From Spinacia oleracea (lineage: Eukaryota; Streptophyta; Magnoliopsida; Caryophyllales; Amaranthaceae): a stretch of 64,000 bases of DNA. Both the position numbers and the translations under genes were made by a program. A model generated the notes under the pieces. It saw nothing but the letters and a program-made list of their open reading frames with translations. It was not told the origin of the DNA and made no database searches. Location of the stretch: positions 7,316,001 through 7,380,000 of the forward strand of contig NC_079490.1 in the NCBI RefSeq assembly GCF_020520425.1, read 5' to 3'. Shown piece by piece: positions 1 to 64,000 of this stretch; positions within the stretch are counted from its first letter, which is position 1; the number at the start of each line of letters is the position of its first letter.

Positions 1-77
1 GTCATGACTTGGTTTTCAACAAGAAGTTTCTGTGGTCTTGGAAGTTGTAAGTGAAGCAAAACTGTCAGTTTTAGTAG

Positions 78-1935
78 TCATTTCTTATAGTCATAAGCAG
101 CAATGTTCTGAGGTTCGCATTCAGGACTGAAAAGGCGGACAAGAAGAGCCGTGGTTGAGCTAACAGTAACAGCTCCACACGCTGCCCATCTGAGACTTCT
201 AGGAATTGTTACTCTTGACCCTGTGAGCCATGACAAAACCACATGAACAGAGAAAAACAAATAGAAAAAACAGCAAACAGTTCCATAGGAAATGTCAGGG
301 AATTTCTTGGTACAAAACAGACAATTTCAGCTAAACTTTCTGGTGACAAATAATGTAGTCATTTCACCTGAATAGAGTTGTGATAACACCACAACAACAT
401 TTTTTTGTGAATTTTTATCTTATATGGAGTACTAGTTTTATGCAAACAGTCATATCTCCTTAAACGTAGCCTTAAGAAAAAGCTTAAAGAAAAAGCCTGA
501 AACCCTAAACACAATTAATAACAGTAGAAGAGCGTGGTTTTGTCATGAAAACTAATACAGTACCATTTTGAGAAATATATTCAATCTTCATAGATAGCCC
601 TAGCATAACTCATAACAACATCACAATCTTGGCTTGATTTACCCTGTTCATTCTCAGTTTCTCGCAGCATCAACTATACACTAAAACCGATTTTGGCATA
701 CCTCTATGTGAATAAAGCACAGAAAACTGTGCTCTCGGAAGGGATGTACCAAAGTAACTTCCCTTCCCTATACTGACTAGGGCACGTATGACGTATCCCT
801 TTCATGAGGGTCATTCACTGGTTGGTCTTGAGAAACCAAAAGGAGAAAGACGGTCTAAAAGAGTTTCACAGAAGAATGAGTTAAACACTCTAACTAGTGA
901 AGTTTGGGTAGGAGGTTTATTGAAAGATTTGCAGACCTGAAGTTCCTAAACCTATTGATATGTTCTTTGACAATACAAATTGCAAATAAATCTACTGTAT
1001 AGATCATGAATCAATAAAGCTCGCAAGATTGACTGACACGATAACGTTCAAGATAAATTTATCAACACTCTTCCCGCATTTAGCTTGAATCTAAAGCCTT
1101 GGAAGTTGGTGGTTACCAGCTTCTGTTTTTCAACCTAAAATTTCGTGTTACAAGAATTGAATATGGACGATCTTAGCTAGCAATGTCGTGTAGAAGGTGT
1201 TTTGTATTCCGTTCCCGATATGCACATTTTGTTACAAATTCGTCATAATCAGAGTTTACAATATTGATTGAGAAGCTAGTTAGTTAGAGCTGCTATGACT
1301 TGGGTTTTTCCTAGTGATGTGATGTAATGTTGTTAGATTCAACAGAAAGCAATAAACATTTTGAAGCCTAGTAGTAAATCACTGACATTTTACATCAGGG
1401 CATGATTAAAGAGTAAGTGATTAAGGCTATGTTAATGCTTTATTACTTATTTTTGTTAAAACCCGACCAGATCACACCAGAAACTCGAAAAATCAAACCA
1501 CGCCAGAAACTCGAAAAATCAAACCACGCCAGAAACTCGAAAAATCAAACCATACCAGAAACTCGAAAAATCAAACCACACCAGAAACTCGAAAAATCAA
1601 ACCACACCAGAAACTCGAAAAAACAAACCACACCGGACTACATGAAGAGAACACATCCTAACAAGTTCAAAAGTGATACATTTCCTATTCCATACAGCAT
1701 TAAGCATCCCAAGTTCCCAACAATATAGTTTTACTTGTACATATTATAAACCAGAACACAAGAGTTTGAAGTAGAATGAACACATACCATAGTGTAGTCT
1801 GCACAAAACCCAGAAACCTAATGCTCCACCAACTGTAAAAATCCCAGCTGTTTGCCTCATTAACCTTGAGCATGGCTTTCCATCTGATCGCATGAGCTCA
1901 CCATCAGACCAACCAAGTGCTCGTCTCAACGCCAT
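78..1935 (-). CDS. Small two-helix membrane protein, unrecognised (2 exons)
   Basis: Two minus-strand exons, 1935-1788 and 220-78, join in frame across a GT-AG intron (donor GTATGTG after 1788, acceptor CACAG before 220) to give 96 aa. The ATG at 1933-1935 is the first Met of the frame; the stop is at 78-80. Seen: a hydrophilic N-terminus (about residues 1-26), a hydrophobic stretch about 29-46 (ending FWVLCRLHYG), a short basic loop (TIPRSLRW) and a second hydrophobic stretch about 61-80, then a short polar tail with ECEPQNIAAYDYKK. The size and two-helix hairpin recall small organelle-membrane or assembly factors such as COX20, but I see no diagnostic motif and assign no function. A likely 5' UTR exon lies upstream (donor at 2362/2361, possible acceptor near 1973). 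The 1.57-kb intron holds a 26-bp tandem array and no other gene. Confidence 0.7.
1477..1632. repeat. 26-bp tandem array, six copies
   Basis: Six head-to-tail copies of a 26-bp unit start at 1477, 1503, 1529, 1555, 1581 and 1607. The unit core is CCAGAAACTCGAAAAATCAA plus ACCAC(G/A). A broken seventh copy follows. The array sits in the intron of the small membrane-protein gene. A plus-strand open frame across it is only translated repeat. Confidence 0.92.
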
Positions 1936-2480
1936 CAATCAATCAAGTGCTCGTCTCAAACTCTCAAACCCCCTGATCATGCATAATACATTCTCCCCCA
2001 TTAGAAAATGTTCAATTTCTAGATTGCTAAAATCAAAACAATTAAACATAATACTCTTAATCTACAGAGTAATTGGGGCTAACTACATGAATTTCTACTC
2101 TTAAGTTGATACAATAATTAATAATTATCATTGAAATTAGCAGCAGCAATTGCAATTGCAATTGCAACTGTATTCATGTTCACCAAAGTAGAATTTTCAG
2201 AATTTCAGTGAGGAATTTCATCGAACACCTGTTATGCATTCTTCGAGAACTGAAAATCTCCTCCCCTCGGAACTTAGAACTCAAAATGCAATTTGATTGA
2301 GGTTGCAGGAAATGAAATGAAATGAAATGAAATGAAAAATTGAGATGAAAAGAAGGTGTACCTGCCGACGTTCTCAGCAAGATTGTTGCAGACTTGCAGT
2401 GTACAGTCACGGTGGCGGAATTATAGACGGTTATGTGACCCAGCGAAATGACCAAATTAATTTAATTGATTTAAATAATC
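1936..2480 (-). promoter_or_regulatory. Likely 5' UTR and upstream region of the small membrane-protein gene
   Basis: On the minus strand a good donor (CGGCAG|GTACACC, cut at 2362/2361) and an acceptor-like GATCAG near 1974 suggest a 5' UTR exon above about 2362 and an intron just before the ATG. An (AATGA)5 microsatellite lies at 2311-2335. No TATA box can be called with confidence. Confidence 0.4.
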
Positions 2481-2902
2481 ACTGAACGCCAATTTTGATA
2501 AAATACTAAAATATTTTTGGAAAATATAAAATGAAATGTAAATAATATTTTAGGACACCAAAAAAAACGTAAAGAACAAAAATAAACGAATAAAGTAAGT
2601 AAAATACAATGTGAATTCGACGTTCCACCGATAGACTCGGCCATGTAAACATTACTACGCATTTTGTCGCCGGCGACATGGTGGTGGCAGTGGTGGCCCG
2701 TGGTGCCTACTTTGAGTAAATAAATGAGGAGGTAAATAAAGGAGGGTATTTGGATAAATAAATGTGGCGATTTTTAGTAATATGTGGCGGTAAATAGTAA
2801 GCCCCATAAAATTCCAACCAAAACAACATAAACTTTTCTTACAAAATCACACATGAATTAATTACCCATTACTACATTGGTCAAACGAGACGTTAAGACT
2901 TG

Positions 2903-3244
2903 GTTGATGGTCGTGGGTTGGGTCGGGCTTCGGGCCGAGCCCACGCCAGGCCCACGTTGTTTCGTGTCGTGTCGTGCCGTCCCGAAAAGTTAAAAAAGGG
3001 CCCAGGCCGGGCCCACGGGCTTTCGTGCCGTGCAAGGCCGACCCGTCGTGTCTAAGGCTAATTTTACTACATTTAGCGTGCTTTGTCGTGTCGGGTCGAG
3101 TCGTGTCGTGCCTTGTCATGCTTTTTTCAAAAAGTTAAGGCCCAAGCCCGCGACTTCGTGCCCGTGCCGGGACGTGTTTTTTTCGTGCTCTTATCGGTCC
3201 GGGCTTTTTTCAAGCCCGATCCAGCTCGGCCCACAGTCATCTTT
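2903..3244. mobile_element. GC-rich inverted-repeat element, copy 1
   Basis: A GC-rich island in AT-rich DNA starts GATGGTCGTGGG and ends CCCACAGTCATC. The interior is built from degenerate GGGCTTCGGGCC and CGTGTCGTGCC words. A second copy lies in opposite orientation at 36811-37132, sharing the internal landmark CTAAGGCTAATTTTACTA. It has no coding frame of its own, so it looks like a non-autonomous DNA element. The superfamily is not resolved because no clean target duplication is seen. Confidence 0.6.
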
Positions 3245-3270
3245 AGTTGGGGGTGGTTGGGTGGAGTAAA

Positions 3271-4803
3271 TCTATACCTAGTATTTAAAAACCTAAACCA
3301 TCTACACCATATTGCCACGTGTCATTGTACACCATATTGACACGTGTCATTATCTTTGTTCACCATTTTTTTCGTTTTCCCCGTAAACTCTTTCCCTTCT
3401 TATGATGCCACTTCCTACCCGTATCATCTATTCATCTCCCACCCTTCCATCTTCTAGCTCCTTCAACCTTCAAAATCAATTCTCCATTCAATTCAAATAT
3501 TCCTTCAACAATCAAATTAATCCGTCTACACAATTTATTTAATTCAGTTCTCATTTCTTTGTCTCTTGAGTATAACTTAACCGTTTTCAGAATTGAATTG
3601 GATCTATTAATTGATTCATTAAGGGAAATGAATTAGAAACCCTTAGCATTTTGACGGTTTCTTCTTTATTTTTAGCCATTTAAACCCGATTTTTTACATT
3701 CAATTTTGATTAGGTACATTTCTTTGTTTTCATCTGTTGCTACAATTGATTTTAGTTCTTCTATTGGGTTGTTTTTCAGGCAATTATATGAATGTGAAAA
3801 GGTGCAGCTAGCTCAACACATACCAATACTTTCGCCAATTTGGGCTTCAAGCCTTCTTTAATTTCTCCACTAACTTCTCTATCAAGTTCAACTTTATATT
3901 TTAGTATATTTTAAGGGAAATTTGCAACTTCAGGTGAATATATGATGAACAATGTATTTTTTGTTGATTGATTGTTTCGGATATTATACTTCGTATCTTT
4001 ATTAAAATGAGGTTCTTGTATATTTGATTATTAGTTATTTGGTGGCTTTTAGAATTTTATTTAAAATTTGGCTAACATGCCAAGTTTTGTATCTGGAATG
4101 GGTTTATGATGAATCAATAATAGGGTATACGGTGAAGAAGAATGGCACAAACCATCGATGACTTTCTGAACTCGTAGCGGCTGGATTAGTGATTTATTTT
4201 ATCTGAGTTGTAGGGGCTTCTCACTTTCTATGATGGCTAACTTCCTATTTAATTGATCTGATTTTATTAGCTAACTTCCTCTGTTGCCGTTGTTGTGCAA
4301 TATTGTTGATTAGGTACTAACTCCACTATAGCTACATAATGGGCATTGGGTACTTCTGCATCCATTGTCTCATTGCAAGATGATGTTTTTTCCAGACGCC
4401 AGTTTAAATTTTATTTATTTATTCGTCTTATAAATTAAAGTGGATATGTGAATTCATATCCTAAAATTTTTACCCATTTTTCTTCTAAGCTAAATCCTCA
4501 TAATCAATTTTTGTTTCTAATCCATTGAAGTTGGGAAATGACGCAATAGCATCAAATCTTATAGCTACTACAAAGTCCTCACAATGTACAATATATGTAT
4601 TTATATATTCTACTACATATTTACATCGTTTAGATTTGGCAAGTAACGTGTATAAACTGCAAAGACTACTCTGTATTAGTGGGATTTAACCTTGAGGCTT
4701 AAGGAGTTCCATTTTTCGGTGTAAACATGTTAGTGTTGGTGGAACATGTTCTACATGCCTATGTATATAAATAGCCCGTTCATCGAACGGGCCAAAGAAC
4801 TAA
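3271..4803 (+). mobile_element. Non-autonomous Helitron (1.53 kb)
   Basis: The 5' end is A|TCTATACCTAGTATTTAAAA, followed by a CACGTGTCA word as in other Helitrons of this window. The 3' end has a hairpin (GCCCGTTC at 4774-4781, loop ATC, GAACGGGC at 4785-4792), then CAAAGAA and CTAA, ending at 4803 before a host T. No target duplication is expected, and the A|T insertion context fits. The interior has 5'-UTR-like pyrimidine-rich DNA and intron-like stretches but no readable captured exon. The Rep/helicase gene is absent. Confidence 0.75.
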
Positions 4804-5619
4804 TTATCCGTAATACACCCAGGCGAAGGAACTACTCGTACGGACTACAGAGTGAGAAAGTTCCACGTATCTTCCTACAACAATAAACCTCCTCGTAGTT
4901 AAAATAACATTGACACTCGTGGTTCATATAGATCCCCTTTTTGCTACATTTTTGTCGTTCCTTACCTTTTATCTTTTGTATCCTCTCACTTAGTAATCCC
5001 TTGCTTATAAACAAAACAAAACAACAACAATATTTTCATTAATAAAAACTCAATATTATTATCCAAATATTTTTAAATAATTGTCGTATTAATTTTTTTA
5101 ATTTTTTTTACTACTATCACACTTTCACTTGACTTGATAAGTTATACTATTTCTATGAAGTGTATTTTATGGCAAAAGAGCCATAAAGACAATTAAAGTA
5201 CATGTGAGGGAGGGTGGAGATTCGAACATTTGACTCATCATATACAAAACATTAGTTTTATTGTCTTGAATTTTAGGCCGAAACCTCGTTGGTGCACGAA
5301 AATATTGGTGATCATTGTGGAACTGAGTTGAAAAGCACATAATCATGGGTAGAAATTCCAAATATTTCCAAGAGAATTTCAAAAATTACATAAGTTTTGG
5401 AATTGATTTTTTTAATTAATAATACGGAGTATCGGGCAAAGGTCAAAGAAAACATCTCATTTTCTTCTAACGACAATTATTTAGGAAAAGAATGACAAAA
5501 TGAGTAATCTATGCTCTTAATTTTGTTGTTGTTACTGATATGCTACTTAAACGTGGATGTCAATTAGTTTAGTTGGTAAAATGTAGAAGAGGTGGCAATC
5601 AAGGAGGCTTTCTAATTAA
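4804..5619. other. AT-rich intergenic DNA without recognisable gene
   Basis: No coding frame, repeat end or RNA gene was recognised here. Confidence 0.6.
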
Positions 5620-5933
5620 TTCTATAATCGGTATACCATTGAAATGGTATACTAAGGACAAATTAGTAACTTCAGATGGTATATTAAGGGTCAAATGATA
5701 AGTTCAGGTAATAGATTGAGTATGGCCACGAAAAATAACATTAATCATTGACTTGTGAGCACCAAACTATGTTGTTAGTAACCAAATAAAAATGCAACCA
5801 CGTTACAAAACTATGCTGTATGATACCACATGAGAAAATACAACTACTCTTCTTGTACCAAACTATGTGGTTTGATACTAAATGAAAATACAGAATATTA
5901 GTATACCATTTCAGTGGTATACTGATTATAGAA
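5620..5933. mobile_element. Foldback (TIR) element, 314 bp
   Basis: Terminal inverted repeats start TTCTATAATC at 5620 and end GATTATAGAA at 5933. Each terminus also contains its own near-palindrome (GTATACCATT..AATGGTATAC). There is no coding content and no clear target duplication. Confidence 0.65.
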
Positions 5934-6339
5934 CAAGATTTCTTCGACAACCAAGAGTTAAGATAGAATCCCATCTACACTATTTATCGGCTTAACCTTT
6001 GTGACTCGCTTGATGTCTTAAAAAAAAATTAAAATTAAATATGAGAAGGCATGAGAATATGTCACAAGAGTAAAACCTTGACTAAACACAAGGAAGAAAG
6101 TGACATTTTCCTTTAATAAAACATTAAAACCTAAAGTCGTACCAATTACAACTTTATTAAATCACTAATCATCTACTGATTACTTTTAAAATGACTAATA
6201 ATATTTTGATTTAGTATACTCTTGAAGAGTGACACTGACACAACAGATTAGTATGATTTTCAGATAAAAAATAAAAAAGAGAAATTTCGCAGGTGGGACC
6301 CATAAATTGAATGCTCCATAGCAGTTAGTGATCCTTTTT

Positions 6340-12788
<6,449 letters not shown>

Positions 12789-13340
12789 GCTGAAATCCCT
12801 GCTCGTGCCATGTAATTATATAGCTGTGTAAAAGTAGTAGTCGTTGTTTAAATGTTGTTGTAGACGAAGGAAGGGAGAATACGTACGTACCAGCACATAT
12901 TGTTATGTGATGCTGGTGTTCTGTAACGTAAATCAAACGCAGGTTGTTGCAGATTTTAGTTTGTTGACAGCTATTTATGCATCTTCAACTTGTCTTTTAC
13001 GCGATTTAGCACCAATAAATGGCACTCTTATCATAAGTTGCTGCTCATGTTGTTGAGCATAACATTGGTTGGAGGTTGCTTAAAACCTTTTATCAAGGAG
13101 CAGGAGTGATAGCGCGAGCACTTACTGCCTTACATGTTCTTGCTTGCACATTTCAGGGCACAAGTAAATTATATGAAGTACATTATCGACTGTATCTCTA
13201 TAAAATCTTCTGAAACATCTTTGCAGAACTCTGAAGTCTGATTTCTGCCCAAGTTCAGTCATGTTAATATGCTTGTTGGTTCAAAACCTTGTAATGTAGA
13301 AAGTACAAAATCCTGTCTCAGAATATTTAACTGTAACTGT
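12789..13340. other. 3' flank of AP1
   Basis: It holds the probable AP1 3' UTR (for example AATAAATGG near 13014, which could serve for polyadenylation). No other gene was recognised. Confidence 0.5.
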
Positions 13341-15035
13341 GGCCATGTAGTAAGGGATGGGCAAGGGCCAGGTATAGGACAGGTCCAATGAGACCTAGAT
13401 CTATATTTTTCACGTGGATCCACACACGTTCAAGATCTATTGAGTTCGATAAACTCAGACCCCCATCCGGATCCAATGGTTCTGGCCGTTCTAAAATGGT
13501 CCGAAACGGATCTTGATATTTTATTAATTTTAACATTTTTTGTCCCTACTTTTTTTTTTTTTCTAGGCCATTAGTATGACCATTATTTATCATCATATTC
13601 ATGTAAAAATTGTCAAAATTATTGTATAATACTTCACATGCAATTTAATGTTAAAAATATGCCCAAAAATAAGTTAAATTAAGGAAAAATTACTTTAAAT
13701 AATCCAACTTTTTGACGATTTTCCGTTAATAATCCAATCTTTGAATTATTATCTAATAATCTAACCTTTACACCCCATTAACTTTTATTGAACCCAAACG
13801 ACCGGTAACCGATTAAAAAGGTCAACTTTTAATTCCGACCTCGTTCCTCCTCCCTTCTTCCTCCATAACCTTCTCTAAGCTCTCCTCCATCCTAGCCATG
13901 TGATGTCGTCTCTTCTATCCCTTTCCCCGATCCTACCAGCAAGCCTAATCCCAATAGCAACCCCACCCTCGAAACCCTCTCTTTCCCCATCTTCGTCTTC
14001 ATCTCTGACCATCATTCGCACTCAAACCCCATTCACGGGGTCACACTCGGAATCCATAACTTGCGCCACCACGATTCATACTCTCTAGCAAACCTACCCG
14101 CCGACCCGCGGAACAACTTGCGAAACCAGGAGTCCAGGATCCGTTGAAAAGTCGTGCCCACACGTCACACCAGAAACTTTAAAATGTCGATACTGGAAAA
14201 AATTTGAAATTTTTTGTTGGAATTATGTACGAATTCGAGTAGGCGGTGTTTTAACTTCAAGCAAATTAAACTTATTTAACAATTCAGCATATGAAATTAA
14301 AGATTTTATTATCTAAAATAATCAAACTGGGGCTTGAGGTGTTCTGGGTGTAAGTGGTGGCTGAAGATGGTGGTGGACTGGTGGTGGAGCACTGGAGCCG
14401 GGAGGTGCGGTGGTGGTGCGTGCAATTGCAGAGGTGTGTTGGAGGGGAGGAGAAAAAGGAGGTTGTGTTTGAGGGGAGGAGAAAGAAAGGGGTATCGACG
14501 TATCGTTGTTGTTAGACTTGTGTTGTACATGGTTAATGGTGTTGAACGGTTGATTGATCATGTTCTTTGCATAAATGTTGAAGATGATGTCTTCATCTTG
14601 ATGTTGCAGCAAAATTGTTTTGTTTTTTTAAACATTAGTTTTTCTTTTCTTTTTTAATTAAAAAAAGTCAACCAAACAATTAGAAAAGAAAAAAAAATTT
14701 AAAATATAAATAAATTACAACGAATGGTTGCATGACACGTGTATAGGTAACCTGATGTATCAGGTTGGTGACCGGTTGGGTGCAATAAAAGTTAATGGGG
14801 TGCAAAGGTTAGATTATTAAATAATAATCCAAATGTTGGATTATCAACGGAAAATCGTCAAAAGGTTGGATTATTTAAAGTAATTTTTCCTTAAATTAAT
14901 AAATTTTGTTATTTTTATTAATTGCATGAGTCCATGGGTCGGATATGGACTAAGCTTGGGTCGAAAAATATTGAACTCAGACGTAGACCCGTTTATTAAC
15001 AAATGAACTCATATCCGCCCCCAAATCCAATGTGT
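13340..15035. repeat. GC-richer repeat split by a MULE insertion
   Basis: 13349-13530 (GGGATGGGCAAGGGCC.., GACCTAGATC, GGATCC words) and 14925-15035 (GGGTCGGATATGG, GTAGACCCG, CATATCCGCCCCC) look like parts of one low-complexity name-like repeat, similar in style to 19506-19860. They are separated by the element at 13683-14890. No coding content. Confidence 0.4.
13683..14890. mobile_element. MULE-type TIR element (1208 bp), 9-bp TSD
   Basis: It begins GGAAAAATTACTTTAAATAA and ends with the reverse complement (TTTAAAGTAATTTTTCC); the inverted repeats run over 100 bp. The flanking 9-bp direct repeat TTAAATTAA is exact (13674-13682, 14891-14899). A 9-bp TSD with long TIRs is the Mutator-like signature. 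The interior has gene-like GC-rich DNA with short frames but no transposase. It is very similar to 24827-26048. Confidence 0.88.
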
Positions 15036-15198
15036 TAGAATTCAACTTCTCTTTACTTGTATTTTGCTTATCTATTGTTTTCTAGGATCTTTCTAATAGT
15101 TTTCTAGGATTTAGATAGAATTATTATGTTTATGTAATCCAGTGTTCACTAGCAGTTTTTATTAGCTAATTTAAAATAAACCTCTATGAAAGGTATGG

Positions 15199-17938
15199 TG
15201 TAATCCCCCGTATATTTATAAAGCTTATTAATATAGTTTTACGAATAATTAATTATATTTAAATTAAATTGGTGAATTTTAGTAATATATATACATATTT
15301 AATGAATATTTACTTATTGAAATGCATTTTAAATATTTTAAGAATTTTTGAAATCAAAAATAATTTTAGAATTTTATTTTGAAAAGAAATCGAATTACGA
15401 AAACGGATTGAATTTATAAAACGATCCTATTTAGTTTTGAATTCGAATCATAAAAACCAATTCTACTCCTAGCCCAATTGGGCAAAGCCCAAACCAATAA
15501 ACCCAACAAATACTCCTTTCTCTCCTCTACTCTTACGTGAAACCAAAAGGGAAAAAAAAAAGAAAAAAAAAACCCTCCTACTGCAATTCACGCACAACTC
15601 AGCCATCTCTCCCGCCTTCACTACTCGTCGTCGTCCTAGCCGCCGACCACCACGCACGGTAATCTCAGCCCTCTCCCTCCTCTTTCGATTCTCCTTCTTC
15701 CTCTGCTTTCGTTCCTCCTCTTCCCCTCTGTTTTTCGTGCTTCCCTTAATCCTTTGCGTGTTCGCAGCAACCCCGTTCGCGCAGCAGCCACCGCACGCAA
15801 CCACCGTGCCCAGCTCCTTGTCGCGCTGCCTTGCTGCACGTACGTCAACCACCACTGCCGCCCTACCGGCCAGCGCTCTTCCTCTCCTCTTTTCTTGGAT
15901 TCCCATTTGCGCACCACCATTACAAACACGCGCAACCACCGTTGCTGCCACCGCCGGCCACCTTGCGTCAGCCGACTATCTGCCTTGCTGCCGCCGTCCC
16001 TGACCGCCGGCCAGCCTCCCTCTCTCTCACTTTTGATTATTTCCTTAAACCCTAAACTAATTAATGAATTTAATTACGTTTTAATAGTTTAATTATGTTT
16101 CTTGAATTTAAATTATAAGTTTTATGATTTGATTATGAATTTCAAGAATTATATGTTTGCATAATTAAATTATTAATTTTAGATTATATAAATGCATTGA
16201 AATATTGATTTTTAATTATTTTATGAATTTTAAGGTTTTTAATGATTTTAAATCATGGTAGGATGGTTAGGAATTATTAAAGTTATTGTTTTTATGCTTT
16301 CAAACATGTTAATTATGTTTTGGAGTAGTTTGAAAGTAGTTATATTGCTGGAAATTTAAAGTATGATGCTTTGAAGAGTTTTCAACGAATTTCACTAATT
16401 AATATAATAATTACGATGCTAGGAGATTAAATATTCAAGTTTCGATATTGGGAAATGTTCTAATTATGTTTAGGAAGGGTTTGAAGCTCCCTAATGTTGC
16501 TGAAAATTCAATATGAATTGATATGAGTCTATATTGGTTGTTGTTAGGTGGAGAATTCTCCGTAGGCGACTTTTGAATTATTAAAGTGGTCTTGCAGTTT
16601 GTGTACACAAGGTACGTACATACCTGTGTGCTTGGAATGTGTGCTAATTGTTGAAACCATGTTGAATTGTTGATGAACTTGGTTATGTTAATGTTGTTGA
16701 TGAACTTAGTCAGGTCGAAATTGCATGTTTGATAATGTTGGATGAACATATTAAACCTTTATTGCATTTTGAGGATTATAACATGTTAGTATGGAAGATT
16801 GATGCAAATATGTTTGATTGGGAACACTAGATTATTTAGTATATAATTCAGATCAGTTAATTGTTGTTCCCTTTTAGCTTTTCACTACTTTATGAGGGCG
16901 GAGGACCTTATTTAGTAAGTTGAAACCTTATACCCATATACAGGGGTTGATCAGTATTAAAGAAAAGATTGGAGTTAATTGGAATGAGTCTTGTTTGATG
17001 CCTTTGTGATCACTTACTCAATTCCAAGATAAAAACAGTTGTAAATAAATGTGAGTTGCATGCCTTATGTGATTGTTGAGTCATAACAGGGTGTCAATTT
17101 GTAAATCATGTAAAGTGAAACTGAGTAGCAATAGCTTTAGACTGTGCACGTCTAAAGTGACGGACAAACAGGAGTTGGGGTTCATGGTGGTAGCCCATGG
17201 CCTTTCATTCGGACCGGATTGATCACCGCGTCCTATTTTCAGTCAAACGTTCCTCGATATCGCAGGTCACTGAGGTTACGGAGTCGCGCCCGTACCTCGT
17301 CTTCCTTAGTGAAGACTTCTAGCTAGAAAAATCGATCCATTGCCATTTTAAATTAAATAATATTATTGTTATAAAGGTCTAGTCCAGTCAAGTATAGCTT
17401 TCAAGTCAGTATGTTTTGGTTTTCCTTGCTTATGTTTTATTTAGTATCATGTGAGGATTGTTCGGTTAATAGAATCATGCTAGGATTATCATTTATTTAG
17501 TATGTAGTACTCAGCTTTGCTGATTACGTGCTTTTGCTTGTGCATGTTGATCATGGCTATGCCTTATTGATCCTGTGATGACCCAATCTTTGGTGAGCAG
17601 TCTCTAAGGATCAATAAGTATTGTCCATCTGCAGGTTTGAAGATGTTGCATCATTGGGATCGGGAATAGAGAGCTTGTATTTAGTTTTGATTTGCTAAGT
17701 TGACTTGGGTTTGTTTAATTGGACTTTAAACTTGTTAGTTGATCTTATTTTTGTTGATTGGTTTTTGGATTAACTATGTAATCGATTATTTATAAACCTA
17801 AAGTTATTTATTATGTTTTCCGCTGCAAAATTCTGAATAAGCCGTTACGTTTTCACACGGGCGATAATGCCTTGATAATTCTCTACGTTTTACATAAAAA
17901 GGTTATTTTAGAAAAGAGAGAATTGTCGGGGTGTTACA
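15199..17938. mobile_element. Solo LTR, 2.74 kb
   Basis: It begins TGTAATCCCCCG and ends TCGGGGTGTTACA, ends typical of large plant gypsy-type LTRs. It is flanked by an exact 5-bp duplication TATGG (15194-15198, 17939-17943). No gag-pol follows, so it is a solo LTR left by recombination. A CT/GC-rich segment (15470-16030) contains overlapping open frames on both strands (for example 15469-15951 minus). These are compositional, with no domain, and are not called as genes. Confidence 0.8.
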
Positions 17939-17943
17939 TATGG

Positions 17944-18830
17944 ACCAATACCTCTCATCATAAATTGTCTTTGCTTAATCACTTGTGTTGTTATTAGCCT
18001 TTATAGACATTGTATTGTCGCATGTTTTTTAGATTTCCAGGACTCAACAAAGTCTAGCTCCTCAAAACAGTTACATTCTCGTAGTGGGTCCCGCTTGTGC
18101 CTGTTGTGCACACACAAGAGCCCCGACCGCCCTCGACTTTGCGCACACTCTTGTCGCCAACAGGCAAGATTGTCCATTCTGAATCAAACACCCGGCCGTG
18201 CCCCGCCAAAGCCTTGAGATTAACTTCTCGCACAAGGCTTGTGCCCTTGCTGCCCATAGGCAAGAGCGCGCCGCACGATCCGGTGTTAAAACACTCGAAC
18301 CGTGACACAAAGGGTCTAATAAAATTGGACCAGCCCCTAAACAATGGGGCAGGTCTAACAGGGTTTGGGTAGGGTCCTAACATGCAAATCGAGTCATGTT
18401 CAATGGCTCAAGATATTTGTGTGAAATCAAGGTCTATCCACCTATCCCGTGACATTGTTATTCTTTCGTTCTTTTCCTTTTCTCCCAAGTTCTACAGGTT
18501 TTTAAAGGAGACTTCTATTGGTAATCGCCCCAGCTTCAATGCCATATTCAATAAGGAATCCAAAGCTACAAATTGCCTTGACACGATAATCCCTCGTTGG
18601 TGGTGTAAACACGGTAGTTTCAATAATCATGGACATTCAAAAGAAGAGCCAACCACTATCCTATGTTTAGGTTTATGTTTTTTGATAGTTTGGTAGTATG
18701 TGTAAAGGTCTCTAAAGACCTTAGTAATTTAATAGTATGTAGTTTGTAAAACTCTTTATTGTGCAAATTCAACCTATGTCAAAAAAAAGAAAAAAAATTA
18801 GATCTCTCATTAAGTCATTATATTGACTAT
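17944..18830. other. Unassigned repeat-like DNA
   Basis: 18060-18380 is GC-rich with internal inverted words (CAGGCAAGA, CAAGGCTTGTGCC, GCCCATAGGCAAGAG) and short frames on both strands without domains. 18400-18800 ends in an A-rich tail (AAAAAAAAGAAAAAAAA), as in a retroposon 3' end, but no reverse-transcriptase motif is visible. Confidence 0.3.
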
Positions 18831-18831
18831 A

Positions 18832-18850
18832 TCTATACTAATATATTAAA
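18832..18850 (+). mobile_element. Helitron 5' terminus, interrupted
   Basis: A|TCTATACTAATATATTAAAA begins at 18832 in the form seen at 28092. The sequence continues as AGACG after the MULE at 18851-19311 and its duplicated TATATTAAA. No plus-strand 3' hairpin with CTRR was found downstream, so the right limit is unknown. Confidence 0.5.
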
Positions 18851-19311
18851 AGAATAATTGATTATAATAATCCAACCTTTGGGCATTTATGTTTTATTTA
18901 TCCCTCATCTGTCATATTTTTTGATAATCCAATATTTTGAACCTTTTCTCTTTTAATGGTCTCTGATGACCGTCCACTTGAAAAATCGATCGGTTTTTTT
19001 TAATTACTCATTAACTCCCACAAGCTCACTCACGAACAATTATGCCTCACATAGTCGTCTGATAATTAAAGGAGAGGGGTCTATCGGTTTGAAGGAAAGA
19101 AAAGGAGGAAAGGAAAAAAAACTTAAAAATATTAAACCAATAAGAGAGTTACATGTATCAAGGTAACCTGCTACAACGGGTTGGCTACCGGCCTGTTAGG
19201 ACTATTAAAAAAGAATAGGTCCAAAAGATTGGATTATTAAAAAAAAAACTCATATGTGAGATTAATAAAAGAATACCGGACAAATGTAGGATTATTAAAA
19301 CCAATTTTTCC
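18851..19311. mobile_element. MULE-type TIR element (461 bp), 9-bp TSD
   Basis: It begins AGAATAATTGATTATAATAA and ends AAAACCAATTTTTCC, flanked by TATATTAAA (18842-18850, 19312-19320). It is a shorter, more diverged relative of 13683-14890, inserted into a Helitron 5' end. The interior holds no transposase. Confidence 0.75.
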
Positions 19312-19505
19312 TATATTAAAAGACGTTTATAAAAAACGCATATGTGTCACATATACCTTCCTTATTACACCACGTCACCACTAATAAGCATCATGATATA
19401 ACCTCATGGATTAAAAATTTCACTTCCTACCATCTTAGCTAGCTACAAAGTTTGTTATCTTTTCCCATTTAATTGTAGAATACAAATATTTTTTAAAAAT
19501 GGGCA

Positions 19506-19860
19506 CATTATTATGCCAATGGATCGGATTCGGGTCGGATGAAGCTTCACCCGCGCATACATCCGTTTATCAATCTGCTCCACCCGAATCCATCCGTCAC
19601 CCGCTTAACCCGTCATCCGCATCCACCCATCCGTTATCCGCGGATGAAGTAGGTGGATCGAGTAACTAATGGATAAATGTTTTATATTAAAAAATAAAGT
19701 ATATTAAACGGGTGGATGGATGATTAGCGGATGGAACGAGCATTATCCATAACCGACCCGATCTGTCACCCTCATCCCATCTGTTTAGTTTGGGTATCCA
19801 CCCATTTAATAATTGCGGGTGGAACGAATTACGAATATCCATTTAACATTGCCATCCCTA
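19506..19860. repeat. GC-richer degenerate repeat, hAT-like right end
   Basis: It is built from ATCCGT/ACCCGC words (CCGTCACCCGCTTAACCCG, ATCCGCATCCACCCATCCG) and ends TTGCCATCCCTA, a common terminal word of plant hAT-type non-autonomous elements. No left partner or TSD was found. No coding content. Confidence 0.4.
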
Positions 19861-21002
19861 GTTATATACTTATATAGATAGAGTTTTGACTATGTCAAAC
19901 CACTAATTGGGTATGTTGGCCGAAGCTTTGTAGCCTTGTAGGGTATCCATTTTGATTTAACAAAAAATAGAGGCATCTATTAGTTTGATGGACACATTTT
20001 CTAATTCACGACTTTGACCACTAGATATCTACACTAAATTTTACAAAGTTAGTTAATAATATAAAATATACATTGTGACATTTGTGACTAATCCAATAAC
20101 ATAAACACCGACAAACCCGATTATATGTTAAGAAAGTTCCTTATAAACATGGGGTAATTTGAATTCGATTGGCATTGTAAGGGTTGTACGTTTTTTTTTT
20201 TTTAGCTTTTGACACAATTTAGTTTATCTATACACGTTCTTTGATGATCATGGACAATTAATTAAAACCAGTTAGCTCATCGAGTGTAATATTGTATGTT
20301 TATCATAGTTGTGAAATTGACAAGTGACTTGTGGATGTATCATGTATTCACTCGATGTTATACATCTTACTACCACTTTATTTTCCGTCCAACTTGTCGT
20401 TAACACATGGTAAAATACAAATATTTTTAGGTAGTAAAATACATTTTTCTATTTTCGTAAGAGGTAAAATACAATTTGTTAATTTTTAGGTGGTAAAAAT
20501 TAAATTTTCCACAACTAAAGATAAATAATATTCAACTATTTATGTTAATTAAATAATGCAAATTTTAATCTTTTAGTGATTTTAAGATCCGCCTTACAAT
20601 ATTTATGGTATACGTACTATATGTAACATGGAGTTTAAGAGGATTAAATTAGTACCACTTTAAGTGATCTCGACATATATATTTATATATAAGATCATGT
20701 GAAAACCACACCCTAAAAATAATAATTAAGAATCAACTTGGGTTATTAGATCATCAAAATCAGATGGTTCAAATTATTCTCGTGTCATTAATGACATTTT
20801 CGTAATCATACACCTTTTAAAATGGTCTCCTGTTTCTTCACTTTTAAATGAATTTCAATTAACTTACTACTTTTCAATTATTTTTACTATAAAATTAACG
20901 TAAACGATCCAAAACAACATTTTAATAAATAAATAAAAAATTAAAACTATTAGACGTAAATGATAATATTTTATGGTTATTAATGTGTTTTCTTCTTTAA
21001 AA
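19861..21002. other. AT-rich intergenic DNA
   Basis: No gene, RNA or element end was recognised in this stretch. Confidence 0.55.
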
Positions 21003-23594
21003 CTAGTATTTTATGCACGCGATGCGTGCGAAATTATATAAAAACTTAAAATTTTATTACAACCACAAAATATAAATATTAGATAAAAAGTTCGTATTTA
21101 AAAAAATTAAGGTTATACTATACGATTATACATCTAAATAGTGAAACAGAATAATCATGCCTTTACATGACAAAGAATCTAAATCTTAGTACCAAAATAT
21201 AAATTCCAAAATTCCATCAATCAAACTCAAGCCTTGAGATATTTGTACCAGTTGGTATTTAGCCTAGATTTCACAGTGAAATAATCATGTAAACCAAGGG
21301 CCTTCACATCAACATGGGTATTAAAAACCCAGCCATGCTTATGCTTCATTAACTTATCCAACAATGCACTACAACTCTTAAACTCAAAGAGTTGCTCATC
21401 CCAACTGCAGATCATGCCTCCCAGTTCTTCTTCCCCATGCCTTTCGGTTTCTTGTTCTGTTCCGTAAGTGGGATCATGTCCTTACCCAATATAAAATCAG
21501 AACTCTGATAAAACGAATTCCCCTCTGGGGTCCTCTTCTCCTTCTGCACATTGTCACTACCACCTTGACTATGATCCGGAATAGTAACACTCAACTGATC
21601 AATATGCCTACCCTCATGCCAACCCACTGAACCAACCTCAGAATGAACTCTCTTCAACTTCCCTACATCATTAATACCATCATCATTAATAAACAAAAGG
21701 AAATCTGGATTATCATATAGCAAAGAGATAGAGATTCATGCATGAATAACAACACCAAATTATGAAATTACCACAACGTTTTCATCAAATCTTCAGAAAA
21801 TAGAATATAGAATTTCAATTATAAATCCCCAAAATCAAACCCAGATAATTTAGAATTTCAATTAAAAAAGATGAAAATTATCATAAAACACCAAAAACTC
21901 AACAAAATAAGATGAGTTACTTCAGAGCCTCTTATATGCAACAAAATTTGTATGAATCAACAAAATAAGATGAATACACACAATTTCACATAAACAATCA
22001 AATGGGAAACAGATCGAGTACCTTGAATTTGCAAATAAACAGGTAAAAACAAAATCACAGCAAACATCAAAATAACATATTAATTTTCTAAAAGTAAACC
22101 AAACCGAAACTTCTAAAACAACAGAAAATATACTGCATTCCATCTTGAACCTCTAATGTTTAGACTCTCTTATGAGTCTCAAAAAATAAATCCACTACAC
22201 ATTACAGAAAAACTCAATGTTCCTTAATTTTCCTAGAATCAAAACTATTGAAAAAGAGTTATCGAATCTGATAACTGTTGACAGATGAGCAACCATTAAA
22301 GATGCTTAAGGGCCAAGTACAAAAGGTTGAGAGTATGAAGTAGAAACGTTAAGCATTAATTAATCGTCAAAACCACTAATCAAATCAACGCATGATTTTG
22401 ACATAAAAAGACGTCTACAAAGAACACATTTATACCTTGCAATCAACCTGTTCCTTATCCGGAGATTCATCCGTTTCTGTCACCAAATTCAGCTTGGTTC
22501 AGTGTGTTCTTTACAAATGGGTTTATTTAGGCACTATATATCAACATCAACATCAACATCAGCTATATATAAAATCACATATCAACTCACTAAATCAACA
22601 ATTACCAGCTATATATACACTATATATAGTGCCTAAATCAACTCCCTAAAAATTAGTATGATAGGTGTTTAGCATTGATTCATGTTGTTCTTTAATAACA
22701 CATATCATATACCTGGTTAATATGAAGAACAATCAACTCCTGCTGCTGATGTTGTTTCTGGAATATTCCCAGATCATAATCAACCAACATTCTTAATCAT
22801 ATACAACCCCAATTTGAGGCTTCTGGGTGAAATCGAACACAATATCATTACACATATAAATCAGGATATTAACACACACAAAATAACTAAAATTAGCACA
22901 CCAAAAAATTCAAAAAAACAAAAAAGTAAGGAAAAACAAACAAACAAAAAAATTGAGGGGGTAATGATGAAATTACCAGAAAAGATGAATTCCAGAATAA
23001 AAAATTGCAGAATCACCAACTTTGTAACCTGGGTATCTTTTGTAGAAAGCTTTGATTTTTTTTAAAACCCAAATTTGAGGCTTCTGGGTGAAATCGAAAG
23101 AAGTTAATACAGATCTAAGCCGATCAACAACAAAAACGCACAAAAATAACACAAATAAATTGAAGAAAATTCATTGTCAAATCTTGAAAAAAATGAAACC
23201 GCACGAATACAGAAAAGCAAAAACGAAATGCATAATTACATACGAATATACAATTCAATTCCAATTCTATACCACATCGGGAGAAGTAATTTGAGCGAGT
23301 ACCTGAGATTTGAAAGAGAAACCCGTTGAGATGATGAAGTTCCATTCGTCGGGTTTGAGGAAAGATCGAAGATGAGAGATTGACGGAAGGGAGGAGAGAT
23401 TGAGTGAAGGGAGGAGAGATCGAAGATGAGAGATTGAGTAAAGGAGCGGCGGAGGGAGAAAGTAGGCGAGAAGGGCTTGAGAGATCCGAAGGGCTTGAGA
23501 GTAAGAGTGGGGAGGGTATAATTGTCATTTTGCAGGTGGACACGAAAAGTTAAGTTACTAAAATGCCCTCAGGAGCTGGCTTATATAATAGAGA
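21003..23594 (-). mobile_element. Helitron (2.59 kb) carrying a GTE bromodomain gene fragment
   Basis: Read on the minus strand, the 5' end is A|TCTCTATTATATAAG at 23594, followed by GAGGGCATTTTAGTAAC. The 3' end is CTAG at 21003 before a host T, preceded by a hairpin (GCACGC / GCGTGC arms at 21015-21029, loop of 3). Both ends fit plant Helitrons and the insertion is between A and T. The Rep/helicase gene is absent. The minus strand carries a damaged GTE-type bromodomain piece at 21227-21723 in the element's own direction. Microsatellite-like CAACAT runs lie near 22544-22560. Confidence 0.85.
21227..21723 (-). pseudogene. Captured fragment of a GTE-type (BET) bromodomain gene
   Basis: The upstream part (21723-21412) includes SQGGSDNVQKEKRTPEGN and NKKPKGMGKKN, matching the linker before the bromodomain in plant GTE proteins. 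The downstream part (21415-21227) includes LMKHKHGWVFNTHVDV and ALGLHDYF, then TVKSRLNTNWYK. The stretch that normally joins 'LHDYF' to 'TVKSRL' is missing (about ten residues), and a stop separates the two parts. GTE proteins bind acetylated histones; this copy cannot make a bromodomain. It is carried inside the Helitron in the same orientation. Confidence 0.75.
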
Positions 23595-23654
23595 TTAATA
23601 CTACCATTTTTTAGAAACAAACCATCTTGGTCATTCACAATTCAATGAAATATA

Positions 23655-24290
23655 AATCCTTTTATGACAACATTTGTAGATCTAGTGGAATTCCATTTAA
23701 AAAACGAGTTACTCCGTAAACAGATTTAATGTAATTTTTTTCCCCTAATAAATGATTTCATGCACCACGTAATTGATTAATATAGTTATGTACCGATTAA
23801 ATAATTGTATATAGGTTGCTTTTATAAATAATTACTCCGTAAATGATTTATGTAACCATAGCAGGTAAAGATTTTTTTTAATAAAGTTCATTAAGAATTT
23901 TGAATATCAACTAGACACTTTTATATCTTAAACATGAGCAGGCACAGTCAACAAGTGATGCACCGGCAGGAAGACTAAGCTATTAAATGTGAAAATGTTA
24001 CCCATAAAGGTTGTTTAACCGAGTGACGGAAAACACAACTAATTGAGCTAAACTCAGCGATAATATTCGACTGTGAAAACATTTGTGATAACATTTGTAG
24101 GAATAAAATTGAAGTCCATTAAAAAAACATGTCAAATAGTTTTAATATTATACTTTTTACCTAATGATTTCATTTACCACACAATTGATTATTTTGGTTA
24201 TGTAACTATTAACTAGTTTATATAATTTGTTTTTATAAATAATTACTCCGTAAATGATTTAATGTAACCTTAGCAAGTCACAAAAATATT
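23655..24290. repeat. Diverged direct repeat, about 215 bp, two copies
   Basis: About 23660-23872 and 24090-24285 share ACAACATTTGTAG, CCTAATAAATGATTTCAT-like, TTTTATAAATAATTACTCCG and AAATGATTTATGTAACC-like words in the same order. No coding content. Confidence 0.6.
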
Positions 24291-24299
24291 TTAAATAAA

Positions 24300-24591
24300 G
24301 GAAAAATTGACATAAATAATTCCACCTTTCACTCATCTTCTCAAAATAATCTCAACTTTGGATTATTTTAGAATAATCCAAACTTTAGGGGTTTCTTTCT
24401 CAAAATAATCCAAACTATCAATTTGCCTATGTACAATAGACCCAAAATGGATTAGTAATGACAAGAAAAAATAGAATTCGGATTATTTTAAGAATGTAAC
24501 CCCTAAAGTTTGGATTATTCTAAAATAATCCAAAGTTGGGATTATTTTTAGAAGATGTGTGAAAGTTGGGATTATTTATATCAATTTTTCC
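24300..24591. mobile_element. Short MULE-like MITE (292 bp), 9-bp TSD
   Basis: It begins GGAAAAATTGACATAAATAA and ends TTATATCAATTTTTCC, and is almost wholly inverted-repeat (AATAATCCAAACTTTAGGGG and its complement inside). It is flanked by exact TTAAATAAA (24291-24299, 24592-24600). Confidence 0.85.
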
Positions 24592-24826
24592 TTAAATAAA
24601 TGTAAATTAACCTTTGAAACGTGATCCAGTTTAAATTATTAATTTGATTACTTTCTATAAAAAATAATCTAAAAATATGTTAATAAGTTTTTTACTGAAA
24701 ATTTATTTAGTTCTTAAATGCTATTAAAAATAAAAGATAAGAACTTATATTGTAGATTGTCTTTTACTTACGGTGTATACACGTTTCACATGGATATGTA
24801 CATTTATAAGTGTCTAATTATACAAA

Positions 24827-26048
24827 GGAAAAATTGCATTAAATAATCCAACCTTTCGACGATTTTCCGTTAATAATCCAACTTTTGGATTATTATTTAA
24901 TAATCCAACCTTTATACCCCATTCAATTTTATTGCACCTAAATGACCGGAAACCGGCTAATAAGGTTAACTTTCTAACTTTTTGTTTTTACCCTTCTTCT
25001 TCCTCCTTCCTCTTCCCGCCTGAAGCTACTCCTCATTTGAAAACTTTTTCAACTTCATATAATCAGACCCTTGAGGGATAAAGATCCCTTAGAGTTTTTT
25101 ATTCACTCTATAGTGTAGAGTTAAAATCTCAATCATCCATTTCAACCAATGGCTCACATTCTCTCTTCCTCCTCCCCTCTCTTCGCAATTTAGCAGCCCT
25201 CACAAGTTCACGACCACAGCCACAACCACCATCTGACCATTTCTTCACCCAACCATCACCCTATCTCTTCCCTACGCAGGCACTCCATCTCAAACAAACA
25301 CAACACCATGACGATGACTCCCGTTAGAAATAGCGATCCGAAGGTGTTAATGGAGAAAAATAGGGGGACTTGGGAATGCAGTGTTGGTTAGGGAGACATA
25401 GAAAACATCATGATATTAGTGCTCTTGCTATGGAGGTTGATGGACGAGACGGAGAGAGAAGGTCAGATGAATTGAAGTCTATGAGAAATGGTGTTAATGG
25501 CGTCAAATGATTCCAGGAAACTTTTTTTTTCTTTAATCTTTTTCTCTATTTTTTTTATTTTAGTGTAATCTTGACCATTGATTGTAATGGAAGGTTGTGA
25601 TTGAACTAACTCTACCTCATGGAGTTGTTTCTCTAGAGGATCTCAACATGAAAAACAGAGGACGAGGGTGAAATGTGAGAAGGAATGAGGAGGAAATTAA
25701 AGGACAGCGTAAACGAAGGGATAGAAGGAGATGATGTGCAGAAGGCGGTGTCTGGTCGCCGGTTGGGAGGTGGCGGTGGTTTTCCGGCGGCAGTTTCGTG
25801 GTGTGGGTGATTTGAAGCCCAAATGAAAAGAATAAAAAGGAGGAAAAAAGAAAAAAGAAAAAAACTACTAAATTACAACGAATGGTAGCATGACACGTGT
25901 ATTAATTACCTGTTGTATCAGGTTGATGACCGGTTAGGTGCAATAAAAGTTAATGGGATACAAAGGTTGGATTATTAAATAATAATCCAAAGGTTGGATT
26001 AAATACGGAAAATCGTCGAAAAGTTGGATTATTTAAAGTAATTTTTCC
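24827..26048. mobile_element. MULE-type TIR element (1222 bp), 9-bp TSD
   Basis: It begins GGAAAAATTGCATTAAATAA and ends TTTAAAGTAATTTTTCC with TIRs over 100 bp, flanked by exact TTATACAAA (24818-24826, 26049-26057). It is a sister of 13683-14890. It shares subterminal words (ACGATTTTCCGTTAATAATC, TGACCGG) and likewise has a gene-like interior without transposase. Confidence 0.88.
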
Positions 26049-26057
26049 TTATACAAA

Positions 26058-26862
26058 CACAGTGTACAATTTTTTAGTAGTTTTATTTAATTAGTTATTT
26101 TCGCATAATGCTTTTTATTTATTTTGTTTTGCTGACTAATAGTTGATGATACTCAAAACACAACAATTCAAGTTTTATTTTCACCTCTTCATAAATAAGT
26201 AGAAGTGATAAATCTAAAGAAAATTTTACCTCTTTCAAGAAAATCCCTATTTTCAAAGTTGATTTCCTTGGAAAAAGTAAAATTCTTCCTTAGATTTATC
26301 ATTTGTCAATAAGTATTCAGTACATTTTATTTATTATTTGTATTTAAGAAATTATAATTGTGCCCCTTTTTTCTTTAACTTATTTGACTTCTCATTTATG
26401 TGGCTAGTTCATAACTTCAACCCCTTTCTAGCGGACATTAAATAAATCCACAAAAAAAAATGACTATTAATTTTGAATACTGATTTAAATACTTTCAAAT
26501 TAAAGCTCAAGTTCATACCCTACCCATTACGATCCCGGGATACATGTTTATGTTGAGTATATTGAGCGAACCCACTGTGTCATACTTCGTATATACTACT
26601 ACGTAAGTACGTATGTCTTTGGTCAATACCCTTGATGTATCATGTGTTGGACCAACCCAATGTATCAGGATTGAAGAAAATACTCATTTCTTCCCAATTT
26701 AATGATTGTTTTTTTTCCGACCGTCCTAATTCTATTGTCATAGTTCTTCTTTATGGTATGGACATACTAATATTTTATTACTCCCTAAAAGTTATGGCCT
26801 CACATGCTCTCACATTCAATCAAAACTTTTTCCCCCTATCTTCCATCTTATACACTTTTAGT
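26058..26862. other. AT-rich intergenic DNA
   Basis: No gene or element end was recognised. A short open frame at 26632-26871 has no domain and AT-rich random composition. Confidence 0.5.
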
Positions 26863-26871
26863 AAACTATAA

Positions 26872-27641
26872 GGCAAAATTGTCAAAAAGTACCTTGTTTT
26901 TGTCTCACTTTGTGAGCTAGTACCTTATATTTTTAATTTTGTCAAATAGTACCTTGAATTAAAAAATTGTTTTAAAAATGGGACCTTACTCCAAAATTTC
27001 GGCAAAATTAACCTTTTCCGGCCATCCATTCCGTTTGTTGGCTCATTTTGGGAGGAAAATTAACGCGTGCACACACGCTTTTAACATCAAACCACATTTA
27101 AACATCCAACGCCCTTTCATCTTCTCATTTACTCCATTCTCTGCTCCAACACTGAATCCTCAACCACCATTCTCAGTCAACATTAAAAACTTAACCACAC
27201 CATTTATCACTTTTATCTTTCTGGTTGCTGTCATTGATTCCAATTGCTGCTGTCATCTCCGTCCTTTAATGTGGTCCAAAAACTGACATCCATTCCGTTT
27301 GTTGGCTCAATTCAGTTGGTTTCCCCCCAATAAACCTGCTGCTTCCCTCCAAAATAAAATGTTGTAGATCTTAAAGTGTTGTCTAGGTGTTGCTCTTGAT
27401 GTTATTATAAGAGGAAAGCAAAGGCGCGTGAGTTTGTGGCTTGTTTGTTGCACACGCACAATAGTTTGGAGGGAAAAATTGAAAAATTGCCCGGAAAAGG
27501 TTAATTTTGCCCGGAATGTTGGAGTAAGGTCCCATTTTTAAAATAATTTTTTAATTCAAGGTACTATTTGACAAAATAAAAAATATAAGGTACTAGCTCA
27601 CAAATTAAGGCAAAAACAAGGTACTTTTTGACAATTTTGCC
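26872..27641. mobile_element. MULE-like TIR element (770 bp), 9-bp TSD
   Basis: It begins GGCAAAATTGTCAAAAAGTA and ends TACTTTTTGACAATTTTGCC, with TIRs of about 150 bp (GGTACTATTTGAC, GGGACCTTACTCCAA inside). It is flanked by exact AAACTATAA (26863-26871, 27642-27650). No transposase. Confidence 0.88.
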
Positions 27642-27650
27642 AAACTATAA

Positions 27651-28091
27651 TAAATAAGCTTGCAATAATTAATCGCATAGAGCTCCGTAAAAATTTTTAT
27701 TGCGACGATTAAATTGGGACGGAGAGAGTAATTGCAAGTCTAACATACCGTAAAACATCACCATGTTTACCACCTAATTCTATATTTTTTTAATTAATTA
27801 CCAAATACTCTGACTTTAATCATTTATCTATCTACGTGGACTGCATCGATTCAGAAAACAATTTGATTTTCTTGTTAAAACTTGAAAATGTGTACATAAC
27901 GTATAAATCATTTAATCGAATAAATCATTTGGTCATAATTCTTGACCCGTGCAGAGTTCCAATCCGATAAGACGTTTCTATCATTACCTTCAAAAAAGAA
28001 AAATTGTCATAACTCGTGTACATATCCCTTAAGATGGATAACCTTGTTGAGTATATTGGCCAATGTACGTAGGATTAGGTTACACCAATAA
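27651..28091. other. AT-rich intergenic DNA
   Basis: Contains GGGACGGAGAGAGTA near 27717, a lone Stowaway-like right end. Nothing else was recognised. Confidence 0.4.
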
Positions 28092-28524
28092 TCTATTACT
28101 ATATATTAAAAGAGACACCAGGAATGACACGTGTCAATTCCTGGTGCGATTTTTCCCACCAAAAAACACTTTCCCAAAAAATCGTATCTGTTTTATTTTA
28201 CTTTTATTCTCTATATTTTTTATAAACTATTTATATATGGAAACAAAATTTAGTTTATAAATTTTGGCAATAATAGATACGACGCAATAATAATTATTCT
28301 AAGTTGGTAATATTTTAGTTAAATAGCTATATTAATAATGGAAAATATATCACTAATATTTTGGTCAAATTACCATATTAGCATTTTAAATATGCACATT
28401 AGATAAATAAATTTAAATGAGTATGTTAAAAATGTTATAACTATACAGTAGTTTGGGAGATATTCAGTTAAATATTTTGTGAAAAAAATTATCAAAATCC
28501 GTGCATACACGGGATCTAATCTAG
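28092..28524 (+). mobile_element. Non-autonomous Helitron, 433 bp
   Basis: The 5' end is A|TCTATTACTATATATTAAAA, followed by ACACGTGTCA. The 3' end has hairpin CCGTG-CATA-CACGG (28499-28512) then GATCTAAT and CTAG, ending at 28524 before a host T. Classic short Helitron, no coding content. Confidence 0.85.
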
Positions 28525-29187
28525 TTATTACAAATAGTAAGCCCCATTAAAAACTAAACCCGGAGCAACGTCCGGAGTACTCACTAGCTTCTCACTAAAG
28601 ATTAATCCAGTAATAAAAGGTGAGTTTTGACCAAATTGTAGCGAATTTAAACCAAATTACACTCAAATTTGGACCAACACGAGATTTGCAAAAATAAATA
28701 AATAAATGCATAGTAGAATTTAACTTTGGTTTATCAGATTCACGAACATACACACTTTTTTGAGAAAACGAACATACACATTTTATATGTTGTTCGACTT
28801 AATTAATTCCAAAACAATTCAACTTAAAACCAATCCAACCAATTCGTTTCATAATCATACAATTCCAAAAGATTCACAATCCCTCGTGATAATCATACGA
28901 CCGTACGAATAGCATTTTTAGGTTTTAACAATATCTAGCCCCTTCAGAGCCCTTAACCTAATGAATTAACTCAAACATTCACACTTCATATCTCGATCAT
29001 GCGGCGAATTGGTTTGCCAATCACGATGTATAATTAGGAGAGATGATGGTTATGTTTAGGGCGATCAAAGAATCTTTGTGTAATTTTGTTGGAGGACCTT
29101 ACTTAGTAGAGTGGCTTGATCTAAGATGGTGTCGAAAGAGCGAGGGAAGGAGTTTATTAGTTCCAATTCCTTTTATATGTTGTAATG
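28525..29187. other. Intergenic DNA with a possible further Helitron end
   Basis: CCGGA-GCAACG-TCCGG just after 28559, followed by AGTACTCA and CTAG near 28586, resembles a second Helitron 3' end, but the following base is C, not T. Otherwise nothing was recognised. Confidence 0.35.
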
Positions 29188-29189
29188 TA

Positions 29190-29451
29190 CTTCCTCAGTC
29201 CCGGAATACTTGCACCGCTTTGACTGGACACGCTTGCCAATGCACAACTTTGACCACGTACCAATATCTTTAACTACATATTATAAAACTTATAACATAT
29301 TAATATTTTGAAAATATGTATTGAGATGAAGCCAACAATATATTATATACTAATATTTGTTTTCATATACTTGAAATAAAATTAGGTCAAAGTGAATTAT
29401 GTGAATAGTGCAAAAAGTCAAAACGATGCGAGTATTCCGGGATGGATGGAG
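29190..29451. mobile_element. Stowaway-like MITE (262 bp)
   Basis: The terminal inverted repeats are CTTCCTCAGTCCCGGAATAC and AGTATTCCGGGATGGATGGAG, the second read outward, with a TA on each side (29188-29189, 29452-29453). Tc1/Mariner-type MITE. Confidence 0.8.
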
Positions 29452-29695
29452 TAGTAATCTTTTCTCTTTCTTGTTTGTATTAGCTTTTTTTTTCCCTCTT
29501 TCGGGACTTGTCCCTCTTTTCTAACAAAAAAAACATCTCAATCCAATGATAAAGACTCGAACCCAAATCCGACCAACCCGTTCGTATCAAGAAAGACTCC
29601 GATTCTCGAGAGGAGAAATTCCGAGTTACTCTCAGTGATTGGAAAAAAATTCCAATCAAATGGCATTTTCGTATATATTTTGCTTGAAAACTGTA

Positions 29696-29930
29696 GGTGG
29701 TACAATGTTAGGTGCTGACTGTATATTTGTAGTTAATGACTGCATATTACTCGGTGTTGATTGTACACACTTGTCGTTGACTGTATATTTATAATTGCTG
29801 ATGAATTACTAAAATGCAATATTGTTTATTGGTAAGTTAATTCACTGTATATTTATAGTTGTAGATTGTTTATTAGTAGAAGCTTATGGTATATGGTGAG
29901 TTATTGACTGTAAATTATATAGTTTTTTAT
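29696..29930. repeat. Degenerate short tandem repeat
   Basis: Loose repetition of GTTGACTGTATATTTATAG-like words (about 25-35 bp spacing, seven or more occurrences) directly before a Helitron 3' end. Confidence 0.55.
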
Positions 29931-30375
29931 ATACTAGTTGTTGGAACGTGCGCTAGCGCGCACGTTCCCCCAAAATATAAGAAACTATCTCTCGAAACGT
30001 TATGCAAATCATAAGCCTAATTACACTATTGAAATAGGTAAAAGCATGAATACAGTACTCCGTAGATGATAAGAAATGTATCTTATTAATTGATATAGGT
30101 TACATATATAGAAACCCCTACACAAGTCATAAGTGATCCAAAAGGTCAATGGCGCGCTATATATGTCCTCGGAACATAAAATTTGGTTCCATGTTCCTCT
30201 AATAAAAACCCAACACATAAATACTAAAGCCATGCAGCATAAACAATGGTTGCTTGTAAAAGGCGTACGTGGTTCCGGTACTACTTAACTTTCACAAATA
30301 CATAATATTGATTTTAACATGGATTTTAATAGAGCTTGCACGCATATAAAAGGGAGGCATTTCTGAAAGTGTTTA

Positions 30376-30500
30376 CTCTTCTGCCGCAACCTCCAAAGTC
30401 TCCTTGGCATTACGCTCTAACTCCACCTCTTCTAATGCCACTTGTTTAAGATGCCACTTGAGCACGTTGCTTTTGGAGAGGGATGTTGTTGGTCTCCGCC
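30376..30500 (-). pseudogene. Unidentified captured exon fragment
   Basis: The minus strand reads an open stretch with SLSKSNVLKWHLKQ and ALEEVELERNAKETLEVAA, then a stop. It has coding-like composition and a charged helical character, but I cannot assign it. It does not resemble the CTP synthase C-terminus, so it may come from a third donor gene. Confidence 0.4.
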
Positions 30501-30894
30501 TAGAAATGCTTAGTACGAAACATCTTCACGGCAACGATTATTTTGCAAATTTACAGAACTGAAATTAACATAATAAAATGAATTTGTTTGCAAATAGCAA
30601 CGTTACAATACCTACTAAGGTGGGTTGAACCCAGCTCAAAACAAAACCAAAGTCCCTGCTTCCCTTCTTTTATTTTCATTTTCACCATTGGTTCTTCCTT
30701 GGATGGTTTTAGACAAACCCTAGAGTTAGGAATTTCTAATTAGCTCTAATCTAGAGTAGCTTACATGCATTCTGGACACTCTATCGCGACTCCAAAACAC
30801 AATAATTCTAAAGTATGCAAATTTTTCATTAATTCAAAATTTATAGCCAACATGCATGTAAACATAGTAAATATAACCAAAAACCCAACCCAAA

Positions 30895-32470
30895 AGATGG
30901 AGGCAATACCTTTAGTACAAATAGATAAGAATCTGAAAGTCCACTGTACTTTCCACCATGGCTATCCTCACCTGATGGGTTGAGAACAAAAAAACAAAAA
31001 AAAAATAGTGGATAATGATGCTTTAGCTAATACAAGAATATCATATAGATAAGAAAAATTGTCAATACGAACTTACAGGCTCGTACAACAAGCTGCAGAG
31101 TTGAGCTCTCCTAGTCCATTAATCTAGTACTGGATTCTTCGCAAAGTTGCATGGAGCCAAGCAGAAAGTAAGGTGGGATTCGGGTATACTGACAATAAAA
31201 TGAGAAAATAGGAGATGAAGGTAAAGGACTAACCTGTAGAGGTTGAGCATTTTAATACAGATTCATGAGCCTTTTGACCCTGAGGGAAATAAAAGGATAT
31301 TCAAAAGTTCAACATTCGCAATGATTTGATAGAGGTTAAACCAGATTTCCCAATTCAATAACAGAGCAAAACCACCTACTCTAATAAGTGGAGGAATGTG
31401 CCAAATGTTGGGAAAACTGTGAGAGCTTTGCCTTCACATTTTCATCAAGAGGCTGCACAAAAATAATGGATGTTTAAGCTAAAAATCACCAGTGAGAAAA
31501 GTGTATATGTGCATGAAAAGAAAAGTGTATACCATCGTACTGCGGCAAGCTAAAATATCTATCGTCAAGCCCTGGCCTCGCACCCCGAACACTGTGTTGG
31601 GTTGGCTTTGTCTTCTGTTAAAAGCAAGAATAGGTTTTACATTAGTTACATATACCAGGAACATGTCTAAACCCCAGACTTAAAAATCCAGTTCATACAA
31701 ACAGAAAGAAAAAAGTCCAACAAACTGGTATTTGATTCAATCACCTGCTCCCTGACAACATTTAGTAGCGGTCCTTGAAATTTACAAAACATGTTGAGAA
31801 GAGACGTATTAGTATAATTTTCCAACGAAAAATATCCATGTACAAGCGTGCAACAGGTCCTTGAAGACCTACCAAAGCGATAGGAAAATTGTCCAAGAAC
31901 CTCAACAAACGGCATGGATTCAATGTCCACTACATCATGAAAACACAATATTCAAACCTATTATAAAAGCAACATTCTAGTTCATGACAAACCACGTATA
32001 TTAGATTACGCACCTATAGTTCGGCCCAATTCGATGACACAGGAATCAGGAGGACCCTCTTGCCCATCTACTGGTGTATGCGCTACGGGTTCTATCCACG
32101 ATTGAATTTCATCAGTAACATGTGGGACAACCTAACAAGTACAAAGAAAATAATTCAGACTACGAAGTTTTCAGCAGCAGCAGTTGAAAATCTTCAATTA
32201 GAAAGGAAAAAGACCTGAACAGTTTTCCCCAAATAATCTCCCCTTCTCTCCTTGTCAATAACAGACTGTCACATACATCAAAAAGGAAGAAAAATATTAA
32301 TCAGCATCAACTTAATATTATAGTCAAGTGGGTTACTCCATCCTTGGGAATGAAGGATTGAGGGACAAGTTAGGTAACAAATAATGCAGTGTCGGTCAAT
32401 TAGCTTGCCTAATAAATTTCCCAACTTGATGTCTAAGAATCTCTCGTAGTTACCAAGATCTAAGTTCACC
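30895..32470 (-). pseudogene. CTP synthase gene fragment, exons with introns, broken
   Basis: Pieces collinear with the synthetase half of CTP synthase occur in order on the minus strand. They are NLDLGNYERFLDIKL (about 32468-32420), VIDKERRGDYLGKTV (about 32270-32220), [18 protein letters not shown] and CVIELG (32132-32012), VDIESMPFVEVLGQFSYRFG (31940-31880), and PLLNVVREQ (about 31775-31745). Then come KTKPTQHSVR and GLTIDILACRS (31632-31550), PLDENVKAKLSQF (about 31450-31405), QKAHESVLK (about 31275), and GKYSGLSDSYL (about 30960). Frame changes separate HSVR from GLTIDIL and interrupt the region before KYSGLSD. The start and the glutaminase half are missing. CTP synthase makes CTP from UTP in the cytosol; this copy cannot. 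Confidence 0.85.
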
Positions 32471-33999
32471 TACGAAACATTAAAAAAACAAAATGAACCT
32501 CGTTTGTTCAGTACTATGAAATATGAAAGTTGACATATCCTTAACAACTAAGATTAGCTATATCAGCAGATGATTAAGGTTGCAACATGTTCAGAATCAA
32601 CTCATGAACATTTGATCACAAGTTCAATAAAACATCAATATCTTTCAGCTTAAACTCGAAATAATAGTAGTATAATAAAAACCTCATGAAGGGAACAACT
32701 TGCCACTCCGGCCCCACAACAATATATCCGCAAGAAAAAGGAAATCATTTTGCTGTTTAAAGAAGAAAAGCAAGCTCGTTTGATTTCACACACTAAAGCT
32801 TCTACTTCATATTTCTTTCCCCTTTATTGACCTCTAGGTAAAGAGAATATATGAGCACCCACATCTTCATTGAAAATTTCATTATGTTATCCAAGTTTTT
32901 CAAAGAAAACAACAAAACCCACAAGATAATTTCTCTCAATTATTTGTTTGTTGAATATGTTTGTTTAATTATATATTTCCCTAAATTCATAGATATGTTT
33001 GAAAAATTACGGTTAAAGAGTCACTTGAACTGATTCTCTTTAAAAACCTGGTTATTAATTAATAAAAATCATAGGTTTGAACAGTTAACATCATAGGTTA
33101 TTAATTAATAAAAATCTGAAAGCCATTAGATGAAGTGAGAGCACTTACAGTACTAAGGGTGAAGAGCAATGCTCAAGAGAAGGAGGTATATGAGTATATC
33201 CCCTCAATGAATTTCTTTTCTAGTATCAACCCACTAAAAATAAAAACATCAGATAAAAAAAATAACCACCACAAACAAAAACCAAAATCATAAAAAACAT
33301 AAATTATACTTGAAACGAATGCGCTTGAGATCATTACCACCTTGGGCCATGGAAACAAAATTAATAAGAACACCATGCTCCACCTTAGCAACTCACTAAT
33401 CCTCCTCCATAAACACCACTTATTCTGACCTCCCACTAATCACCACCGGCGTCCCCTCGCCACTCAAAAGCTCAATCCCCATCCCCTTAACCAAGACTAA
33501 GGTGTTCAAGACATCGTAAAGGAGTGTTTTCCGTTGACTGCATCACCAAGATCTCTACACCATCATGATATAACCTATAACCTCTGAATCTACATCAATA
33601 CAAGCACAATTTTACTTATAACAACAACATAGTTATGGAGACGTAGAGAAATATGTGAAGCACCAAGAAAAATCATACACTCTCAATTAAAAAGTAGCAA
33701 AATAGACGAACAAAACCCGTGGTATCAACAAAACCCAAGTAGGTCATGCACTAAGCCTCTATACCAAAAATAACAACTCACTCGTCAAAATGGTTTCTCG
33801 TTGCAATTCGGAAACCTCAACCGCAAAATTGATGAAAACAGTCACTCTCAAATTTTGAATTTATGTAGAAAATTAACAAAAGATAATAGTTTTAGGTGCA
33901 TGATCTTATTTAGCATCAAATCTTGCCGTTGCGAATTATATAAAAGATTTCAAACAAATAGAAAACCCTCGTTAGAAGTCATAACTCGTAACTACAAAA

Positions 34000-35500
34000 A
34001 CAAAATGAACTAATATTGACCTATTACTTAAAACAAATTATCAATTTAAATCTCAACATATCCCGAAGAATCAGGTTCACTTATATCACCAAAAAAGAAA
34101 CAAATTTAAAAATAAAAAAACAAAAATAAAGAGATCCAGTTCATCAGAATTCGACTAAAATAAGGGAACACACAAAAATAAAATTAAGAAACCCAAACCG
34201 ATGCACCGGAAAATTGAGCAGGAGCACAAAAATCATGGTAAAAATATGAACAGCCGCCAGATAAATAGGGTGATTCACCATTGTAACAAAAAGATTAGCA
34301 CCAACAACAAGAAACTCAAATGTAAAGGTCAAGGTCCTTGATTTCTAACTGATAATGCACCTCCATCTGTTAAGCACATTCCAAATGCATTGCATGCCCG
34401 CAAGAAAGTACATTGACTTCGTTTGTTGTAACGAATAGATACTACATATATAGAATAGTAAGAACAATGTTAATGGCATGTAAATCTCCTAACATAGTGA
34501 CAACAATGCAAATGTCTAGTAACATAATGAGGAAACAAACATAAAAGAACAAATCGGAGGAAGAATTTCACCTCACAACATCTCACCCGAAGATTGGGTA
34601 TCCCAAGTTTAATAAACAATAATACAACTTGATTTAAATTCTTTTAGACATGAAGATATTAACATTCCAGTTATGGAAGGACAACCAAGGTATACAACAA
34701 CCAATAACTAATAAATAATAAACAATCAACCAGGGACTCAGGGATTATAAATTGATCAAGAGTCCCCACTAAAACTAAAGTGCCAAACCCTAACAAGCAT
34801 ACAAGTCAATGATTTCCCCAGCAAAGCCAAATATTAATCCTCAATATTAAACAAATACATAATTCCTTAAGATAACAAACTTCACAAACTACATAAATCA
34901 ATACGAATTATGAACAAAATTTTCAACCCAACGAATTCATTAACAATTTAAATAAAAAATAAAAAATGGAAATTAAGGATAATAGTAATGATAATAGAAG
35001 CTACATATTTCCTTAAAGATCACAAATTTCACAAACTACAGAAATCAATACAAATTATGAATAATATTTTCAACCCAGTAAAATAAAAAACAAGTAAAAT
35101 CACAAATTAAAAATGGAAATTAAGGAGTAACAATAATAATCAAAGTACCTCGAATATACTAAAGGAAGAAAAATCAAGTGAGCTAAACCATCAGGAATTA
35201 CTTTTCGGACACCATTAATGTAAATTAAAGAGAAACATAATTACTCCACTTCACTAAGTTACCTAATGCTTAAAGCATCTAACAATAAAAACAAGCACAT
35301 GGATTTCCCAACACCTAGTTCACCCATTTTATTAAAAGATAAATCCGGGTATTTCTTACTATACCAGGGGACTAATTGCTTTTGTTACTGTCCTTATAAA
35401 TAACCATATGTTACAGGAAAAGGATAACAATACAAAGAACAATCAAAGTGTTGAAAGAAAATTTGAACTCCTTTTCAGAAAATAAACCCACCATGTAATG
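34000..35500. other. Helitron interior, AT-rich intron-like DNA
   Basis: A-rich on the plus strand and T-rich in the sense of the captured genes, as in plant introns. No exon was recognised between the CTP synthase and eIF4G pieces, nor in 32480-34000. Confidence 0.45.
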
Positions 35501-36287
35501 TGGACTGTACATGGCCACCTTTCTCTACAGAAAGGGAACCAGTAGCAGCATTGAAGTCTGATGTATTCACAGGTCCTGTATTTCCTCTTGATTGTCCACC
35601 TTGAGCATTATTAACCTTTTTATAACTGATCATAACTGGAGACCAAAAAAAGAAAGAGGAAATCAGTACAATAATACCTTATAATGAATTAGTTCCCGCA
35701 ATTAAAGAGAAACAAACAATCACTTAATCCCATTAAAATGGTACAATAATACCTTATAATGAATTAGTTCCCGCAATTAAAGAGAAACAAAAAATCACTT
35801 AATCCCATTCCCTCGTCAAAACCATTCACAAATACAAGACACTAAAAATAAAAACATAGCAGCATCCCCTAACAAATGACCAAATCCTTCAACACGATTT
35901 TCAGTCAATCGATTCTCTAATTTTTTTCTTGTAAATATTGACTTCATTTTTATGCTACAGCGAACTCCAAATTCTAATCAATTAATCGGTTCCTAAAAAG
36001 TATTACCAGAAAATAATAACATGCCCTAACAAATGACAAAAAGCCCAACACTCTACAAAACCCTAATTCAAACACCAATAATTTTACCTCTAACTTGTCG
36101 AAACCGGAGGGAGGGTTGTGGTAGTGGGGCCTCTTCCGCCACCTCTTCCACGATCGCCAGGAAAATTCCTCTGCTGACCACCAGAGCCTCTACCAGATCG
36201 TCCACCGCCTGGTTTGCTAAAACTGTGGCTCGTTCTTGTCAAACCTTGATTGATTGAGGGACAAATAAACCCCCAAACCTTCACCAA
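35500..36287 (-). pseudogene. N-terminal fragment of an eIF4G gene
   Basis: Minus strand, exon-like piece 36257-36090: SINQGLTRTSHSFSKPGGG, then GGQQRNFPGDRGRGGG and a P/T-rich end. A second piece at about 35625-35500 reads SYKKVNNAQGGQSRGN, TGPVNTSDFN and GSLSVEKGGHVQSTLHGG. Together they resemble the low-complexity N-terminus of plant translation initiation factor eIF4G ('NQ..', 'QQRNF..GRGRGGG', 'S(F/Y)KK..NAQGGQ'). The MIF4G and MA3 domains are absent. Same orientation as the host Helitron; CTP synthase pieces follow downstream. Assignment rests on remembered family composition. Confidence 0.6.
35666..35810. repeat. 75-bp tandem duplication
   Basis: GTACAATAATACCTTATAAT.. to ..CACTTAATCCCATT occurs at 35666 and again at 35741 (period 75). 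The copies differ by few bases, so the duplication is recent. It lies inside the large Helitron next to the eIF4G fragment. Confidence 0.85.
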
Positions 36288-36810
36288 AATAAATTAATGT
36301 TTACTTATTTTCGCTTGTTTAAATCAAACCCAATTCAAAAAAACCACAACAAAACCCAATTGATTCGTCAATTAGGTATTATTGGAAACCTTACTATGGG
36401 GAATGTTGAAGGCAAGTATGTAACCATGGACAAGAAATGAAGAACAAAGAAAAAGAAACTGGGAAGGGAAGGAAAGATCGGAAATGGAGGCACCGAAAGG
36501 GAGAAGAGGAAAGTGAAAACCTAAAAAAAAAAGGAAGGGAAGTAGTGAATAGATGAAGAATGAAGAGGGAGAGGTAGCGCAATGGGAACGGTGGATGAGA
36601 TTGAACGTGGCACGATCTGCAAATAAGGGCAAATAAGTAGTAAACAAAAATGGGTGGGGGTAAAATTGGCATCACACTATTGCTGCAATAGTAAGTTGAA
36701 GTTTGTATGTTTTAAAGTGTTAGGATTATGAAAATACAATAATGACCGTACATGTGGCCCACATTTGATGACATGTCATTGTACTTTAACCCTTAATAAT
36801 GTTTTTTTCT

Positions 36811-37132
36811 AAAGATGGTTGTGGGTTGGGCCGGCCCGAAGCCCGACCCGATACGATGCCCGGCCCGGCACGAGCACGAAAAAAGCACGGGCACGAAGTC
36901 GGGGGCCGTGGGCCGGGCCTGTGCCTTAATTTTTTGGAAAAAGCACGACAAGCACGCTAAATTTAGTAAAATTAGCCTTAGGAACGACGGGCCGGCCCGG
37001 CACGAAAGCCCGTGGGCTTGGGCCAAGTTTGAGCCCTGTTTTTAACATTTCGGCTCGACCCGACACGACACGAAACAACGTGTGCATGGCATGGGCTTGG
37101 CCCGAAGCCCGCCCCGGCCCACGGCCATCTTT
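36811..37132. mobile_element. GC-rich inverted-repeat element, copy 2
   Basis: It begins AAAGATGGTTGTGGG and ends CCCACGGCCATCTTT. It is inverted relative to 2903-3244. The shared interior includes TTTAGTAAAATTAGCCTTAG and GCACGAAAGCCCGTGGGC-type words. It sits at the presumed 5' edge of the large Helitron and 0.3 kb before the FYVE gene. Confidence 0.7.
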
Positions 37133-37448
37133 AATATTTTCGTAATAAAATCATCAATTATTTACGAAAATGTCATTTAATTAGGAAAATTATGAGATTA
37201 ACCCGAAACGGCTCGGTCGAGAGTGAGTAGAAAGTCTTTAAAAAAAAAACCGGAGGGAAAAGCAGACAAGAACGAAAAAGAAAAGTCCCCATTGATATTA
37301 CAACTTAGATCTCGCCAAGTTGCACAGAACTTCATCCAATATCATCAAAAATCAAATCCCATGAAGTTCTGAATAAATCTCGATATTTTATCTCCTCATT
37401 CATCTTCCATTGATTGACCTCTTTCTCTCTCCTTTGAAAACCGAAAAG

Positions 37449-40400
37449 ATGTTAGAGAAGATAGGATTACCACCAAAACCCTCATTAAGGGGTAATGTTT
37501 GGGTTGTTGATGCTTCTCATTGCCAATCTTGTTCTTCCCAGTTCACTTTCCTCAATCGCAAGGTTCTTACTTTCCCATTTAATTTTCCTGATTTTGTTGA
37601 TTTTATGTTTTTGAAGTAATTTTTTTTTGGTGATTTTGATTGATTTTTGATGTGGGTATTCCCCAAATTAGGTTATTTGCTTTTGAATTTGATGAATTGG
37701 ATAAGCTAAGTTATTCATCTGTTCTCGATCATGTGTAATTATGAAGTACTAATTAAAGTATCAATGATGATGGTTTTTAATTTCATCAATTCCAGACATT
37801 TATTTGATGCTAAATTGATATCCCAGACTTTTTTTTTTTTTTTTTGATGTGATTGTATGAAATCAAAACTTAATTGCGCAATTATCAATTATGTATGAAG
37901 ATACTAGTATATGAAGTTCTTCATGTTTCTAAAGAAGGGTGTTTATGGGGTTTTTGTATTTTCAGCATCATTGTAGAAGATGTGGAGGATTGTTTTGCAA
38001 CAGTTGCACAAATAGCAGAATTGTGTTGCGGGGACAAGGCGATTCCCCAGTTCGTATATGTGAAGCTTGTAAAAAACTAGAGGAGTGTGCTCGGTTTGAG
38101 CTACGGCATGGACATAAGAACCGAGCTGGGAAAGGTATCCAACTCTCATTTAAATACTTCTTGCACATGAAATTGGAATTGGAATGGAGTTTGCTTCGTA
38201 TTAATTGTATTGTTTTGCATTATTTATGGGAATGCTTGTGGCAAGGCTCTCTCGTATGTCAATATCGACTAGTTGAGCCTTTCGGGGGGTTGGGGGGCGG
38301 GGGTAGGGGTAGATCAGTATTCAGTAGATGTTAGCAAACTTACCATTCTGATTTTGATAGGGGTCTATTAGTCTTTTACATTTGATAATAACATAGCATA
38401 AATAAGTAGAATTGTCAAATGCCTTGAAGTTCCTGCCTAGGACGGAGTAAAGAAGGATAGAATACCTACAAAATTGCAAGAACCTGTTTTAGACTTTTTT
38501 TAGTCACAACAAAGTAGAAATCAAAGGCCGGTCTGATGAGATTCATGGGTAGTCCATACTCAATTGTAATTCAAAGCTGAAACTCTACCGTTGAGAGACT
38601 CTACCGATGGACAACATTGATTAGAGTTGATTGTTGATTTTAAAAAAGGGAAATTCTCTTTGGTAGCATTATACTTTCGTAAATTCTCATTAGTAACAAA
38701 AAGTTTGCCATTTTCTCCAAAATAGCATTAGTAATCTAAGTTCTCTCTAATATAGCATTATCTCACTAAGTTTGACCTAATTAACCAACCTAGTACTAAC
38801 TATGACTAAGTATCAGTAAAAGCACTACATTAACCTTTTTTTAGTATAGTCGATTCACCCAACCAACCTTCACTAATCATTCGTTCATTGAAAACCCATC
38901 AACCTTCAATAATCTGCCACTCCTCAAAATAAATGGACTTCATTAACATAAATGTTTAGTTTACATAATAACGCAAAAGGAAAAAAAAATCTTTTTACAT
39001 CAACAACCTTCTGTTAGTCTGTTACATCAACTACGAGAGATTATGGTCTTCAAAACTACTACTCTTAATAGTTTTGTTTGTGCAAGAGGAAGTTGTAATA
39101 CAACCTAGACCTGGGTTCACTGGCGAGGTTGAGTAAGGAATTAAGGGGCAATGGTTGCAGCAGTTCTGTGAGGATTTGAGTTGAACGGAATTGAATATTT
39201 TTTTTTAAAATCAGAAAAAAGATAAAGGGGGAAACGAGGGAATTGGTGATTTATGTTTTTGGGGGAAATGAGTGAACTGTAATTAGGTTAATTAGTTTAA
39301 AATTAGTGAAATAATGTTATATTAGAGAGAACTTAGATTGCTAATGCTATTTTAGAGAAAGTGGCAATTTTTTTTGCTACCAATGAGAATTTACAAAAGT
39401 ATAAATGTATAATGCTACCAAGGAGAATTTCCCTTAAAAAATTTGACGGGAAACAATGTATACCGTGATTCAAGCGTAGTGTTTCAAGTTGTGTTTTCTC
39501 AGCTAATGTTGATTGCCTGTGAACAGGGACCTCAAAACTCGCTTCAAGGAGTGTGGATGAAGTTATGAATGAGATATTGGTGAATGATGGTAAAGAATCT
39601 GCTCGTATGGGATCAGGTAAAGAAATCATTAGCCAAGATGAGGATGTAGATCATCTTGGTAATGCATCTAACAGCAGTAATAACGAGATGGATTCTGTTA
39701 CTCCTGAAGATTTACGTCAACAAGCTTTAGATGAAAAGAACAATTATAAAATCCTTAAAGGAGAAGGAAAATCTGTAGAAGCTCTAAAAGCATTTAAAAG
39801 GGCAAGGGAACTCGAGCGGCAAGCAGGTGCTCTGGAACTCCAGTTGAGGAAGGATAGGAAAAAGGCTTTGGTTTCGGCTTCAGTTTCGGCTTCTAAGAGC
39901 TTAGCTGAGACACAGATAAACCAAGGTACGTCTCCTGAATTAGGCACAAAAAGTAAGTCCAGTAACGTTAAGGAAAAGGATGATCTCGCCGCAGAACTTA
40001 AAGAACTTGGTTGGTCTGATGTGGATATCAATGATGCTAAAAAACCAGCCCCAACGAGCTTAGAAGGCGAGCTTTTCAATCTAATCCAGGATTCCGGTGA
40101 AACTAGTCGCAGTAAAGTGTCTTCTAGTTTAGATAAGACTCAAGTTATTGCCTTGAAGAAAAAGGCTCTCTTGCTTAAACGTGAGGGGAAACTTGCTGAA
40201 GCAAAGGAAGAACTAAAAAAAGCAAAATTTTTAGAGAAGCAACTTGAGGAACAGGAATTTTTGGCTGATGGTGAGGAATCTGATGATGAGCTATCTGCTT
40301 TGATGCGTAGTTTGGATAAGGATGAGAAAAAGGAACTTTCTGGTGGGTTTGGTATGGATTCTGCGTTTGACTTGAATAATCTCTCGGTTTTTGGTGGTGA

Positions 40401-42267
40401 TCTTAATATTGATGATAACTTTGAGGTTACGGACGATGATATACATGATCCAGAAATGGCTGCTGCGTTACAATCACTAGGTTGGACGGAGGAGCCTATT
40501 CAATTTGATGACGTTGTACCTAACTCCACTTTTGTTGATAGAGAAGCAGTTTCAGATGAGATCCTTAAGTTGAAGAAAGAAGCTGTAACCCAGAAACGAT
40601 CTGGGAATTTGGCAGAGGCAATGTCACTTCTTAAGAGAGCCAAAGCTCTTGAAAAAGAAATTGAAAAGTTCGATTCAAGCCCTGAAAAAGAACCTGAATC
40701 AAGTGGAATGCAATCTAGAACTTCCAATATAATCCCGAATACCGAAAGAAAACCACCAGTGAAGAAGAGTAGATTAATGATTCAGAAGGAGCTTTTGGCC
40801 CTGAAAAAGAAAGCTCTTGCTTTAAGAAGGGAAGGGAAACTCGAGGAGGCGGATAGTGAATTGAAGAAAGGAAAAGTCCTTGAACAGCAACTTGAGGAGA
40901 TGGATAATCCTGCTAAGTTGGACACTCAAATGAATGTTGGCTATGAAGTATCAGACTCAGTAGATGAACACCTTGATTTATCTTCTTCTCTTGCACCCGA
41001 GGATGAACAAGGTGATGTTACAGAGCAAGATTTGCTTGATCCGGCATATCTTTCACTCCTCAAGAACTTGGGTTGGCAGGATGAAGACAACAATGCAAGT
41101 GTTGGGCCCTCTGTTTCTGTGGAAAGTAGAGATGCTACTTCTGGTAGTGTTACAGTTGAGAAACGAAGGAGAAGAAGTAAAGGTGAGATTCAGAGGGAAC
41201 TTTTAGGTTTGAAGAGGAAGGCTCTGACCCTCAGACGTCAAGGACAAGAAACCGAGGCTGACGAAATGCTTGAAACTGCAAAGAAATTGGAGGAAGAGTT
41301 GGCTGAACTCGAAGCACCAAAAACTGAGAAACTGGTTAGTTTCTCTGAGACTGAAGCCGGAGTACAAGGAGATCTGCTTGGAACTTGTGAGACTATGGAA
41401 AAAAGAATTTACCAAACACCCCTCAAAAGACCAGCTGAAGCCAATGATGCCTCCGAGAAACGCCAAGTGGTGCAGGCAGCTAACCCGTCCCCAAATGTTT
41501 CACCCGATACCCAAAAAAGTCCGGTTCAACAAGAGATACTTACTCATAAAAGGAAAGCACTTGCTTTGAAAAAAGAGGGGAAAGTGGCTGAAGCCAAAGA
41601 AGAACTTAGGAAAGCAAAGCTGCTTGAAAGAAATTTGGAGGATGACAAAGACAAACCCATTAATCCCTTACCAGTGGAAATCTCGTCTTCTTCTGTTGTG
41701 TCAGTTACTGAAAGTGAGGAGCATAAAAACACATCGACTTCCACACAACCCGAGGAACAGGATCCGGCCCGTGTGGCCCGAAAACCAATGTCTACCCAAG
41801 AGCGGTTAAAATTGCAGCGAGAGTGCCTTAAACACAAACGGAACGGTTTGAAGCTACGTAGAGAAGGTAAGACTGAAGAAGCTGATGCTGAACTTGAGTT
41901 AGCCAAGAAACTTGAAGCACAGCTCGAGGAAGTTAGTCCAGTTCCCACATCGAGTAACGAAGGACCTATTGATGATGCTGGTATTGAGGACCTTTTTGAC
42001 CCTCAACTCTTATCGGCCCTTAAAGCAGTTGGTCTGCAAGATGATGCTCATGTTGTTTCACAGACTACAGTAAAGGCAGAGCTACCCACGTCAAGCTCAA
42101 TTAAGAATGAGAGTTTTGATCAAGAGAGAGTTCAGATGGAAGCCCTAATTAAGGCTGAAAAAGTGAAAGCTTTAAACCTTAAACGGTCCGGTAAACAAGC
42201 AGAGGCACTGGATGCTCTTCGTCGAGCCAAACAGATGGAAAAGAAGCTTACTTCACTGCCCTCGTAA
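37449..42267 (+). CDS. FYVE zinc-finger protein with eight charged helical repeats (3 exons, 1007 aa)
   Basis: Exons 37449-37562, 37966-38134 and 39527-42267 join in frame (3024 nt). The N-terminal FYVE domain (residues about 17-75) is complete: WVVD 18-21, an R-K-H-H-C-R motif across the exon 1/2 junction, and eight Cys (25, 28, 41, 44, 49, 52, 70, 73). FYVE fingers bind phosphatidylinositol 3-phosphate on endosomes. The rest is acidic and coiled-coil-rich. It has eight copies of a 35-40-residue repeat of the form LKKKALxLKREGKLAEA..ELKKAKxLExQLEE, and four short motifs like DPELLxALxxLGW between them. The architecture matches a plant-specific FYVE family (as I remember, Arabidopsis At1g61690-like), with a probable endosomal trafficking role (inference). 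Intron 2 (1.39 kb) holds a 786-bp TIR element. No damage seen. Confidence 0.92.
38648..39433. mobile_element. TIR element (786 bp) in FYVE gene intron 2
   Basis: It begins GGGAAATTCTC and ends GAGAATTTCCC, with TIRs of about 130 bp (TAGCATTA, AGAGAACTTAGATT inside). The flanking repeat is TTAAAAAA, 8 bp (38640-38647, 39434-39441), which suggests hAT or MULE. No transposase. Confidence 0.75.
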
Positions 42268-42504
42268 CATACTAATTTTTTTTCTGGGTTTCGCGTGTAT
42301 TCTTGAGGATAATAAGGCAGAAATTTTTTGCATGATTTTACAGGGACATGCCAATTCTGCTTGAATTGGATGAGATTAATTAATGTAAAGCTAAATCATT
42401 TTTGTTGCATATTATTTTAGATGGTGTCCTATTTCCTGAACTTATATTCTTGGTATCCTTAGAAGAGGAGGGCTTGTGCTCTCTTGTGTGTATTCTGGTA
42501 TATT
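42268..42504. other. 3' UTR region of the FYVE gene
   Basis: Downstream of the TAA/stop at 42265-42267. T-rich, no other gene. A SINE follows at 42519. Confidence 0.5.
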
Positions 42505-42518
42505 ATTGTTTGTAAGGG

Positions 42519-42633
42519 TCACCAACACAGAGTTGGCTCAAGTGGTAAGCAGCTTGATGTCGCGACACGGGTCGGATTCGGATGTAGTCGGAGCTAAGCT
42601 CCGGTGAACCGGGTGTGCTTTGCGTAAAAAAAA
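42519..42633 (+). mobile_element. tRNA-derived SINE (115 bp)
   Basis: An A-box-like TGGCTCAAGTGG and a B-box-like GGGTCGGATTC are followed by a short A tail. It is flanked by an exact 14-bp duplication ATTGTTTGTAAGGG (42505-42518, 42634-42647), the mark of a retroposed copy. Confidence 0.8.
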
Positions 42634-42647
42634 ATTGTTTGTAAGGG

Positions 42648-43435
42648 CCATCCATCTTTTGTGACCTTTTTCTGGTCCATAATTTCTTATGTTTAAACTC
42701 CATTTTACTTTGAAGCCATCAGCAGGGTATTATATAGATGTGTTTGGACAAGAAACCGATCCGTGGTTAGTTCTCCTCGCCTTATTTTCACATCATTCAA
42801 GAAACAAAAGGTTTTGCATGCACAAGGTGTACAATAAATTTATTGTGCACCAACATAATTTTTACCCAGTTTTTTCTAACTTTTACTCAGTTTCTCTATT
42901 TTTTATATTATTAAAAAAAGTTAATAGATAAACATTTTAAAGTGTTAAATGATTAATTTTATACATTATTAATGATTTTGAAAAAATATTTTTTATTAAA
43001 ATGAAAAAACTTATTACTAAAAAGTAGATAACTTTTACATATATAAGGGTAACTTTTAAGCATTTTACGCCAACTTTAACTTTGATGTACAATATTTATT
43101 GTACACCCATATAAATAAGAATTTGTGTTCGAGAAAATAAGTTCAGATTTGTATTACTACTCCGTACAAAAGGGTAAGTATTTTGTTAGGACAGAAAATG
43201 ATAGGGCCCAGAAATCTAGCATTTGTGGTTGGAGTAAGAGCATGGCAATTTTTTTATTATCATTCATCATTAAAAAAAAATAAAAAAATAAAACATGGAT
43301 TTTCATTAATTTCTACACTAGTAACTTTTTAGTTCTTCACAATTCTTTCTTTCCATGAAATTATTCTCTTTTAATCCAAAAAACATCAAACTTATTAATT
43401 AACTATTCAACTCTTATTAGGGATAATCCAACAAA
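42648..43435. other. Intergenic DNA before AP2
   Basis: AT-rich. GTGCACC / GGTGCAC words near 42826-42850 and 43085-43110 surround AATAAATTTATTGT-like sequence and may be an old inverted repeat. It must include the AP2 promoter, but no element can be called firmly. Confidence 0.4.
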
Positions 43436-46400
43436 ATGGGTGTCAATAATTTGTTCCAAATTCTTTGTTTTTGGGCAATAATAAGTTGTTTTCTTCCTTT
43501 AACAATTTCTGGGTTAGTGAGAATCAGTCTCAAAAGAGCTCATCTACAACATCATCAAACAAGTTTCAATGAAATTAGATTTTCCAGGAAGTTGGGAACA
43601 TTTGAAGTGGCAAATGTTGGTGATTCAATTATATATTTGAAGAATTATATGAACACTCAATTTTATGGAGAGATTGGAATTGGCACACCACCCCAGAAAT
43701 TTGCAGTTATATTTGATACTGCAATTTCCTATCTTTGGGTTCCATCTTCTAAATGCAACTCTTCTGTAAGTCTCTGCTTTCAGATTTTGTTGATACAAAA
43801 GCAGTTATTCCAATGATGGTTATTAGTATGTTCGGCTATGAGAGTGCGTTCTATTGACCTAACTTTCACTTATTTTTTCTGACATTATGAAATATAAACT
43901 TATCAGAACTTATTTTAGTTATAAATTGTAATTATTGTTACTAAACTTATCTTATCTGAAATTAAGGGAACATAACAGGTTGTTAGGTTACATTATAAGT
44001 ACACGTGAACAGTCGATAAGGTGAATTTGTGCTTGTATTCAATTATTAACTCATAATTAAGCTGTACTTTTATTGTAGGTGGCTTGTGATTTCCATCACA
44101 GGTATAATTCAAGCAATTCAAGTACATTCACCAAGATAGGTAAAACCTTTGCTTCATTATCTTAAAAACAAACTCATTTTGACAAATAATTTGAGACCAT
44201 AATTTAAGTTTTAATTATGTGGTCAACTTGTCCATGTAATCTTGTCACATAGCTTGTTAAATGTTGATATGTGTAGCTAATAATATGCCATCTTACTCTC
44301 CAGGAACCCCGTATGATATTATTTATGGGACGGAAGCAAAACTCATTGGTATTCTCAACCAGGATAATGTTGAAATTGGAGGTCTACTTGTCAAAAACCA
44401 AGCAAGTTTCTAATTAATTTTATCAATATTTGATGTCTTAACTATTTTCTTGCACGTACACCCACCTACAAGAGGTGAGTGGCAGTTTCATCTCCAAAAT
44501 CATGAACTATTTTCTTACACGAGTTTTTTTTAACATGACTTGTTGTGACTTACTAAGTTAATATCCTCTCCGTAGCACAACCTTAGTGAGAATTGAAGTT
44601 CACTTTTCGACTAATTATTGTGCAAGAAACATTCACATGATAACATAATAGGCATCATTGTTGCTAATTAGTGACAAAAATGGCACTCTTTGCTAGTTAG
44701 GAAACATAATTTGGCTATGTTACATGGACTTTTCATTTTTTGTAGTGAATGTTGTGCAATGCATGCAAATAATACCTTCCCTTGGAACAAATTAACTTAC
44801 AATGGCTATATTACATGGATTCTTCATTCTTACACACAAAACTACTCTTAACCTCTGTTCTGTCACCTTATTTCCACTATTTCATGAAAAATAAGTTCAG
44901 ATAAAGATAAGTTCATGAAAAATGGTTGACCAAGTATAATTTTAAATTTTATTATGTTCAGATAAGATAAGTTCAGGAAAAAAAAAGTGAAATCATGTTT
45001 TTACAAAAATGTATGCATGCAGATACTCTTCGAGGTAACTAGTGAAGACAGCCTAACTTTGGTACATGCTAAATTTGATGGTGTAGTAGGGCTTGCATTT
45101 CCAGATAAATCAGACGGGAACGCCAACCTTATATGGTAAACATTACTCCGTATAACTTAGGCATGAGTTTTTTTCCTCTTTTAATATGATCATAAACACC
45201 AAGTTTCTAACTATCATGTAGGCATACAATGGCAGAACAAGGGCTATTAGAGAAGAAGATTTTCTCGATTTGGTTTAACATGGATCCAGAAGCAGAATTA
45301 GGAGGAGAAATAGTTTTTGGTGGAGTTGATCCTAATCATTTCAAGGGAAAACATACATATGTTCCTGTGATCCAGAACCAGGATGGTATATGGCAGGTCA
45401 GTAGGAAACATAAAGAAAGTACGAAAATTTACGTGAATAATCTGAGAGTTATAGTAGTCTACTGGATTAGGTTTCGTGTACGCACGGATATTATAAAATT
45501 ATAATTTGACCATTTTGTATAAAATATTTGAGTAAGACAAAATTGTTCGAAAATAAAGTAGTATGGAGTACAAAAGATTTTGACGGATTTTCAAAAGATT
45601 AATTAAATTTTAGTGAAATATACTGAATCTTTTCCATAAAAAGTTATTGAAAACAAATAAATGAATAAAAAAATAAAGGTTTTGGCGGGAATTTTTTTAG
45701 TATAATATATTACCTTAGAATAATCCAACTGTGTGTCTGTGGGCTTGTGTTTTTATTATGATTCCAACTTCCAAGTGATCAGAGATTCAGAGGTTACAGT
45801 TTTGGGATTTTTGTGAGACTATTGCAAGTATACGAGTTGATCCCCAAAGATGGATTAACCTAGATGGTCTAAAGTTTACATTAGTTGATCATATAAGTTA
45901 GTTATTAACAGACTTTTAATGACATTTAAGGTTTCTTCTTATTGTATATTCAGATTGAAATCGGGGAATTCTTCATTGGCAACCATTCATCTGGTATAGT
46001 TTCGGTGATCATAAACATCAGTTGATTTCAAATGATCTGTATTTAGTTCCATTAAGTTGGAGAAATGATCATAAAACTCTTTGAATTTCCATTCATGTTT
46101 TCCTAGGCTACTGTCAGGAGGGTTGCCCTGCTGTGTTAGACTCAGGATCACCATTACTTTCAGGCCCTTCGGTATTTTCTGAAATCTCTTCCATTTTCTC
46201 TTTTCATTCTCTACCTAGGTTCTGTTAAAATTATTCTACTGATATCTCGTGAAATTTCAGACTGTTATTATTGAGATAAACCACGCGATTGGAGCAAAAG
46301 GTGTCAAAAGCATGGAATGCAAAGAAGTAGTCTCTCAGTATGGAAAGATTATATATGATCTTTTAAAATCAGGGGTCTCTTTCTCCTTACCCGGCCCTTT

Positions 46401-47849
46401 TGTACTGTCCCTCAATTTCCCTTCTGAGTCGCGCAATTTATGAAAAGTTTATTATTTTTTATCTGCAGGTTAATCCTGATAAAGTATGTTCCCAAATCAG
46501 CTTGTGCTTCATTGGTTCTCAACATTTGAGGTTAATCCTTTTACATCTTAAAGACCTTTAGTTCTAAAGTAGATAGCGTAAATGTGAGGACTCGGTAAAA
46601 TAATTTAACGGACTTGGGAATGAAATGAAGTTATAGATTGCAGAGTTGGATATACATAGCCTCTTTTCTAGGGCAAGGAAACAATTTTCACTCTTGGAGT
46701 TTGGCAAGACTTTGTTGCTTTGTTCTTTTTACCCAAACTCCCCTTACACGGAATCATTCTGATCTTGGCTCTATTCCGGTTTGGTCTGTTCTGGTCTGAA
46801 TTTTTCTTATCTGGTCTGATTTTAAGAATAAGGTAAAGAGAACACAACCTAAACCCTAATTGGGACTTATATAGACTAGCTTTTAGTCGTATAATAAACG
46901 TGTTTCCCTCATCGAAATTTATATGAATACATGATCTTATTTAACCTGAAACCTTTTTTTTTTTGAGCCTGAGTCAATTTATACTTCATTTTTCCCAAGA
47001 GAGACTTAATGACATTTTCTTCTTTAAGAGTTCATATTCCATAAACCAAATTGATCTGCAGGAATGATCTGAAGACGGGACAGGAAAGACAAAACAGAAA
47101 AGAACTTACATCAGTTACAGATGATCTGTTATGCAGTGCCTGTCAGAAGACAGTAACTTGGACTCAGAACCAGATGAAACAGGAAAAAACCATCAAAGAA
47201 ATACTGAAATATGTTAGAAAGGTCATTTTTTTATTACCTCATTTTGCAGATTTCTTTCTTCTAATTAAGCTTTTCAAGCTTCACTAATAAAATCTGGTTT
47301 CCGCTCGTTGCAGCTATGTCATAGCTTTCCAGCTCCTGCAGGAGATGTAGTAGTCCCTTGTGACCGTATCAAACGCATGCCAAACTTGACGCTCACGATT
47401 GGAAACAATCCTTTCACATTCACTCCTCAACAGGTTTGATTAGTTCGTTTCTATTTTATCAAGTGTGGTGTTAATTAGGTGCTAATGATGCTACAAGTTC
47501 AAGATTAAGTGTTCATCCAAATTCAAGGGCATTTTAAGTTTTGTGTTGCTTATACCCGTGTTACCTCCCTCAATTAACTGCAGTACATTCGTACAACTGA
47601 AGAACACGATAAAAAGATCTGCAGAAGCCAGTTTTATGCAGTGGATCTGCCATCTCCTGCAGGCTCATGGTACGCTTGATTTGCATTTTACGATACAAGT
47701 TGTTTGCTCGATATTTGAGGTCTTCTTGCAAATCCTCATTCGATGTTTGTCATCTTTGTCACAGGATCTTTGGAAATGTATTCATGGGAGTGTACCATTC
47801 TGTTTTTGATTTCGGCAACCAGCGAGTGGGCTTTGCGGAAGCAGTCTAA
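43436..47849 (+). CDS. AP2: phytepsin-type aspartic proteinase homologue with altered active site (13 exons, 502 aa)
   Basis: Exons: 43436-43765, 44079-44139, 44304-44401, 45023-45135, 45222-45396, 45954-45993, 46107-46171, 46261-46374, 46469-46530, 47062-47221, 47314-47433, 47584-47669 and 47765-47849 (1509 nt, in frame throughout). Layout as AP1: signal peptide (about 5-25), LVRISLKR propeptide, two lobes, and a PSI with all six Cys ([22 protein letters not shown]). Key differences: the first motif is FDTAIS (Asp94, Gly replaced by Ala), the second is LDSGSP (Asp284 kept, Thr and Ser changed), and the flap keeps Tyr138 but reads [11 protein letters not shown] instead of YGSGSISG. Intron 3 uses a GC donor (CAA|GCAAGT) and is absent from AP1. 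No stops or frameshifts. Likely reduced or no catalysis (inference). It may be a regulatory homologue or an early pseudogene, or active despite the changes. Confidence 0.88.
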
Positions 47850-48639
47850 ATAGATAGCTCGTAATCTCTGTTTTCGAATTAAGTTTTGTGCATCATATCT
47901 GCTCAATAATGGATGTTGTTGTTGCAACTAATCCTTTTCAAGTAGTCAGCAACAGATTTACATTGCAAGTCATGTAACTAGTACTTTATGGAATTAGGCT
48001 GTTAACTTTTACTGATCTGATCTATTTTAGCCTGATTTTTTCTGTTCTGTTTTATAATATGACCTGATCTAGTGTCACATATAATTTTCTTAGAGAAAAT
48101 CAGTTAAATATGACAACATTTGTCTTGTCCGAAAGTTTTTTTTTAAAAAAATATCAAATTTAAAGCTCTCAATTATTGTTCTTTTAGTATTATTTTAAAC
48201 CACTAGAAACATATGGTCATCTTATGAATTTTATTTAAAAGTAATAGTCATTCACTAAGCAATTTTCGAGTAAGGTGGGTTAATTAGGTTATGAAAGTAT
48301 GTAAGATAGTTTTCCATCAAAAAAAAAAGTATGCAAGAAAGTTGCAAACCTTGCAAAATTTTCTACTTATAAACCAAAAAGAATCTCAGAAAAAAAAAAG
48401 GCAACAACTTGGATCAGAAAAGGCATATGATTCAACAAACTCGACACTCACAGCAATTGCAAGTTTGCAACTGTAAAACAACCATATCATTTAAGGTATC
48501 TATTTTCTGTTTTTCACACATGCATATCAACGTCTAAACAACGTAAAAGAAAGTAAAACAAACAGGGGGAAATGGGAAATTGTTATATGATGAGCGTCAT
48601 TCAGACAGGCGTGTATTTGTTCTTCTGCAAATCTAGTCG
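47850..48639. other. Convergent intergenic region between AP2 and the G-patch gene
   Basis: It holds the 3' UTRs of the two convergent genes. 48005-48070 contains CTGATCTGATCT-type degenerate repeats as at 46750-46830 and 60350-60620. No gene. Confidence 0.5.
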
Positions 48640-51600
48640 TCAGGACTGATCTTCATCACTGTCATTTCCAAAGATAGAGACCACTGGTACCTTCGGCTTC
48701 TTCTTAGCAGCAATGTTGAATGAGCTCTGTCAAGAAACAAACCAGAAATGGGGTTCAGACCTTATATAAGAAAGAAATACCAGGAAATAATCACCATAGT
48801 ATGAAGCAAGAGGATGGCAAGCTTAAGCTACTTGATGAAATTGATGCGGTAACAACCTGATAGTTACAGTTACAGCACCCTCCCCGAATCATTCTATTTC
48901 CTACTAGTGAAATGTGGTACAGCCAAAAATCTCATACAGATGATACATAATGATATTCCCTCCATCCGGAATCAGTTGTTACATTGTCCAAACACCTCAT
49001 AATTAAGGTTATAATTTAACATATACAAAAAAAGGACCTTCGTAACAGTAATGTTGTTTCTATCCACATTTAGTTCAAGTAGTGGCATATTAGGAAACCT
49101 AATCATTAACCAATTATTTTAGGAAATGTGATGATTTTCCCAGGCACCTTAGAGTATCATAAGTGAGTCTGTGACTTTATTCTGGACATGGGAAGAACAA
49201 AATTTTCATAGTTAAAAAGGCATGTGGACAAGTTCTCAAAAGATATATTTGTGACAAGAGTCTTCGTAGTTCTAATAGCAGTCAATTCCAATTAATGCCC
49301 AAAGATATATTTGTGACAAGAGTCTTCGTAGTTCTAATAGCAGTCAATTCCAATTAATGCCCAAAGATATATTTGTGACAAGAGTCTTCGTAGTTCTAAT
49401 AGCAGTCAATTCCAATTAATGCCCAAAGATATATTTGTGACAAGAGTCTTCGTAGTTCTAATAGCAGTCAATTCCAATTAATGCACATGATATAGATTTT
49501 GTATGACCTAAATATCACAGTCTTACATACCTTAGCTGTGCCACTTTTAGCGGAAAAGCCAAATTTCAGTGCTTTTCGCTGATCAATATCAACAGGTGCA
49601 CTAGCAGCTGTTGTTGCATCCATAACAGGAGTATTTCCAGACTGCTCTTGTTCTTGCTGTTGCTGTTCCTCTTGCTCTTGTGTTTGCTGCTGCTTGCGAG
49701 CATCAGCACTGATAAACAAAGATCTAGAATAAGATTCATAATAACAAACAGAGGACAATCATATCAAAAAAGTTCATGTAAAAAAAGCAAACATTTGGGA
49801 AAACTTGGCCATCTCTTTCTCTTGTCGTTGCATTTCTCGCTTTAGCCGGTCATCGCGGTTGCTACCATGCATCTCTCTCATCTCCTTAAAGCGCTGTAGA
49901 CACGAACACAATTGATTAGATTGGGAAAGCAGCACAAAGATAAGTGCAATAAATCAAACGAACGCAGACTTTACCATTTACCTTTCTATGATTGTGATCA
50001 TAGGAGCTCAGGTGAGCTTCAAATTCCATAGCCAACTTGTATTGCTTGTTACACAGATCGCAGAAAAATACTTTGCGTATTTCCTTCACCTCAGTCTGAA
50101 TTTTTTGCTCCCGTTCTGCCAACACCTGATTTCAATATGTGCACGAAGCAGGCAGAAGAACCCACCAGGTAATAAAAACTGCACGAAATTCTCAAGAGCT
50201 TCCAAAGTGGATGTTCGCTCATCCTATATCATTCCCCTCAAAAGACATACATATATGCTATATGCTGCCTTCTGTTATTATATATAGGTTTCACAAAAGG
50301 TAATGAATCAAACCACTTTATCTAATACTCCTATTACTGGCATTGATAGACTACAAACTAAATTAACAAATTGTTGGAATACCTCTCTCTTCCTTGCAAC
50401 TTCATCTGTTTCCTCCACCTCGATGTCAAGCTTTCTACGCTGTATATTTTCTTCTGCCGTATAGTAATCATCTTCTTCTTGCTTTCCAATGCCTAGTTTC
50501 GGATCTCGCATGCCCGATTTTATTGGCTCAGTTATACCTGCAGAGGTCAAAGGACACTAAATTTCTTACAGTAATAGACAGCAGTAGCTACAAGCTAAGA
50601 AAACAAAAATCATACAAAACTTTTCAGTGCATTATAGGATTTGTATTATTTTCAGAAAACCACAAATCTGCTGCCCAAAGTTCTAGATGTTGCAAGTCAA
50701 AGTACTATATTAGAGGTCAGGGTATCCTGTTTTCTTTTAAGGAACAGGGTATCCCTTAGTCGTCTCTTCTTTTGAAAAGTAAAAGATACAATGTACATGA
50801 TACATGCCATGCCTAATTCAACTATCAGCTTAAAATTTCTCTATGCCACTGGGAAAGAAGGTGGGACAATAGTCTAGCACCAAATTTGTTTTATATGAAT
50901 CTCATTGCCTCTAAAAGGGAAAAATTATTGACAAAACAACAACAAAATCATAGGCTTATTCCAAAGGGGTACCATTAAAAATGTTCTCTACTACGTTTGT
51001 CTATGTTCCACGGCTAGACTTCTCTATAACTGATGTTGTAATAAGGGAAACTAGTGTTTATGCACGTCATGCGTGTGTGAAATTTCATATGAATATTGTA
51101 GTTTTATAAAGCAAAGGTCATACGGAGTATGTATTTGCTTAGATAAATGGAAATTTACTTATTTTTGTTTTGAAATGATCTTTTTATAGAAATAGATAAA
51201 TTAATGTTTTACATTTAAACAAATTTAACACGATAATAAGGTATAATAGGCATTTCACAAAGGGACACTAAAAAGTCAAACACCTCATGTGTTTCCTTAT
51301 ACTTCCTCCGTTCTTATTTACATGACACAATTGGGTTTATGACACTATTCACACAAGCTCATTTGACTTCCTTTTGTGATTTATACTTAAGAAAAAACAT
51401 AGTCGTGTGGAGTCTTATTAGATTCGTCTCAAGGGTCTTATTAGATTCATCTCAATAAATATTTTTTAAATATCAACTTTTTATAATTTTTTCTTATCCA
51501 TAGTTGAAGATATTAATGTTTGAAATCATGCATTGGCAAACGTGCCTAAATAATTGTGTCATTTAAAAAAGAACAGAGGAAGTATAATACTAGTTTTATA

Positions 51601-54579
51601 TGCACGCAATGCATGCGATATTAAATTGAAACGTCACATTGTGTTATTGCGTCTAATAACCTCAAATAATAAATAAGAAAAATTGTTCATAAAGTTCCTC
51701 CAAACAAACATTTCACTATTGTAACTATTGTGATTGTATTTTTTTATGCACATATAAGATGAGGCCACTAATCTCTATCTAATCTCTATTCTATAAGGGA
51801 AGAGCGGAGGGCATTTAAGTAGTCACACTTTTGGTGTCCCACTATCTAAAAGACTAAACTACCCTCAGTTACTTTACAATTTAATTAATTAGTTAAAAAA
51901 TAAAGAATAAAATAATCTATAAAACATTCAAACAAAGAAGTGTAAAAACGTATCACAAATCAAGAAACAATTAAGATTATATCACTGTTAGAATATATGT
52001 TAATATATTCTGATTTATTGTAATTGATGTAAAAGTTGTAGCATTAGTCAACGTCCATATTTAGTTTGCGTAATTGACGCAATTGATTGGCATAACAACT
52101 GCTATATTATTCTCATATTGTTCTCCATGTATTTTGTGTATTGCAAGATCGTGAATGAAATATGAACGTTAACTAAATAGGAAGGTTAACTAAATAGTCA
52201 ACGTCCATATTATTCTGTAGCATTAGTCAAAGTTCATATTTAGTTAACGTCCATATTTCATTCACGATCTTGAAATATATACAGAATACATGGAGAATAA
52301 CATGAGAATAATATAACAGTTGTTATGTCAATCAATTACGTCAATTACGCTAACTAATATGGACGTTGACTAGTGCTACAACTTTTACATCAATTACAAG
52401 AAATCGGAATATATTAACATATATTTTAACAGTGATATAATCTTAATTGTTTCTTGATTTGTAATACGTTTTTAAACTTCTTTGTTTGGATGTTTGCTAG
52501 ACTATTTTATTCTTTATGTTTTAATTAATTAATTAAATTGTAAAGTAACCGAGAGTAGTTTAGTCTTTTAGATAGTGGGACACCAAAAGTGTGATTACTG
52601 AAATGCCCTCAACTCTTCCCTTATAGAATAGAGATAGAGATATAATCTGATTTATTGTAATTCATGTAAATGTTATGCCAATCAACGTCCATATTTAATC
52701 AACGTCCATATTTAGTTAACGTCCATGTTTCATTCATGATCTTGCAAAATATACAGAATACATGAAGAATAATATGAGAGTAATATGTCAGTTGTTACGC
52801 CAATCAATTACGTCAATTACGTTAACTAAATATGGACGTTGACTAATACTACAATATTTATATCAATTACAATATATCTAATATATTCTAACGTTGATAT
52901 AATCTAACGTTGATATAATCTTAATTGTTTCTTGATTTGTGATACGTTTTTACACTTCTTTGTTTGGATGTTTAGTAGACTATTTTTTTTTTTTAATTAA
53001 TTAATTAAACTGTAAAGTAACCGAGGGTAATTTAGTCATTTATATGGAGGGACACCAAAAGTGTGATTACTGAAATGACCTCAGCTCTTTCCTTATTTCC
53101 TTATAGAATAGAGAGAAAGAGAAAGAGAAAGATACAAATGAATTATCAGATCTTAATTTAGTAGATTGAATACAAAGAAATCTCAAAAGACTATTAACAG
53201 TACCACGCAAAAGATTTTCACCAAGTACAATCTAGTTAGGAAGACTTCTAGCAATTCCAGTGTTACCTAATTCTCTGATCACCCGCACGAACCGCGAACC
53301 AAATACACGAATTATAACGTGAAAATGGTACTATTTTGGTCTAATTTAGCAAATTAGGTAGCGAATTGCGTACCCGTACCCAGTCTCATACTAGCGAACC
53401 AGGTAACAGTGAGCAATTCACAAAAAATAATGCTTTCTAGTAGTACGGTCACTTGAGTCTCAAAAAGGTAACATGTAGGTCAAGATCACTCTCTTCATTT
53501 CTCTTCAAACCAAGCTCATGGAGGCTTGATGAACTATTACTTTGTGAACCATGTCATCTGAGGAAAAGACAAATGGTGAATAAAGGGGCTATTCTTTCCA
53601 GTTTCCACCTAAAAACCCCTAAATTCATCAGCCCTAATCTGAATTTATGAAACCTGATTCACCTAAAACTTATATTTTAAGGTAAAGGCCAAGACCTGAC
53701 ATGATACACTAGCATTAACTGTAGGCATATCAATTATCATGACTCCAGAGTCATGACCCTGACATAAGTCACATAACTCAAATTGTCAAATTGAAATGCA
53801 GCACCCCAACTCCACAAGAAATATGCAGATATCGATTCAAACACACACACACAATTAATACAGCTGAAAGAACACCGAACAGGCGAACACGTACCTTGCT
53901 CATCCTTTCCAAGTCCCTTCCCTCTCCATCCCATTTTCTGAAGAAGCTTGAACCCAATATTAGATGATGACATTTGCCTGTCCTCTGATGCTTGTTCAAC
54001 GTTATCCAAATTAACATTCTCAGTAGGCCTGTGGTTGATTGGCAAGCGAAATTCTTTGCCAAAATCCCCACCAAACAAATCCTGATAAACAAATTGCACA
54101 GAAATGAAAAGGAGTAAACAAAAAACATTACAATGTCAATCTAACTCAAACATAGATTGCCCACCTAGAAGCACTATGAAAATGATAAGCGGCAGCAACC
54201 AATACGACACTAAAATGCACCCACACTGTTCAATCCGATATCACATCTTTAACTACTAGTCAGTAGTCAATAGGTTGTTTGTAATTGTACTACAAGAGGG
54301 AAGAAAGAATTCAAAATAAATGGAACAACAAAATCACCGTAGTTCTGAAAAAAGGTATCAAGATTCAAGACTCAAGAGTTCCCAATAAACAAAATAGAAT
54401 AACCATTCACGATTTAGGTTGTACGGCGTAGTTCATTATTAAGGGGCTGCCCCCATACTGCACACAGTAGATTTCCTAAAAATGTAAACCTCGTGCGAGG
54501 AGTCCTTTACCTCTTCCCTTTCATGTTTTTTATCTCGCCGGCTTGATTCTGCTGCACTGTATTTCCATCTACGGTCCAT
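48640..54579 (-). CDS. G-patch and C2H2 zinc-finger protein (7 coding exons, 306 aa)
   Basis: Minus-strand coding exons 54579-54511, 54081-53895, 50537-50383, 50125-49982, 49893-49793, 49708-49531 and 48726-48640 join in frame (921 nt). The start is MDRRWKYSAA at 54579. Residues about 62-105 form a G-patch (IGFKLLQKMGWRGKGLGK), interrupted by an intron at Gly86. A C2H2/U1-like finger has Cys159, Cys162, His175, His181 (CX2CX12HX5H). A Q/E-rich run covers about 216-236 and the acidic C-terminus ends FGNDSDEDQS. G-patch proteins typically bind RNA or activate DEAH helicases; with the finger, a nuclear pre-mRNA processing role is likely (inference; similar in layout to GPATCH8-type proteins). 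Intron 2 (3.36 kb) is swollen by Helitrons and a MITE. The last intron has a 62-bp tandem array. Confidence 0.92.
49241..49488. repeat. 62-bp tandem array, four near-identical copies
   Basis: The unit AGATATATTTGTGACAAGAG.. to ..CAATTCCAATTAATGC starts at 49241, 49303, 49365 and 49427 (period 62). The copies are almost identical, so the array is young. It lies in the last intron of the G-patch gene, about 43 bp from the penultimate exon's donor. Confidence 0.93.
51051..51076 (-). mobile_element. Helitron 3' terminus
   Basis: On the minus strand an imperfect hairpin (CACGCATGACGTG) is followed by CATAAACA and CTAG, ending at 51051, then T. Its 5' end is probably one of the TCTCTATTCTATAAGG termini at 52634 or 53114. 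Confidence 0.5.
51302..51582. mobile_element. Stowaway-like MITE (281 bp)
   Basis: TIRs CTTCCTCCGTTCTTATTTAC and TTTAAAAAAGAACAGAGGAAG lie between TA dinucleotides (51300-51301, 51583-51584). It lies within G-patch gene intron 2. Confidence 0.75.
51590..51616 (-). mobile_element. Helitron 3' terminus
   Basis: On the minus strand the hairpin GCATGC-ATT-GCGTGC (one mismatch) is followed by ATATAAAA and CTAG, ending at 51590 before T. It lies directly next to the right end of the MITE. Confidence 0.6.
51783..52634. mobile_element. Palindromic Helitron-ended unit (852 bp)
   Basis: Both outer ends read inward TCTCTATTCTATAAGGGAAG (51783 plus, 52634 minus), then GAGGGCATTT and ACACTTTTGGTGTCCCAC. 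The arms are inverted copies of about 400 bp meeting near 52195-52215 and sharing GAAATCAAG/CTTGATTT, CAACGTCCATATT and ATACATGGAGAATAA-like words. Two Helitron-type 5' ends face outward. No target duplication was found. Confidence 0.7.
52650..53114 (-). mobile_element. Third copy of the palindromic arm, Helitron 5' end
   Basis: Direct copy of the right arm of 51783-52634 (same order: CAACGTCCATATT, TTCATTCATGATCTTG, AATTGTTTCTTGATTTG, GGGACACCAAAAGTGTGATT). It ends at the minus-strand 5' terminus TCTCTATTCTATAAGG at 53114. It has a short internal duplication (AACGTTGATATAATCT twice near 52893-52921). Confidence 0.65.
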
Positions 54580-54585
54580 TTGCCC

Positions 54586-56110
54586 CTGTAAGAGGTTAAA
54601 AAACAAAGAAAATCAGTCCTCTGATTGTTCTTGTCCAAATCTTTAATTAATATGGAGATCCGTGGATATATTGAGGTTCATCAAACATAAGAAATTGAAA
54701 ACTTCTTCCATTATCTATTTCAATATTTAACAACTTAAAATATGGAACATGTTTTGACAATAATCCATCAATGGCAAGCGACAAATGGACTAGTGAACAA
54801 CAGTTGAAATAAAAGTTACAAGAATTGATCGTAGCATAACTCAGGATAAAACTGCTCAGACATTTCTTTAAGAACGTGATATTTTTAAAGTCAGATGACA
54901 GCATAGCTATAGGGAGTTGTGTAACAGTGTAGCCATCTCCCATGAACTTTTCTTAAATGCATATGCAGTGGCTAATATCTAGAGCTACCAAGCCTACCAT
55001 AGATGCTACAAAGCCTACCATAGATGCTACAAATATTAACGAGATATGTTTTAGATATCTATGCGCCAGCAGGCAAAATGATGCCTTTCAGTGAGAGGCG
55101 GCATATTATTAAGTTTCAAAACTACAAATAGAAAAACCTAAATTAAAATGATGTTTCATGGTTTATCTTAGCACCCCCACCACCTAAATGTTGTTCCGCA
55201 CTTCACACACTTGTGATCAGTAGTTCAGTACCATGTAAACTAAAACATCCTGCTAGCCACGTCTGCTTCCTCCGTTCTCAGACACCCATCAAATAGGAGC
55301 ATACAATTTACAATAATCATAGACAATTCTCGCTCGTCAATACATTCACACATCCTAGAGTTATAAAAGGAAAACTAACAAACAACTACTTTTTATTTAT
55401 CAATCCATTCACAGACATAATGTTACTACTCCGTATCATCATCCACGTCTACTTCCTCCAGTCTCAGGCACTCAGCAAATAGAAGCACACAACTTACAAG
55501 TTACAATAATCAATTAATCATAGGCAGTTCTCAACCGTCGCGCAAATCCTAGAGCTAGAATCGAAGACCAAACAAACAACGTTCCTATATCAACCCAATC
55601 ACAGAGTCACAATTTACAGTGACATCTAGCTATAAACTAACATACAAGCTTCTAAAGCTAGACAATCAATAATCAATGGAACACATACTCCATAGTCGAT
55701 TTCCAGCAAATCACTTGCTAATACCAAATATATAAGAGAGGGATTATCAATACCCAACCCATCAACTCCCCAGCAACTCACCAAAATTCAACTTTTTTCG
55801 ACGAACTTTGCCAAACAACTAAACGGGTAAATAATGCCAAAAGTAAATGAGATTTAGCAAGAAATTAAAATCAAGCATAACTCGACTCCTAAAGCAGCAA
55901 GCAAAAAAACTTTAATTACAGTACTCAATTAAAAACCCTAGATTGAACAGTTAAGATCATACCCACATAAAAATAATTGGGGAAGAAATCAAATTGATAA
56001 ATTGAATACTTTTTAAGTAAAGCAGAGATCAATAGATTACCAGAAGAGCAACGACCACCACTATCTCGTTCTCTCTCTCCTTTGACTGTGACGCTGTGTC
56101 TGTGCTCTCA
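54586..56110 (-). promoter_or_regulatory. 5' UTR exon and leader intron of the G-patch gene
   Basis: On the minus strand an acceptor TTACAG|GGGCAAATG (exon start 54585) and an upstream donor CTTCTG|GTAATC near 56041 suggest a leader intron of about 1.45 kb and a 5' UTR exon around 56041-56110. It contains a 20-bp duplication (AAGCCTACCATAGATGCTAC, 54990-55029) and a diverged direct repeat (about 55258-55365 and 55446-55556). Confidence 0.5.
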
Positions 56111-56296
56111 AATTCTGGGTTACCGGGATTTTGTTTTTGTTAGTTCATAATGAGAATTCACCAATAGTATTATGAGACGAAAAAAAAACGTTGTCCAAAC
56201 TGTTTGGTCAAAAGTGGCCCAAATTCCATTAGGCCTCAATTATGAGCCTATGGCATTACGGAAGAGTACATAATAAGGGGAATCACATTGACTTAA

Positions 56297-57081
56297 GGGG
56301 CCGTTTGGTTGGAGAAAGGGAAAGGGAAAGAGAATGAGAATGGGAATTAAGGAGAATGGAATGAAAACCCTTTGTTTAAGAATGTTGTTTGGTTTGTCCA
56401 TTCTTCTCCCCTCTCTCTCTCCTATTATTAATTATTAATTATTAATTATTAATTATTAATTATTAATTATTAATTATTAATTACTAATTATTAATTATTA
56501 ATTACTAATTATTAATTATTAAATATTAAATTATTAATTATTAATTATTAATTATTAATTATTAATTATTAATTATTAATTATTAATTATTAATTATTAA
56601 TTATTAATTATTAATTATTAATTATTAATTATTAATTATTAATTATTAATTATTAATTATTAATTATTAATTATTAATTATTAATTATTAATTATTAATT
56701 ATTAATTATTAATTATTAATTATTAATTATTAATTATTAATTATTAATTATTAATTATTAATTATTAATTATTAATTATTAATTATTAATTATTAATTAT
56801 TAATTATTAATTATTAATTATTAATTATTAATTATTATTATTATTAATTAATATTTGTTATTTATTATTTATTATTATTTATTATTATTAAAGAGTGGTC
56901 AAGGGAAAGGGAATGACAAACCTTGGGGGTGGTAGGGTATCATTGTAGAGGGATTTGGGGGTAAGTGAAAAAGAAAATAGGGTAAAGGGAATGACAAAAA
57001 CCACCAAACAAACAACAACAAATGGAATGAAGCTCCATCATTCCCTTTCCCTTTCCTGAAAACCCCCAACCAAACGCCCCC
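56297..57081. mobile_element. PIF/Harbinger-like MITE (785 bp)
   Basis: It begins GGGGCCGTTTGGTTGG and ends CCAACCAAACGCCCCC, flanked by TAA on both sides (56294-56296, 57082-57084). The subterminal GAAAGGGAAAGGGAA and its complement TTCCCTTTCCCTTTCC are also inverted. A 3-bp TAA duplication with these ends fits PIF/Harbinger. Half of its length is the internal heptanucleotide array. Confidence 0.85.
56424..56836. repeat. (ATTAATT)n heptanucleotide array, about 58 copies
   Basis: Roughly 410 bp of nearly perfect period-7 ATTAATT, with a few variant units (ACTAATT, ATTAAATATT) near 56482-56530. It ends in (ATT)n and TTATTTATT. It lies wholly inside the PIF-like MITE. Confidence 0.95.
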
Positions 57082-57084
57082 TAA

Positions 57085-58502
57085 GTGCACTTGTTGGATT
57101 CACTTCTTTGGATGTGATGTAGGCAAAAATGAGAAAAATGAAGTTGTCATCTTTGGGAGCATAAATCACATTCTAGAAATTTCTAGAAGTGCAACTTGTT
57201 GTTTGTTGACTAAGTAACATTGTCATGCACCCACAATACTTAACTCTATAAATATTAGTGTTGGCTCATTTTTGAAGTGGTAGGTAATGAACTGATAATC
57301 CACCACATAGATCCTGCAATGATCCGATTCACAAGTTTCTCTTATCCGGTGAGGCTTATCCGATCAATATAATAAGTAGAGCTGGTAAAACCTGGCACAA
57401 CACGGTAAGAGCCACACACGAAAAAAGGGGTTAATGTCAAGAATTTTTGACATGTAGTTAAAAGGGTCAACACGACACATTTAATTAAACGGGTCGGGGT
57501 ACTACTGAGTATTGAGACGAAACTAACACGACTTAACCAACCCAAGGAAAACAACCAATAATTTAATGTGTTTGGTGATAAATCTTTAGAATGGAGCAAA
57601 CTTTATTGTACAAACACGACAAGATCGACAACACGAATCAAGCACGAAAAAAGCGGGACATTGTTAAAGATTTCCGACACGATTAATTAAACAGGTCGGT
57701 TAGTGTTGAGGTTCTCTAACCCGTTCACATTCCATATGAACACGATCGCGATACTACAATACACGTTTACCGGCGCTAATAATAAGAAATTAGTTAAAAT
57801 AAAAGTCAAGAACTCAAGACCGACAATTTACAAAGTCTATTTGGCAAGGCATAAAAGCCTTTTAAAATAGCAACCAAATGCAAGATAATATATGCTTAGA
57901 AAGAGAACTCATTTCTCTCCGTTAAGCTAATTTAGCCTAAGTAGGCATAGGATGGATTTTCCTCGGTGCAAATTTCGGAGACCAATTTACTCATACTTGT
58001 ATGCAGGTTGTTCGGTATAAAACACCAACCAACCGAAGTCTTCTACGTCCGATACAAATCAACCTCGTACCCGAAACAATATGTGACACGCGTAGATTAC
58101 AAATTGTCATTTGTTTTTTTTTTTTGGTGATTACAAATTGTCATTTGTTAGTATTGAGGAATAACAACTATTGAATACTTGAGTTAGAATAGAATTACAA
58201 TTAGATAGAATACACGAGTTAGAATAGAATTTCAATTAGATAGAATGATAGATGCATTGAATTGTTGATGGAAGTTTCTAAAGAAGCTAATATTTTAGTA
58301 TTTTACATACTTCGTACTACTACGTAGTTAAAGAAATAAGAAAATGAACATCTTTTGACTAAAATTAGGCACAAACGTTCACACGTTTTCAACCAAAATT
58401 CTTCATGATCAACCTAACAGACAAAGAACAACAGGATTATTACTATTAAACGTGATTACATCAAGGAATTGTAAGAAAAAAATGATAAAGCCAAATATGT
58501 TT
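57085..58502. other. Intergenic DNA with a diffuse GC-richer repeat
   Basis: 57370-57780 has AACACGACACA, ACGGGTCGG and AGCACGAAAAAAGCGGGAC words similar in style to the GC-rich elements at 2903 and 36811, with about 200-bp internal repetition. GATTACAAATTGTCATTTGTT is duplicated near 58097-58149. No gene was recognised. Confidence 0.4.
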
Positions 58503-58512
58503 AGCTTTTCAT

Positions 58513-60298
58513 GAGTTAAGCTAAAGATTGGGGTCTAACCTTTTATGTTTTTCACCTTTCAGGACCTATACTTTTTTTTTTCACCTTTTGGGACCTCATT
58601 TCCATTTTCCGGTTAACAAACTCACCGCTAACCCAACGTTAACTATACCAACATTATTTTATATGAAAAAATTAATTAAATGCAAAATAAAAGGAAAAAA
58701 GTGATTGTTTTTGTTGGAGTTAAGCTAAAGATTGGGGTCTAACCTTTTATGTTTTTCACCTTTCAGGACCTACACTTTTTTTTTTCACCTTTTGGGACCT
58801 CATTTCCATTTTCCGGTTAACAAACTCACCGCTAACCCAACGTTAACTATACCAACATTATTTTATATGAAAAAATTAATTAAATGCAAAATAAAAGGAA
58901 AAAAGTGATTGTTTTTGTTGCATTTTGATAAACATCCGCACATGAAAAGATAGGTTGATAGCTGATGCATGTAAAAAATAAAAATGTTGATACCACTCCA
59001 ATTGAACCTGTAAGATATGGATCACAAGACTTTTTCATGCCCCAACTACGGCTGGTGCAGTCCTTCATATCCCACACCGAAAGTGTTACTTAGCCGCGGT
59101 AATAACATGCCAATGACAAAGTCGAAGGTGTCACCAATTCTCTGTTGGTTCAGTGGTGATTGGGGCTGAACTTGGTAGGGAGAACCCGTGTTCGATCCAC
59201 CGCAACAACAATTGGAAGGGGACTGGAACCTAACCACCCAGAACTAGCCCCGAATCCGGATTAGCCCTAAGGGTGAACCGGGTGCTAACACCAAAAAAAC
59301 AAAGTCGAAGGTGTTGGTTAATCTTTGTGATACATTAAAGTAGTATACCATACCATTGCATTATTACCTTGTTCATGTTAATTTTTCGTATTCGATCTTA
59401 CAAACATTTGTTTTCAAGATATTTGTGAATTAATCTCATCTCGTGATGCTTAATGGTGACTCTCTTAACCAATTTAATTGCTCCTTTAATAACTTACTCT
59501 GTATTTTTCCATGGCGGTGGTGTAACCACCCAAATGTTCACATTTTTCTTGATGAAGGTGTGTTTTCGGTGGTGATTGATAGACAACTTCCAGTCAAAAA
59601 TAACAGTTGAAAGTTTGTATAGTTGGGGTGGCTTAAGTACGGTTGACGGTTGATTTAGGAACACAAAACAAATAAAAGCAATTGAGATGAAGTTTGTGTG
59701 GTTTAGTTGAATATCTTAAATTGATATAGGAACACAAAACAAAACAAAAGTAATTGAGATAAGTTTGATCTAGTTTATAAACATAATAACATTAATAAGG
59801 ATTACTGGTGATCGCATTTTTGACAACTTCTGAGTACTACTTCAATTGAAAAAGTGAGACAAGAAAGATTGAGGAGGAGGAGGACTTACTCATACAAGGG
59901 TAAAATTGTTAACTCACTTTCATCTATGTAACAATCAGTATAAAAATTAATTTTGAAAATTAAAGAAAATCTCACATTTTTTAAGCTAATATTACGAAAA
60001 TAAATCTTATTAACCAACTACTGGGTAATTTAGAAAATTAAGGAAATAAGTTATCCAATAATCAAAACTTCCCTTTGGTTGTTGGGTTAATTACATTTCA
60101 AAAATTTCACCAATCATTATACTTAAATTATTTTTAACTCAAGGACCCAAACATTTAACCAAAGGGACTAAACTTTTCTATGCTTTGGTTAAATTTGACC
60201 GGAAAATGAATAGTAGGTCCCAAAAGGTGAAAAAAAAAGGTGCAGGTCCTCAACGGTGAAAAATGTAAAAGTTGAATCCCTAAACATTAGCTTAACTC
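58513..60298. mobile_element. MULE-type element (1786 bp) with duplicated left terminus, 10-bp TSD
   Basis: It begins GAGTTAAGCTAAAGATTGGG and ends with the inverted form (CATTAGCTTAACTC). TIRs are about 110 bp, with TTTTTCACC and TTTTGGGACCT words. The flanking 10-bp repeat AGCTTTTCAT is exact (58503-58512, 60299-60308). The left terminal 204 bp is present twice in tandem (58513-58716, 58717-58920). No transposase; a SINE is inserted at 59132-59298. Confidence 0.85.
59132..59298 (+). mobile_element. tRNA-derived SINE (167 bp) nested in the MULE
   Basis: An A box-like TTGGTTCAGTGGTGATTGG and a B box GTTCGATCC lie in the left part, with an A-rich end. It is flanked by the exact 16-bp duplication ACAAAGTCGAAGGTGT (59116-59131, 59299-59314). 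Confidence 0.88.
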
Positions 60299-60339
60299 AG
60301 CTTTTCATACATTGAAAAATAGTTTACCTATAGAAAGGC

Positions 60340-60880
60340 TCTGCTCTTTTCGCGTGGTATGAATTGGTCTGATTTTTTTAGTTTTTGGGTTTGTTTCGTC
60401 TGATTCTTTCTGGTGCGGTTTGATCTGATCTGAATTTTTCTAGTTTGGTGTAAATGTTTTCAATCTTTGCCTTTTGTTTTCAATAGTCTAGTCTGATTTG
60501 ATTTTTTTTCCAGCTTTGGTCTGGTCTAGTCTGATCTGAGTTGATTTAATTTTTTCCGATCTATTCTGGTCTTATAGGATATTTTCTTATCGGATATGAT
60601 TCGGTCTGATTTTAACGAAAAATAGTAATAAGTAATAAAAACAAGGTGAAAAGAACATAGCCGAAGTATTGGACAAGAACCGCTTGTGTCCAAAATTCTT
60701 ATTGTCACTGATTAGTCTGGCCGAGTCTGAATATTTTGTGAGTGTATATTTCCTTTTAGGTCTAGTTTTTTTGGGGGTGCGGTCTGGTCTTAACAAAAAC
60801 AAGTAATAAGGATACGGTGAAATGAACATAGTCGAAGTCTTTGGGCAAGAACCCGCTTGTGTCCATTATGTGTCCAAAAT
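60340..60880. repeat. Degenerate TCTGGTCTGAT repeats and a 100-bp duplication
   Basis: 60350-60620 is dense in (T)TCTGATCTG/TCTGGTCTG words. About 60625-60715 and 60783-60880 are diverged direct copies (AGTAATAA..ACAAGGTGAAAAGAACATAG, CAAGAACCGCTTGTGTCC). Related words occur at 46750-46830 and 48005-48070. Confidence 0.55.
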
Positions 60881-60911
60881 GGACACAAATTATTTTTATT
60901 GTTACTTATTA

Positions 60912-61267
60912 CTCCCTCTGTCTCTTTTTGTTTTTTACATTTTCCTTTTTGGGTATTTCAAAATGTTCTTTACATTTCCTATTATATTATCACATAAATA
61001 ACTTAGTATTCTATCAAAATTTGTGTCCAATTATTATTTTAACCAATCAAATTCATTGGGTCATTTAATCTCTCACACTTTTCTATTGGGACATTAAATT
61101 TTTTTCTCATTTCCCAATATCAGAATTTTGATAAAAGTGAAAGCATTATAAATAAACGTAATTTATCTCGTTTAAATAAAAAAATTGAAAGATTTCAATG
61201 CAAATTAATTATTCGTTAAAAAGCGTGAAAAATACAAAACGTAAAAAACAAAAAGAAACGGAGGGAG
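60912..61267. mobile_element. Stowaway-like MITE (356 bp)
   Basis: TIRs CTCCCTCTGTCTCTTTTTG and CAAAAAGAAACGGAGGGAG lie between TA dinucleotides (60910-60911, 61268-61269). Confidence 0.85.
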
Positions 61268-61462
61268 TAGTTTGTTATTGGTTATTAGTTCCAACAAAGA
61301 GAAGTGGACAAAAGTGACTTTTATTATTACTGATTAGTTTGATTTTGGTTGCATGTTAGTACCAATAAAACAAATAGTTTAATTGGCTGGCACTAATTAG
61401 TACTTCAAAGTTTATTTGTAGACCATTAAGTCAATAACATACAAATTTTTACCAATAACATA

Positions 61463-61822
61463 CTCCCTCCGAACCTAAATGTTATTTCCGTTTGTCATTT
61501 TACGCGGTTATTAAGAAAAAAGAAACATTATAAGATTAACTATTATTAATGTAATTTTATAGGGAATTGTTGCTTTTTTATTCCATTTTCACAAGAAAAC
61601 AAAATAGTTGAACCAATAGAATTTAAGGAATAAAAATGCCAACTCATTAATCCATCCAAACTTAAACCAATCAATGAGACTACAAGGTTTTTTATTGATA
61701 AACCAATAGAATTACAAAGTTAAAATTACACGGAAGAGATTAAAAAGGAAATAAAAGAAATGTGAAATTTATTTTGGGACATTAAAAAAGGAAACGGGAA
61801 TAACATTTAGATTCGGAGGGAG
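61463..61822. mobile_element. Stowaway-like MITE (360 bp)
   Basis: TIRs CTCCCTCCGAACCTAAATG and CATTTAGATTCGGAGGGAG-like lie between TA dinucleotides (61461-61462, 61823-61824). Confidence 0.85.
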
Positions 61823-61871
61823 TACAAAATTAATTGCTATTACTAATACCATATCAAATTTATACCAATAG

Positions 61872-61946
61872 TTTATACCTAGTATTTAAAAAGGGAAACC
61901 ACATTTTGGATGACATGTGTCAAACATTTGATTAGATGACACGTGT
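61872..61946 (+). mobile_element. Decayed Helitron 5' end interrupted by the copia LTR
   Basis: TTATACCTAGTATTTAAAA followed by GACATGTGTCA and GACACGTGT resembles the 5' end of the Helitron at 3271 (TCTATACCTAGTATTTAAAA). The copia element is inserted about 75 bp into it. Confidence 0.45.
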
Positions 61947-62108
61947 TGTTAAGATATGTTAAGATATTAGATATTATTCTGTGAATATTCTGTAGAGTCC
62001 TAACTATGGTAAGTTACCTAATGTGTACCTAGGGTTTAGGTAACTGAGTTGTACTATATATATGTGTGTTATTAATGAGAATGATACGGGATTACACAAT
62101 ATTTGACA
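61947..62108 (+). mobile_element. 5' LTR of a Ty1/copia retrotransposon
   Basis: TGTTAAGATATG .. ATTTGACA, with the primer-binding site directly after. The left edge could also be 61944 (TGTTGTTAAG). The 3' LTR and target duplication lie outside the window, so the edge cannot be proved. About 160 bp is short for a plant LTR. Confidence 0.65.
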
Positions 62109-62122
62109 TGGTATCAAGAGCC
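62109..62122 (+). promoter_or_regulatory. Copia primer-binding site
   Basis: TGGTATCAAGAGCC is complementary to the 3' end of initiator tRNA-Met, apart from one extra A, as usual in plant Ty1/copia elements. Confidence 0.8.
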
Positions 62123-62240
62123 TAGGTTAAAAACCCTAGATTTTTTTTTCCGCACGAGTTTGAGAGAGTTTGAGAACAGCGAATTCCTTCGCTTGTTGAG
62201 TACTGCGTTCTGAGGAGTTACACATTCCTAGGGCATAACA

Positions 62241-64000
62241 ATGGGTAATGACGAGGAGCCACCATAAAAGACAATCGCCGCCGCCGTCGATCTGGACTAC
62301 TATCTTGGGTCAGGTGACGGCCCCGGTATTGTCATCACCCCTGTAAAACTTCGAGGAGCGTCGAACTACGATGAGTGGGCCAAAGCGGTTCGTCGCTCGA
62401 TGATTTCAAAATTCAAATTTGGTTTTCTTGATGGGTCTGTGAAGGAGCCCATTACGGACGAGACTAAGATGAAACATTGGATTGCGGTCAATTCGATGGT
62501 GGTGTCTTGGATCACAAACACCATTGACGAGAGTTTGCGTTCGAATCTGGAGGACTTTGATATTGCTCACGAGTTGTGGAGTCATTTGAGGACGCGGTAC
62601 TGCGTCGTGTCGGGCACCAGGGTCTGCCATATTAAGATGGCTCTGAGTGGTTGCAAGCAGGGCACGTCTGAGGGCGTCATGGAGTACTATGGCCGCTTGT
62701 CGAAGGTATGGAAGGAGTACGTACAGTATGCACGAGTTCCCAGGTGTGTATGTGCGGGTTGTACGTGTAATATAGCGAAGCAGGTGGGGGACATTCATGA
62801 TGAAGAGCGTCTGCACTATTTCCTAATTGGCCTGGATGATCACTATGAAGCCATTCGTGCACAACTGTTAGCACGATCGCCGTTGCCAGGACTCGACGAG
62901 GCGTACCAGACGGTTATGAATACCGAGACCATGCGCGCCAAGGCTGCGAGAGGTCCGGAGAGTGTCATGGCGTTCAAGGTCGAGACTAAGGCTCGGTCGA
63001 GGTCGGGAGATGTCAGTGGCAGATTTTGTGGTCATTGCAATCGTGAGGGTCATGAGGAAGAAACTTGTTATCAGCTGATTGGATTTCCTGAATGGTGGGA
63101 TGAGAAGAAACGAGGTGGACGAGGGCCTGGTCGAGGAGGCAGGACGTCGATTAGAGGAGGCAGAGTAGCTCGTGGGGCAGCATCGTCGACCAGTGGTGTC
63201 GCTCGTGCCAATGCCGTGAGCAATGCCACAGGAGGGGCGACAACCACTGTGACGAGTGGAGACGGATCGCAGGGTGCAGTGACGACAACCAATCATGAGC
63301 TTGTTGGGGTGACGAAGGAGCAAGTCCAGCAAATAGTTGACATCTTGTCACGACCTTCAAACAAGTTGCAAGGTAATCTTGATTTACGATGGATTGTTGA
63401 CAGTGGGGCATCACGTCATGTGACGGGTGATATTTCAATCCTGAGAAATATCAAGACATCAAGAAATCAACAGGTTGTGTTGCCGGACGGTCAACCTGCA
63501 AATTCAAACCAATATGGTTCGGTGGTCTTGGAGGATGGTTTCGTGCTCGATAATGTTCTATTTGTGCCTAAATTGAACTGCAATTTAATTTCTGTAACTC
63601 AATTAAGTGACGAATTACATTGTGCTGCTCAATTTACTAACAAAATGTGTGTTCTTCAGGACCGCTCGACGAGGATGGTGATTGGCGTAGGTGATCGACA
63701 GGAAGGACTATATTTTTTCTGTGGGGCTCCAAAGGTTCGTGTGCTAGTAGTGGAGTGTGTGGTCGACTTGTGGCATCAACGGATGGGGCATCCGTCGGAA
63801 AAAGTGTTGCAGTTACTTCCTCATGTGAGTCATAAGATTAGGAAGAATAAAACAATTTGTGATGTATGTCCGCGGGCGAGACAATGTAGGGAGAGTTTTC
63901 CAGTTAGTCGTGCTAGTCGCACATTTGAATTGGTTCATCTTGATTTATGGGGACCCTACAAGACTCCCTCGTCTTGTGGGACAAAGTATTTTTTTACCAT
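62241..64000 (+). pseudogene. Ty1/copia gag-pol, 5' part (runs off the window), early stop
   Basis: From ATG 62241 one frame runs to the window end except for a TAA at codon 9 (62265-62267). Seen in order: the copia N-terminal gag region (KLRGASNYDEWAKAVR, GFLDGS), a zinc knuckle CGHCNREGHEEETC (CX2CX4HX4C, about 63027-63068), a G/R-rich stretch, protease DSGAS (63399), and GAG-pre-integrase DLWHQRMGHPS (63765) with CDVC. Last is the integrase core start HLDLWGPYKT, whose D is the first catalytic residue. Integrase before reverse transcriptase is expected for copia; RT and RNase H lie beyond the edge. Apart from the stop the frame is undamaged, so the insertion is fairly young. A downstream ATG or read-through could still be used. 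Confidence 0.88.

Follow-up and report, generated by a model that had tools for sequence, protein, structure and literature searches.

A full-length PSI-type aspartic proteinase homologue in spinach with an altered first catalytic motif and a basic PSI

The PSI of plant aspartic proteinases acts in sorting and disrupts membranes, and it is difficult to disentangle these activities from the enzyme that contains it. PAGs and the cockroach allergen Bla g 2 are pepsin-family proteins that are not known to carry a PSI, and Bla g 2 has a flap insertion. Pepsin-family proteins that lack catalytic activity and have changed DT/SG motifs have been described; according to the available part of one source, they include Bla g 2, an inactive pepsin fold with Phe at position 75 (PMC3116508). 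The mammalian placental PAGs likewise carry active-site substitutions (available parts of PMC3335542 and PMC3116508). Buffalo PAG-1 was called inactive on account of an Ala that replaces an active-site Gly; as a precedent for the first motif it is imperfect, since the available text leaves that Gly unnamed and prints VVFDTGSS as conserved (PMC3335542). In plants, Arabidopsis group IV (SAP1) and TAXI-like A1 proteins also have non-canonical active sites; SAP1 reads DLGG and SSVN, and the accessible portion of the paper mentions no PSI (PMC9937552). An inactive PSI-type plant protease did not appear among the matches listed, judged by titles and the starts of abstracts, and one may still be described. 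Whole-word literature searches joining DTG, DSG and DTA with plant aspartic protease found no match, and neither did searches for PSI proteases with quinoa or for the flap and catalysis of Bla g 2.

Here, we analyzed AP2, a homologue of this type in a 64,000-nucleotide stretch of the Spinacia oleracea genome (the window; contig NC_079490.1), about 31 kb downstream of its canonical paralogue AP1. An earlier note, made from the sequence alone, had described 13 in-frame exons, changes in three active-site elements, and a PSI with all six cysteines; the splice model and alignments bear out each of these, down to the residues of both loops and the flap. The features are given below in window positions, with exons taken from the splice model, and loops and flap from the sequence and alignment.

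7741..12788, + strand: AP1, canonical paralogue and comparison gene, 12 exons, 503 aa (splice model)
43436..47849, + strand: AP2 gene, PSI-type A1 aspartic proteinase homologue, 13 exons, 502 aa (splice model and family searches)
43436..43765, + strand: AP2 exon 1, with hydrophobic start, propeptide and loop 1
43715..43729, + strand: loop 1, DTAIS; the Asp is retained, the Gly of relatives is Ala here (codon GCA at 43721-43723) and their Ser is Ile
44079..44139, + strand: exon 2
44304..44401, + strand: exon 3, carrying the flap and followed by a GC donor
44324..44350, + strand: flap, YGTEAKLIG, with one residue more than the aligned relatives
45023..45135, + strand: exon 4
45222..45396, + strand: exon 5
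45954..45993, + strand: exon 6
46107..46171, + strand: exon 7, with loop 2
46139..46153, + strand: loop 2, DSGSP; Asp and Gly unchanged, Thr replaced by Ser and Ser by Pro
46261..46374, + strand: exon 8, within which the PSI begins
46303..47352, + strand: PSI (introns included), a saposin-like domain with six Cys and a net charge of +5 (profile match and alignment)
46469..46530, + strand: exon 9
47062..47221, + strand: exon 10, with the PSI helix equivalent to StAP H3 and its Lys kept; start less sure (also from alignments)
47314..47433, + strand: exon 11
47584..47669, + strand: exon 12
47765..47849, + strand: exon 13 and stop (also from alignment)

The modelled coding sequence spans 1509 nt and stays open throughout. 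Its 12 introns all end in AG; 11 begin with GT and one, intron 3, with GC. This GC donor was ruled out as a sign of decay because AP4 has GC at the same intron and AP5 at another. When AP5 served as the query in another splice alignment, AP2 was again recovered with no frameshift. The result departs from the hand model at its two ends and within the variable linker of the PSI, where 46887-46901 and 47089-47221 replace the exon 10 that starts at 47062. A plainly broken gene is ruled out by the lack of stops and frameshifts, and the remaining mark of a pseudogene, a whole-branch omega of 1, was also absent. AP2 scored 310.7 bits against the Pfam Asp profile (PF00026; cut-off 19.9), 47.2 against SapB_2 and 37.3 against SapB_1, and its best PDB match was prophytepsin (1qdm, 460.6 bits). 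An Asp domain, a six-Cys PSI in the C-terminal lobe and kinship with phytepsin together place AP2 among the PSI-type plant A1 proteins. The N-terminus is hydrophobic, with two further Cys, and its hydrophobic start suggests a putative signal peptide.

In its pepsin-like domain, PSI and Cys pattern, AP2 resembles the phytepsin/cardosin type (1qdm, 5nfg, 1b5f). Aligned with phytepsin, it is 48.0% identical across 435 columns, and each of its six protease-domain Cys has a counterpart there. AP2 differs from this type in the DTA motif and the Ile that follows, the longer flap (AP1 has YGSGSISG, one residue shorter), the Pro of loop 2, IFGN in exon 13 where canonical aligned relatives have ILGD, and a basic PSI. 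Active A1 peptidases have D-T/S-G in both motifs; AP2 has DTA in the first and DSG in the second. The Tyr75 and Trp39 expected of an active peptidase are both present in alignment with canonical relatives, as are the two catalytic Asp and the hydrophobic-hydrophobic-Gly motifs. AP2 shows active-site substitutions on a conserved scaffold, like PAGs and Bla g 2, but keeps the flap Tyr that is Phe in Bla g 2, and has a PSI, a domain unmentioned for SAP1 in the text cited above.

Upon comparison with six canonical references, 6/22 invariant active-site columns were changed in AP2 versus 23/96 elsewhere (Fisher p 0.79); with four PSI references the counts were 9/29 and 62/195 (p 1.0). Neither test supports a targeted change of the active site, a reading we rejected, and the counts are suggestive of active-site residues that are protected no better than other positions. 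None of the 22 active-site columns was changed in AP1, AP4, AP5 or phytepsin, while cardosin B had 3/25 and cathepsin D 4/26 changed.

Could AP2 nonetheless be a working acid protease, perhaps slow or of narrow specificity, that tolerates Ala in loop 1? We consider this unlikely, although it has appreciable merit: the two Asp, flap Tyr, Trp39, second-motif Gly and six protease-domain Cys are all kept, and the paralogue AP3 has the same Ala in a site that is otherwise near-canonical (1/22 columns changed). The Ile beside the motif, the Pro of loop 2 and the flap insertion argue against it, and we know of no active pepsin-family enzyme with DTA. The Ala for Gly held to inactivate PAG-1 points the same way, with the Gly unspecified in the available text (PMC3335542).

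Five full PSI-type genes were found and modelled, and two of them, AP2 and AP3 (contig C3; loop 1 DTASS, open frame), carry DTA. A tree that left out cathepsin D set AP1, AP2 and AP3 apart from AP4, AP5, phytepsin and cardosin B, with the placement of AP2 less sure; the AP1-AP3 grouping was weak once rooted. When loop-1 residues were masked, AP2+AP3 received support of 56/40, and p-AU was 0.311 for AP1+AP2 and 0.215 for AP1+AP3. A codon model with one omega preferred AP2+AP3 to AP1+AP2 by 2.6 log units. AP2 and AP3, both long branches, share eight derived residues in 277 columns, against three for each of the other pairings. A single origin of DTA in AP2 and AP3 is weakly favoured by these sequence comparisons. 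Under a free-ratio model the AP2+AP3 stem reached the upper bound of omega, a value that is uninformative because the stem has almost no length.

Among 54 other A1-like loop-1 loci, D-T/S-G was kept in 35 and was absent or unreadable in 19, a figure that includes five loci with poor or unreadable loops (L067, L068, L073, L074 and L081). This count leaves out L064, the same gene as L054, and five matches that start at profile positions 9-15 (C1:86992295, C6:140726246, C1:104863080, C6:117071412 and C6:117073357). Such frequent loss of the canonical loop 1 in this plant family would suit a TAXI-type role, in which AP2 is secreted and binds a microbial enzyme as an inhibitor or decoy while its PSI matters little, and the TAXi_N profile does match AP2 (35.3 bits), as it also does AP1 (49 bits). 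We regard this as improbable: AP2 has a PSI, its nearest solved protein is phytepsin, and the target protein is hypothetical.

Next, we turned to selection on AP2, using codon models on the 484 columns without a gap in any of the five genes; pairwise omega was obtained for 5 of the 10 gene pairs only. Omega over the whole AP2 branch was 0.24-0.32, against a background of ~0.10; this value pools the parts of the branch that precede and follow the Gly loss and does not date purifying selection to the time after it. With AP2 alone free, omega was 0.30 and 0.32 on two topologies, and omega=1 was rejected on both (2dlnL 10.2 and 11.0; simulated nulls as large in 0/100 per topology). Omega also exceeded the background (2dlnL 10.3 and 14.7; simulated nulls as large in 1/100, one topology). 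When every branch was free, AP2 had 0.24-0.27 and AP1 0.20-0.22, and the raised omega need not stem from lost catalysis because canonical AP1 is also raised. Neutral drift was simulated from the AP1 coding sequence: at 0.26 substitutions/site, close to the length that an omega=1 fit gives the AP2 branch (0.26-0.29), genes gained a mean of 12.8 stops and 0/300 runs stayed stop-free. Long-term neutral decay of the whole AP2 gene is rejected.

A recent loss of function, with decay now under way and the frame intact for want of time, is a different matter, and we judge it quite unlikely. At 0.02 neutral substitutions/site 24% of 300 simulated genes were stop-free, the omega of AP2 lies above background, and the PSI alone (104 codons) has an omega of 0.40 that cannot be told apart from 1 or from the background; the omega of the prepro part alone does not decide for or against neutrality. 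Against such decay stand the usable splice sites, the lack of any stop or frameshift, the rejection of omega=1 over the whole branch, and the six PSI and six protease-domain Cys that are kept. The earlier note had preferred selection for a non-catalytic role over decay. The rejection of whole-gene neutral decay agrees with that preference, but neither a targeted change of the active site nor constraint on the PSI in particular is supported, and a raised omega is not peculiar to AP2.

The charge of the AP2 PSI is a new observation beyond the earlier note. Its net charge is +5 (pI 8.9), compared to -3 to -7 in AP1, AP3, AP4, AP5 and phytepsin. The best solved match, the potato StAP PSI (3rfi), is acidic over the aligned part, with a net charge of -6 (8 K+R, 14 D+E). 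In the alignment AP2 has a counterpart of the H3 Lys of StAP, and TVTW stands where the StAP H3 peptide has the hydrophobic patch AVVW. A change of that Lys abolished the bilayer activity of the H3 peptide, according to the available part of PMC5717070.

Our favoured reading, held tentatively and at somewhat less than an even chance, is that AP2 has been retained as a PSI-type plant A1 protein that probably no longer cuts. Comparable in this to PAGs and Bla g 2, it would bind without cleaving, and its PSI may act on membranes. The chain would enter the secretory route and fold as a bilobed pepsin-like protein. Ala for the loop 1 Gly, Ile for the next Ser, the loop 2 Pro and the longer flap would disturb the catalytic-water site, so that peptides may sit in the cleft yet stay uncut. 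Some activity is possible, given that both catalytic Asp are still present along with Tyr75, Trp39 and the hydrophobic-hydrophobic-Gly motifs. The unusually basic PSI would be the part that contacts anionic membranes or a sorting receptor. In a bolder version, which we offer as speculative and distinctly improbable, AP2 and AP3 would descend from one DTA ancestor as a lineage of PSI-carrying pseudoproteases in which the AP2 insert turned from acidic to basic, the dead protease serving as a folded carrier of a membrane-active PSI that binds anionic membranes without acid pH.

By keeping a PSI next to a changed catalytic site, AP2 is a natural protein that would let the PSI and the enzyme be tested apart, with canonical AP1 close by. 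AP2 and AP3 are possibly "dead" enzymes that have taken on a different job, as known in animals and for other plant proteins. If AP2 is inactive, the reuse of the pepsin fold without cutting, as in PAGs, Bla g 2 and other plant A1 proteins, would extend to the PSI type.

Manual splice modelling from the sequence gave an open AP2 reading frame of 13 exons, with a CDS of 1509 nt including the stop, a product of 502 aa and no internal stops. All 12 acceptors are AG, and the donors are 11 GT and one GC. A second splice alignment, with a different paralogue as query, recovered the AP2 exons without a frameshift and departed from the manual model only at both ends and in the variable linker of the PSI (the saposin-like insert of plant aspartic proteinases). 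Pfam assigned AP2 an Asp domain (310.7 bits) and both saposin halves, and prophytepsin is its closest solved relative. The window belongs to contig C4 of an 894.2-Mb assembly in 242 contigs, in which C1 to C6 measure 115–189 Mb each. Genome searches that took either the family or the AP2 protein as query reached three further full PSI-type genes (AP3–AP5).

Window 7741–12788, plus strand: AP1, canonical paralogue, 49–50% identical to AP2, which starts ~31 kb beyond its end
Window 43436–47849, plus strand: AP2
Window 44402–44403: GC donor of AP2 intron 3; the AP4 intron at the same place likewise has GC
C3:21082200–21086900 (21.08 Mb), minus strand: AP3 (locus L028), full PSI-type gene with DTASS
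C6:2.27 Mb: AP4, full PSI-type gene, canonical
C4:132.81 Mb: AP5, full PSI-type gene, canonical

Intron 5 of AP2 contains a ~240 bp repeat (45461–45699), probably a short transposable element, that is 82–89% identical to at least 39 other places (40 of 2002 candidates were scored). Between AP1 and AP2 lie a FYVE zinc-finger open frame (37939–38334) and a 904-aa open frame (39553–42267), which perhaps form a single gene.

The alignment and splice model confirmed the earlier report that all three active-site elements are altered in an intact frame that keeps six PSI cysteines: loop 1 is FDTAIS, loop 2 is DSGSP, and the flap, YGTEAKLIG, has one residue more than the flaps of aligned relatives. 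Both loops keep their Asp and loop 2 its Gly; the Tyr of the flap, the Trp that follows loop 1 and six cysteines of the protease domain are likewise retained. Targeted change of the active site was not supported. Among 118 columns invariant across six canonical relatives (22 in the three elements, 96 elsewhere), AP2 altered 29, in similar proportion inside and outside the site (6/22 versus 23/96, p = 0.79); AP3 altered 16 (1/22 versus 15/96, p = 0.30). When held out in turn, AP1, AP4, AP5 and phytepsin each altered 0/22 active-site columns, cardosin B 3/25 and cathepsin D 4/26. Restricting the references to four PSI-type proteins gave 9/29 versus 62/195 for AP2 (p = 1.0) and 4/29 versus 51/195 for AP3 (p = 0.17), with 0 or 1 of 29–30 for AP1, AP4, AP5 and phytepsin, 3/29 for cardosin B and 4/29 for cathepsin D. 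Because the altered fraction is alike in and out of the site while most controls are at 0/22, the AP2 active site seems to be no longer specially protected, without having been singled out.

AP2 is not alone, since AP3, a second full PSI-type gene, also reads DTA; the first-motif Gly is thus Ala in two of the five full PSI-type genes modelled. AP3 has 12 exons, an open frame, a stop, a Met two codons upstream, an intact loop 2 (DSGTS) and a flap of normal length. With loop-1 residues masked, a tree set AP1, AP2 and AP3 apart from AP4, AP5, phytepsin and cardosin B (support 100/99) and settled no branching order among the three; in a tree rooted with cathepsin D, the grouping of the three was weak (67/73). 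AP2 and AP3 have eight derived residues in common, including the loop-1 Ala and an Asp-to-Asn change in ILGD, against three for each of the other two pairings. Given this excess, but also the unsettled order and the weak rooted grouping, a single origin of DTA is only weakly favoured.

Fragments of related genes also occur elsewhere. Two pieces of AP2 exon 10, one at C4:131.42 Mb (L031, 3967–4128; 86% over 169 bp, stop in frame) and one at C6:0.33 Mb (L035, 4006–4064; 95% over 59 bp), appear to be either remnants of an AP2-like gene or pieces captured from one. An AP3 fragment (an exon, an intron and part of the following exon; 84–88% over 321–339 bp) is present at C6:24.93 Mb (L032), C4:91.89 Mb (L033) and C4:146.40 Mb (L034), within 1–1.5 kb units that are 91–95% alike; L033 and L034 have a TAA in common. 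It looks as if a mobile element captured and amplified this fragment.

Canonical loop 1 is not rarely absent in the wider A1 family of this genome. Among 54 other A1-like loci examined at loop 1 (five further places lie outside this count), D-T/S-G was kept in 35 and absent or unreadable in 19 (DLG 4, DTS 3, DLA 2, DTA 1, one each of DLS, DLN, VTG and DAG, and five poor reads). Thirteen of the 19 fall in three clusters, at C3:24.6, C5:6.1 and C6:138.8 Mb, which we infer to hold TAXI-type proteins. The single DTA (L076, C1:23.70 Mb) is a 438-aa A1-like open frame with DTASP. In potato, DT/SG-holding motifs are described in all 62 aspartic protease genes, and 15 of 51 atypical genes vary more at the first site with the Gly still there (PMC8875628). 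Seven TAXi_N fragments, each a 68-aa open frame at profile positions 37–104, would represent one repeated protease-like fragment, perhaps spread by a mobile element:

C4:7714018, C6:24347456, C3:10321020, C3:21438754, C6:16135073, C3:132952708 and C1:94067487: TAXi_N fragments

Selection was examined with a purpose-written branch codon model (484 codons, AP1–AP5, two topologies). With only AP2 free, its dN/dS (omega) was 0.30 and 0.32 over a background of 0.11 and 0.10, and 0.24–0.31 with more free classes; these values average the entire branch, the part before the Gly loss as well as any part after it, and are rough because synonymous distances are large (~1.6 for AP1–AP2, 2.4 to 23.6 in four other pairs computed). 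Omega = 1 was rejected on both topologies (2dlnL 10.2 and 11.0; simulated nulls this large, 0/100 on each), and AP2 exceeded the background (2dlnL 10.3 and 14.7; 1/100 on one topology). AP3, alone free, gave 0.25 (0/100 against omega = 1, 1/100 against background, one topology). The protease part of AP2 gave 0.27 (2dlnL 7.2 against omega = 1) and its PSI 0.40 (1.6 against omega = 1, 1.8 against background, too small to set it apart from either); the prepro part added no information. With all branches free, canonical AP1 was also raised (0.20–0.22; AP4 and AP5, 0.05–0.08), so an elevated omega is a trait of AP1, AP2 and AP3 and need not mean lost catalysis.

The earlier preference for constraint over simple decay therefore stands in part. 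Omega = 1 is rejected for the branch as a whole, and long-standing decay is unlikely; neutral drift simulated from the AP1 CDS left a mean of 12.8 stops after 0.26 substitutions per site. Recent decay is a less likely alternative: after 0.02 substitutions per site, 24% of the 300 simulated genes still lacked a stop.

The AP2 PSI is basic (net charge +5, pI 8.9), as opposed to −4 in AP1, −5 in AP3, −7 in AP4, −5 in AP5 and −3 in phytepsin; the potato PSI (3rfi), over its aligned portion, has −6. The H3 peptide of potato StAP is described as disrupting bilayers at acid pH, an activity lost on change of a single Lys (PMC5717070). AP2 keeps this Lys and has others besides, whereas the hydrophobic patch AVVW reads TVTW. 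A membrane role for the AP2 PSI would be plausible.

Precedents exist among PAGs and Bla g 2, described as inactive with possible peptide-binding roles; Phe at position 75 and altered DT/SG motifs are described for Bla g 2 and for the PAGs of sheep and goat, and for Phytophthora a membrane-bound BACE-like paralogue that lacks activity has been proposed (PMC3116508). In buffalo PAG-1, an active-site Gly-to-Ala change is reported to displace the catalytic water (PMC3335542); the parallel to the AP2 first motif is uncertain because the passage on this change leaves the Gly unnamed and VVFDTGSS is printed as conserved. Judged by analogy with these inactive proteins, the likeliest reading of AP2 is a non-cutting protein that has been retained. 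The observation holds, and the DTA paralogue AP3 and the basic PSI strengthen it; judged from sequence, the kind of event behind AP2 would be one already known, of which AP2 is one variant.
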